Source: Cyrtodaria siliqua (Eukaryota; Mollusca; Bivalvia; Adapedonta; Hiatellidae). From it: a stretch of 64,000 nt of DNA. The notes under the pieces are model-generated. The model was not told the origin of the DNA and did no database searches. It worked only from the letters and a program-made list of their open reading frames with translations. This document shows positions 1 through 64,000 of the stretch, piece by piece (position 1 is the stretch's first letter; the number at the start of each line of letters is the position of its first letter). The position numbers and the translations under genes were made by a program. The stretch lies in the NCBI GenBank assembly GCA_037043455.1, contig JAWPHD010001285.1, positions 182,001 through 246,000 on the forward strand, written 5' to 3'.

Positions 1-1
1 T

Positions 2-634
2 GTTGTGCTCGATAGACTCGCATGGATAATAAAGCGAGACATGGAATATGAAACTCAACAATTTTCCAAGAGTCTCGGAGACTATATCGAAACAGAAACA
101 GTTGAGTTGATAGAACTTCTCAAAGGTTTGGATTCAATTATAAAAATTGCTCCTACAAAATTGCAAATCGAGGTATCCGAAATATCCATCGTTCATGGAC
201 AGTTCATACACTATGACTTTGTTGCAGTCAACTGGTTATCATTTAATCTTTTAGGGACAGGTTGGATACTGGGCATATTTTTATCAGAGTTATTTTTTGC
301 ACTTGTTATTGTGGCCTTGCCATTTCTGTTTCTGGGTGCGTTACTCGGAGGCTGGTCACCGCATGCCACGATTCTAAAAAAAACTTCAATAGAGGTTGTT
401 CAAAATGTGAACGCAAACCTGCTGTATGATGCTATATCGAAAAAGCTTAAAAGTCTCGAAGAGAAAGTAGATGAATTCTTTGACGTCGAAGTTTCACGCA
501 ACCTCGATTCCCTCGATAAACAGTTCAAACACATATGTACTTCCACAGAAGACCCTGCGAGTATAATTAACAGGTTTACACGCTTGAGCGGCAATTTGGG
601 ATCATACTTAAGAGACTGCGAACGCATTTTGTAA
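2..634 (+). CDS. 3' part of an unidentified membrane-anchored coiled-coil protein
   Basis: The frame is open from the left edge to a TAA at 632-634, so this is the C-terminal ~210 residues of a longer protein or its last exon. The N-terminal half is an acidic, helical stretch. Around residues 80-115 there is a long hydrophobic segment (start LLGTGWILGIF, end LGALLGG) long enough for one or two membrane passes. A charged helical tail with coiled-coil character follows (KKLKSLEEKVDEFFDVEVS). A canonical AATAAA lies 21 bases after the stop, which supports a true gene end. I do not recognise the family. The helix-membrane-helix pattern recalls the C-terminal stalk of dynamin-like or interferon-inducible GTPases, but no GTPase motif is inside the window, so this is only a guess. 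Confidence 0.65.
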   Translation, partial: VVLDRLAWIIKRDMEYETQQFSKSLGDYIETETVELIELLKGLDSIIKIAPTKLQIEVSEISIVHGQFIHYDFVAVNWLSFNLLGTGWILGIFLSELFFALVIVALPFLFLGALLGGWSPHATILKKTSIEVVQNVNANLLYDAISKKLKSLEEKVDEFFDVEVSRNLDSLDKQFKHICTSTEDPASIINRFTRLSGNLGSYLRDCERIL

Positions 635-654
635 ACGTAGACCACACCTTTATT

Positions 655-660
655 AATAAA
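655..660 (+). terminator. Polyadenylation signal AATAAA
   Basis: AATAAA lies 21 bases after the stop codon of the gene ending at 634. This is a short but acceptable 3' UTR for the partial gene at the left edge. Confidence 0.45.
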
Positions 661-1660
661 GGTTGCGCTAGTATATCTGTATACATATACAGACATAGTA
701 CAGTGTTTAAGTCTATCGAGAAAACAATAGCTGATTTGTATTTTTATGGGTTTGATGATTTAAAATTTCTATTATTTAAATATTTAAACATGTTGTTCAG
801 GCTCGCATTTGTGTTGGTGTTGTGTGCTTAATATATACTCATTTATAAGACATATTCTTGGTGAACGTTCCTTTTATATAGAAATCTCGTATGTATAAAA
901 TATCACATACTCTACAACGTTTGTTTTTATCTTGTCTCCGTAAAGTATTATTTAATCATGCTCTAGTTAAATCGAAAACATGGTTCATATATATATATAT
1001 ATTTTAATTTGATTGACTAAGTTTCCTTCAACCTTACATCCTTTAGTTGTTTATAGTTTAGTTATTTTGTGTATTAAAAGTGTACAATGGACATTGACTT
1101 TCCAACTGATTCAAACCCAAAACTTCAAACAAATGTATCACTTTAGTTACTTTTTCTTTCAAACGTTAGAAGTATTTGCATATCAAATTCTATAACACTT
1201 CTGGATTTTAGTTTTAAAGAATGTATGTTTATGAATTTGTATGTTGTGTTTTCTTAATTATTATTTTTAGAAGGATAAACACGTGTACGTGATTTACATG
1301 CTATTCAATTTGTAGTCGGAGACTTTTATTGCTGTGTAAATGAATGTGCACACTGGTGGGAAATGGGTGTTTTATATGCGTATAATAGACGTCCGTTAAC
1401 AATGTATTTTAATATAAAAATGTATTAGACGTATTGTATGTAATATTTAAATATCATGTGTCCCAATGTTATTCATTTGGATCGCCCTTGCCATCTAGAA
1501 CATTTAAACGAGTTTAACTGATTTACGCTGAGTTATCATTGGCGGAATTGAATTTGGTCGAGCTATATATAATAATAATAAAATAATATATGTAAATTTT
1601 CAGTGATGTAAGTAACTTAGTCTGACGGTTGCATAATAACGTTACCGGGTCAAATAAGTC
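661..1660. other. Non-coding AT-rich stretch
   Basis: No convincing gene is seen. There is a short (AT)n run near 990-1003. The open frames here are short, lack recognisable motifs and have the base composition of the surrounding non-coding DNA. Confidence 0.5.
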
Positions 1661-1662
1661 AG

Positions 1663-2060
1663 AGCGTGCAACACCTTTTGTGAAGTAATATTATGACGCC
1701 CATGACGTCACAACTGACAGTAGTAAATTTAGGTCTCTTAAAAAGACGTTTGTGAAGGTATACTATTTGAAACACTTTGTTAAATATTGAACATGTTATG
1801 CAAATATGTTGTTGCTCATTAACTATCACTCATATTATAATAAATATGGTTTTACTATTTAAGAACTATATTTCCCTTTTCGACTTTTCGAATGAATGAA
1901 ATCTATGTATATTAATTTATCCCATTCCTTATTTCTGAAAACATGCCTGGGCTGGATTTCTTGAAATCGTGCTAGCTTCTTCGATATGTGTGTTAAATTA
2001 AAAAATAAAACAAGAAACAGGCGGGTAATGCTGTGAAAACTACTTTATTTTATGTAATCA
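1663..2060 (+). repeat. Diverged tandem duplication, copy 1
   Basis: This block shares an ordered series of matches with 2984-3580. The shared pieces are ACACCTTTTGTGAAGTAA followed by GACGCCCATGACGT, then TTTCAGAACTATATTT-like and TTTTCGAC, then TCCCATTCCTTATTT, and GCTAGCTTCTTCGATATGTG followed by GCTGTGAAAA. Order and strand are the same, with indels between blocks, so this is an old segmental duplication with a period of about 1.3-1.5 kb. Confidence 0.6.
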
Positions 2061-2983
2061 TATGTTATATTCATCATGTTCTGTGATTTTGTATTTAGAA
2101 TAAGTAGCAACACTATATTTAAAATCAGTGTTACAGTTCAGTTTATATTCATATTTAACCATATGTTTAATAATCCATTGATTCCATTATTATTACAAGT
2201 AACCATGGTAACGTCATCCTTTAATGTGATTAAAGGGTATAAAATAAAGTTTAAATAGATACAAGCATTATGTATAATGAAACTTTATTATTCAATTAAG
2301 CATGAAGTGAAGAATTTTGTATATTTTCAGAAAAATGAAAGTAGTTACTACATAGTGAATATATATGTAATGAAATGTAAAAAAAAATATAATGAATTGA
2401 GGTATTCGGTAATTTGAAAATATAATATTAAATGTGGTATTTAGTGAAGAAATATGTTTTTTTAGTAAATAAATAAGGGCGTTACCAAGGTAACCAAACG
2501 GCAAATTTATTGGTTTTAAGGTGTTTTTTTGAAATTGCGTTGTCACAAATATTAAGTCGCTGCAATATTATGAAATTTGAAAACAGGGCCAGCAACTTCC
2601 TGCGTAGGATGCAGGTATTGATTTCCTGCGGTGATTTTTTTTATTTGTTGCTGTTGTTGTTGCTGCTGATTTTATTCAAAGTATGAGGGGTAATCAATAC
2701 TATTGAAATCACATTTATTTGTATTACTTTGCGATGGAATTCAACGAAATTATTAATAACATGTCACCGTGACTAAATGAACTCACTGGAATACGTGATC
2801 ACGACATATGTGATGTCATTGTGTTAACGACGTCATACTTTTTGTTATGCTTTATATTTGCAGATTGAGATAAAAACAAACAAAACACGCTTTCCCTCAA
2901 ATTCCTTGTTATTTGGTAATTACAGTAATATAATTGGCGAATCCTGAAGGTTTCACGATAAACTAAGGGGTTGAAATAAGTTT

Positions 2984-3580
2984 AATAAAACCTTTTGTGA
3001 AGTAACAATACGACGCCCATGACGTAACAACTGACGGTAGAAAATTTTAATTCCTTAATAATTGCTTATTGATCATCGCTTTTATTATAATTATTATGGT
3101 AGTATTTGCTTGTTATTGGAACATATGTGTATGTAGCCAACATTGTCATGTATTTTTTTTTCATTTTTAAAACAATTGTTATACTTTCAAGACTTATTAA
3201 GGCATTACTATTTCAGAACTATATTTTCTTTTCGACGTTTAGAATGATAATATGAATTTGAGCTATTTTTAGAGTTTCTTTGGCACTTCGAGTGTAAAGG
3301 AAACGTACGAGTACCTTGAGTTAGCCATGTTTTACCTTTAAGTGGCAAAAGAAACAGCTGACATTACTTTTAAGTTATTAACGACGTTATGTATAACGTC
3401 ATTACGTGTCAATAACTGCAATATTACACACAACAAAAGAAGTCCCATTCCTTATTTAAAAAAAAACGCCTGAAATCATGCTAGCTTCTTCGATATGTGT
3501 TAATTTAAAGAAGCAAACGAAGAAAGAACGGCTTATGCTGTGAAAAATAACTGCACTGACCAGCTACTTTATTTATGTAT
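2984..3580 (+). repeat. Diverged tandem duplication, copy 2
   Basis: Second copy of the block at 1663-2060 in the same orientation, with the same order of shared segments but longer spacers. It has no coding potential. Bases 2061-2983 between the copies hold no recognisable gene. Confidence 0.6.
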
Positions 3581-3738
3581 TGATTTGCTGTATTCATCAA
3601 CTCGTTTGTTTGTATATTTAAAATAAATGGATACATACATACATAACATGTTATTGTTTATTTCCACTATTTTATAAAAACATATATTTTTATTGTGCAA
3701 CTGATCTTATTTTATTCTAGACATATTCATACTGTTAG

Positions 3739-3860
3739 CATGACCTCATCACGCTATGTTGACCAATCATTAATAATTAAAGTGACACACCTCCACGTTT
3801 GGGTAAGTGGTGGACTCGGTGTTTATCGTTAATGCTCAACTGAATTTAGTGCTATATAAA
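3739..3860 (+). repeat. Dispersed repeat (partner at 61271-61392)
   Basis: This ~120-bp segment is the reverse complement of 61271-61392 at roughly 75-80% by eye. Both include CTCGGTGTTTATCGTT, GCTCAACTGA and the segment GACCAATCA. The two copies lie 57 kb apart in opposite orientation, as expected of a dispersed mobile repeat. Confidence 0.55.
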
Positions 3861-4657
3861 CATGCGTTGCAGTGATCATTTTTATTGAATATGCTGTTCT
3901 AAGTCTAGCGTAGAATTATGGATATTTTGGTTATAAGCTAAATGTTATTGAAACTTAAATTAAATGTAATTGAACTACGGTCAAATGTTTTGATTGTTCA
4001 TATAGAGACTGAGGATAATGTCCGAGTAACATCCTCTTCTGGGATATTTGGCAAATGTTTGCTTGAATGGTTTTAACGTCGTTTTAGCAAATTTTAAGGA
4101 TATGTATGACGCTGGATTTGTAGTGGTGGCGGCAGACCACCCACTTATTCCTGGGTAAAATCAGTACTATATATATATACTATATTTCCCGCCATCCGTA
4201 CGAATCGACACTTTGTCACTTACAAGTCGAGCTCCCAGCGGGATGACCGCCCATAACACAATATATGACACAATGTATGACTGGTAAAAAATGGCTTTCC
4301 AATATGACAATTAATTCATGATTCCATGATAAAGTTCTTCATATATCCCATTTTAAATTAAGTTAATGTTCGCTCGAGCAAGTTAAAATACTGTACGAGC
4401 GAACCAAGGTACATGGAAGCTGGCAACAGAACAGGAACTTGATATTCTTGTTGAAAACAGGCATTCCGTAAACACAAAATGTGTGATGAAAGTCTTGGAA
4501 AATCATAAACTTTAGTAGGGGAAATACAATTTTTTGTACATAAATTTCAATTATTTCTACTTTCAGTTCAATTTTATGAGTAAAAAATCCATATAATATA
4601 ATATATATTTCATTCCTTATATTTTATGATATATAATAAAACAACTATTTAATTCAT
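3861..4657. other. No gene; possible SINE fragment near 4150-4260
   Basis: Nothing coding is seen. Around 4205-4240 the words CACTTACAAGTC and CCAGCGGGATGA resemble parts of the SINE-like sequence at 63300-63370, so a short decayed repeat may lie here. Confidence 0.35.
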
Positions 4658-4832
4658 TCTGATAAATAGATCTAACCATTGCATTCTAAGGAATTAATTA
4701 GTGTGAGTGACTACTGACCCTTAAAGGGTACTATTGCACGAGGCGGTACGCCGATTGCAAAATATACCCTTCTCGGGTCAATAGTCACTCCCTCTGATAA
4801 ATAGTTCTAACCATTGAATTCTAAAGTATTAA
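4658..4832. mobile_element. Fold-back (MITE-like) element between 40-bp direct repeats
   Basis: Bases 4705-4730 and 4765-4790 form an inverted repeat (GAGTGACTACTGACCC against GGGTCAATAGTCACTC) around a 34-base loop. It is flanked directly by two ~40-bp direct repeats, 4658-4697 and 4793-4832, each starting TCTGATAAATAG and ending ATTAA. The hairpin could fold in DNA or RNA. Direct repeats this long are unlike an ordinary target duplication. Confidence 0.6.
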
Positions 4833-6336
4833 ATAGTTGTATACTATTAAACCAACAGTTTATGTTAACACGATCTTAAAACATACCAAAATATATTGTA
4901 ATATAATATCGTTTGTTTAGTCAATGTAAATATTGATCTAATATTGACGTTTAGAACTCATTTTTGCCTTACATTGACAGAATTAGATATGGGACACAAC
5001 TCTGACAACCAAATCTCATAATTTGACAGAGTCGTGTTTCCCTTAAGATAATCGTATTTTTTGTTTAGCAAAATGATCAGTACTAATGGCAGATCTACTG
5101 GTAAAGTTGACTCTTCTTTTAAACGTAGCATAATTATGATATTTTAGGGAGTGTTCGACACACAAACATACATGTGTATGGTGTATATCAGTGACCTCCT
5201 ACGTGTACACGTACAATGTCCTCTATGCGGGAAATTATAGTTTCTATAGAAACTGTGTAAAAAACAGTGTACGGAGGACTGCTTTGTTTCCAGGCGATTT
5301 CAGTCATAAAGGTACCATACTGAGTGTTATGTAACTAGACAAGTCTTAATTCTTATCGTGGACGTGCTCGATTCAAATGAAAATGTCCTCGTACACACAA
5401 ACACACAATGATAAGCACATATTGATGAAATGATAACATAAGATTTAATAAATTAATCTCATACAAGCACAACTTTGTAAGGATATTATATCTATCAACT
5501 TTAAAAAGTCCTAGTTATATTAAAGGATCGTTCGCGATTTGATTATGCTTCAATATATAGAAATTACCGTAAGGGAAATACCTCGTAAGGTGTTATACGT
5601 TTTAATATATCGTATAAACCTTTTATCTTGTTAAGTACAAGAAGCTCGACAAAATGACACCAGATTGAAGTTTCTAAATTATATAGTTCCAACTAATAGC
5701 TTAACTTTTCAGCAAATAAGTCTGCTTTATTTAATGATATATAATAAATCTCACCTCATGGTAAGTATATAGTTGTATAGTAGTGTATTTGTTTTTGAAT
5801 TTATTTATCAGTGTATGGTTACTTTTAGATTAATGTTATCAAAAGAGAGTGAATACACACTAGATGCCAGTTATAAGAAACCCAATTACATTTTAGTTCA
5901 TATCTTTTGGATGGAATGTACAATATTGACAAAAGATCGTATGAAAAGTAATCAATATGTTTTTAAAAGATTCATCAAATAAATCGGATTACATTAAGTC
6001 ACAGCTTTAAAAAAATGAGTTAAAATTAGAGGAAATTATGATGAAAAATAAACGTTTTATTAAAATTGAAAATCGGGATAATTATGTGTCGTCTAGTGTA
6101 TATTATATGGGTGACACTTAGCCACATTTTAAAGATAACATTCGAGGTAACCTACCTGCTCGATATCTTTGAACCGTGACATACTCCCCCTACAGATTGA
6201 AATACATCCTCGAATTTCCAAGGGATTTTAAAATCATTTGCATATTTCTGGAAGTTTACTCAGTCACGGTCCCTGCCGAGATCGGCAAATGTCACAGGGT
6301 TAGAAACAAATGTATATATATAATTGGGCTACAACT
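4833..6336. other. No gene seen
   Basis: AT-rich non-coding DNA. Bases 5568-5615 share CTCGTAAGGT.TTATAC.TTTTAATATAT with 9361-9402, and more weakly with 12735-12765, so a short dispersed repeat is present. No open frame here carries a recognisable motif. Confidence 0.45.
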
Positions 6337-6351
6337 CCACACACACGCACG

Positions 6352-6396
<45 letters not shown>
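6337..6396 (+). repeat. (CA)n microsatellite
   Basis: About 60 bases of nearly pure CA dinucleotides with a few CG interruptions at the left end. The short open frames that cross it are products of the repeat. Confidence 0.95.
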
Positions 6397-6398
<2 letters not shown>

Positions 6399-8143
6399 CT
6401 GCCGATGGTTCCTACACGTCCCACCCCACCCCCTAATCCCCTCGTTTACCACCAGTAAGTTTGGGGATGAGAATGGATGTCATTTTAAAGTAAACATGAA
6501 ACAACATGTGTAGCCATTTGGTAGATAATGATTTGGAGGATGGGGCAAAGATTCAAGGATTGATATGGGCAGTATGCAACATAGTTACATTGAAGAATAA
6601 ACAGAACTAACTACACAAAAAAATTGTAGAATTAAGAAATAGGACAACACCCCCCCCCACCCCCCTGCCTTCAGCCCCCACAAAGACAATGGATGTCCCC
6701 ACCCAAACACACTCCTCTTGATAATGGGTGTTTGGAGAGTTGGGAGCTAGGATTGAGGTGAGAAGCATGGTGTAAGAATAAAAACAACAACACGGAAACA
6801 AGTATATGGGACACTTGTTAGGGTACAGTTGCATGGTCTGAGGGGAGCCCATGCCCCTTTAATGATAAGCTAAAATTATAGTACGACGTATTGTACATTT
6901 CATGATATATGTTAAACTGGGCTGTTTGGCCGTCCAGGAAGACGATGATTCATTTGAACCTAACATGTAATGCATCCGTCGCAATAATGCTATAGGAATC
7001 CCATACCAACATTTAGTTGAACAAGGAGAACTAATTTGAGATATATATATTAAACATACGGAATAAATACTGAAAAGTGGATCCAGTGGAAGCAACAAAC
7101 ACAAACAATAGATACAAGTAGCAGATTCGGTTTTATTGAGTCTGTACATGAGTGTTAATGTAAAATCTTGATCTGCCTTAATTGCACCTTTGATGGGCCA
7201 TCTTAAGTTGGGTTCCATGGGAGCCCAGACTTTATAGAAGGCAATATTACAATTGTAACCCTAAAAAATACGACAAGGAAATCCATTCCGAAATATAGAT
7301 AGGTTAGGACAAGACATATACGAGATATATGGATGTAAACACAGCTTATACGCTAAATTCGATGTGAAATGGGACAGTAGACATTGTTTGGGCAATCGAA
7401 ATGTGGGTTGCACAGGAAATATCAGAACTGAAATTGATTTTGCAGCCCTTTAGATACTACAAGGAGGCTGCTCATAGCCATATTTGGCTGAGCTAGGACA
7501 AACAATTAAGAGCAAGCTAAAACTGTAAACACAGCTTACACGCACACTTCGAAGTGGTTTGGGAGGCCGAAACCCGGGAATACCATAAGGCCACTTGTTA
7601 ATCGAATAGTCAAGCTAATACAAAATGAAGTAAGACTGACCCATCCTAAATTACTAGAAGTTCAGTAGCACCTGCTACTCCATTTATGAAACATAGAAGT
7701 TGCATGTATACCGATTACGTGTGAAACATAGAGAAACAAAGCGACCTGATGTACCAATTTTATATATTTTCTGCAAATGTAATGATCAGTTTTAACTAGA
7801 ACTGAAAAACAATCAAGAAGGGATAGATGTACATATAGATATACATATAGATATACGTACAGATATACATATAGATATAAATATATATTAAAAAGCCAAA
7901 CCGTTAACAGTTGATAAAATCAAATAACAGGTAAGGATCTCAAATAATACATGTTACGATACATGGGGTGGGGGTCGGTGGGTAATTTTCTGCTCGTCAT
8001 TCAATACAGATTGCGGATTACAGATAACACAATATATATATTCTCAATGACAAAAAAATAATCTCGCAAAAGATAGATAACATCAAATTAAACAATACTA
8101 AATAACAGATAATATTATTTCACAATAACAGATAATAAAATAT
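6397..8143. other. No gene; C-rich and ATAGAT simple repeats
   Basis: Holds a C-rich run at about 6650-6685 and a short tandem tract of ATACATATAGAT type at about 7828-7885. The open frames of about 80-120 codons here show no family resemblance. Confidence 0.45.
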
Positions 8144-8709
8144 AAAAAAGAGTATGATAATGGACCTTTGAAAACGGCCGAGCACGACACATACGAAATA
8201 TTGCAGTCTCGGTTTGATTGAGACTGTTCATGAGCGGTAGTGAAATATGCTAGCTACCGCTCACGCCCTCAAGCCCCGGGTTGAGCAGAACTCAATATTC
8301 ATAAAATCAATAGTACAAAATTGTAACCATGAATAAGGCGGTGGACATGGAGTATACTACTTCCCCATGTCGCACGGCGTATGGTCCCAATATCTAATAA
8401 CATTAAATGCCCCGAAGAGCGAAATAAACATAATGGAATTTAGTTGGGAGCAGCGGTTATGAAACCTGCGTATCACAAGTAACAGCCAAAAGACTAAATT
8501 AAAAAGCAGACAACATATCCTATGAGTGGTTAAACAATACCCAGAGCCTTTTATCGGCCAGAGTAGTGGAACCACCGAATCAAAAATTAAGTAAGAAAAC
8601 AAAAGAAATTGAAAATGTACAACCGATAACTAAATATAAATAACGGGCTCAGCGATCTCCAAAGATCGAAAGAATAACAGTACTGATTGCAAGCGCGGGG
8701 AGACGTTTA
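8144..8709 (+). repeat. Tandem duplication unit 1
   Basis: 8144-8331 and 8623-8709 each match the adjacent unit 8748-9038 almost base for base (CGGCCGAGCACGACACATAC, GCAAGCGCGGGGAGAC). Between them unit 1 has about 290 extra bases (8332-8622) that unit 2 lacks, apart from a short CCCGAAGA word. No coding function is apparent. Confidence 0.8.
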
Positions 8710-8747
8710 ACTGCCGCCACACTGCACAAGCAAAGTCACTGTGCTAT

Positions 8748-9038
8748 AAAAAAGAGTATGATAATGGACCTTTGAAAACGGCCGAGCACGACACATACGA
8801 AATATTGCAGTCTCGGTTTGATTGAGACTGTTCATAAGCGGTAGTGAAATATGCTAGCTACCGCTCACGCCCTCTAGCCCCGGGTTGAGCAGAACTTAAT
8901 ATTCTTAAAATCAATAGTACAAAATGTTAACCATCCCGAAGATGTACCACCGATAACTAAATATAAGTATCGGGTTCAGCGATCTCCAAAAATCGAATGA
9001 ATAATAGTACTGATTGCAAGCGCGGGGAGACTTTTAAA
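8748..9038 (+). repeat. Tandem duplication unit 2, internally deleted
   Basis: Direct repeat of unit 1 about 600 bases downstream, lacking the middle of unit 1. The high identity of the shared parts suggests a recent duplication. Confidence 0.8.
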
Positions 9039-9210
9039 GTTCACCAATAAAGCAAGACAAAAATAAACCTTCACCTCTCCCTCTTTAATGCATCACTTGA
9101 TTATAATATCATAGAGGTAGAATGTTTGATCCTAAAACTCTTAAAATGCAATATAGCTGCATTATTTTTAGCATGGTATTTAATCAATTGTTTTTATTAT
9201 CGTAACGGTG

Positions 9211-9236
9211 ACGAAGTATATATATATATATATATT
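9211..9236. repeat. (TA)n tract
   Basis: Short TA dinucleotide run. The surrounding bases 9039-9854 show no gene. Confidence 0.7.
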
Positions 9237-9854
9237 AATAAGCAATGTTTCACTAAACAATGTATTTACAACATTTAAAATTATCTTTGAATCATAACAA
9301 ATATTCACATTTTGTTCTGTGTTTCAGTGTTTTATTAATATAAAGCGTACTGTAATGTGTAAAAGGGATAACTCGTAAGGTCTTATACCTTTTAATATAT
9401 TTGCTGCAATTTTATATGATTTGATATGTAGTAATGTGTTTAAAGTTATTAGCAACAAATATTATACACCTATGTTTCTTGATGTGAAGGGCGAGATATG
9501 TTCACTCGAATATTGATTCAAAAATCGTAATATTGACATACATATGCGTACTGGACAAATAGTAATATCTAAGGGCCATAATCAAGGGAAATTACACATT
9601 TTCTTTGTGGAACTGGAATTAGATTGTTGTTTTACTATTTCATGAAAAGAAATGTATTATCCATTTTGCAAATATTGACATAAAGTACGGGTCCCGTTGG
9701 AATTCCTCGCAAAAAGTATCATGTTGTAAATGTGATATCTGATATAATAGGATCATTACTATAGTAACTTGTTCTTGAAGTGTAATGCCAGATCAAGTCA
9801 TTTATCTACGAAAGGTGATACAAGCTTCCATAACAAGTTACTATACATAGGTGT

Positions 9855-9985
9855 AGGAGCTTGTCAATATTTTGTGAAAATATTTGGCCCCCCACCAATA
9901 ATTGAAACATACTTTGTTTTGATTGTCAAATATATTTTTCAAAACGTTTGGCCCCCTCAATAATTGAAACGTTCCTAGGCCCATG
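9855..9985 (+). repeat. Dispersed repeat (partner at 19258-19400)
   Basis: Contains CCAATAATTGAAACATACTT, TTGATTGTCAAATAT and AATTGAAACGTTCCTA followed by GGCCCATG. The same words stand in the same order at 19300-19395. Related shorter words (GGCGTAGGAATAG, GGCGTAAGAGCCGG) occur on the other strand near 40900 and 28557. Confidence 0.6.
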
Positions 9986-11021
9986 CTATAGTAATGCTCC
10001 TTTTATTATTTAACTCTTTACATATCATAATAAGAAAACATGTATCAAAACAAAACAAATTAAAACAAACCTGTATTAAGTCAAATTAACTGAAAACCAC
10101 CAACAGGAGAGACATGAAAACATGTATATTACATTGCAACAACTATACATGTGTTCATTACACATGGGTAAACAATTCAAAATCTTGTGAATTTACCAAC
10201 TGTCATAATCATGATACTGTTAAATTGATTAATTAAACCACAATGTTCACAAATGCACAAACAATCATTCTGATTGAGTTCACATGTTAAAACATCCATT
10301 GTTCTTAATGGATTACTAGCTGGGCAATCCCCACCATTCCAATTGGGAATTTCCAAAATCAATTTTTAGTAGAATAATGTTATGGATTCAGAAAACCTCA
10401 GGGTTTTTGTATTCCATTTTAGGAAAATGAAGGTACTAGGTATACATATAATTATTGATAGGTATATAATAAATATAATTAATAATGAGTGGGCGTTCAT
10501 ACTAGTACAGTATAATAACCAGAGAGTTACGTTAAATGTAGTTTACTACACAAGCTAAAGATAGAAACTGACCAGCATGGTATGAGAGAGGCAAGAGTCT
10601 GCAATGTCTGATTGACAGATAGGGAGGAGGGGCTAAGATAATTATCAATGATTATAAGAAATCCATGACAGTAGGTCAGATCAGAGAACAACACATATTA
10701 CATATCTTTCAATGTCAACTAAAGGAAACAAAACAAGGGTTAAAACTTTATAAAGACGCACTTTCCAGTTTCGCTATTTCAATTATCTTTTGATCATTAC
10801 AATACTGAGCTACTATTTACTATTAAATCGTCAGGTCAGATTTCAATTCAACGAGTGAATGAAACAGAATGTAAAAAAAGCAACACCTTTTTTTTAGATT
10901 TGATTTACAACTTTAAAGCATTTATTTTTATACACAATTTATCTTTTGGGAATATGTGAGAACATATATGTAGGGTACTTACTGATAATTTAGTTTGACT
11001 TGTTTAATAACTGAATTGAGA
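9986..11021. other. No gene seen
   Basis: AT-rich DNA without a convincing open frame, repeat or RNA gene. Confidence 0.45.
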
Positions 11022-11213
11022 AATGAATGTTGTTTAACGGCACATAAACAAAATTATATGTTATTTAGAGCCGCCCCATGTGGAGAGGAATGATATATAA
11101 TAATCAGAGATCCTACTCTACTCTTACTAACAAATTGATTCATGAATATGTTTCTTTAACGTGCTCGAGGGATAGAATCCGATACACGCCTGGTTTACGT
11201 CCCCATCCGACAT
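11022..11213 (-). mobile_element. SINE family 1, partial copy
   Basis: Shares GAATGTTGTTTAACGG, TATTTAGAGCCGCCCCA, CTTTAACGTGCTCG and TTTACGTCCCCATCCGACA in the same order with the fuller copy at 30391-30675. The tRNA-like head, which would lie to the right, is missing. Confidence 0.7.
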
Positions 11214-11499
11214 TTTCTTTCTTATTTTTTTTTTATAAAAATCGGACTTCTGTGAGAGAAGAATGGTTTGCATTCGTTTGGTACAATACAATACCTTTCT
11301 AACTGAATATCTGTAAATATTTACATCATGTCTAAATTTGGGAACACCGAATCCTGGTTGCTCAGTACAACATTATGAGATTTCTGGCAACTGACACAAT
11401 CTGTATATGGTTATCGGACCGTAGTTGATAACTTATTTTCTGTATACATTCATATTCGAGAGAAAAATACCATTTACCGAGTCAAGATTATGGTCTATG

Positions 11500-12135
11500 T
11501 AACTACCGGGAAGGGGCTAAATTTGACCCCGTGGCACCATTTGAACAAGGTGTTAAATGACCACAAGTTTATGCTACATGCAAATCATAAAACCTGTGGC
11601 TCTTGTAGTTTCATAGAGGAAATGTTTTTGAAGACTCTTCTATATAACTCTTTGTAAAACTGTGACACCACGGTGCGGGCCCATATTTGATCCCAGGGTC
11701 ACCATATGAACAACTTGGTTGAGGACTACAATCTGATATAACATGAAATAAGAGAACGTTGTGACTTGTGGTTTTGGAGAAGAGTATCTTCTAAGTTTTC
11801 CCCCATATGTCATGTAAATCTTTTCAAAATCTCCATAATTCCCGGGGCACAGGCATGTTTAACCGCGAGGAGTTCATTTGAATCATTTTCATGGTCTAGG
11901 CGTGCCGATCATTTATAAAAAAACACTGTCTAAATCTGTTTAGTGCTTTTTGAGAAGAAAATGCGTTGTTGTTAAATGTGTATGGTAACGGCGACCATTT
12001 GGGATATCGCTTTGACCTAATGTTAACAAAATTGAAAGCCAATCACCTCCGCATCATTCATGTGAAGTTTGGTTAAAATCGTCTAATCGATTTAACGGAC
12101 GGTCGGCGGACAAACGGATGACGTCCAAAAGGAGG
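11500..12135 (+). repeat. Dispersed element with ~167-bp internal repeats
   Basis: TTTGACCCCGTGGCACCATTTGAACAA at 11521 is echoed about 167 bases on by TTTGATCCCAGGGTCACCATATGAACAA. The region ends with a GACGGTCGGCGGACAAACGG segment, a GACGG-rich end common in invertebrate repeats. It is probably a decayed non-autonomous transposon. No coding capacity is seen. Confidence 0.45.
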
Positions 12136-12326
12136 TCGCAATCAAGTGATGAGGCAATTATTCTTTAAATTAAATAGTTTAATGCTCCAACTGAATCGTC
12201 TTGCTATTAGTTGCCTTCAAAAATACAATTATAATTTGAATATAATTACATGTTCCAGATGACTGGTTTTGTTAAAAGTACATTATATATTAAGACATCA
12301 TACAAATGGTACTAGTAGCTCATTAG

Positions 12327-12520
12327 CCTGACGTTTAGCATATAAAGGGTAGACTGATCGGCCAAAGTCAGAATAATGTGACTAGAGGTGTCACGACGTA
12401 GTACTGCCGAGTGGTAACACTATAAAGTGGAATATTGAGTTCACTGCTACTAGTAGACACCGTCGTGATTTGACTGAAATAGTGTTAAAAGCGGTGTTAA
12501 ACCCTTTGCGTACATACATC
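12327..12520 (+). mobile_element. SINE family 2, body and tail only
   Basis: Shares CATATAAAGGGTAG, ACTATAAAGTGGAATATTGA-like, CACTGCTACTAGTAGACAC, CGTGATTTGA and the GTTAAACC tail with the fuller SINE at 46700-46985. The tRNA-like head is absent or too decayed to see. Confidence 0.6.
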
Positions 12521-13730
12521 AGTTAGATACTGATAAAATAAACAATTAAAGAAGTGGTTTTTTCAAAATATTTGCGTGTAAACTAAAATACACTATTCTA
12601 ACGTGACAACAAAATGGCATTTTTAAATTATAAACTTATATCTTATTTTCTGGATGTGCAATACAACCAAATCAAAATAGCAAAATATGCATTTGCAAAT
12701 AACTTGTTTCTTTAGTTAAACGTGTTTTGAAGTAAGAGTGATAACTCTTAAGGTCTTAGGAAAACTTGCACTGTGTCTAAAGAATATAATTCCTGTTGAT
12801 ATTAACTGGAGTGTTCATATGTTTCTTGGTTGTTCTTTTTCAACATCGATTACACAACAGTTTACAAGCTATCAAGCCAAAATGGTGAATACCTAATCTT
12901 TTGGCATAAAAACTTATTTTTATGTTTTTCCTTGAAAACTAAAAAGAAAAATACAACGTCAAATTTCAAAAACAAAAAGCTACAGTGATATTTTAAAATA
13001 TGTGTCATATATTTCAAAATAATGTCATTGAGCTCAAAAGCGGATCAATGACCTTAGCTACTTTAACTTCTAAATATGTACTTGAAATTAAACGATGTTA
13101 CCCACAGTTGACAATCAAGTCAACATATAGGTCAACACGAAGATTATTGTTGTGTGTCTTGAAGCTTGGCGTACATGATATTTGGGTCTTAAAGCTACAG
13201 ATATTGTACTTAAATCGCATTCTTCTTTTAAGGCGTGTCTTAATTTGTAACTTCATGTTCACCGGCTCATGGCGAAATCGGGTATTTCATCGATCCAATT
13301 TAACGCAGGACAACATTTACTTTATAGACATCGAGCAGTGCATATCGTATCTGTACAAAGGTAGAATTATGATTTACAAGAAAACATGTTTGCTTCTTTC
13401 GTGACTAGAACATATGACAGTATAAAGTACAGTCCAACGTGCTTACCACAGAGCTATGGTGAATTCTTGAGAATATTGTATATTTAACATGTATTATGAT
13501 TCAAAATGTAACGACCCTTACGCTGTATCAGTATGTACTTCATCATCTCGCATATGTAAATAACCATGCGTAGTGTAATACTATTTATTATCAATTTATC
13601 TAAGATTCCGTCCCAAAATTTTAGTCTCGATATTTATTTAGCGGAAGATAAGTGTGTGCGTGTGTGTGTACACTAGTTATTACGAAATTACTATTTCGTG
13701 TTAGAAATGCTACTACATACTAAAAAGATT
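12521..13730. other. No recognisable gene
   Basis: A 134-codon open frame (13000-13404, +) exists but has no motif, signal or known relative. Its start (ATTTCAAAATAATGTCATTGAGCTC) resembles 20016-20045, which suggests repeat DNA rather than a gene. Confidence 0.35.
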
Positions 13731-13804
13731 GGGTGGCGTAGTGGAAAAACCTTCATGTTACAAATAAAATTGCAAGGTTCATGGTTCAAATCCCGTTTCG
13801 AGCA
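13731..13804 (+). repeat. tRNA-like SINE head
   Basis: GGGTGGCGTAGTGG resembles a pol III A box and GGTTCAAATCCC is a good B box, spaced as in a tRNA. The anticodon arm does not fold, so this is a tRNA-derived repeat or tRNA pseudogene. Confidence 0.5.
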
Positions 13805-14720
13805 ACTAAATGATTATGAAATATATTCGGAAACCGTAAATAATCGATGTTACCTGTAAGAAAACTAGATAAAAGGTGATATTTTGCGCATCGATTTCTG
13901 GCTTATATACCGACTGTTTGGCCGTTGGTCGAATTGAAACTACATCACCCGTGATTTAATCATATTCATGAGTTAGTATCAGTTTAAGTATAGCGTCTGT
14001 AGCTTTAAGAATAGTGTCTGCACCTTTACGTTTGAGATATATCTGCATATGACTTCAAAATGTCAGTGTTAATGTCAAAATATTATCTTCCATTTACAAT
14101 TACGCCCTCATTCGTAATGTATTATGTTATTGAGGTAAAATACTCCTATGTGACAGTAAACATAACGACAGCAACTGAGTATACACCATAAAAACGCCTT
14201 CCTTATGACGGGAATACCGATAAGGTGTGCGGGAAGACTTATCATCAAGTTTAATAAATTGCTCACCATTATCAATTTTTTTTTTTTTTATTTACGTCCT
14301 GTATAAATGGCTAAACTATATTTAGTTTGGAGTAGTCACAATCATGCAGATTTATAGGTGCAGTGTGTTACTAGGTACATAGATAAAATAAATGAATACA
14401 TTTACAAATATATATATTTACGATCTCTTCGTAATTTAAACCTTTGAATATAAATGTCAAGAATATTTACAATAATTTAAGTGGCATTAAAAATATCATA
14501 AAGAAATAATATAAATTGATATAAATGTCTTATCTTCTTGTTGGGTTTTTGTGCATGTGAGTATATACTTCTCAAAATAATAAGGACTTTGTTTAGATTT
14601 TGGTCATGTCTAAGTGCTGTAATTGAAAGGTTTACTGTCATTTTTCAATTTTTAAGTTTAGAAATATTTTTACATCTGTTACATTACACACAGGGATAAA
14701 CTTTTTATATGGATATGAAA
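13805..14720. other. No gene seen
   Basis: AT-rich non-coding DNA with a T-run near 14278-14290. No supported feature. Confidence 0.45.
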
Positions 14721-17014
14721 TCCATTATCGTGGTATTCCCATTATCGTGGTACGTCATTACACGCGATATATGACGAAGATTGACGTCACAGCTTATTTA
14801 AACCAGAAGGCAATCCGCAACACCTTTGGAATATAAAGGTATAAACTGCATCAGTTTTCCTAAAGTATTAAAAAAGGAAAAACTCTGTTAAATAACGACT
14901 ATTATTTAAGTTTGGACAATGTTTCGACCTCAAATATACCCTATAACACAAGTTACTTCGTGCTTACAGAATGCAGATGCTGCTTCTACTGGGTCACACC
15001 AGTTCGGACTATTCCATTTTTTCTGAAGGGCTATGCATAAAAGGCATTGCTTAGCACATACCGTACTTCCTATAAGAAAGAGCACTTACTCTGACCAGCC
15101 AAACAAAATCTGGATTCTGGATTTGTGGGTTTCAAATTGAAAAAGAGCGATCGTGAACTGGCTTTGGAAGCTTGTGTTCTTGATTTAAAATTATTATAGA
15201 ACATGAGAATTAAAACATGTCTATATTTATATTCCCAATTAAAACCCACCCCGCACCCACCCACATATACACACCAAACACACATGAATGACATGTACCA
15301 AGTCTAGGCGGCAGTCCGGAAGGGTGACTGCACTGTGTATAAAGCTGTTATGATCTATAATGTGCATCAATAGATACTGCGGAATCGCTTCAATGGGCGG
15401 GTTTCACACGGAGATAAGCCAGGGCGTGACACTGTGCTCACTCCTAAAGAGGAACTTGTACGTGTGGCATACATGCGAGTAATGGCTGAAGCTGGATATG
15501 GCCTAAACAAATCATTATTGAAGGTCTCAGTGCTGAATATTGGCAATGACAGAGCCCATTCGTTTGGTCCTGAAGCCCCCGGAAAAATGTTCATGAAAGG
15601 TTTTTTGAAAAGGCACCCGTCCCTTTTGAAAGGCTGATCCGCTGGCGACATCAAGGGCGACACAGTCAAAACCCAACGATCATATCTGATCATTTTAAAA
15701 AATTAGGGTCTAAAATTGATGAGCTAAACATCAAATATAAACCTGCGAGTATTTTAAATTTCGATGAAATTGGTTTTTCAATTGATCCTCAATGGGAATG
15801 GGTGATAGCAGCCAAAGGTAGCAAACATGTGCATGCTCAAGTTAGTGGAAATAAATAGCACATAACAGTACTGGCATGCATGAGTGCTGAGGTAGGGCTC
15901 TTCCACCTACAATTGTATCCACTGGAAAGCTTGTACGAAATGGCATAGTCGATGGGACTTTAGAAGGCTCCATCACAGCAGCTACGAAGAGCTGGCATGT
16001 GACGGATGAAATTATATTTGATTACTTTACCAAGGTTATTGACTTAAGAGTGAAAGAGATACCCCTGCTTGTAATGTTTGATGGTCATGGGACTCACATA
16101 AACGAAAAAACAATAACATTTTGTTTACAAAATGACATTCATGTGTACTGTCTTCCGGCCCATACAACACACCTTTACCAACCATGTGATAAATGATCCT
16201 TCAAAGTCTTACGAGACACATATTATGAAAGGCTAGAGCAGTCATCTTTGCCTCAGAAAAAATGTTTCTTGATAGATATGACTTTCCACCAATAGTTAAG
16301 GACAGCTACCTCACAGCGATGACATCATCATTGATAAGAAACTATTTTTTATCAACTGGTATATATCCTTTTGACAGCGCCAGAGTGTCTACAGCTTTAG
16401 TGGCACCTTCAAAATTATACCATTACCAAGCAGACTTAGACGCAACACCAAATGAAGATGCTGCCATGCAACTTGAGCAATTGAGTTCAGATGATGATGA
16501 TGCAGCTCTATCACAGACTGCTGATGTTCCTACTGTTAAGTCAGCTTTTCCAACATACAAACCATCCATATTACAGCCTCTCATCCATGCAAACATAATT
16601 GCAGAAGAACTGGCTAGAAAGCTGTTTGTTCCCACAATTAACGCGGAATCAAGAGAGAAATGTAAATGAAGGGTAAGACAACCATTTTACATCGCAAGAC
16701 GTTTTAAAGAAAATGCAGGAGCAGAGACTGCAAAAAGAGAGAAATGGAAAAGAGAAAGAAGAGAGAAAAATAACAAGAGAAGAAAAGCGGCTAATAACAG
16801 ACAACAGACAGAAAATGAAGAAAGAAAATAAACACTAGAAAAAAAATAAAGAAAAATGTAAAAAGTTCAGAAATTGAAGCAGGGGTAGTGAAAAAGAGTG
16901 AAAGAAAGGTCCACTATAATCATTACATATCTGATTTAGCTATACAACATGCACATGCTTTACGCTTAAAATATCTCATTTGGCTAATATTTCGAATTAT
17001 CACGATAATGGGAA
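14721..17014 (+). mobile_element. pogo/Tigger-type DNA transposon, decayed
   Basis: A decayed transposase (15434-16830) lies between inverted words: TTCCCATTATCGTG at 14736-14749 and CACGATAATGGGAA at 17001-17014. The left end also carries a tandem second word (CCATTATCGTGGTA from 14722). An outer match, TACCACGATAATGG, occurs at 18433-18446, so the true right end is uncertain. The pogo branch of Tc1/mariner normally has short inverted ends and a TA target, which could not be confirmed here. Confidence 0.6.
15434..16830 (+). pseudogene. pogo-like (CENP-B/Jerky-type) DDE transposase, broken
   Basis: Family members bind their own ends through a CENP-B-type helix-turn-helix and cut with an RNase H-like DDE domain. 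Seen here: a CENP-B-like segment (LTPKEELVRVAYMRVMAEAG, then APGKMFMKGFLKRHPSLL) at 15434-15635. After a frameshift come ILNFDEIGFSIDPQ with the first Asp near 15763, LLVMFDGHGTHINE with the second Asp near 16080, and LPAHTTHLYQPCDK with the third Asp just before a TGA at about 16194. The C-terminus ends in a Lys/Arg/Glu-rich tail (16700-16830). Frameshifts near 15640, TAG/TAA stops near 15855-15950 and the TGA after the third Asp show it is dead. Confidence 0.75.
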
Positions 17015-18570
17015 CTCTCTATCAATAATGGACTCTTCCGACTCAGTTGAATAGTTCACGACATCCGGTAAAACGTGATACAAGGGAGATAATTTTGTCA
17101 ACGTAAACAAAGATGATATATTATTGAAGGTCATTACAAGATACAAGAAACTTTGTTTAACGTCGGTTTCTTACAACAATAAACAATAAACATTAGCTCG
17201 AATGCTATTTTCCGACAAACATTTATATAAGAATAACATATAAAAGCAGCTACAAATAGGGATCACATAAAATACAAGAAATGATTTACCGAAGCGTAAA
17301 ATAGCTGCCGAAAGAAAATAGCATTGTTTCTGGGTAGCAACTGGGTTTAACATAATAACAGACCAAGTCACGGGTGTGAAAACAATATTCAAAAAAATAG
17401 TTGTCACGGAGACGTAAACACGCCATGACCGTATTTTTTACCAGACACTTTCTTCCCAATTTGTGCTACCAAACATTTTGAGTCAAGGTTGACGAATCAT
17501 TGACATGCCTTCCAAATTGATTACATATTCACCTTTGTAGCACGACGTGCTAAAGTACACATCAGCACAGAAATATAATTACTCACATGTATGGGATGCG
17601 TTTGCGTTAGCGTGCATTACAACACAGATAAACTGTTCATTGCTACCATGTGTACTTATAAGATTGCGTTATCAAAGAGAAAAAACTCAAAGACCCTATT
17701 AATTACTACGTTACCATGTGCAATTACTTAAACAATATAAGAGCGAATTAGCACAAACATATTGTCTGAAGCAAGTACAGCATTCAATAACATTACTCGG
17801 TTAAATATGATGCAAGGGTGACATGAAACTAAAAATGCCAGGGTGACATGAAACTAAAATGAATGCTTACACATATATTCATACATTACATACGCTTTTA
17901 CACATAACACACACATCTTATATCTGCTGTGGGAGACATTCTAGGAGGTTGGGCATTCCTACATTCCCGGGCTGTTTCCCGATAACAGATAAGACATACA
18001 TGACACTGATGCACAAATTCACTCACACATCACGTATACACATATCTTCACTTGCACACGTAAATACTAAGGTCATACTAAAATAGCTAGTAATTTAAAT
18101 TACTCTGCTAAGGATAAATTCCATGAGTTATAGTCATGATATCTGTTTAAATACAGTAGAAGTAGATTAATACAACATATAAAAATGTAAAAACTATAAA
18201 ACATATGAAAATTGAAATTCTCGTACTTATAGATGTTATAAAGAAATGTATTGGGACAGATCATCGCATATATACATCTGTCAGTTTACAATCTTAGGAT
18301 TTTCTAGACAAAACAACTTTAATACCACATGCAGTTATCATATAAGGATCATAATTTAAAACATATAAAACTATCATTGAAATCGAGAACAATTATGCAA
18401 GGTTATAAAGCAGTTAGTGCTTCACCACAATATACCACGATAATGGTAGTCATGACGTTAATAATAAAGATTAAGTAATTATAATTTTGTGGTCCTTAAA
18501 TTATTTTGAGGAGTATATATACTCTCGTTGTTAATCTGAATCAAGGTAAATTCTACGTTAGTATTACCTT
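17015..18570. other. No gene seen
   Basis: AT-rich non-coding DNA. A 22-base direct duplication (GGGTGACATGAAACTAAAA) lies at 17816-17860. The word TACCACGATAATGG at 18433 matches the pogo-element ends. Confidence 0.4.
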
Positions 18571-18576
18571 GTTTCT

Positions 18577-18835
18577 TTAGGCATGGACCAGTGAATGCGC
18601 TTGACTTGAAATCCGAAGGACTAGAATTCACACCTCACCAGCGCCTCTTAGCCTCGTCCGTGTAATGGGGTTGTAAACCGGGAGCTCCCCTTTATCTGAG
18701 CACGTCCAATGAATGTAGGAATATATTCGTAAGTAAGAGCAGGGCACATTTCTATATTCCTATGAATCCTTCCTCTCTCTCAGGTGCGGCTCAAAATAAC
18801 ATATACTAATGTTTCAATGAGACGTTACACCACAT
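18577..18835 (+). mobile_element. SINE family 1 copy
   Basis: A tRNA-like head (GGCATGGACCAGTGAATGCG, then a degenerate B box GGACTAGAATTCA) is followed by the body shared with other copies: TTAGCCTCGTCCGTGTAATG, GTAAACCGGG, GAGCACGT, ATTCGTAAGTAAGAGCAGGGC, CCTTCCTCTCTCTC and the end GAGACGTTACACC. Confidence 0.7.
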
Positions 18836-19257
18836 TTAATAAGTTCTATTGCTCCATCTTATAACATAACATTTTAACTTTTTATGATGAAATGTCAATA
18901 GCACAGTGCAGCAGAAGATCGTCATTTTCTTACTCATCCTGGGTCACTTGACGACAGCATGACAATGAAAGAAAACAAAAAACAATTCGATAATATCATG
19001 AACGTATAAAAGTTCATGACCGTATCCGTTCGTTTGCGATCCCTCATGTGAACAGTCAGTTTTTAACGCCTAGAAGGCGGAAGCCGAGGGCCATGGACCC
19101 CCACCCCCCAATTTTCAGAGTGCGGGGGGAGGAAGGGCAAGAGTATGCTTTGGCCCCCGCAATAATTTGAAGAAAGAAAATGGTTAGCGCTCAAAAAGTA
19201 CCTTTTTCACTATATAATGTTTGATGATATTGAGCGTGGATAATGTTGTTTTTTTGC

Positions 19258-19400
19258 TTGTCAAAAACTTTGAGAAAATGTTTGACTCCACCCCCTGCCC
19301 CCAACCCAATAATAGAAACATACTTTTTTGATTGTCAAATATCTTTTTCAAGAAGTTTGGCCATCCCAATAATTGAAACGTTCCTACGCCCATGTACTAC
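19258..19400 (+). repeat. Dispersed repeat (partner at 9855-9985)
   Basis: Same ordered words as 9855-9985 (AATAATAGAAACATACTTTT, TTGATTGTCAAATAT, AATAATTGAAACGTTCCTA, GCCCATG). The related G-rich word near 19080-19135 may be a second fragment. Confidence 0.6.
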
Positions 19401-20426
19401 GCTAATGATCTCAGATTTCATACATAACTGAAAACATGAACATAATTTAAAAAATAAAATAATAAGTTTATTAAACGTTAAATCACAGAAAATAGAAAAT
19501 AGTATTCGTTTGTTTGGTTTTCCTCGCAGTCATTGTTTAACTATAATGGAATAACTTCCCTTTGGAAATTAACGTCGTGAGCTAATGTAATGATAACGTT
19601 AAGAAAACCCCTTGACGCTGTTTGAGCCACTTTGTTCTACGACAAATACAAAACATGTTGATTTCAAAGGCGTGCTTGCTTTTTTAAAGATTGGATACGG
19701 ATGATACGGACAACTGATAAATCGTTGAAATAGTTTATTGACAGAATATACAGCATTAGTTTAATTCTTATAAAAAAATCAAATCTCGGGATATCTATTT
19801 TCTACCATTTGTTACATCTTTGCAAACCGACAAAAGGGCAGATTTTTAGGTTTATTCAAAGACGTTCTCGGGAGGGAACTATTTTTGTCGTTGTCATGCT
19901 GTCGTCAGGTGACCCTGGATGTAGGAAAATGACGGTTTGCTGCTGCACCGACAATGTCATCAAAAATGAAGCCACGGTCAAATTGGTCCTAGGGTGACAA
20001 TGTTCTTAATTTATGACATATTTTCAAAATTATGTCAAGGACCTCAAAAGTAAGTCACTTATCAAAGTTCATTTTACTGAGATACACATGTAACCACAAC
20101 AAATCATGCAAAGTAAGTGTTCAGTTTTTAATAAGCAAAGTATATAAGCAATATAAGAGACTCAAGTTTAACGAAAAATTGAATGTTGAGTTGAATATTA
20201 TTCAATGGTACCACTATCACATTTTAAAAACCGACACTTCAGTGACAATATTCGGATTGCATGAGTTTTTGAAAGAGTTTAGATCTGTAGTAAAGCATTG
20301 ATTATAATGTAGGCCTATGACCTTTTTTTCCAAATAGTTACCTTTCTGCAGATATAAATTTAAAGGTTAAATAATAACACCTAAACTTCATGCCAATTTG
20401 GTCTAGATAAAGAAAGGTAAAACATA
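19401..20426. other. No gene seen
   Basis: Non-coding. Open frames of 60-90 codons at 19809-20301 show no motif. Confidence 0.4.
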
Positions 20427-21509
20427 TCGGACAGGGAAAGCAGCATTCAAGGACGACAGACAACCACAAACACAAAAACAAACACGCAAACAGACAAACG
20501 AGAAGGCAAAAGTAATAAAAAATGCAAACGACATCACAAACACAAAAGGTTTGACAATAGGGCTACCGCCTTGGAACGGTCAGTGGCAACAAAGGCCACC
20601 GGGGGTTTAAACCGGTTCTAGGGTGTACCAAACCTAACACTTACCCTACTGTCATCCCATTAAAACAGGACAGTGTAAATAAAGAAATCCCCGCCATGAT
20701 ATAATATCTAACCAACAAGGCAGCATCAATATAAGTAAAACACAAATATGCTCGTGTAAATATAATACAAAAAACAATAGCCTAGAAAGCCAAAATGAAG
20801 GTACTCAATGACTTGGCAGAAGCCAGAGCAACAAGAGAATAAACCATTAAAGGCACGACAAGAAAGATGATAGACAAACATCAAACGCCACCGTCCCAAT
20901 GGGCTTTAGGTAGGCGTCATCATAGGGTCCACAGCCTGTCCGATCATCGTACAATTAAAGAGGAAAGCATAGTGGCGAACTGTAAAAGGGTCCACCACCA
21001 AGCATGCAGTATGTTGCAAAATGATAGGGTCATAACCTCTTTTGATAAACGTTTTAACAAGTTTAACAAAGATAGTATGAAAGTGATCATGACCAAGAAT
21101 CTTACGAAGTTTATAAATCACATCACCATAGAAGTCAGGTTGTGATAGTCCTTGCCGCAGAAGAGTCCTTAAATTACTTTTATATTTGGTAAGAAGATCA
21201 GGGTTACGATAATAAAATGTTGCAAAGGTTTTACGAAGTTTATGGTAACGGTACCCATGATTGAGTAGCTTTTTAGTTATACAAAGATACGAATATTAAA
21301 AACGAATAAGTTGAGACACATACACCCCATAAGAAGTTGCTCGGGGAACCTCCCCATCCAAGTGGGGGTAATTAACAATGTCAAAATTAAAATCATCTCT
21401 CTTGTCATGGATTTTGCTAATTATTTCACCATTTTCAATCGAGAGATCTAAATCAAGAAAAGAAGCGTTATTATCAGATATATTAGCTTTATTAAGCTGA
21501 AGTTCTTAA
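20427..21509 (-). mobile_element. Naiad (Penelope-like) copy B, 3' part
   Basis: Read on the minus strand, this matches the 3' third of Naiad copy A (about 53920-55040): the end of the reverse transcriptase, thumb and C-terminus, and the 3' UTR including ACCGGTTTAAACCCCC and AAGGCGGTAGCCCTATTG. It starts exactly at the TTAA (21506-21509) where the 11-kb insertion enters. The rest of the same element resumes at 32862. Similarity to copy A fades at about 20427. Confidence 0.9.
20888..21509 (-). pseudogene. Naiad copy B reverse transcriptase C-terminal part
   Basis: Encodes, with breaks, the region after the YxDD motif (LDLDLSIENG-like, DFNFDIVNYPHLDGE-like) and the conserved C-terminus (IYKLRKILGHDHFHTIFVKL, then ACLVVDPFTVRHYAF). 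The last ~70 residues form one open frame (20906-21121). Copy B was inactive before or after being split, since the upstream half also has a catalytic change and frameshifts. Confidence 0.85.
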
Positions 21510-21530
21510 AGCTACACAATCCCGATAAAA
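21510..21530 (+). repeat. Left terminal inverted repeat of the TTAA insertion
   Basis: 21-bp TIR, preceded by TTAA at 21506-21509 and identical to the reverse complement of 32841-32861. Confidence 0.95.
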
Positions 21531-21591
21531 GGCACACTAGAACTGAACAAATCTAACGGTTATTACGCATGTTGTACTAAGTGATTACTGT

Positions 21592-24500
21592 TAGTTAGTT
21601 TTTAGTTTTTAGTTTTGCTCGCCTTATGGCACTAGGCCTTTTGGCGAGCTTTTCAGTAGGTGGTTAACATTGTTTGGAGGGGAAATTGGAGGGGAATAGT
21701 TGTTTCAATAGTGGCAAGAACCAGGTAGACAACTGTGTCAGTTCTATAGGATTGGCCATGAAATTCAGAAGGCGATTAGATTAAAAATAATATAGTATAT
21801 TAACTGCCCTTAGATGTTTATATTAAGCTCTGGTTGGTCTATTTATTATTTTAAATTTAAATTTAAATTGAGGATATATTATATTCCAACGCCAGCGCGT
21901 CACCATTTATTGTTTTTAAAAATTATTCTATCTTAATATTTACATATATACATACTCCATTTTTTATCTGCCTCGTGCTCCATTCCAGAAGGAATGGACA
22001 TCATTAGTTGAAAGCATATATTTTTAAAACACAATAAAATAAAATAAAAAAAACCAGTGTTGTTTGTATGACATCACTCCAGATATCTCAATAAAAAACA
22101 AAGCCAACAGAGGCGTGCGCTATGAGAGTAAGCACGTCAAGTGGAGTGTGTCCCTCCGCCAAAGCCACGCGGAGGCCACACTGGGGAGGGCACGGGGCAG
22201 AAGTATACATAGGATTTACATGTTAATAATATTACCACCCTATCCCGTTGTGTGCATCAGACAAAATTAAAAAAAATGTTTTCTTCCCCGCTGTCGTCAT
22301 AAAACTAAGGTTATATACAAATAAATCGGACAGCCAGGAATTTCTATCACATAAAAAACGATAATTATTAAAATCACACAGCGGGACCGGTGGGGACTTA
22401 CATTATATTTTTACTATATAGACAGAAAAGTCGAGCAGCTGTCGTTAATCAAGCATGGGTTCGTAAGGAACGATTTACCATACTAAAATCCAACATAAGA
22501 TAATATGATTAAAACCTGTTACATTGTAAATAGGGCAGGACGGACGTTAGTCCGTTACAAAATGCCGATATTTAAAGTTAATTAAAAGATAAAGTATCCC
22601 GTGGATCAAATGGGACTCCTTAGTCTCAAGTATCCATTAGGAACAGATTAACGGCCGATGCTCGTCTTCACAGAAGAAAAAAAATATGTTAAAAATGAGG
22701 TCTATTCCAATTGGAGGTAGTAAACTGTCTGTATTTTTAATACAGAGTTTGTACCCACTGATGAGTCTAAGTTCTTCCCCATCAGTGATAGATTATTAAT
22801 TAAATATGGACAGAATATATATCAGTCCAAATTCTAAATCATATTGGAGTGGGAAAGGTCAGGCGAAATGTGGATTACATTTAATTGATGATTTTACTGT
22901 AGGTGTTAATATAAATAGATTGGGGCAAAAGGGGGTATATAGAGAAATGAACATATAACTCTCATTAAATATATGGGGGAATACGTGACTGATCCTGGAC
23001 CGCTGTGCCTGCGTTGTCATCAGACTCAAAAATCGCCCCAGCGCGTCCACCGGATCAGTCCAATATTGTAGCTATACAATTAATAAATTGTTTTACTGGT
23101 AGTCTGAAGATGATTATACTGTATATTACTAACAGGAATATAAGGGAACATAAGACTCGTGAATAGGTATTGCTGTTATACACATAATCCGTATATATGA
23201 TATATCCAGCTAAGACATAAGAAGTTATATCTTCTTTTGGAAATGTGAATCCTTAATGAAGTCACTAAGCGCACTAAAAACTATTTGTCTATATCGTTTT
23301 TCAGGATCTAGAATATTTGTAAGATTAAACGAAATAGATAATTGTTGAAGTTTAAATTTTAAATTATCTCGGGTTGCAACTAGCTGATCACAATCGAGAA
23401 GGAAATGTTCAGTGGTGAATGGGACAGAGCAAGAGGGGCAATCTTTATATAGATCTTTTATTATATGGCTTCCCATGCTTGCTGGTAGTAGATTGTATCT
23501 CATTCTCAATCTAGTGATATCTTTATTTATTAATTTATTAGTTGAAAAAAGATCATGATTTCTAAAGTTATTGCTAAGCCTTGTGATAGTATTATATTTA
23601 TTTGTTTGTTCAGTTAGATAATGATTTAATTTCATGTTAATTATTTTATGGATGATGGAGTATATTTCTGAAGGGGCTAATGGGACAGGTTGATCCATTA
23701 ATATATTATTTAGGCCTGCCTTACAAGCAAGGTCTGCCTTTTCATTTCCAGGTATTTGAACATGGGCCGGACACCACTCCAATGTAACTGAAAGGTTTGA
23801 GAGGTTGCAATCATTAATCTGAATTAAAATATCTGAAATTAGGTCCGGCCTTGATTTACTAGTTCTATCCCTTATTGCTGTTAGACTGGATAGAGAGTCC
23901 GAAAATATAACTGAATATGGGGGTTTGTTTTTGTATATCCATTTGAGGGAATTTTTTATCGCAATCAGCTCAGCAGTAAATATTGATAATCCATCTGTAA
24001 TTCTTTTTATTTTTGTAATATTTAAAGTTGGAATGACAAAAGCAAAAGCTACTCTACCGGTATTTGGGTCTTTTGATCCATCTGTATAAATGCTAATATG
24101 GGAATTAAATTTATTATCTATATGTTCGTTGAAGGCCAATTTAATATCTTGTTGGTTGTCTTGTTTACTAATCATATTCGAAAGGTTTATATCCACTATT
24201 GGAGTAAGTAAAGTCCATGGGGGAATATCTTTTTTACTAGAGTCTGAAATGTTTATATCTTTTAAGTTGTATTCTTCAACAAGATTAAATGTGACTGAAC
24301 CAAAGGGTTTGGGCCTATCTTTGAACTTATTTTTACAATAAGTAGGTTTAATAATGTCATTGACAGGATTAGTTATTTTATTAGTCTGGGATCTAGACCA
24401 GTATCTCAGCATCTGCTCTTCTCTATGTAAATGGAGGGGAAGAACTCCCGCCTCATGTTCTAAAATATGTTTTGAGGTAGATTTAAGTGCGCCTAGTGCT

Positions 24501-27014
24501 ATCCTTAAAGCTTTGTTTTGAATTATACCAAGTTGCTGTAATAATGAGGAAGAAGCACATGAATAAACGTGGGAACCATAATCTATTTTTGGTCTAATAA
24601 GGGTTTTATATAATATAATTAGAGATTTTCTATTTGATCCAAAATCCGTTCCTTTTAACATTCTTAATAAATTTAAATCTTTCTCACATTTAGCTATTAA
24701 ATTGTGTATATGTGTTGTAAAGTTTAGTCTTCTATCAAAAATCATGCCTAAAAATGTGGCTGTTTTACTGAATATAATTTTATTGTCACCTAGAAAAAGG
24801 TCGACAGATTCTCGGGGGGTATTGCCAAAAATAATTCCCACTGTCTTATTAGGTGATAATTTAAAGCCCCATTTTTTTGCCCATTACCATATTAAATTTA
24901 GGCCCTTTTGAGCTTTGGTTTGTAGTTTATTTAAATTTTTTCCTGTTACCCACGTGCTACTATCATGGCAAATTGGCTAACAACCATGCCAGTGTCTTTT
25001 ACGATATCTGGCAGGTCGTTAATGAGAATATTAAAAAGAAGGGGGGATATTATGGAACCTTGGGGAGTACCTCTCTCTAGTGATTCTTCATCAGAGAGAG
25101 AGTCCTCAACCTTAACTTGTATCTTCCTGTCCTGAAGAAAGGCCTTAATGAAGGAGAAGCAATTTCCTCTAATGCCAAAATCAAATAATTTAGTAAGAAT
25201 TCCTATATTCCAAGCAAGGTCAAATGCTGCTTGTAAATCTAAAAATATGGCAATTACAGAATGGCCAATGTTTTTAGCAAATATTATATCATGTTGTAAT
25301 CTGGCCAACTGATCTTGTGTACTGCGGCCCTTCCTGAAACCTGATTGAAATTTATTTAATAAGTGTTTTGTTTCTAGGAAGTGTTCTAATCGATTTTTGA
25401 CCATATATTCCATTAATTTACTAGGATGAGAAGTTAAGCTTATGGGTCTATAGGATTTAGGGTCATTAGAGTCCTTATTGGGTTTTTTAATCGGGATAAC
25501 ACAGGCCAGTTTCCAGGAGGCTGGATAGGTTTTGGAAGTCCAGATTTTATTATAAAGGAGAAGCCAAATACTTAAGGTGGATTCAGGCATATGTTTAAAT
25601 AGCTGATAGGAAATTTTGTCAGGTCCCACGGCGGAATTTTTTCTGCTATTAATTGCATCTCTAAGTTCCAGCATATTAAAGGGGAGATTAAGAGTAGGAT
25701 CTGTATCCTCTTGAATGTCGTTATTAATTTTATTATTAAAATCAGTTTCAAAATTTTCTTGGAAGTCATTTGTAGTTTTAGGAAGATTGTCCTTAATCGA
25801 AACTTGGGCGTAATGCTTGGCCAACATGTTAACAGTGGCACCGAGGAAGATGTTTTTCCACGTATTTTATTAATCTTTGTCCAAAAAGTTTTAGTGTTAC
25901 TTTGTTACTTTGTTTTAAAGAACAGGTATTTATAAATTCTTTCCAATTACTTTTCTTCGCTGATGATATAATATTTTAAGAGTCAAGCTCTGCATTTTTA
26001 AAGTTAAATAGATTTGTTTCAGGCGGGTCTTTTTTTAATTTATTCAACATGTATTTGCGTTTTTTAACCGCCTGTTTGCATTCAGAATTCCACCATGGGA
26101 CATTTTTCTTTTTTGGCATTTTATTATAAATCGGGACGCTTTGATGCACTATATTCAGTATCGCATCAGTTAAATTATTATTAAATATATTTATATCTTC
26201 TGAGAATAAGTCTTCTGTATTTAAATCTTTACATAGAATATTGAAAAGGTCCAAGTCTGTTTTATTATAGTTGTATTTATCTTGATTATATTGTTCATGT
26301 GATATCTTATCATTTATTAGCTGTATAGATATATAGATTTGGAAGTGGTCAGACCCCCAATTATCGTCTAGGACTGTCCATTGAGTTTTTTGAGAGAGGG
26401 GGATGGTAGAGAAAGACAGATCAATGTTTGACAGGTTACCCGTTCTGTTATCGATGTGCGTTGGGGAGCCGTCGTTAAGAAGGATTAAATTCTGCTCGTC
26501 AACCCAAGACAGAATTTCTTTCCCCTTTTTATTTGAGTGTTCAGATCCCCATGCATGGTGGTGGGCGTTAAAGTCTCCCGTGATTAAGACATGTTTAATA
26601 TTAAGCTCATTTATTTTCTTACTAATTTTATTTAATGATCTGCTATCACAGTTTCTTGAGTAAAGATTAGATAAAATAAAAGTGTAGTCTTTGTATAACA
26701 CTTTAAATAGCTGGACTTCAATTGTAGTTTTATCATTGTCGTCCCTAGGATTTTCTATATTTATATTTTCATAATTAATGTCATTTTTAAAATAGACGGC
26801 CAAACCCCCACACTCATTGTTATTTTTATTATTAAAGAATTTGAATTCATGTCTGAATCCCGGTATAGTTTTAAAATTGTTCTTGTTAAATTTTGTTTCT
26901 TGCAGACATATAATGTTAATTTCCGGATTCAGGTCTAAAAACAGTTTTATTTCTGCATGCTTTATATGAGTTAGTCCCCCCGCGTTAAAAGATATTATGT
27001 TTACTTGCTTATTC
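21592..27014 (-). mobile_element. I-group LINE, 5'-truncated, with 13-bp target duplication
   Basis: The word AAGTGATTACTGT occurs at 21579-21591 and again at 27015-27027, exactly at the two ends of the LINE, as expected of a target-site duplication. The 3' end carries a hairpin (GCTCGCC ... GGCGAGC, 21616-21650) followed by an (AAAACT)-type tail, as in many non-LTR elements. The 5' end is cut just before the endonuclease motif VNIISFNAGGL, so the gag-like ORF1 and the very start of ORF2 are missing. Confidence 0.85.
23225..27014 (-). pseudogene. LINE ORF2: APE endonuclease, reverse transcriptase, RNase H (broken)
   Basis: The protein would nick target DNA and copy its RNA there. In order: APE-type endonuclease (27008 to about 26300; CLQETKF, ITGDFNAHHHAWGS, WGSDHFQI); reverse transcriptase with SAVGPDKISYQLFK, YRPISLTSHPSKLME, motif A FLDLQAAFDLAW and motif B GTPQGSIISPLLFN (25827-24960); RNase H with YTDGSKD, FTAELIAIKNSL, FSDSLSSL and WCPAHVQIPGNEKAD (about 24100-23690); then a Cys/His tail (CPSCSVPFTTEHFLLDC). 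An RNase H after the RT points to the I/Nimb group. It is dead: a stop at 25976, frameshifts between 25976 and 25827, a one-base loss within the FADD catalytic motif near 24965, and TAA at 24884-24886. Confidence 0.9.
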
Positions 27015-27027
27015 AAGTGATTACTGT

Positions 27028-29890
27028 ATACGTGTGGGTTCATATATACAACATGCGCACCACCTACATTCACTGAATATTAATGAGATAAGGCGGTACT
27101 GTATGAGACGCTTCAGGTACTTTGTGAATCGACCACTGGTCTTATAACGGGTATAAAAGTGGATTTTAGCAGACGGCATTTTACCACTTCTCTAGATCTT
27201 CACTACGTGCACGTCGTGGAGAGGGCACTGCCGATATTCAATACCTGAGAACTTGTCACTCTCAGGTTTGAATTGCATATCGGTTGACTAAATGTGAAGA
27301 TGTCTCCTGCGTCCCATCACAGCACACATCATCTGATGTCTCCAGATCCCTGAAGTCGGAACCGGTAGGCGGGCTGAAGCTGCAACGGACCTATACTCAA
27401 CCACAAACTTCGGTCATCACGTTGCAGCGAAGCCCACTTTCTACCATGGTTTTTCACACGCCACAGAATACTTCAGGGTGACACAGACATCGGGCGGTGT
27501 GTGCGGCGCAGGGGTCATACTGTGATGGGTGTGGCCCTAAGCAAGACCGTCACCAACTCGTAGAGGATGTAGGACACCGTAGCGGATGTAGACCACCACG
27601 CCAGCAGCAGACCACCACGCCAGACCACTCCAGACCACTTCACCGCCACAGCGAGAACTACACAGAGCGAAAGCGACACACCATCTACATACATACAACA
27701 GAAGCGACAACACAGCAGCAGCACCAGATCAACCAACACACTCAACTAGAACAGTCCAGACTCAATTGTGCCCGTCGCGGCAGGGAAACTTGTCGTGTTT
27801 GTTGGTGGAGGGACTATAAACCTCAGAACTACACACACACACACACGGCATTTTACCACCGAACTGATGAGACCAATCTTCAGTAGAAAGAGAAATAGGA
27901 AATACAAGTCATTAGAAATTGAAAAGGAAGCTATAAATGTACTTACTCAAACAACCTTATAAGTCCATATTTATATATAATCCAAAACAATACCTATAAT
28001 TAAACGTAGCCTTTCCAACTATCGCGTTGCATCAAAGAAACTATTATATACAAATAATCCTCCATTTTTATGTGTGTGTGTGAGTGTTTGTGTGTAGTGT
28101 ATATTGACACAAAACACAAGGGAGACATTGTTTATCGAAATTGGAATATTGGTAGAGGCTCGTAACTAATGGTAAAGATGGAGATATAGTATTTGTTATG
28201 TGAAGTTATGCATGCATGGTTTACACATAATAGTAGATTATAAATCAACATAATTTTAATGAATTCCTCTTAATTTATGCATGAATTGAATTTTGAAATT
28301 GAAAATAAAATGGATAGAGAGATATAGCGAGACACAGAGACAGAGATATAGACATAGAGAGTCAAAAAGAGGGAGAAGGAAAGAGAGAAAGAGAGAGAGA
28401 CACACACAGAGAAAGAGAGATACAGAGAAAGAAAGAAAGAAAGCGAGAGGTAGGGAGGGAAAAAAGTGAGAAAAGGGGAGAGAGAGTGGGGGAAGGAAGG
28501 AGTGGGGTGGAAGCAGTGAGATAGAGAGAGAGTTTCTATATAGTCTTATAAACATAGGCGTAAGAGCCGGAGGACTCCACACTCCAATGTTTCGGGGTGG
28601 GGCCCAATATTGATGTTTTCATGAAACAAAAAAAAATGCAACACAAATGTATGAATTGGCAATCTGAACATTTAAATTCTGATTGATAATATTTCAAAAT
28701 CAAAGAAAATATGAAAGATGTCAGCTTCCTTCTGTAAGACAGGGTAAGTGTTAACTAAAAACCGAAAGTTTTAGTATAACAATTAAGTTCAAACACTAGT
28801 AATTAACCTTTCCTAAGTTTATTGATTTGTAAAGTAATTTTGAATGAAAACTGGCCCGTTACCAGCCCTGAAGTTTAACCGAGGCATATCCCTTATTTTG
28901 GTGTCCAGTGGCATTAACCTCCCTCTCCACCCTAGATTTTGTTTTAATTTCCTTCAATGTGTTGCATTTCCCCCAGGGTCCTTATATACTAGTATATAGT
29001 TGTTTTTATGTAAAGTATGTACATTCCCAAAATTCAACCAAGACAAATACCTCTGTGTGCCCCAGTGTAGCTATGGACCTGGAAAAGCAATATGTTGAAA
29101 AGCAATGGTTTATATTCACGGTGGACAGACGTTACGGACACTGGCTGCTCAAAACAGCGTTACATTGATCCTGGTTACTCATGTAAAGGACCCTGGCGGG
29201 TAAAAACACGTAAACTATTAAAACAATTTTGCAACATTGGTCCTTTCGACATTAATATGCAAATGAGCTACTTTATCCTAGGTTTGCAAAGCTGGATATA
29301 CGGGGTCCAAACGGGGTTTATAATATTTCGAGATAAAACATATCATCTTGTTTCTTGTCTTAGTAGAAAAAAAGCATAGGCCCAAACATCACATTCTTCA
29401 ATTTTCTTTCCATTTCCCACAGCTTATTTACTATTTAGATGGTATTTGTCTGATCCGGAGAACTATTTCTTCTCTACACAAGGCCAGGGCCCCCATGAAT
29501 ATGCATACAGTGAGTGGGATGTGTTTATCTCTTTAATGCGAATGAACACCCAATCAAAATGACAGCTGACGCTCTCTCTGTCTGTTAGCGTAGTGATACA
29601 TTTCGTCAGTGACGATCTGTTGCGGCTTCTAGCGTGCTCGAATTGTGTCGCCTGCTAAGGACTAGGGCTTGAAAAGACCCCTAATCCAAAAACGACTAGA
29701 TATGTTCCCCTGTTCGAAATATCTCGGTCTGATATCAGCGGTGGAAGATAAAGCTGCGACATTTTCAATTGGGTGGGGTTTATGCGGGGGTCAACTTATG
29801 GAAAAAAACAATGTGCTGAGATATTTTAAAGATTTTTACATTTAACGAGTTTTCACCCTCCAACATCAGCGAGGAACTCGTACACTGCAA
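27028..29890. other. Body of the TTAA insertion: GC-richer block, then purine tract
   Basis: 27170-27860 is less AT-rich than its surroundings, with CA/CAG-rich words (CCACCACGCCAGCAGCAGACC) and a repeated word CGGCATTTTACCAC at 27174 and 27849. 28306-28530 is a long purine tract (GAGA/GGAA). No transposase or other gene can be recognised. The ~100-codon frames here come from composition. 28557-28600 carries a fragment of the GGCGTAAGAG..GTTTCGGGGTGGGG dispersed repeat. Confidence 0.5.
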
Positions 29891-29894
29891 GGGT

Positions 29895-30190
29895 GCTGGC
29901 GTGGTCTACTTGATAGCACGTTGCATTTGACCCGGATGAAGCCTTATCGCCGCAAGTCAATTTCTTCTGTGTATTATTGAGTAAAACATGTTCCTTTATT
30001 CTCGTCCGTCCGATTGGTATGTACACCGGTTCTGTGTTTCGGAGTCTATCCTTGGAACAATTTGCTCAAAGGAAAATATATTCGTAAGTAAGATTAGGGC
30101 AGCTTCTCGGATTTGTATGTATCCTTCCTTTCTTTTGGGAGACCGGCTATAAATATTGTTTCATTCCCAGATACGCTGTGGTTCGTTTTT
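29895..30190 (+). mobile_element. SINE family 1, diverged copy
   Basis: Head-like GGTGCTGGCGTGGTCTACTTG, then a degenerate body with CTCGTCCGTCCGATTGGTAT, ATTCGTAAGTAAGATTAGGGC and GTATCCTTCC. These match the 18577-18835 copy in order. It lies inside the TTAA insertion. Confidence 0.55.
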
Positions 30191-30390
30191 TCTTATTTGA
30201 CGCTGACATGTTGATGATATAGTCTGAATCCTTATATTCTCTCGCCCCTACTTTTTCATTTGATTGTTGTTGTTTTTTTGTTTTTTTATGTATTGTGTTT
30301 TTTTTTTAATTTTCGATTTTTTACAGAAAGTGTGTACACAGCTGCGTGCTCTAAGATAATGCCTTTTGAATAAACTTTTTTTTTAAATAT

Positions 30391-30675
30391 TGAATGTTGT
30401 TTAACGGATCATCAACACAGTATAGGTTATTTAGAGCCGCCCCAGAGAGAGAGGAAGGATACATAGGAATCCGGGAACCGTGCCCTACTCTTATTATCGA
30501 ATAGATTCATATGGTTCTTTAACGTGCTCGGAGGACAGACCGATACACGAGACTGCCCGGTTTACGTCCCCATCCGACAGACGAGGCTAAGGGAAAGTGT
30601 CTTGCCCAATAACACATCGACGAAACTCAGTGGCACCACGGAGGATTGAACCCGGGGCCTCCGGTTACAAATATA
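30391..30675 (-). mobile_element. SINE family 1, best preserved copy
   Basis: Read on the minus strand it has a B-box-like word (GGGTTCAATCC) near 30643-30655, then GGGCAAGACACTTTCCC, GCCTCGTCTGTCGGATGGGG, ACGTAAACCGGGC, GAGCACGTTAAAG, CCTTCCTCTCTCTCTGGGG, GGCGGCTCTAAATA and the end CCGTTAAACAACATTC. Head, body and tail order are typical of a tRNA-derived SINE. It lies inside the TTAA insertion and is convergent with the copy at 29895. Confidence 0.75.
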
Positions 30676-31017
30676 AAAACTGTTTGAGGTCATTGTCGTG
30701 TAAAACGGCGACAAAAACCATCATGCAGCGCGCTGCGGGGAAAGTTAGTTTGGTTAATGTCTATTGCGGGCCCATAGTTTATTTTAGGGTACTGTCGACG
30801 GAAGACAGGTCGTGAAGAGAGAATTATCTCAAGGCGCAAACGTATATACACGAACGTAGGTCCGGAGTACATATTTTAGTATTGTACCTTGTACGACATA
30901 GATGCATTTAGCCAAACTCACCACCAGATTCTATCACTATAACAAGATCACACCCTCTACATTCAATATTGGGCTGTTCTTTTTTTATTTTCCATCATGC
31001 TGCCGCATGAATGATTT

Positions 31018-31215
31018 TAGTACCGGTGGTCCAGAGTGGTGAGGCACTGTTTCAAGTTCACCGCTACGGTCGTGGGTACGAATCCAGCTCGTTCCCAGAT
31101 TTCATGAGGCATGCAGTACTTGTCCTACTGGTCTGCCTTGCCTCCCCGACGAAAAAATCGACCATCATATATAACCTAAAATGTGCTGAAAATGACTTAA
31201 AACACCATGCAACCA
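31018..31215 (+). mobile_element. tRNA-derived SINE, short
   Basis: The A-box-like GGTGGTCCAGAGTGGTGAGG and B-box-like GGGTACGAATCC are spaced as in a tRNA. The tail GTGCTGAAAATGACTTAAAACACC is SINE-like. It lies inside the TTAA insertion. Confidence 0.6.
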
Positions 31216-31295
31216 ATAGATGTGTTTTTTTTTAGAGTTTGTTTTGGTGGAACCATAGTCTCGATCGTCGTTTTCTCTTTAATCTGAAGGTATAT

Positions 31296-31740
31296 ATCAA
31301 CCAGGATCAGGTGCCAAAGATACAGATTGTTGTCAGAATCTCAAGCATTTTTTACAAAGCAACCAGGGTCCGGTGCTCTGAAATTTAGACATGATGTAAA
31401 TATTTGCAGATTTTTAGACTAAACAGTTATCTTTATTGAACAACAGCAGTTGCAAACCAGTTTGGGATCACATTAAATCAGTCAGAGAGAACATATGGAA
31501 GTTTGACTTTTTGAAGTCATCACTTTTGTATCGACCGTTAAGAGTAAGCTTGTTAGGAATTATTCTACATTTGTTGTACATAAGAAAATGCATTTCGAAG
31601 AATATGATATTCTTAGTTTTTTTTCTTATACATACGATACTGTAACTTTTTGACACCAGTGTTCATTTACCAACCAGGGTCCGTTACAAGTGCAACCAGA
31701 ATCAAGGTAACGCAGTTTTGAGCAACCAGGGTCCGTTACG
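31296..31740 (+). repeat. Cluster of CAACCAGGGTCC words
   Basis: CAACCAGG(G/A)TC(C/A) recurs at about 31298, 31360, 31672, 31697 (CAACCAGAATCA) and 31720, often followed by GTTAC. The opposite-strand form (GATCCTGGTTAC, AGGACCCTGGCGGGT) occurs at 29167-29200. The spacing is irregular, so this is not a simple tandem array. Confidence 0.5.
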
Positions 31741-31820
31741 TCCATCCACCGTGATATTAGCAGTCTTCGCGATTGAGCATATTTATGTAAAGTAACTTAA
31801 TTAATACGACATTGTTAATC

Positions 31821-31905
31821 GGCCTCCGTAGCGCAATAGGTTAACGCGCTGTCTTAGTACGCTTTCGCCGTTTCGGACGGGGTTCTAGTCCAGGTCTTAG
31901 CACTT
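31821..31905 (+). repeat. tRNA-like sequence
   Basis: GGCCTCCGTAGCGCAATAGG and GGTTAACGCGC resemble an A-box region, and GGGGTTCTAGTCC resembles a B box. The acceptor ends do not pair and the anticodon arm is poor, so it is a SINE head or tRNA pseudogene. 31906-32840 holds no gene. Confidence 0.4.
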
Positions 31906-32840
31906 TTAAAAACATTTTTTTTATGAATTTTCTTTTTCATGAAGAAGTAGTATTCAAATGCCTTTCAAATTCGTCAGATTTAAATATTAACAAACATATG
32001 CATAATAGCACGCACACAAACACGGTTTAGGCACGCACCCACAAAAGCTCGCACGCAAGAGCGATCCGTTTTAACGAATTGTGACTCTTATTATTTTCCC
32101 AAGAAGCTCCGGAATTGAAAAGTGCAACTGAAGGATAGACGGATGGGCGACATTCATGTGTATACCCCTTCCTCACATCCTGAAAACTACGATTTGCGAG
32201 AAATAATATTGCTGGTCTTTTTCCAACAAAAGAAAATTCCATATATATAACTTAATTTCAACAATATCCTTCAAGTGTCTCATTGTAAACAATAATTTCT
32301 CCCTGTCCCGAGTCAACACTTGAGCATGTATTTCACGTGACATACTATTGGCTACTGATACATGCTCTCTGTATATGTATACATGTATAATACGTGTGTG
32401 ATTTTGGATTATTTGAAGGATATTTTAGGAAATAAGTATATACAAGATATGGAACATATGTGGAATACGCGGGTAAGTGTTTATAATTCTCTACATATTG
32501 ATGTATTTACGTTATGCCTTACGCATTTTACTTGTTCCCTTTCGTTCAACAATACAACATGTATATAGTTACATTGCACGCCACTAAATATCCTCATCGA
32601 GTTGAATAATCTGTAGTTATCGGATATCTGAGCAAATTGCTATATAAACGTTTAGGCTTATATACCCGTAATCGCTGGGTGGTACAATTTCAAAGTTACC
32701 GAAGCGTTTATCACGCCTATTATGCAAATGCCTCGATATACGCTATGACAATATACCAGCCTAAACAATGTAGACAACAAACCAGCAAAGAACTTCATCT
32801 ATAGGCGTTCTTATGTTTAAAACAACTTGAAATTGTATTA

Positions 32841-32861
32841 TTTTATCGGGATTGTGTAGCT
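32841..32861 (-). repeat. Right terminal inverted repeat of the TTAA insertion
   Basis: 21-bp TIR, followed by TTAA at 32862-32865. Similarity between the two ends stops abruptly after 21 bases. Confidence 0.95.
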
Positions 32862-34944
32862 TTAAGGATAAATAGTATCAACCATAGTTGAAAAGAAAGG
32901 GTTGTAAATGTTCAGTATGTCATTCAGATACCGAGAGGTGTCATTAAAAGCTTCAATAACATCTGCCTGGGTATCTGTTGAAAGACTCAACATGAAATCC
33001 CTTTCATAGCAAAATAAAAACAAATCTGCGACAAGTGATGCACAGTTCGTACCCATAGGGATACCAACCATTTGTCTATAAACGGTTGTACCATACCTGT
33101 CGAAAATATTATCTAATAGGAAGATGAGCGCTTCACAAACTTCATAGCAAGTCCACATAGTATAATTGTTTAAACTGCCGTGAGTTAAAGACGCTTTAAT
33201 ATTATTACATGCCAAAACTGTACTATATTCTCTAGCGAATGTTTTTTAAATAAGATAAATTAGCTTGTCTTTAATAAGATGATGTGGTGAGGTTGTATAT
33301 AGTGTAGAGAAGTCATAGGTACTTATTGATGAAACTTGACCTTTATTGAACATTTTATCAAGAACGTCTCCTGAACTTTTTATAGACCAAAATAAATAAA
33401 TTCCAGAGTTTTCATACGTTTTATCACAATATAGTTTAACGTGATCTTGAACGTCAGTAAGAAGTAAAATTTTGGAGATGTTTGTTATGGTGCAGGCACT
33501 AGAATTAGAAATAAAGCGAGCCTTATACGGATTTTTATGTAATTTAGGAATCCAGTACATGGTAGGCAGTTTATTTTGCTTATCGTTTACACCAGCCTTG
33601 AAAGTAGTGCACCGAGTGATATGTGCGGAAACAACATCATCCTCAGTAGAATTAACTGGAGTATACGAATTGGTGCTGCCGAGTTCCAGAGATAAAACAT
33701 TGACGTAATGTAGGCGTCAAACAATAATTACATTATTAGCTGCTTTATCAGCAGGAACCAAAACAAATTTATTATAAAATTCCTGAATTCCCGATTTTAA
33801 ATTACGACAGGAAAACCTAGGTCTCGGAGGTAGTAAAGAGGGGTTAGCATTATAAAAGTTAATACGTGTATCTATAATTTTAAGAATTGACTTTTTCCAA
33901 GTAGAAAGCGAGTTTGGGTCCGCATGTTCTCTACGACACCATTTTATACTAAATCTTCAATGGAGTGGGCGATCTGGGCAAGACAGGCATTAAAATCAAT
34001 TGTTGAAGGTAATCTGTATTTAGGACCTTTCGAAAACAAATGCCGAATACGTTTATCAACAATATCAAAATTACCAGTGATGACATGACCTGCTGGAGCA
34101 TAGCAACATTTCGATGTTTTGCATTCACATTCCTTAGGAGTATATGTACTATATCAAGGTCAGAAACTATTTTGTTGTAGTTGAAAATAATATTTATAAT
34201 TGGTTTTTTATACTTATACCAAATAAGACTTTCGGAATTTTTGAAATATTTAGGAATAGAATCAACTACATGAGTATCCCGAAAAATACTAGGCATGTCA
34301 ATAAAATCAATACCTTTAATAATATATAGTAGTTTTAGAAAATGCCTGACGTGATCAGACTCCTTGTCAATATGGGGTCGGAGAACATGTTGTGTGTAGC
34401 TTTGAACTATGGAAGTAGTGTTATACAAGGGATCTGTACGAATGAAAATTTTGTCGGCTTCCTCGTCGATCAACTTTAGTGAAGAAATAGACAAAGAGGA
34501 AAGCCGTGAAAGCATAGAATGCTTTCCAGACTGTTTAAAAATAGTATGTAAATCAGCGACAGAAATAATTACACGCGAATTACGTTTGATGTTACCATTA
34601 CGCCTACGACCATGAGACCTAGATTTACGCTTTCAAATAGAAAATATAGAAAAAATGTCAAGATTAGGACATTTAGAAATATTTCTTTCTTAATAAATAT
34701 TGTTATTAAGGCCGAGTGGATAAGGTGTCTGTAAGTTTTTCATCCACTTAAGTTCTGCAATATGTCTAGCTTTTATTTTGAAGCTTTTAGTAGCATCATT
34801 ATCAAAAGATATATATTCAACCGGTTGAACAGTTACGTAATTAAAATTATGACCTGACTGACGAAAGTGTTGGTACAAGTAATTTTTTTAACTTTTTAGG
34901 ATTACTTATATTTGTGTTCACGAAATCGAACTTTTGAGGATCGA
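32862..34944 (-). mobile_element. Naiad copy B, 5' part (truncated inside the nuclease)
   Basis: On the minus strand it matches copy A from inside the GIY-YIG domain (CGATCCTCAAAAGTTCG at 34944 downwards) through the linker and reverse transcriptase to the TTAA at 32862. There the 11-kb insertion starts. The 5' truncation is typical of target-primed retroelements. Confidence 0.9.
32866..34940 (-). pseudogene. Naiad copy B ORF: nuclease end, linker and reverse transcriptase
   Basis: Contains YQHFRQSGHN and PVEYISFDNDATKSFKIKAR (nuclease end), the linker with a CxC motif (C-E-C, reached after a one-base deletion near 34140), PADKAANNVIIV followed by TGA (complement of 33717-33719), MYWIPKLHKNPYKARFISNS, a TYDFSTLYT motif A, GIPMGTNCASLVADL, and SRYLNDILN where active enzymes have YLDD. 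The loss of the catalytic Asp plus frameshifts (34140, 33220-33245) make it inactive. At the position of copy A's TGA 52937 this copy has AGA, but it shares the TGA at copy A 53042. Confidence 0.9.
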
Positions 34945-35253
34945 AAATTGCAAAAACGGTCCACCATTTTATTTTAATTTGACTATCGGTCAGCCATCTT
35001 TAAACGAGTTGATTATTATTATTGACCAAATTAGTATAATTCCGGGAGATTCTGACACAATAAACACGAAATATACCGTTTAGAAATCGACGAACGTGTT
35101 TCTTAATTATATCTTGGAACTAAAATTATCAAAGGTTGGGTACGATAATTCTCTTAATGAATTTGGTTGGACATTATAAACAGAAGCTTACAGTTAATAA
35201 AACGGACTCGAATACAAATTTCAAATAGCTGCATCCATAGACTTCCGGTTTTA
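34945..35253. other. No gene seen
   Basis: Unique-looking AT-rich DNA between Naiad copy B and the 1.8-kb DNA element. Confidence 0.4.
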
Positions 35254-35262
35254 AAATGTAAC

Positions 35263-37059
35263 GGCATAGTATAAAACCTGGAATGGAATCATGGAATGGA
35301 ATGGAATGAGATTGGAATGATATTGTTTTACAGCATCCATGTCAAAATTAGTAATGACATTTGAGATTAGAAAATCTGACCCTCTTGTTTTTGTTTCTCG
35401 CAAACTCATTACCAATCGGAAAGCTTTAGATACGTAAACTTAAACAATGTTATTGTTGAACAATGTGTTTACTTTATCAAATAGATATATCAATTAAAAA
35501 TTAACCACTAAAACTAGAATAAGCGTTTGTCATAAATACAAGCAGGTGAACACATATTGCTATGATCATGTTGTTGTCTCTGTTAATATGTTTATGTCAG
35601 TGTTTGTGTGTGAGCCCGCGTGCGTGTGTGTATGTGTGTGTGTCTGTGTGTCTGTCTGTCTGTCTGTATGTGATTCGTTACATGGATACCGTTTATATTT
35701 GTATACAATGTTCCTTTACTATACCTCGTCGTGGATTGATTTTCGTGGTATATAAAATCTCTTGATTGTTTATTGGCAGTTCGGCTATATGTATAATAGG
35801 TATAACTCTAACAAATATAGCTTTATAATTATTTTGTACACGGAAAAGGTTTCTTACTGGGATTGCTTTAAGCTTCTATTATTTTAGCTCGACTTTTCTG
35901 AAGGACAGAAAAGAAATTGTTTTAACATATCAGTGACTGTTGATTATATAAATCAAACACAATAATAATATATTCAAATATGTGGTAGATTTACAAAGAA
36001 CATTTGAAACTCAAAATGATAAATTATATTCAAGCAGGTATATTTACATTTCTACTACATATGCCTGCAATAACCTTGTGCGCCTTGTTGCACATCAGTT
36101 CCTAGTGAATATATTATTATTAGTTTTGCTTTATACAATCAACAGTCACTGATATGTGAAAACAATTTCTTTTGAACTATTCTAGTAATTAATTTTAATG
36201 ATTTCTAAAATGTAAGTTATGTAGAAAAAAGGTTTTAAATAAATCAAGTTTGATGCGTGTTCCTTTAAAATAAATTGACCCTGTATGTGCTACATTTCTT
36301 CCATCATATATGAAGTACCTAATATACATAAAAATGAGTGGAGGCTGCTGACATAACTGGGCTAAGCTAATAATACACTGTAACATCAAATACAAGTTTA
36401 AAAGGAGTACATCAGGCTTTTCAAAAGGGTTTAGGGGTCCGACTTAAAATTGACAAATAATGATATATTTTATTTTAAAGCGCCTAAACATAATGAATGA
36501 TCCTAAAAATGACCCCTTAGTTACAAGGAAATTCATTCTGTACAGTAATACGTGCTATCCTAGGTTACGCACCATGGTTAATTTCAGCATTTTATGCCTG
36601 ATTCCGTCCTAGCTATATGGTGTATTCGAAGTTTAAACCTTAACAATATGGTTCGAACATCATATTTTGATGGATACAAGTGTTTTATCATGAATTGGAA
36701 CATTTTTATAGTTTAAGATATTTCCAGAAAAATCCTGATGTACTCCCTTTAATAGGTTAGATGTTAGTATCAGTGAGATTTGTCATTGGATACTTTTATT
36801 TGAAAGAATTGTATTTAGGAAATGTCCGATATATTAGTGTTGTTCCCATGCTTTGCGGATGATTAGATTATCAGCTGTATGGTAATATAAACATATTTCA
36901 CTTGTTTCCGTTTTGTTCCAACTTTCTTCCAGATTTATTCTGTTTTATCCTATAACAGGAAATTAAACCTTGAAATATAATGGAAAGGAATGAGTTTGGA
37001 ATCAAAATATCATTCTATTCCATTCCAATTCCATTCCATTCCAGGTTTTATACTATGCC
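35263..37059. mobile_element. 1.8-kb non-autonomous DNA transposon, 27-bp TIRs, 9-bp TSD
   Basis: The left end begins GGCATAGTATAAAACCTGG. The right end (37033-37059) is its reverse complement over 27 bases without a mismatch, after which both ends continue as imperfect GGAAT repeats. The 9-bp word AAATGTAAC lies directly outside each end (35254-35262 and 37060-37068). No transposase is seen, so it is non-autonomous. A 9-bp duplication with GG-starting ends fits Merlin or Mutator-like families, but this is inference. A fold-back lies inside (35911-36172), and a TG/CTGT-rich tract lies at 35622-35672. Confidence 0.85.
35911..36172. repeat. Fold-back inside the 1.8-kb element
   Basis: 35911-35976 and 36106-36172 are inverted copies with about 66-base arms and only a few mismatches (AAGAAATTGTTTT, ACATATCAGTGACTGTTGAT), around a ~130-base spacer. 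It could be a second, nested MITE or a structural part of the host element. Confidence 0.8.
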
Positions 37060-37068
37060 AAATGTAAC

Positions 37069-40000
37069 AGCCCATTAACTTCATGTTCGTCTCGTTGCTA
37101 TCATATTGCCTTTACCGTGTCATTTCTATCTGGACTTTTTAAGACATACATTTACATTTGCTTCCAATCCTTAGTTTAAACAAATCAAATCATGGTAATC
37201 GTAACATATCAACACTCAAAATATGTGCACCATACGTGTAATACATGGGTGTTATTTGTATTGTGGAAGATCGTTACGATACAAATAACAGATACGATTG
37301 TTATAACAGTAAACAGTTAACAGGAAGTGACGCACACTGAATTATTTTAACTCTCGGAGTTGTTCGTGTCAAACTATAAACTGTGTTGTCATGTGTGTAC
37401 CTTTTATGTTCAATTATGGAAACTCCTAGACACAGGAAAGTCAAACTCAATTGCCCTGTTAAACAATGGATATAAATGGGCATTACAAACATTTTCGGTA
37501 ACATTAGTATGGTTTAATACTTCGTATTTAATGTGAATTACTCCATGTTATACGGATTAAATGACTACCCGTTATCAATATTAAACTTCAGCATTGATGG
37601 CTTATTTCGTTCTGAATATTTAATTCAATAAATAGTTATTTTAAAGTTAAATGAGACATGTAAATGTTAACACATCGTCGAACTTGTATTAGTGGATTTT
37701 ACCCCAAGTAGTGTATACAAAAGGTATGTATATACGTTCATACATTCAATTATAAAATACAGTTCACACATTATTGCAATAATGTAAAGAGCAGAACTAT
37801 TCAAAACATTATATTGTTTAAGCATTAAATTTAGTAATACAGTGACAGGGCCTGTATATGTAATATGTATTGTAACAGTGCGAGATAAGCTGCTTAATTG
37901 TACATACACTTTATCTGTCATTACTTAGTTAAGTCCAGTTCGGATTCGGATGTTTTGGTCCTAATGCATAGTTTCGACATATTTTTCATAATAACGTATC
38001 CTTTGTTCTTTGCTTTGACTAATCAATACATTTAAATATAAAACCGTCCATACTGAAATTTGGCATTTTTTTCTTGAACTATCAAAAACGACTACTTTAG
38101 AGCAATCTTATCATCATTTCATAACTGTCAAGAATGGCGAAGAAATCCTGGCTGAGGTTTTCTTTGGGTGATTATGTATACTAGTTAATTTAAATCCACA
38201 CATGTATACTAAAATAAAAAAGAAAGGCACTAAAGACAATTGTACCTATACTATCGATGTATTATATGTTATATTTAAACGTTTAGTACAGAATAATGTA
38301 TGATGAAAGATGTTGGAAACAGTTAGGAAGACATCATAGTTGGGTTTAAATTTAATTTCAAAGTTCTCTTGCAACTCTTCTGATTTACATACCTCAAATA
38401 AGTTAACCTATCAGTTTCTGATATTGCTTTACATTGAATAAAAGTTAATTACCTAATTTGAAAGGCTAATTTGTTTACGTTTGTAAGTCAGACAAGATGT
38501 AAGAGAAAGTTTAAATGAAATTAAATGTCAAAAATGCCTTTGCTTTTATTTATCCCTGTAATTGTCGTTTGATTTTAATTCGTGTTGTTTTTGTTTGGCT
38601 GTGTTCTCTGAACGCTACATGTTATGTTCGACTGTTATATTTCGGCATTTTTTTGTTAAAGATGGCATGACTCTGTCAATAATGTCTAAATGTACGGAAT
38701 TCAAAAATCTTCCAAAAATCGCATAATAAACAAGCTATATACTAAATATAAACAAAATCCACACAAATATTTATTTTCAACAATCCAGATCAGAAACAAA
38801 CATATGCATAACAAGAAGATGGCAACATCACTTTGTTGATGCCAATAGGCTTTAGCTACCCCAAAAAAGAAACACCAAATAAAGACCCATGGCCAAACCA
38901 TTTTTGCCCAAATTTACTTCCTTTAAACGAACTTTATTCTCCATTTATATAAATGCTACATACAATGAGAGTGTTTTTTTCAAACAATAGTACGTAATTA
39001 TGTTGCCTTTATAACCTATATGAGGCCAACAGATAAACCGCCTAAGTCATTGGTAAATTCATCTTAAGTATTTGAACCTAGCATCATATTTTATGCAGAA
39101 ATATATAACAGTATAAAACCAGAAAAAGTAAAAGTAAAAGTAGAATTCGAAAGCGTTCCCTTTAAACGAACTATGTGACCTTCACAAAAGAGCCATTTTA
39201 TTGCATAGGCATTTACAAGCTCCGTTTACTTTCAGTGTAACAGGAAACGTCAATATTCACTCCTATTGACGTGTAGTGAAGTCATATTGAGTGTGTAAAA
39301 TGGTGAAATTTTCTGTTCATGTCAAAGAAGTATGTCACGTGATGTAAACAATGTTGATTTCATTGTGAAAATTCCCACGAATTACACATTTTTGATGAAA
39401 ATTAAATGTTAAAACCTATTGTTTTGTTCTAATTATTCGTTTTATATTAAAAATGCGTATGCAATAAAAAAAGTTATTAGATTTGTATAGGGATTTTGAT
39501 TTCAATGGCCATATTGGTGCGATGATTTACACAAAACAATATTTTATTAATTATAAGTAGCTGAAATACAGTCAATGTAGGGTAATTTATAAAGCAGTCT
39601 ACTAAGCCTGAATGGGATAACTGAAGCGAGACAAACCTCATTTGCTTGGCTCATTGATCGGTTTGGTCCAACATATAATTTCAACAAACGATAAGACCGT
39701 TGAATACTCTTAGTAAAACTGTCATTCATACTAATATCCAACGACTTACATCATAAGCAAATGCTTCACAAATGCTAAATAATAAAAGCGGAGTGTTTTT
39801 ATATTCTTATTGCTACACAGGCTATGTAAATATACATGTCCTTTTAACGAAAACAAACAGTTCCTAATGTTGCTAGGCTGGGATTATATACTGAAAAGAA
39901 AAAGAAACGCATACTGGGTATTTCCGCTATATATTGCATACTCGAATGGTACAGGGCGACATTAGGCCTGTCCTTTTGATTGAAAGGTCTCCTACATGAC

Positions 40001-41330
40001 AGAACCCTTTCTGTAATTAGTTGTAGCCCCGTTTTATACAAAACACGTTGAGATATATCTGAAATATTACGTCGAATTAGGTGTGTATAATAGTTTAGTA
40101 TAACAAACAATTTAATTATGCGTTTATTTTTCCTTTCAGTTTATGTTTACTTTTTTTGGATATATACAGGTTTTGTTTTAAAGTAGGAGATGGCTATCGA
40201 TTCAGGAATCACGAACATTAGTCAATGTCGCTAGACCAGGAATATGACTTGTACAGGAAAATGGTCAAAGTAACAAAGTCGCTTGGATGAAAACATCTTA
40301 TACACAAATGAAGCAATAGCCATCAAATACGCAACATTCGAATGCATAGAGCTGACCAAATTACCAACAGTGTATCGTAGTGCTACAACATACACACAAC
40401 AAACGAACATATAGTTAGTACCTTAAATTTAACATTTAAATCCATATATGTTCAAGAAACATGTCTGATAAACTCACAAATAAGTATCTAGCGACATAAG
40501 GGCAGATCCGTAGCCAGATTTTAAAAGACACCGAGACAAACCTAGACGGGAGGTCTCTGTGTCTTCCCCCGCATTATTTTTAAAGACATGTTTGAGTTTT
40601 TCGTACTGTTACTGTGTATTTTCAAACTATATACTGTCATGCATAATGTAATATAGGCGGCTTCGTTTCAAATAGATCTAGCTTTTCAGCAGTTGGTTCG
40701 GGGATGACTTCCGCGCATCGCGGTACCTGCCATAAACAGGAGGCTATATAGTGTTATGGAGTTATGATGAAAGCTGTAATTCAGACATGAAAACAGCCGG
40801 ATCTAGATCTATACGCACTTATGTCCACCATAAGGTCTTCTTAGAACGGAGTCAAACAAAATGCAAGAATTAATTGTCATTCTTGCTGTTTAAACAAAGG
40901 CGTAGGAATAGTGGGGGTGTGAGGGTAGGGGGAAGCTTGCAAGATGGGAGTGTGACAGAGTATATGTTGGCCCCCTTCCACTCACCCCAACAATGTTTTT
41001 TTCCAAATTGCGTGTTGAATCCACAAAAATCAAAAATGTGCTTGTGTTCGGAAATGTTAATGTCACCGGGCATAACATTAGCCATTTGACATTGAAAGAT
41101 AGCTGCATTTATTGTGTTCATTAACATGTTGACACGTAACGATCATTATTCACATGTCCCCCACCCTCTCTAAATTAATACAGTTTAGCTTTTTAAATTT
41201 ATTTCAGCCTTCGTGTTTCAATGAAAGCTTTACAGACGTCTTATTTCAGATTTATTTCATTTCTGTCAATAATTCTACATATTTGCTAACTAAAATAACA
41301 CCGAGGCAACTCCAAGGTAGTTGCCTCAGT
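37069..41330. other. Non-coding stretch, no supported gene
   Basis: Four kilobases of AT-rich DNA. Open frames of 60-90 codons lack motifs. 38930-38955 and 39155-39180 share CTTTAAACGAACT. 40895-40995 carries a G/C-rich fragment of the GGCGTAGGAATAG dispersed repeat. Confidence 0.45.
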
Positions 41331-42016
41331 GTGAGCTGCCTCAGTATTTCTCAGTGTGAGCTGCCTCAGTGTGCCTCCGTGTGAGCTGCCTCAGTGTGAG
41401 CTGCCTCAGTGTGCCTCAGTGTGAGCTGCCTCAGTATGCCTCAGTGTGTTTCAGTGTGCCTCAGTGTGCCTCAGTGTGAGCTGCCTCAGTGTGCCTCAGT
41501 ATGAGCTTCCACAGTGTGAGCTTCCTCAGTGTGAACTGCCTCAGTGTGAGCTGCCTCAGTATGCCTCAGTGTGCCTCAGTGTGAGCTTCCTCAGTGTGAA
41601 TTCCTCAGTGTGAGCTTCTTCAGTGTGAGCTGCCTCAGTGTGAACTGCCTCGGTATGCCTCAGTGTGCCTCAGTGTGAGCTTCCTCAGTGTGAGCTGCCT
41701 CAGTATGCCTCAGTGTGCCTCAGTGTGAGCTTCCTCAGTGTGAGCTTCCTCAGCGTGAGCTGCCTCAGTGTGAGGTGCTTCGGTATGCCTCAGTGTACCT
41801 CAGTGTGAGCTGCCTCAGTATGCCTCAGTGTGCCTCCGTGTGCCTCCGTGTGCCTCAGTGTGAGCTGCCTCAGTGTGCCTCAGTGTGAGCTGCCCCAGAG
41901 TGCCACAGTGTGAGCTGCCTCAGTGTGAGCTGCCTCAGTATGCCTCAGTGTGCCTCAGTGTGCCTCAGTGTGAGCTGCCTCAGTGTGCCTCAGTGTGCCT
42001 CAGTGTGAGCTGCCTC
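41331..42016 (+). repeat. GCCTCAGTGT / GAGCTGCCTCAGTGT minisatellite
   Basis: About 685 bases built from two interchangeable units, a 10-mer (GCCTCAGTGT) and a 15-mer (GAGCTGCCTCAGTGT), in irregular order with point variants (CTTCC, ACTGCC, CAGTAT). The shared CCTCAGTGT core suggests growth by slippage or unequal exchange. No coding role is seen. Confidence 0.95.
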
Positions 42017-42140
42017 GAGGTGTGAGCATAAACGAGGTACCTATTATGGGAACACATATTAAATGTATGTGTCTGGAGAGTACATGTTTACTTTAGATCA
42101 ATTTATTTAAGCATGTTTGTGATCGATAAACATTTAAACA

Positions 42141-42430
42141 GCTGACTTAATACAGTCTGGTACCAACTCAGCGTCAAGCCAAAATATAACGTAACTTTAT
42201 TGTGATTAACGACTGACTTAATATAGTCTGGTAACATCCCAGCGTCAGTCTTGCCTTTTTAGTATAGGCTATATTTAGGAAATGAAACAGTAACTAGAAA
42301 GAAGAGAAAATTATTCTTAATGTGAGTACACGGCTGACTTAATATAAGTCTGGTACTAACCCAGCGTCAAGCCATATATAACGTAATTGTGATGTGATTA
42401 CGATTGACAATATAATCTGGTACCAAACCA
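42141..42430 (+). repeat. Four diverged GCTGACTTAATA..AGTCTGGTAC..CAGCGTCAAGCC repeats
   Basis: Copies lie at 42141-42180, 42213-42250, 42333-42373 and (weaker) 42402-42430. The sequence after the word (AAGCC.ATATAACGTAA.TT.TGTGATTA) also repeats. The spacing is about 70, 120 and 70 bases. It adjoins the minisatellite but is unrelated to it in sequence. Confidence 0.75.
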
Positions 42431-43492
42431 GATCTAAAACGTATAGGAACGGGATTTAGTTCCGTTTAAACGACACAATAAATACTTCTCTTGCTAATAA
42501 TATGCACAAGAAAGTGACATTATTAGAGTATACAGTCAGCAGAATGTAACTACCACCTTGGTGAGTTACAAAGACCCAATCCATATGGCAATGATTTTTA
42601 AATTATTATAAATAATATATTGAACTAAAAATGCTATAAAAGGAATAATTTGAAGATTTTATAGCAACTGAAGATAGCCTTCGGGCTGAAAACGTTTATG
42701 CGGCAGGATATTGTTTTCCTGGTAAAATTGGTAAAATAGTTAACCTATATACAGTGCGTATAGACAGACAGAAATATACTTGCATTGTCTGTTACTTGGC
42801 TATATAAATAAAAAATGAATATGAACCTAAGTGTGCATAATGCATAACCAAATAAATTTACAGGGGCACACGTAAAACACTGGGCGTGAGACATACACCC
42901 GCGAGGAATTCCCTAACTAGGCATGGGACACTAACGAGACATTTTGAAACGTCAACTTTGGTCGGACACCCGCACCCTCATGACCAACTGACGTTTTTCA
43001 CTGTAAATGACAACAATTTTGAAATACTTGACAAGTTTTAAAAACCTATATCTCATTTTCTTATTTAGACAATTTTCAGTCGAATGATATATAATAAACA
43101 GTTATTTTCTAAATCAATAAAAAGAACGTTTTTGATACTGAAGAAAAAGTAGTTCCGGCAGTGAAAGAAATAAAACTTTTTTTCACACGTATGAAATACC
43201 ACTTTTATTTCATTGCTAAAATCCACTATTTCACCACTTAGCATAAAATAAATAATTTTATGTCATATTTGTCATACCAAATGCAATATTCGTGATCAAT
43301 GTTCTATTATAACATTTACGAGTAAATGATGAATTGTTCGGTTGAATAGACATTTTTGAATTTCCTCTATATACTCGTTACATTGTTTATTTCTCATTTT
43401 CATTTATCTGTTTTGACCTTAATTAAACAACTTTATTTTCACCTTCAGAAATGGGAATAATGCCCTCTTGTTAAGTTCGGTAAAGTATAAAC
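42431..43492. other. No gene; upstream of the HEPN exon
   Basis: Non-coding AT-rich DNA. A splice-acceptor-like TTTATTTTCACCTTCAG ends at 43448, shortly before the HEPN-type frame. Confidence 0.4.
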
Positions 43493-44144
43493 ATGGCTAC
43501 ATGTCGAACGGAGAAACACTCACGGCTTACTCTAATGATGTCAGGATGGTTGAAATTAATTCGTGCTATTATTAATAAGCACATACATGAGAACTGTCCA
43601 GAGGTTTGGACATTAGATGATGTCCTCGATAATAATAGGGAAGCTATACGTGACACAAAAACAAAAGGGAACCAGCGGAGCCTAAATCCACACTAATTTC
43701 GATTGATGTTCCCTGGACGTAAAAGCACAACGGACATTGAGCAATGGGATATACAAATGCTAAGCTTGGTCCTAGTGCATGTCTGTGGATCAAATATGAA
43801 AACCTATCGAGAAATATTCGACAAGGATATTAAAAAGCTGAGGGAAATATGAAACAAACTGTGTCATGCTGGCAGCCCGGTCATTGCCGATGACTCGTAC
43901 GATACTTATTCCAAACAAATAAAAGACATTATCGAGATATACCTGAAGTATTTAAACGATGACACAGTTTCTATAGAGATGAAAGACTTCCTAATTCGCG
44001 TAGAAAGCGGATCAATGGGACTTGATGAACAAATTAAATTGTTAAAAGATTGGTACGACAGTGACAAACACATTGAAAACGCACTGGTGGAGGTTAATGC
44101 TGGACTTACGGAAGTCAGCGGTGAAATGGATGCATTAAGTGAAG
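43493..44144 (+). pseudogene. HEPN-domain exon (DZIP3-like type) with two in-frame stops
   Basis: One frame runs from ATG 43493 to a donor at 44145 (GAAG|GTCAGT, phase 1), broken by TAA at 43694-43696 and TGA at 43850-43852. Before the first stop: SRLTLMMSGWLKLIRAIINK, PEVWTLDDVLDNN. After it: FPGRKSTTDIEQWDIQMLSL, VLVHVCG, KKLREI-stop-NKLCHAGSPV, then IIEIYLKYL and an acidic helical stretch. The pattern W-D-[IV]-x-x-L, followed by I-x-x-LRE-x-RNxxxH, is that of HEPN domains found in bivalve immune-type proteins. Both stops are one C-to-T change away from CAA and CGA. The TGA stands where the catalytic Arg of the R-x4-H motif is expected. It is a pseudogene unless the stops are read through. 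The HEPN call is mine from the motif. Confidence 0.6.
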
Positions 44145-45210
44145 GTCAGTTAATATTATTATTTGCACTTTGCAGGCAACATGTGCATTAACAAACATTT
44201 ATAGTATATAGCAAACTGCATGAACACGATATTAATGTATAAATATATATTGTATATTCTATACATGTATAGAAACTATTCAAGCTGCTCTTTACGTGTT
44301 AAATTTCTGAAATAATAATGGGTTATATTATACCGCAAATGGGAAAACTCTCTTTAAAAATATAATATATAAAGCTGTTCAAAGATGTTCGTATGAAGGT
44401 GAATGTAAAGTCAGCAAGCATGAAGTTACATAAGTTACGTTTTCTGTATTTATAGACACGTTTAGTGATGTGTTGAGGCCCTAAAACACCTCCCCGCCCT
44501 ACGAATCAGAAGTGATATTACTTACTGGTACTTTGGGATCATCGAACTCAATCACTATGACTAACGTAGATTAACGCTTAAGCCGGTGCTAGGGTGCGTG
44601 AGATGTGTAACATCCTATATTACTTCTCATAAACAGACTCAATCAAATCGAGAATTGTTCGCTGCTTCAGAAGAATCCAATTTTCTGTATTTATTAACAT
44701 CGCAATAGCTTTCGTTCAGTGCCGTATGGCGGCTGTAAAAGGCCCCGTATTATGAATCAGTAGTGAAAAAAAAAAATGTACGTATTTACAACAATTTAAT
44801 TTTCAGTAATTAAATCGAACGTATCAGTTGGCCTAGTTTACTGCATATGCAACTGAAACACATTACGATGTTTTTTTATTCGTATTTGGATTAACATTCA
44901 AAATGCTTCCATATTGACATCCGTCATGAGTGGCGTTACTTGATAATTTAAAAGTTTTACATTTACAAGAAAAAAGTGTATTGCCAGCATAATTATAGTT
45001 ATCATTAGCAGATAGGTTTTAAAATAGCTATGAACCATCAATAAATACCGTATTCCTTAGTAAATAATGTTATGGTTTTAAATAACACTTAAAATTTCAA
45101 TCTTTATTCTTTACAGCCGATTATCATGTCAGTTACAAGTTATTAGTAATATTATTTAATACTTATCGGTTTCCATCAATGTTGAACTGATTCATTGCTT
45201 TATTTTTAGA

Positions 45211-45419
45211 TGATCAGAAAAGGATGATTTTAGATCAGAAAAGGATGATTTTAGATCAGAAAAGAATGATGCGAGAAATACATCTAATAACGTTAATGTT
45301 AGGCAGCGGAAGAGTACCGCTACCAGGAATGTCCTTGTTTTGTCTGTACAATACGGATTCGCATTGCTTAAACAAACTGCAGTCAGAGAACCTCAATTTG
45401 TCTACACAAATGAACACTT
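45211..45419 (+). other. Exon-like segment with a 7-residue repeat
   Basis: After TTTATTTTTAG the frame reads D-DQKRMIL-DQKRMIL-DQKRMMR, a 21-base unit repeated almost exactly three times (45211-45275). The codon phase fits the HEPN exon ending in phase 1 at 44144. After the repeat, REIHLITLMLGSGRVPLPG continues without known motif. It may be a coiled-coil exon of the same gene. 44145-45210 would be intron. Confidence 0.4.
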
Positions 45420-45879
45420 AGAATTATTATACACATGTACAGGATTTATCGTAGTATATAATGTGTTTTATTAAAACTAAGAAGTATAAAATAGGAGGAT
45501 TTTTACATGTGTGTGAAAACTGAGATGCGCTATCTGTCTGCATCTCTGTATATCTTTGGTTATACCTAAATAACATGTGGTCCCCTATTAAATTCTCTAA
45601 CAATAAGAGAGACCATAAGGAACTATATTAATTTACTGCATGGTTACTGAAAATGTTGATTGTATAGTTTGGTCTATTTTATAAATCGTTGAAGAGAAAC
45701 TTTATCTTTCATTTCATTTGCTTCTGAGGTCGCTGTCCCAATATGAGTGTTTAAGTGTTAATGGGATGAAAACCGCAAGTGCAATTGTGTACGCGTGGTG
45801 TCTTACAAATGAAAGATTACACGCAACTTCGATGATTTATACTTTTATTGCTTTCCGGATAATGTTAGTCTCATTTTAC

Positions 45880-46352
45880 ATGAGTGCTGGAACACACCGT
45901 ATAACCGAAAATCGCAAAGTCGGATATGGTTTCAAATCGGTTCTTATTTTAACGCTCTAACGAAACGATAGGCATTATCATGTTACATATAGCTGTGCAT
46001 ATTGATTGATACATTGTATTACAAACACTTAATATGTTATGATATTCAGATATGTATGCAGATTATGTCAATACGTTTCTAGTTAATATTAGTGGAAAGT
46101 ATACGGAAAATGGACGAGTTATTGTCTGTAAACTTACGAAGGTTTACACAATAAGCAACATTTACACAGTTTCAAACCAAAACTCGACCCTTTGCGCATA
46201 GTTCTATTTGTTTCCACATTACCGAATAAATCTATAACCTTATCGTCTATGAGTGTGAAATTTCAAGGTTCCACACCTAGTAGTAAAGGATCTATAAGCA
46301 TTTATTTGAACGAGATGAAGGAAATTTGGAAGTCGTTGCTGTCGGTAAGTAT
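45880..46352 (+). repeat. Inverted duplication, left arm, with exon-like pieces
   Basis: Blocks here are the reverse complement of blocks in 47495-47925: CCGTATAACCG-AAATC..AAGTCGGATAT-GTTTCAAA, GTAAACTTACGAAGGTTTAC, and AGTAGTAAAGGA followed by TTGAACGAGATGAA. Translations match on both arms: ending (M/I)DELLSVNLRRFTQ-stop, and SSKGSISIYLNEMKEIWKS against SSKGDINISLNEMKELWKT. In this arm the second piece ends in a good donor (GTCG|GTAAGT at 46347). They are probably exons of one gene family, present twice in opposite orientation. Confidence 0.6.
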
Positions 46353-46699
46353 TATAATTAGACAGTCGACAAAGTCGAAACTAGAATGTTGTTAGCATCG
46401 GCATAGTGAAATTGAAAACGTCTCATTTTAATGCGTGGTGTTTTTTATATTTCAAAAGTATTGTCACCAAACTTATTAGTAAACAGTTATTAGTACACAT
46501 AATACTAAATAGCGTTTCACATTGTAGCATGCTGTATTAAAATGTAGGATTCAAATATAGTCATATTAGTATTTTCCAGGTTACGAAATTGCAGCGATGT
46601 TACTGTAAAATTAAAATTTATGGCCGGTAGGCGATAAAAGTTGTGTTAGCAACACTACAAATGCTTGTTCTGTCTTTGTGTCTATATATTTATAATCGC

Positions 46700-46985
46700 G
46701 CGACGGTGACTTAGTAGTAGAGCGCCGCGCATACGGAAGGTCATGGGTTCAATCCCCGGCCGGGTCACACCAAATACTTCATAAGCAAATGGTATGCATT
46801 ACAGCATATAAAGGGTAGTGTGCTAAAGCTGTTCGGCCAGGTGGCAGTATAATATGTGGTTGCTGGGTTATCAGGTCATGTCACGGCGTGGTAGTCCAGG
46901 GTGGCACATTATAAAGTTTAACATTGATCACACTGCTAGAAGTAGACACTGACGTGATATGATTGCAAGTCTGTTCAAAACGACT
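46700..46985 (+). mobile_element. SINE family 2, fullest copy
   Basis: A tRNA-like head (GGTGACTTAGTAGTAGAGCG as A-box region, GGGTTCAATCCCCGG as B box) is followed by the body TATAAAGGGTAG, GTTCGGCCAGGTGGCAGTATA, GTCACGGCGTGGTAGTCC, CACATTATAAAGTT, CACTGCTAGAAGTAGACACT and the ending GACTTTAAACCAC. The same body is at 12327-12520. It lies between the arms of the inverted duplication. Confidence 0.75.
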
Positions 46986-47494
46986 TTAAACCACAATACA
47001 CACATGCACGCAAACACGCACACCACGCATTCAATCATATATTCACATACACGCGCATGTATCTTTTTTTTTTATTTTTTTTTTTCTATCTTTCCAGAAA
47101 GAAAAATGTTCATCTGCTATAACTGCTCGTTTTTTTTCCCGTTTTTTTTGGCATTTTGAAAAGCACACACAAACGTAAATATAAATCCAGTCCATACTTA
47201 TTAAAAGGGACACATCATTGATATCATAGGACATTGGCTAAAACGAAATTTAATTTTTAGTCATTGACTGTGTTGTAAGAAAACTCTGAGTAGAGATTGC
47301 AATGTTACATATCACCCTTCAAGTATGAATGATGATCAAAACACGTTGTAGACTCCGTTTACTAGAATGTGCAATATTTTGAAAAGTATCTAAAATGTCA
47401 AAAACAATATGTTAATATTCAATAGCTATCATTAAAGTGATATCCCGATATCAACGACTGCCTGATATCTAGTAAACCGACTTTAACGACATCC
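46986..47494. other. No gene; T-runs
   Basis: Spacer of the inverted duplication, with a short CA/CACG run (46998-47030) and T-rich runs (47064-47085). Confidence 0.4.
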
Positions 47495-47925
47495 CGAACC
47501 GACTGCATGGTCTTCCAAAGTTCTTTCATCTCGTTCAAAGAAATATTAATATCTCCTTTACTACTGGGTGGAAAACTTGGAAATTTCACACCACCTGTGC
47601 TCTCCGGTGGTTATAGATATAATTGGTATCGTGAAAAAAATAGAAGTAAGTGCAAAGTGGTGAGTTTTCGCTTGAAAATGTGTAAATCTTTCTTATTGTG
47701 TAAACCTTCGTAAGTTTACAGATAACAGCTCGTCTATTTTCGCCTTTAACTCTCGATATTGCCAAAGTAATGCTGGCGGTACGATTCCCGGGCATGTATG
47801 AACAAATACTATTCGTTTCGTCAGCGCGTCAAACTAGTAACCTTTTTGAAACTATATCCGACTTGGTGATTTCCGGTTATACGGGGTGTGGAAAGCCTGA
47901 TCTTGCACATGGGAAGGGGAAGTGG
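47495..47925 (-). repeat. Inverted duplication, right arm
   Basis: Minus-strand counterpart of 45880-46352. Its frame (47600 down to 47440) reads GDINISLNEMKELWKTMQSV then RDVVKVGLLDIRQSLISGYHF. It continues past the point where the left arm has a GTAAGT donor, because the donor here is GTTCGG. The arms are clearly diverged, so this is not a recent fold-back. Confidence 0.6.
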
Positions 47926-48591
47926 CGGGGTGCAGATAAAAGTCACGCGCATCAACAGTTGCATGGCGTTATTGTGTAAACAAGCATGCAAATCGTTAGG
48001 AGTTGGCGACATCAATGCACAAAATATCCAAGATATGCAAGAAAAAATAATCAATCATGGGTATCCGACTCAGATAGGAAAATGCCAACGCTCGGTTAAG
48101 ATAAATAATAATTACACCTCGCATTGGAATTCCCGATCTTCACTGTATACCGATGATTCTTATAGCATTTTGGGAAATTTTAAATAATTAATCTGCTTAT
48201 CCGATAACGTCGTATACAGATTATTTTACTTGAAATATAATTGAATATTAAAGAAGGGGTGCGGTCCTGGATTATTTCTTTTATGTTTTTACTGTTGAAA
48301 ATTATATGTTGCTACCTGTTAATTTGAAATAATATTAACTGTTATATGTTATAGGTTAATTAATTAATATGACTGTCAATAACAGGGACAGTATGAAAAC
48401 ACTTAATTAATAACATCATATTATTGGCGAAATTTATTCTTTGTTATCTGTTATTGAGAATATTTAATTAATGTCAGTAACTGTTTTAGTATTTTAGTTA
48501 ATTGTTACCAAACTCAAGATATTGTTATCCTATTATGGCCCACTCCCCACCCCCTCCACCACTACCACCACCAATACTACCCTCACACTCA
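47926..48591. other. No recognisable gene
   Basis: A ~100-codon plus-strand frame (47888-48187) contains INSCMALLCKQACKSLGVGD and QDMQEKIINHGYPTQIGKCQ but matches nothing I know. The rest is AT-rich. Confidence 0.3.
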
Positions 48592-48618
48592 CACACTCAC
48601 ACACACACACACACACAC
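48592..48618 (+). repeat. (CA)n microsatellite
   Basis: Short CA run after a CCACCACTACCACCACC stretch. Confidence 0.85.
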
Positions 48619-48814
48619 CACCATTATGAACCGGGTAAATGTGTCGTCGGACCGGAATTATTTTGGCTCATTGAAAGATAGGAAAAATGCACATTTTACA
48701 AGAGCTGTCACCAGATAAACCACTAACTGTGAACCCTATGATATGCATTTATGTCGAAAAACATACCCAGCCAATATCATTCTAAACGACTGTACTGGAG
48801 TCGATTTTTATTTC

Positions 48815-49850
48815 TACTGGCCGAAGGCCAGCAGAGCTTATGGGATGGCGAGTTGTCCATCGTCCGCCGTCCGTCCGTCGTCCGTCCGTCGATGCCTCGC
48901 TAAGACAATAGGGACTTCATTTTGCATTCGATATATATCAAACTTTACCACATTGTTAATATCAATGAATGCTCGGACAAGTTTGAAAACCAGTCAGATT
49001 GAACCAGTAACAGCGGAGTTATGGCCCTTGATTTAGTTAAAAATGCTGTATTTTGCATCGTTAAGACGATAGGACATTCATTTTTCATTCCATCTTGACC
49101 AATCTTTATCAGATTGTTAATATTGGTGAAAGCTTAGACAAGTTTAAAATTCAGCCAGATCGGACCAGTAACAGCGGAGTTATGGCCCTTGATCTAGTTA
49201 AAAATGCTGTATTTTGCATCGTTAAGACGACAGGACATTCATTTTTCATTCCATCTTTACCAATCTTTATCAGATTGTTAATATTGGTGAAAGCTTAGAC
49301 AAGTTTAAAACCCAGCCAGATCGGACCATTAACAGCGGAGTTATGGCCCTTGATTTAGTTAAAAATGCTGTATGTTGCATCGTTAAGACGATAGGACATT
49401 CATTTTTCATTCCATCTTTACCAATCTTTATCAGATTGTTAATATCAATGAAAGCTCGAATAAGTTAAAACCAGCCAGATAGAATTTATAACAACGGAGT
49501 TATGGCCCTTGATTTAGTTATAAATTCTATATTTTGCCTCGTTAAGACGATAGGGCCTTCATTTTTCATCTGATCTTTACCAAACTTTAAGAGGTTGTTA
49601 ATATAAATGATAACTCGGACAAGGTCGAAAACCAGCTACATCTGACCAGGAACACTAGAGTTATGCGCCCTTGAATTATTGAAACCTGCCATTGTTAGCC
49701 TTGTGAACACTCTAGCGCCTTCATTTTGTATTAAATCTTTCCCAAACTTAGCCACATTGTTGATTACATTGAAAGCTCTAACGAGTTTGAGAACCAGCCA
49801 GATTGAACCAGTAACACCGGAGTTATGTCCCTTATTCAATATTTGGTAAT
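48815..49850 (+). repeat. Six-unit ~161-bp tandem array with Helitron-like hairpin edge
   Basis: The word GTTATG(G)CCCTTGA recurs at 49019, 49180, 49341, 49500, 49661 and, decayed, 49822, a period of 159-161. Units share ATGCTGTATTTTGCATCGTT, AAGACGATAGG, TTCATTTTTCATTCCATCTT and CCAGCCAGAT. The left edge has a perfect hairpin CTGGCCGAAGGCCAG (48819-48833) and a GTCCGTCC tract. Tandem ~160-bp repeats inside mobile elements are known in bivalves (BIV160-type satellite, pearl elements), and such cores can belong to non-autonomous Helitrons. That assignment is inferred from the period and hairpin. Confidence 0.75.
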
Positions 49851-49899
49851 GTACACTGGAAACCCGAGGGGTCGCGGATTCAAATCTCACTGGAGACGA

Positions 49900-50030
49900 T
49901 TTTTTTTTCATAGGAATCCTTGGTTCATGGGTTCATTTTTTTTTAAATATTTTTTTATTTTTTTTTTATTTTTTTATTTTTTTATTTTTTATTTAATATT
50001 TATGTGTTTTTTATTAAGTTGTTTTGTTGT
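49900..50030 (+). repeat. T-rich low-complexity tract
   Basis: Long runs of T with A/G interruptions, about 49935-49995. The open frames that cross it are products of composition. Confidence 0.85.
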
Positions 50031-50404
50031 TGTTTTTCCCCCATAAGAAAAATTGGTTCTTTTTTCTTTAATTGGGAGCTTAGGGGCCCTTGTTGGAACA
50101 GTTTTACATAGAATTATATGGAAAAACTTCAAACATCTTCTACAGGCCTTCTTGGCCCTCTTGTTCATTTTTTCTGCTAGTCTCCCAAATAAAGTCGTAT
50201 CGGAAAAGCACAGTCATGTTTGTGTTGACATTGGGGGAAAAAGCACTACTGTCGAGGGCTACGACTCCGGAAGCAAAACAATACCAGTCCGATACCATGT
50301 GGTATATTGGGAAAGGGAGTTTCATGTAAATTGTCTATTGTAGAAAGCTTACTAGTGTCATAACCTTCGACAAATATATCAAGGAAAAGTTGTATGCAAT
50401 GTTA

Positions 50405-50743
50405 CACATTGCATCTGTGGACTCACTTGACTTTTGCAGATATAGTAGCGAAGATTGTCTGATGTTTCAGAAGAAATTAGACTCTTAGTAAGGTAAGTAA
50501 TGACAATTGTTTTGTCAAACGGCAAGGAAATTACAGAAGCAAAGGCAGAGCGTGTTATTATGAAAACTAAATGCCCTTCATTTCAAAGTATGTATCAGTT
50601 GTGGCAATTGTGTATAGATGGCACTGCTACTGAACTTTTCCAACCAATTCAGCAATATTTTCGTCGACTTGAAGGTTGTTCGAAATTAGAGATTGAAGTG
50701 ATAGTAAGAGAAAGTGAAATTTGGAGATGCCTGGATATAATAG
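50405..50743 (+). other. Exon-like segments of an unidentified gene
   Basis: 50500-50743 is an open frame with even amino-acid use (KCPSFQSMYQLWQLCIDG, LFQPIQQYFRRLEGCSKLEI, VRESEIWRCLDIIG), ending at a good donor in phase 1 (ATAATAG|GTATGA). A smaller upstream piece (50441-50491) lies between TTTTGCAG and a perfect AAG|GTAAGT. I do not recognise the family. The same phase and strand as the HEPN exon make a shared or related gene possible. Confidence 0.4.
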
Positions 50744-51289
50744 GTATGAAAAAATAGAGCTATAACTTAATTTATGCGCACATATCATAAAATTGACGCA
50801 GAACCATTGTATTGTAACGCATTTTTTCATAAACTGTCAATGAACAATTTACATTATTAACAAGTTTCCACTTAACGTTAAGTTATTAACTCTTATATGT
50901 ATCAAACTTAGATCTTTTTATATTTCTTTCTATTGCACAATAGTGTTGTTTGTGCCGTGTGGCGACCGTAAAAAGTCTCCCCGTACATCCAGTCAATATT
51001 GTTATTTTAAATCCTACAGGGATTGTATGACATTCATTGATCCAGTTTTTCCTTAAACACGTGTGTTTCATATACCGCGTTGAAGGTTTTGTGCTTATCG
51101 ACATTTTGACCCATTTTATTAGGGCTTCCTTAACTTTCCTCATTATCTTGTATTAGACACTGATGTCGAGTTTTGGACCTCTTTTAACAGTCCGTAAGTT
51201 TACTAATTACTTTTTATGGATCTTTGTTACGATTTTATTTCGTATCTCTAATAAATACTAATTGGCCCTTATTTCGCTTTTCGCAGATT
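50744..51289. other. No gene; upstream flank of Naiad copy A
   Basis: Non-coding. 50935-50990 (GTGTTGTTTGTGCCGTGTGG, then GCGACCGTAAAA) resembles 44715-44745. The 5' end of the Naiad copy lies somewhere between about 51180 and 51315 and cannot be fixed without another full copy. Confidence 0.4.
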
Positions 51290-51737
51290 GGTATTACTCT
51301 CCAAATTAACAATTATGAGTCTAATAGTTAAAACTTTAAAAATAAATCTTTCACCTCTTCGGTTACAATCTGCGTCATCAATAAAAATTCCACAAAATTA
51401 CTCTTCATTTCTTAGAACTAAATCATATGTACGCCTTACACCTTTAAATCTTCATTCGGCAACCTCGTTTCATGTTCCTTCGAATAATATTACTAGGATT
51501 TTTAATAATGGCTCAAAAGTTTCCGTTACTCCTCTACGATCACCTGTTTTGAGGAAATACCATATAAAGTCACCTTTCAGAAATCATTTAGTTCATTCAA
51601 GGCGCAGGGTGTTTCCCTCTATTAATAAGTGCAATACTAAGAGGTGCAGTTGTTGTAATTATTTATCTTGCAAGTCCACCATTAAATCAGCTGTTAATGG
51701 TAGATTGTTTAATGTATGTCTAGCTTCAAATATTGAT

Positions 51738-51773
51738 TGACGTACATCTCACGTCATTTATGTTCTGACTTGA
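51738..51773 (+). other. Two in-frame TGA codons in the nuclease zinc-finger region (probable selenocysteine)
   Basis: TGA at 51738-51740 (after ASNID) and at 51771-51773 (after VIYVLT) stand in one frame with the long open stretches on both sides. In Penelope-type nucleases these two places, x-C-x-x-x-x-V-x-Y-x-x-x-C before the YVG motif, are cysteines of the CCHH finger. TGA differs from the Cys codons TGT and TGC by one base. Clam Naiads are known to be selenoproteins. Confidence 0.7.
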
Positions 51774-53041
51774 AATGCACAAATTTGCGGTATACAATAT
51801 GTTGGACTAACAGGTCGATCCTTAAAAGTTCGATTTCGTAAACACAAACATAATGCAAGTAATCCTAAAAAGTTAAAAAATTACTTGTACCAACACTTTC
51901 GTCAGTCAGGTCATAATTGTAATAACGTAACTGTTCAACCGGTTGAATATATATTTTTTGATAATGATGCTACTAAAAGCTTTAAAATAAAAGCTAGACA
52001 TATTGCAGAACTTAAGTGGACGAAAAACTTACAGACACCTTATCCACTCGGCCTTAATGACACTATTTATCAAAAAGGAAATATTTCTAAAGATCCTAAT
52101 ATTGACATTTTTTCTATATTTTCTATTCGAACGCGTAAATCTAGGTCTCATGGTCTTAGGCGTAATGGTAACATCAAACGTAAATCGCGTGTAATTATTT
52201 CTGTCACTGATTTACATACTATTTTTAAACAGTCTGGAAAGCACTCTATGCTTTCACGGCTTAGCTCTTTGTCCATTTCATCATTAAAGTTGATCGACGA
52301 GGAAGCCGACAAAATCTTCATTCGTACAGATCCCTTGTATAACACTGCGTCCAAAGCTATACACAACATGTTTTCCGACCCCATATTGACAAGGAGTCTG
52401 ATCACGTCAGGCATGTTCTAAAACTACGATATATTAATAAAGGTATTGATTTCATTGACATGCCTAGTATTTTTCGAGATACACATGTAGTTAATTCTAT
52501 CCCAAAATATTTAACAAATTCCGAAAGTCCTGTAATTTGTTATAAGTATAAAAAGCCTATTAAAAATATTATTTTCAACTACAACAAAATAGTTTCTGAC
52601 CTTGATATAGTACATAATACTCCTAAGGAATGTGAATGCAAAACATTAAAATTTTGCTATGCTTCAGCAGGTCATGTCACCACTGGTAATTTTGATATTA
52701 TTGATAAACGTATTCGGCATTTGTTTTCGAAAGGTCCTACATATAGATTACCTGTAACTATTGATTTTAATGCCTGTCGTGTCCAGATCGCCCACTCCAT
52801 TGAAGATTTTAGTATCAAATGCTGTCGTAGAGAACATGCGGACCCAAACTCACTTTCTACTTGGAAAAAGTCAATTCTGAAAATTATAGATACACGTATT
52901 AACTTTTATAATGCTAACCCCTGTTTACTTCCTCCGTGACCTAGGTTTTCCTTTCGTAATTTAAAATCGGAAATTCAGGAATTTCATAATAAATTTGTTT
53001 CAGTTCCTGCAGATAAAACAGCTAATAATGTAATTATTGTT

Positions 53042-53044
53042 TGA
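53042..53044 (+). other. In-frame TGA before the RT, shared by both Naiad copies (probable selenocysteine)
   Basis: TGA follows NNVIIV and precedes RLHYVNVLS. Copy B has the same TGA (complement of 33717-33719) in the same surroundings, although the two copies differ at many other sites. Sharing favours an ancestral codon over random decay. Confidence 0.7.
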
Positions 53045-54784
53045 CGCCTACATTACGTCAATGTTTTATCTCTGGAACTCGGCAGCACCAATTCGTATAC
53101 TCTAGTTAATTCTACTAAGGATGATGTTGTTTCCGCACATATCACTCGGCGCACTACTTTCAAGGCTGGTGTAAACGATAAGCAAAATAAACTGCCAACT
53201 ATGTACTGGATTCCTAAATCACATAAAAATCCATATAAGGCTCGCTTTATTTCGAATTCTAGTGCCTGCACCACAACAAACATCTCCAAACGTTTAACTT
53301 CTTTTCTTACTGCCGTTAAAGATCACGTTAAACTATATTGTGATAAAACTTATGAAAACTCTGGGATTAATTTATTTTGGTCTATAAAAAATTCTGGAGA
53401 CGTTCTTGATAACATTTTCAATAAAGGTCAAGTTTCATCAATAAGCACTTATGACTTCTCTACACTATATACACCCTTACCACATCACCTTATTAAAGAC
53501 AAGCTAATTTCTCTTATTCAAAAAACATTCGCTAGAGAAAATACTACATTTTTGGCATGTAATAATATAAAAGCGTTTTTTACTAACGTTAGTTTAGACA
53601 ATTATACTATGTGGACTTGCTATGAAGTTTGTGAAGCACTCATCTTCCTATTAGAAAATAATTTCGTCAGGTATGGAACCACCGTTTATAGACAAATTGT
53701 TGGTATACCTATGGGTACGAACTGTGCACCACTTGTCGCAGATTTGTTCTTATTTTGCTACGAAAGGGATTTCATGTTGAGTCTTTCACCAGATACCCAG
53801 GCAGATGTTATTGAAGCCTTTAATGACACCTCTCGGTATCTGGATGACATATTAACCATTGACAACCCTTTCTTTCCAACTATGGTTAATTATATTTATC
53901 CTAAAGAACTTCTGCTTAAAAAAGCTAATATATCTGATAATAGCGTTTCTTTTCTTGATTTAGATCTCTCGATTGAAAATGGTAAAATAATTAGCAAAAT
54001 CTATTACAAGAGAGATGATTTTAATTTTGGCATTGATAATTATCCCCACTTGGATGGGAATGTTCCCCGAGCAACTTCTTATGGGGTGTATGTGTCTCAA
54101 CTTATTAATTTTTCTAGAGCTTGTACTCGAGTGGATGACTTTAATATTCGTAATCTTTGTATAACTAAAAAGTTACTCAATCAGGGTTACCGTTACCATA
54201 AACTTCGTAGAACCTTTGCAGAATGTTATTATCGTAACCCTTATCTTCTTTCCAAATATAAAAGAAATTTAAGAACTCTTCTGCGATACGGACTATCACA
54301 ACCTGACTTCTATGATGATGTGATTTATAAACTTCGTAAGATTCTTGGTCATGATCACTTTCATACTATCTTTGTTAAACTTGTTAAAAAGTTTATCAAA
54401 AGAGGTTATGACCCTATCATTTTGCAACGTACTGCATGCTTGGTGGTGGACCCTTTTACAGTTCGCCACTATGCTTTCCTCTTAAATTGTACGATGACCG
54501 GACAGGCTGTGGATCCTATGATGACGCATACCTAAAGCCCATTGGGACGGTGGCGTTTGATGTTTGTCCATGATCTTTCTTGTCGTGCCCTTAATGGTTT
54601 ATTCTCTTACTGCTCTGGCTTCTGCCAAGTCATTGAGTACCTTCATTGTGACTTTCTAGGCTATTGTTTTTTTGTATTATATTTACACGAGCATATTTGT
54701 GTTTTACTTATATTGCCTATTGATGCTGCCTTGTTGGTTAGAGATTATAATCATGGCGGGGATTTCTTTATTTACACTGTCTTG

Positions 54785-54895
54785 TTTTAATGGGATGACA
54801 GTAGGGTAAGTGTGAGGTTTGGTGAACCCTAGAACCGGTTTAAACCCCCAGTGGGCTACTTTGCCACTGACCGTTCCAAGGCGGTAGCCCTATTG
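54785..54895 (+). promoter_or_regulatory. Conserved structured part of the Naiad 3' UTR (SECIS candidate region)
   Basis: GGGATGACAGTAGGGTAAGTGT, then ACCCTAGAACCGG and GGTAGCCCTATTGTC are nearly the same in copy A and copy B (20555-20680). Stems are possible: TAGGGT with ACCCTA, and GTGGGC with GCCAC. An ATGA word and an unpaired AA occur, as a SECIS core would need, but I could not place the 3' GA of the core with normal spacing. This is a place to look rather than an identified SECIS. Confidence 0.3.
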
Positions 54896-55040
54896 TCAAC
54901 CCTTTTGTGTTTGTGATGTCGTTTGCTTTTATTATTGCTTTTGCATTCTTGTTTGTCTGTTTGCGTGTTGTCTGTTTGCGTGTTTGTTTCTGTGTTTTGT
55001 GATTGACTGTCCTCCTTGAATGCTGCTTTCCCTGTCCGAT

Positions 55041-55457
55041 CTTTTTATATTTATTTTTCTACTGACTGAACTTTTTTCTTCAAATTTCAAATAATATTAA
55101 CACTTTTTATACATGTCTTAATTTGTTTAAATAGAAAGGTGGTGTTTATTATGTTCACCATAAAAATGATAGAAAGGTGATAAAACTTCGAGGACAGTGT
55201 CAGTTGCTAGGCAACCATTTCATTGTTGTTTAATTTGAGTCGTTCACTTTGATCTTTAAAGTTATTTGTTGTGACTTTGAAAAAATAATAATAATGCATT
55301 AAGAGAATAGCAGATGTGATAATTCGTGAAGCAATCTCAATCGTTCAAGAGGAAGAAGTTCAGTCAAAGCAAAAAGACGTAAAGTGATAACCAAATCTGC
55401 GTTGTTGACGCAAGAAAGGAACAACACTCTGGTCAACAAACCGGTCAACGTATACGG
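55041..55457. other. No gene; flank of Naiad copy A
   Basis: Non-coding. Short frames such as IADVIIREAISIVQEEEVQ (from 55300) end at stops before any donor. Confidence 0.35.
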
Positions 55458-55596
55458 ATGAAAATAAAGTCTCAATCAATCGAACAACTGTTGCATATTT
55501 TGGAAGCGTGCGAATCCGGAAAGGTAAGCTATGGACTGACGGATCTGCATATTGAAGCTAAACTGGATGAAGACATGCTCTTAGAAGGACTTAAAG
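55458..55596 (+). other. Exon-like segment, unidentified
   Basis: Open frame from ATG 55458 with SIEQLLHILEACESGKVSYG and LHIEAKLDEDMLLEGLK, ending at a donor (AAAG|GTATAT) in phase 1. The next exon-like segment on this strand (59951-60013) starts in the matching phase. No family is recognised. Confidence 0.35.
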
Positions 55597-55603
55597 GTAT
55601 ATT

Positions 55604-55882
55604 AAGTTTGTGTTAATTTATAATAGCTGCACTACTTACCACATTTAACATCGCACCTACACTATGAGACAAAGAGCGTCGTTTATTTCAAACTGACCTA
55701 TAAATTCAGGTTTCTTAACAGTAAGTCTGTGTTCAAATCGTTAGATTCCGAGAATGATTGTTAAGCATTTCAAGTCCGCTTTCGAAATGTTTAATGTAAT
55801 AGATGTTGTGTTTTTTTATATGAGTAAAAGTAGTAAAAATAATAGTATTAGTGATAGCTGTAGTAGGAACAGAGTAGTAGTG

Positions 55883-55931
<49 letters not shown>

Positions 55932-56213
55932 GTTTGTGTTAATTTATAGTAGCTGCACCAGCACCACTTACCACATTTAACATCGCACCTACACTATGAG
56001 ACAAAGAGCGTCCTTTATTTCAAAGTGACCTATAAATCCAGGTTTCTTAACAGTAAATCTGTTTTCAAATCGTTTGATTCCGAGAATGAATGTTAAGCAT
56101 TTCAAGTCCGCTTTTAAAATGTTTAATGTAATAGATGTCGTGTTTTTTATATGAGTAGAAGTAGTAAAAATAATAGTATTAGTGATAGCTGTAGTAGGAA
56201 CAGAGTAGTAGTT

Positions 56214-56258
<45 letters not shown>

Positions 56259-56263
56259 ATACC

Positions 56264-56312
<49 letters not shown>

Positions 56313-56458
56313 ATACCAGTAGTAATAGTAGTTGTAGTAGTAGTAGTAGTTGTAGTAGTAGTAGTAGTAATAACAGTAGTAGTAGTAGTAGTAGTAGTAG
56401 TAGTTGTAGTAGTAGTAGTAGTAATACCAGTAGTAGTAGTAGTAGTAGTAGTAATACC

Positions 56459-56525
<67 letters not shown>

Positions 56526-56581
56526 ATACCAGTAGTAGTAGTAGTAGTAGTAGTAGTTGTAGTAGTAGTAGTAGTAATACC

Positions 56582-56613
<32 letters not shown>

Positions 56614-56632
56614 TAGTAGTAGTAGTAATACC

Positions 56633-56681
<49 letters not shown>

Positions 56682-56686
56682 ATACC

Positions 56687-56732
<46 letters not shown>

Positions 56733-56737
56733 ATACC

Positions 56738-56777
<40 letters not shown>

Positions 56778-56782
56778 TTACC

Positions 56783-56828
<46 letters not shown>

Positions 56829-56833
56829 ATACC

Positions 56834-56865
<32 letters not shown>

Positions 56866-56935
56866 TAGTAGTAGTAGTAATACCAGTAGTAGTAGTAGTA
56901 GTAGTAGTAGTTGTAGTAGTAGTAGTAGTAATACC

Positions 56936-56967
<32 letters not shown>

Positions 56968-56986
56968 TAGTAGTAGTAGTAATACC

Positions 56987-57029
<43 letters not shown>

Positions 57030-57040
57030 ATAGTAATACC

Positions 57041-57092
<52 letters not shown>

Positions 57093-57148
57093 ATACCAGT
57101 AGTAGTAGTAGTAGTAGTAGTAGTTGTAGTAGTAGTAGTAGTAATACC

Positions 57149-57180
<32 letters not shown>

Positions 57181-57199
57181 TAGTAGTAGTTGTAATACC

Positions 57200-57230
<31 letters not shown>

Positions 57231-57241
57231 ATAGTAATACC

Positions 57242-57293
<52 letters not shown>

Positions 57294-57310
57294 ATACCAG
57301 TAGTAATACC

Positions 57311-57359
<49 letters not shown>

Positions 57360-57800
57360 ATACCAGTAGTAGTAGTAGTAGTAGTAGTAGTAAGTTTGTG
57401 TTAATTTATAGTAGCTGCACCACTTACCACATTTAACATCGCACCTAGACTATGAGACAAAAAGCATCGTGTATTTCAAACTGACCTATAAATTCAGGTT
57501 TCTTAACAGTAAGTCTGTGTTCAAATCGTTAGATTCCGAGAATGATTGTTAAGCATTTCAAGTCCGCTTTCAAAATGTTTAATGTAATAGATGTTGTGTT
57601 TTTTATATGAGTAGATTTAGTAAGAATAATAGTATTAGTGATAGCTGTAGTAGTAGTAGTAGTTGTTGTTGTTGATGTTTTCGTTCTTGTTGTAGCGGTA
57701 GTAGCAACTCTAATAATAGTAGTTGTAGTAAGAATAATAGTAGTAGTAGTAACAGTAGTAGCAGTAACTGTCGCAGTAGTAGAAGTAATAGTAGCAGTAG

Positions 57801-57832
<32 letters not shown>

Positions 57833-57880
57833 ATAGTAGTTAGTGGTAGTAGTAGTAATAGTAATACGTAGTAGTAGTAG
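55604..57880 (+). repeat. Triplicated ~265-bp unit with (AGT)n arrays
   Basis: The segment starting GTTTGTGTTAATTTATA and ending GTGATAGCTGTAGTAGGAAC occurs at 55604-55865, 55931-56203 and 57391-57640 with few differences. Each copy is followed by an (AGT)n array: about 60, 1190 and 240 bases. Duplication of the unit together with its microsatellite, followed by expansion of the middle array, explains the layout. Confidence 0.9.
56204..57391 (+). repeat. 1.2-kb (AGT)n array with higher-order structure
   Basis: Nearly pure AGT triplets, broken by AATACC about twenty times. In 56525-56735 and 56829-56985 the interruptions are 51 bases (17 triplets) apart, often with one GTGGTAGT or GTTGTAGT variant at mid-unit. 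The 417-codon open frame of Val with Ile-Pro interruptions that crosses it is an artefact: the array has no TAG in that frame. Confidence 0.95.
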
Positions 57881-57893
57881 TAATTTTTTACCG

Positions 57894-57896
<3 letters not shown>

Positions 57897-57922
<26 letters not shown>
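57897..57922. repeat. (AT)n tract
   Basis: TA dinucleotide run. 57923-58300 is AT-rich without a gene. Confidence 0.8.
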
Positions 57923-57927
<5 letters not shown>

Positions 57928-58294
57928 GGTGGATACTATATATATATAAATCTATATATACATATACAATATCTAATGTTTGTACTTGTAGCTTATAGAT
58001 CCCACGTTACAGAAAGTTCGCTATTCTGAATTTAATTCTGTCACAAATAATATAATAATAATAATTTAATAATACTATATCTAAATTCAGTGTATCAGTA
58101 TGATCTGGCGTCTTTCTATGGTAAAATGTTGTATATATATATACCCGAGGTTATAATCATGTAAAGTGAATCCTCTACCGTATACATTATACGCTATGGT
58201 TGTCGTTATTTGACGGAAAGGCACGAACATATCCGACACGTTCAGTAGTACGACCTAAGTATCACCCGTCCACCGAAACCAATCGTTTTAGGTT

Positions 58295-58380
58295 GGCTAG
58301 GTGGCCGAGGGGTCTAAGGCGTCGGCTATTGTGCGAGGCGAAGTTGGTGTCCTAGGTGCGGGTTCGAATCCGCTGGTAAG
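58295..58380 (+). repeat. tRNA-Leu-like sequence (pseudogene or SINE head)
   Basis: GGTGGCCGAGGGGTCTAAGG is a good Leu/Ser-type D-arm and A box, and GTGCGGGTTCGAATCCGC is a good B box, 60 bases apart as in a long-variable-arm tRNA. The anticodon stem does not pair and the T stem has one base missing, so a functional tRNA is unlikely. Confidence 0.45.
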
Positions 58381-58450
58381 TGTTTTGTACACAATTTTCT
58401 CCACATATATGAATTATGTGAATTAAAGTGAATATATAATTCACATAATT

Positions 58451-58721
58451 CAGTGTCCTTGTTAGACGCAACAGAGGACTTGTATAAAATAATAAACGTT
58501 GTATGGTATGTAGTCGCCTATCTGTGAAATTCCAACGCTGGATTTCTGTAGATTTAAAGAGCTACGTCATACTATAACGTCATAATTGTCATTCAACTAT
58601 CGGATGGCGTGGTGGTGTAATGGTAAGCATACTTGCCCGTAAAGCAAGAGGTCCGTGGTTCATTTCTCGGCTGCGGCACGCCGATTTTTGAAATGACAAT
58701 TATTCCGAATATTTCATAATT
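58451..58721 (+). repeat. 271-bp tandem duplication, unit 1, with tRNA-like sequence
   Basis: CAGTGTCCTTGTTAGACGCA begins this unit and again the next at 58722. Inside, 58604-58681 is tRNA-like: GGCGTGGTGGTGTAATGG, an anticodon-like hairpin CTTGC-CCGTAAA-GCAAG, and an acceptor match GGCGTG/CACGCC. The B box (GGTTCATTTCT) is damaged. Confidence 0.7.
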
Positions 58722-58974
58722 CAGTGTCCTTGTTAGACGCAACAGAGAACTTGTATAAAATAATAAACGTTGTATGTAGTCGCCTATCTGTGAAAATCCA
58801 ACGCTGGATTTCAGAAGGTTTAAAGAGCTACGTCATAATATTACGTCATAATTGGCATTCAACTATCGGATGGCGTGGTGGTGTAATGGTAAGCATACTT
58901 GCCCGGAAAGCAAGAGGTCCGTGGTTCAATTCCCGTCTGCAGCACGCCGATTTTTGAAATGACAATTATTCCGA

Positions 58975-58978
<4 letters not shown>
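58722..58978 (+). repeat. 271-bp tandem duplication, unit 2, with tRNA-like sequence
   Basis: Second unit, ending at the (TA)n tract. Its tRNA-like part (58870-58948) has a better B box (GGTTCAATTCC) and loop CCGGAAA. The overall shape recalls tRNA-Gly, but C replaces the universal U33 of the anticodon loop in both units, so neither reads as a normal tRNA. Confidence 0.7.

Positions 58979-59013
<35 letters not shown>
58979..59013. repeat. (TA)n tract
   Basis: TA dinucleotide run at the right end of the tandem duplication. Confidence 0.9.
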
Positions 59014-59015
<2 letters not shown>

Positions 59016-59950
59016 GAAACACTGCTTGTAAGTCTTTTTTTAAAGTTATACTATTCAGATATGTCCAAGTGTGAACGTAAAAAAGTGGACTATGTAATCT
59101 CTTTGGCGAGTTTTCGGTTTTCGCGATTTCGGCGAACATTTGCATGAAATTCGGCGCTTTGAGAGTGATACAATTTATGAAAAATATAGTTCAAAACATG
59201 AGCTGCATTAATTGTTATGATTTTTTCCGTTATAAAAAATAGTTTCGATACCTTATCAACAGAATAAATTTTAAAAATATATTGCTTTATTTTTGGGGGC
59301 AAAACACACACATGTGCAAAAAAACAAAAGAAAACATACATTTTGACCAAAGATACATTTATATGGTATGTGATATTCTTTAACAATAATAATTCATCTA
59401 TTTGTCTTCCAAAATATAAATAAAAATGCTTATTTTTGTTCACCTATAAATTAAAATCGTCGCGTAAATACGAGCATGTCCTATAATCTGTCAGTTTCAT
59501 AATACTGCGATTAAATCAACACATTTAACTCATCTTTCGTATTTTTAGCCTAATATTAAACATACGATCATTTTAAAATTACAAACACCGTGTTTAACAA
59601 TTATTATAAGCATTTATTGGAATTATTTTGGTCTTAGGTCAGGCTGTACGACAATAGAAATATACATGTTTAAAATTTGAAATAGCATACAACTAATTAA
59701 AAAATGCTATTTAAGCGAACCGTGTGAATTCAACGTTTATTTTTAAATGCATCAGGTCTATAAGACAGCCTCATGTAGTACGTATTTTGAATGACAGTCA
59801 CTTTGGATGAAGAAAACAATCTTAAAAGTGTTACGTTATAAGTTGAACACCTCTTATAGTAGACTTCGAAGTTTAGGGTAGTTATAGTTGTTGTGGATGA
59901 TGATGTTTGCTTATTTCATTTTTTAAAACATCTTTTACCTTATATAACAG
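59014..59950. other. No gene seen
   Basis: AT-rich non-coding DNA. Open frames on the minus strand near 59090-59443 show no motif. Confidence 0.4.
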
Positions 59951-60013
59951 GAGCAAAGGATCGTCATACACAATATAAAATAGTTCAAGAAGGACAATGC
60001 TCATTCAAAGCAG
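59951..60013 (+). other. Small exon candidate, phase 1-1
   Basis: 63 bases between TATATAACAG and GCAG|GTAAAAC, open in the frame AKDRHTQYKIVQEGQCSFKA. Length divisible by three and matching phases fit a small alternative exon after the segment ending at 55596. The evidence is splice-site-like words only. Confidence 0.25.
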
Positions 60014-60224
60014 GTAAAACATAATACTCGTAGTACTATCATGGAAGATATCTATTGATTTTGAGATATTTAGATCAAATTCCAAGTTCGGAGTCTCTAA
60101 GATTTAAGAAGTTTTTCATATTCTAGCCTGGTTCCCTGGCCTCCCACAATGCTTTGCACAGTAGGTCAGGTATTCACTGTCGAAAGGCGAATTCTACACA
60201 TAAATTCAAGATGGCTGCCCATGC

Positions 60225-60870
60225 AGAAAAATGCTATTGAAAATGTAAACATTGACCGATTGGGAGTTATTCTACTGTTTCACTTCTATTATTTCGATGG
60301 ATTTCATTACGAAAACATATTTTTAAATGGGCCGTTAGCTCATTTTGTTGTGATACAGCGTTAATGTTGTCAAATCAACTTCGACTCTCTGTGTGTTGTG
60401 TAAAATATGGGTGGGGTGTCATTTGCAAACATAGACCGATCGAGAATTATTCTACTGTGTCATGGCGAATATTTTTTATGACTTTCATAACGAAAACATA
60501 TTTTCAAATGAACCATGAGCTCGTTTTGATGTGATACAGCAATAATGTTGTCAAATAATCTATGACTATTTGCGTGTTGTGTAAACGATGGGTGGGGTGT
60601 CATTTGTTAACACAGACCTATCGGGAATTATTATAATGTGTCAGTGCTCACGGAATATATTTTTACAGGCAGGCCCTGATTTAATATTGACAGATCCTGA
60701 ATTAATTAGATAGTAAAATATGGCAAAAAGGAACAAGCCATCACTAGACTTTGACAGGCCCCGGGCTTAGGGCTATCGTATTTGGAGAGCACTGTGTGTT
60801 ATGGCAAATATTTTAACGGAAACATATTTTTAAATGGACGCTCAGCTCGTCTTGTTGTGATACAGTGATT
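60225..60870 (+). repeat. ~181-bp tandem repeat, three diverged units
   Basis: GTGATACAGC recurs at 60350 and 60531, and again after an insertion near 60856. Units share AACATAGACCGATCG.GAATTATT, CATAACGAAAACATATTTT, AGCTCGTTTTG and GGGTGGGGTGTCATTTG. The third unit is split by the MITE at 60642-60794. Confidence 0.75.
60642..60794. mobile_element. 153-bp hAT-like MITE inside a satellite unit
   Basis: The ends are CAGTGCTC and GAGCACTG, an inverted pair, and TGTGT flanks both sides. Removing the insertion restores the satellite unit (..ATGTGT / TATGGCAAATATTTT..). CAGTG-type ends suggest hAT, which usually makes 8-bp duplications, so the family is uncertain. Confidence 0.6.
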
Positions 60871-61270
60871 CAAGAATGACCATGTACATAGAGTAAAGTA
60901 AAAGAAGTGGGGGCAGTACATAAAATACAGGTTACCGTTATATGACAGTTCATAAGGGGATTAACAAAACAAACAAACAAACAACAACGTCAGATAAATC
61001 AGACTAGGGGGAAAAGGTGGTGAAGGGTTGGTCCCATTTATAACTTTCACATCTGGTCAACCTCCGGTAGGTTGAGATATTCAGTAGGTGAAAATAAAGG
61101 GGTTTACTCGGACTTTATCCTCAAACTCTATATGAAAAACGAAAACATTAGACCATGATTTAAATTAAATGTATCCATATTGGTGTTTTAAAATCAGACA
61201 ACACCACAAGAAGATACATAGAGGTACACAACAAATAAAGCTTTTAATATAATTATCACTACAAACTTGT

Positions 61271-61392
61271 TTTATAAAGGGCTAAAGTCAGTTGAGCACC
61301 AACGATAAACACCGAGTTTACCCCCTACCAGAATGTGGAGGTCTTTTACTTTATTGATCACTGATTGGTCAAATTATTTTGATGATGTCATG
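61271..61392 (-). repeat. Dispersed repeat (partner at 3739-3860)
   Basis: Reverse complement of the 3739-3860 segment (AACGATAAACACCGAG, TTGAGCACC, TGATTGGTCAA). Confidence 0.55.
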
Positions 61393-62640
61393 TTAAAGTT
61401 ATGAATATGTAAACAACACCAAAACATGCTGATGAACAAATGATATTTTCGTTAAAGGGATGCAATCTTGAAGTCTTAATCAATTCACGCATTAAAATCA
61501 GCCGCCCAAAATTAGCCTTTTGATTTACTAATGATCCAGTATCAGCTGGAGGTTAAATCTGCTTGCATATATTTAAATACAATTTTGAGTTGTTACTTTT
61601 TTTCGTTATTCTACCATAGGTTTAAATATATCATTGGTGAAATGTAATCGACAGTTTATAGTTATAAATGCAAAAATGATTTGCTTCATACTGTTCTTAT
61701 AATTAAATAAATTATTATATTATTGATTTAACAAATGCAAGTTATGTAGAAAAACTAACAGGCTTCATACTGTTCTTACAATTAATAATAATGATTGAAC
61801 AAATGCAAAATATGCAGATAAACTGACGGGACACTGCTATTTTTAAAAAAAATAAAAACATTGCTATGTGTCCCTTTAATGGTAAGTCTCATTGTCAGTC
61901 TCAAATCACAGAAGCTTACATTTGAAATTAAAAAGGATTTTCCTATTAATCCATTTGTACTTAAAAAAGGATATTTTGAAGAATGTATTGGCGGAGTAGC
62001 CAACAGCGTACATCCATTTTTACAGAAATGAGGATCTTTGTTCACTAGCCCGTATTATTATATAATCATTTGGACTATTACAATTTTCATAATTAACCTG
62101 ACTATACAATTTTCATAATTAACCTGACTATATAAAATTTACTAGTTTTTCACCTTCGATCTAGTGCTAATTTCAAACACTGTAAACCCTGACTTTCTGT
62201 GTAAACTCTGATGATCTGGTTTAATCATTGAATTTTGTTTCCAGGACAACTGACAAACATTTTTTTATTTTAATATGTTTAGGTTTCTGGGTTCAAAATT
62301 TACCAACAAAGAAAAGAAATGTTTGCAGACATTTGTATTGATCTAATTACTGATAAAAATAATCTTTGTTATTTTTACAAAAATATTATATAAATGCATG
62401 ACATATAACTATTTATTATATACTTTAAAGTGAAGTAGTGGATATTTTGATTAAAATAAAGCTTTATATTTTCATTGTTTATATTTCACATGTGAAAATG
62501 TAATATATTTACACTCAAAATGACGTCAACTGCAACTGTTGACATTGTTTACATTGTTGACGTCATTGAGGTCATTGTTTTGGTGCATTATGTTATTTTG
62601 CGTAAATTTCCAGGTTGTGAGTAAATAATAAATTGAATAT
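61393..62640. other. No gene seen
   Basis: AT-rich. A 28-base tandem doublet (CAATTTTCATAATTAACCTG) lies at 62080-62132. The minus-strand frame 61782-62045 has no motif. Confidence 0.4.
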
Positions 62641-62653
62641 TTGTTGGTTTGTT

Positions 62654-62763
62654 GTGAATATAGGATTTATTTTCATCTCGAAGTGAGAAAATTGAAATAT
62701 GTTAAAGCACTCGTGAAAATATAGTTTTTTTCACTTCTCGGTGAAAATAAATCCTATATTCAC
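62654..62763. mobile_element. Fold-back MITE
   Basis: 62654-62690 and 62726-62763 are inverted copies (GTGAATATAGGATTTATTTT against AAAATAAATCCTATATTCAC), followed inward by CTCGAAGTGAGAAAA against TTTTCACTTCTCGG. The outer flanks (TTTGTTGGTTTGTT and AAACAAACAAAT) continue the symmetry with gaps. Confidence 0.75.
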
Positions 62764-62830
62764 TCAAAACAAACAAATACCCTCTATATGTAGCTAATAT
62801 CAGGTGCATGTTTACCCTAATATCAGTTGA

Positions 62831-62928
62831 TGAATTGAATGCTGTTTAATGTCTCATCAACACCAATGTTATGAAGAGCTGCCCCAGAGGGACAGGAGGG
62901 ATACGTTGGAATCTGGGAACCTGCCTAC
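62831..62928 (-). mobile_element. SINE family 1 fragment
   Basis: Only the tail part is kept: GAATGCTGTTTAATG, GAAGAGCTGCCCCAGAGGGA and AGGAGGGATACGTTGGAATC, in the order of the 30391-30675 copy. Confidence 0.55.
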
Positions 62929-63239
62929 AAATCTATTTGGTTTAAACAATATGTATTCAAGAAATGTGATGAAAAATATGTCGAATATACATGTGCAGGA
63001 TTTGAAAACAAGCTTTCGATGAAAACTTATGTACATTCATGTCCTGTAAATTGATGTCCTCAAATATATTTGCTTCATACATGCTTAAAGCTACATGACA
63101 GCAACATGTTTGTACTGAAAGTTTATTTGGTGTTTAACATAATTTTTCAGCACACTTTAAGATATAAATGACATACAGTTTTTTAGTGGTTGAGGCTGCC
63201 ACCCAGGGCTTTTTTCCTGAAATTGTGAAGACTCTCTAG

Positions 63240-63430
63240 CCTGGCTATTTTGTGGGGGAAAATATATTCGTGGGTAGAACCAGTATTGTATATATGGTAC
63301 CTCTGCAAGAATTGACAGTTCTTCACTTACAAGTCCTATTAGGATTTAAACCCCCAGCGGTGAGATCAAACTCAGCATCTTTAGTATCTTTATCTTCTCG
63401 ACTACCGATGCACTTAGAAAAAGAAAACCT
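63240..63430 (-). repeat. SINE-like fragment
   Basis: Has a reverse-complement B-box-like word (AGGATTTAAACCCCCAGCGG at 63341) with CACTTACAAGTC before it, words also seen near 4205-4240. A 119-codon open frame (63252-63611) runs across it but shows no known motif and is probably chance. The rest to 64000 holds nothing supported. Confidence 0.4.
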
Positions 63431-64000
63431 GACATTGAGAATGACCCTGACCTACATAAACACTTGTTTATGTTGTTGGCAGAGATTTAGTCGTTTTCTG
63501 CCTCCACACCTACCCGAAGACCAAAGAAACTACAATTTACAAATTCTTCTATTGAACAAATTTGTAGACAGCACCATCATATATTGCATTTTTGAGGGAA
63601 AAAAGTATTGATCGACAGAACTTAAATTAAACAAATTTGAGCCTAAATTTTGGAATTCGTCAGATATTTTTTATTGACTTCATTAATTGATAGGTATGGT
63701 TGGATACAATTATTATAACATATTCAGTCACCATGGTGAGCGGACGAGTGGAATTGTCCCGCCCTGGATCATTACAACTGGTATAGCATGTTGGAACCTG
63801 CGTCTTAATCTAATGTACTGTATTTAGAATGGCAAAGATGAGATGTCACTACAGAATAACGGTCTCCTCAAGAAGAGAAAGTGTCTTTATCCTATGTATA
63901 TATTTAAATGGTTGTCTATGACTGATATGTACAATATCCTGTCAGGCATTTACATCCAGCATTGGATAACTACATAAACATCATTTAACTACTAATATAC

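Follow-up and report, generated by a model that had tools for sequence, protein, structure and literature searches.

Naiad retrotransposons of clams and spiders reportedly encode selenoproteins with multiple selenocysteines (Sec), in work attributed to Craig, Yushenova, Rodriguez and Arkhipova (2021, Mol Biol Evol). They are Penelope-like elements in which the endonuclease precedes the reverse transcriptase (RT) and several in-frame UGAs reportedly serve as Sec codons; the element described here appears to share this layout, and its in-frame UGAs probably serve the same purpose. Because Naiad selenoproteins have reportedly been described before, we regard the element as another case of an already known type. 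The title of that paper, which contains the words "permuted domains", appears in the reference list of PMC11167929, and no title or abstract opening among the literature matches listed describes a Naiad or transposon selenoprotein. A second point of comparison is fowlpox GPx4, in which a eukaryotic-type SECIS likewise overlaps coding sequence (Mix et al., 2007, as cited in PMC7409322). Fowlpox GPx4 differs in not being a retroelement, and the stop codon inside the SECIS is a feature of the present element. No title or abstract opening among the literature matches listed mentions a SECIS overlapping a stop codon.

Here we describe a window of 64,000 nucleotides from Cyrtodaria siliqua that holds a decayed copy of what appears to be a Penelope-like retrotransposon, abundant in its genome, whose GIY-YIG endonuclease lies at the N terminus. 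We put at roughly 93% the probability that the GIY-YIG/RT protein of this Naiad-type element carries three selenocysteines.

Layout and state of the two copies

The first copy of the element (copy 1; 51315-54535, forward strand) opens at an ATG at 51315 and ends at a TAA at 54533-54535. Its N-terminal part, with the GIY-YIG endonuclease domain (51315..52346, +), stays in frame up to a frameshift near 52348, where copy 1 differs in length by seven bases from a second copy in the window, and the linker and RT part (52385..54535, +) runs from there to the terminal TAA. Read from stop to stop, copy 1 falls into pieces that end at TGA 51738, TGA 51771, TGA 52937, TGA 53042 and TAA 54533. The frameshift and the TGA at 52937, which is private to this copy, leave copy 1 broken. 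The first-pass annotation had called this copy a probable selenoprotein; that reading stands for the family, on the strength of TGA conservation, Cys-containing relatives and a SECIS, but copy 1 itself is a relic of such a family and no longer a functioning selenoprotein gene.

The domain assignments rest on profiles, a structure model and visible motifs. PF01541 (GIY-YIG) matches residues 146-195 of the N-terminal part at 23.2 bits (cut-off 22.6), and the relatives P0208 and P0209 score just under that cut-off, at 20.4 and 20 bits. The N-terminal part was also modelled (mean pLDDT 69) for the sake of fold matching; among solved structures the model is matched best by the GIY-YIG domain of I-TevI (1ln0; probability 0.92, E 0.073), with none of 207 fold matches at E 0.001 or better. 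Pfam RVT_1 reaches 14.4 bits on the RT part, under its cut-off of 29.6, and a search of PDB sequences with the RT part gave no match. The translation of the RT part contains the RT motif YLDD, and 666 database proteins match this part (the best 120 of 666 are listed); RVT_1 is matched by three of 14 aligned members, one of which, P0081, is apparently fused to another RT. In copy 1 the GIY-YIG domain is N-terminal to the RT part, the permuted order. Endonuclease followed by RT is the Chlamys/Naiad layout; the clade name Naiad, used in the first-pass annotation, is kept here as a provisional one.

Copy 2 lies on the reverse strand as a central part (32862..34944), truncated at its 5' end just after the two TGA sites of the GIY-YIG region, and a 3' part (20404..21507). 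The truncation makes it uninformative on those two sites. At site 3 it shares the TGA of copy 1, stops of its own stand at three other codons (TAA, TGA, TAA) and at the insertion junction, and its differences from copy 1 are spread almost equally over the three codon positions (53/55/62), the pattern of decaying copies. An 11.3 kb insertion (21505-32866) splits copy 2; it is bounded by perfect 26-base inverted repeats, with TTAA visible by eye at the edges, and contains LINE-like endonuclease, RT and RNase H frames at 23228-27079 (-).

Several other repeats occur in the window. Upstream of copy 1, at 48893-49833, a 161-base unit is repeated 5.8 times in tandem. At 56204-57392 the triplet AGT recurs about 396 times in a row, which produces long but meaningless open reading frames and probably also the strong GC skew seen between 56 and 58 kb. 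Two Rfam tRNA matches (58606-58678 and 58872-58944; 39.4 and 34.8 bits) lie within a stretch of 266 bases that is duplicated in tandem. ARAGORN calls no tRNA gene at either place, so they are perhaps a tRNA-derived SINE.

Three TGA codons conserved across genomic copies

The first-pass annotation had pointed to two TGAs in the same frame, 33 bases apart in an otherwise open frame, at cysteine positions ahead of a YVG motif. Both are present, at 51738..51740 (site 1) and 51771..51773 (site 2) on the forward strand, 16 and 5 residues ahead of a Cys-Gly that precedes Gln-Tyr-Val-Gly, and cysteine is found at these positions in P0208, in P0209 (the second position) and in a Cys-type element, L001. 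A third conserved TGA, at 53042..53044 (+; site 3), had escaped notice, which brings the number of inferred Sec codons to three; also unnoticed were TGA 52937, a SECIS at 54509-54571, copy 2 and the frameshift near 52348.

To place these codons in the family, we searched the host genome (2.88 Gb in 26,948 contigs) with a DNA probe, which gave 3042 candidates at first look, 40 of which were scored, and with protein P0002, which gave 12,707 candidates, 114 of them scored. The 58 copies compared here are 39 from the DNA probe and 20 of the 114 P0002 places, drawn from the lower end of that list, minus one duplicate. They were chosen for closeness to copy 1, so that the sample represents the near family, and 38 of them were picked with a probe containing sites 1 and 2. 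Two loci 26 kb apart on one contig, L014 (G000:C1461:190129-193629) and L015 (G000:C1461:163883-167383), are identical over 3538 aligned positions and were counted once; either the segment was duplicated recently or the assembly is at fault.

In line with what the first-pass annotation had anticipated, TGA is the majority codon at both of its sites, in 56 of 58 copies at site 1 (one TAA and one CGA make up the remainder) and in all 58 at site 2. Site 3 has TGA in 51 of 52 aligned copies, with one TCA, one copy gapped and five not aligned, and copy 2 also has TGA there (33719-33717). Among 1059 codon columns examined, which cover the reading frame apart from a handful at the frameshift and at the terminal stop, only sites 1-3 hold a stop in at least 10% of copies, whereas the rest of the reading frame shows a background of 80 stops in 54,682 codons (46 TAA, 21 TGA, 13 TAG). 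The terminal codon at 54533 is TAA in 44 of 44 aligned copies, the other fourteen not being aligned, and 53 of 55 aligned copies have TGT as the cysteine codon at 52631..52633 (+; Cys83). A wider hand count of in-frame TGAs in the N-terminal part covered all 114 scored places, of which the window's own is one: 99 have two, 14 have three and a single place has one, with TAA or TAG scattered among them. This count concerns the number of TGAs, whose positions were established in the 58 copies above.

The TGAs might be ordinary decay stops, arising for example from CGA or from TGT/TGC in a dead copy; copy 1 is indeed dead, and decay stops do occur across the copies at the background rate above. 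What contradicts this reading is that TGA, in the 58 copies, is close to fixation at precisely three columns. Moreover, all three columns are cysteine in L001, and the chance that at least three of four in-frame TGAs would fall on Cys columns of L001 is about 1e-4, a value slightly biased because the query had C there. The genomic copies accordingly reject decay of CGA or Cys codons for TGA 51738, 51771 and 53042, and we consider it extremely improbable as an account of these three. The same process is accepted for the TGA at 52937..52939 (+), where 48 of 52 aligned copies have AGA, four have other codons, none has TGA and six are not aligned; copy 2 has AGA at this column. Since most copies are themselves decayed, the shared TGAs reflect the state of the source elements from which they came.

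We next consider the constraint on the protein in those sources. Variants shared by at least 5 copies fall on codon positions 1/2/3 as 12/8/24 between sites 2 and 3 (p 0.003) and as 9/5/31 after site 3 (p 5e-7), while before site 1 they fall as 7/6/7 (p 0.50), with no third-position excess; these p-values assume independent variants, whereas variants within a single family are not wholly independent. Private variants show no third-position excess in any of the three segments (43/72/56 before site 1, 192/187/187 between sites 2 and 3, 233/243/226 after site 3). The third-position excess of shared variants indicates that protein downstream of the TGAs was selected in the source lineage, where it may have been made as one chain with the N-terminal part or separately.

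The latter option belongs to a reading in which the TGAs are true stops, either separating shorter proteins made from internal starts or fixed in a source lineage that was copied in trans. In its favour, stops fixed in a dead source could be spread by copying in trans, no significant purifying signal is seen in the N-terminal segment, and internal starts could account for the downstream signal as well. Against this stand the purifying signal downstream of the TGAs, the coincidence that each of the three stops is a TGA at a Cys column in an element that also has a SECIS, and the ends of relatives from other sources, which fall at these columns too. We judge true stops to be very unlikely.

Cysteine-type relatives and truncated relatives

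The first-pass annotation had also named TGT or TGC at these codons in relatives as support for Sec. L001 (NYSS01000008.1), catalogued as a Planctomycetota metagenome-assembled genome and apparently eukaryotic DNA, has TGT, TGC and TGT at sites 1-3; its Cys83 codon is TGT, and where copy 1 has TGA 52937 it has TCT. Among the proteins, both sites 1 and 2 are Cys in P0208, and site 2 is Cys in P0209, which begins after site 1. These Cys-type Penelope-like relatives share the domain order of the present element and have cysteine at the Sec columns that they cover; L001 differs in being about 30% identical, in having Cys codons in place of TGA and in lacking a SECIS match. It is the one informative locus of the three (L001, L002, L003) found as DNA in genome contigs. 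Viral contigs contained no relatives' DNA, the single pattern match there (L004) being without significant similarity to the element, and plasmids and phages gave no match.

Nearer relatives are known from predicted proteins alone, and many of these are cut at the columns of interest. Against the RT part, these relatives show 76 internal ends, of which 32 fall immediately ahead of site 3 and another 32 immediately ahead of Cys83, and among eight N-terminal relatives with internal ends one (P0206) stops just before site 1. With predicted proteins cut at Sec columns, the family is largely present in databases as fragments. The 32 predicted frames that stop just before the 52631 column suggest that this codon, TGT here, is probably a Sec codon in other lineages, and hence that the number of Sec codons may differ among lineages.

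Relatives that run through these columns have Trp at site 1 in nine of nine cases, at site 2 in nine of 11 (Cys in two) and at site 3 in eight of 27 (Cys in 19); the Cys83 column has Trp in seven and Cys in 36. Translation table 4 turns TGA into Trp, and we therefore read these letters as probably being TGA reported by a gene caller using that table, although true TGG is possible. The frequency of Trp nonetheless lends something to the idea that UGA is translated without selenium, whether by readthrough or as another amino acid (Trp or Cys). Cys-type relatives have Cys rather than Trp at the columns in question, all 44 aligned copies close the reading frame with TAA, and most copies that cover the end of the frame carry a SECIS there, as described below; decoding without selenium accordingly has, in our estimation, a very small chance of being right.

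A SECIS that contains the stop codon

In copy 1, a SECIS at 54509..54571 (+) straddles the stop codon. It scores 33.0 bits against Rfam SECIS_1, below the gathering score of 35, and lies on the same strand as the reading frame, about 1.5 kb past the last inferred Sec codon. The SECIS of copy 2 (20871..20931, -) scores 38.0 bits, above gathering, and these two are the only SECIS_1 matches in the window (Rfam, 12 matches at E up to 5). Both fold with an unpaired core. Relative to shuffled sequences, under two trimmings, their free energies give z of -0.53 and -1.25 for copy 1 and of -1.48 and -2.18 for copy 2; taken alone, the free energy of the copy 1 SECIS is only mildly better than shuffles and unremarkable.

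The structure recurs in other copies, at the 3' end where the first-pass annotation had proposed to look for it. At E up to 0.1, SECIS_1 was matched in 10 of 20, 13 of 19 and 15 of 16 loci in three batches, the 16 being what remained after four of the third batch's 20 loci that are without the SECIS region were left out. Where the whole region is covered, the counts are 23 of 29 (28 distinct) and 15 of 16, or 38 of 44 distinct copies, and 26 of the 38 reach the gathering score. The remaining six of 44 have no SECIS_1 match at E up to 0.1. The duplicate L015 has none, and neither do L001, L002 and L003, the last two of which are fragments only. The outcomes that the first-pass annotation had set against its own reading, a family consensus of TGT/TGC or CGA or a family without a SECIS, did not occur.

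The terminal TAA (54533-54535) falls within the unpaired A motif of the SECIS, and the last codons of the reading frame form its 5' arm, spelling Met-Met-x-x-Thr-stop. The same ending occurs in 28 of the 205 relatives listed, which are known as proteins, so that the SECIS itself is not visible in them; 50 hits among the relatives listed end eight residues earlier, upstream of this motif, and others end nearby. The shared ending suggests that a SECIS-straddling stop may be common to part of the family. Because the SECIS holds the stop codon, each ribosome that finishes the reading frame must unfold its 5' arm. Whether the element thereby limits its own full-length translation, through a built-in brake tied to selenium supply, is a speculative proposal that we consider improbable.

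Taken together, the family shows in-frame UGAs conserved at positions that are Cys in homologues and, downstream on the same strand of the predicted transcript, a SECIS. Under selenocysteine decoding, an element mRNA, if transcribed, would bring its own SECIS at the end of its reading frame, and the SECIS-binding protein, Sec elongation factor and tRNA-Sec of the host would recode the UGAs at 51738, 51771 and 53042 within a single protein, with the UAA inside the SECIS ending translation. Selenocysteine would then replace cysteine in a role in structure or metal binding.

A retrotransposon enzyme that needs selenocysteine would tie the mobility of the element to the selenium metabolism of its host. 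Three near-fixed UGAs and a SECIS, in a family with many copies in its 2.88 Gb genome, make the sequence evidence unusually clean. The family offers a ready system in which to ask why a mobile element would abandon cysteine, and whether a SECIS placed across the stop codon may act as a regulator.
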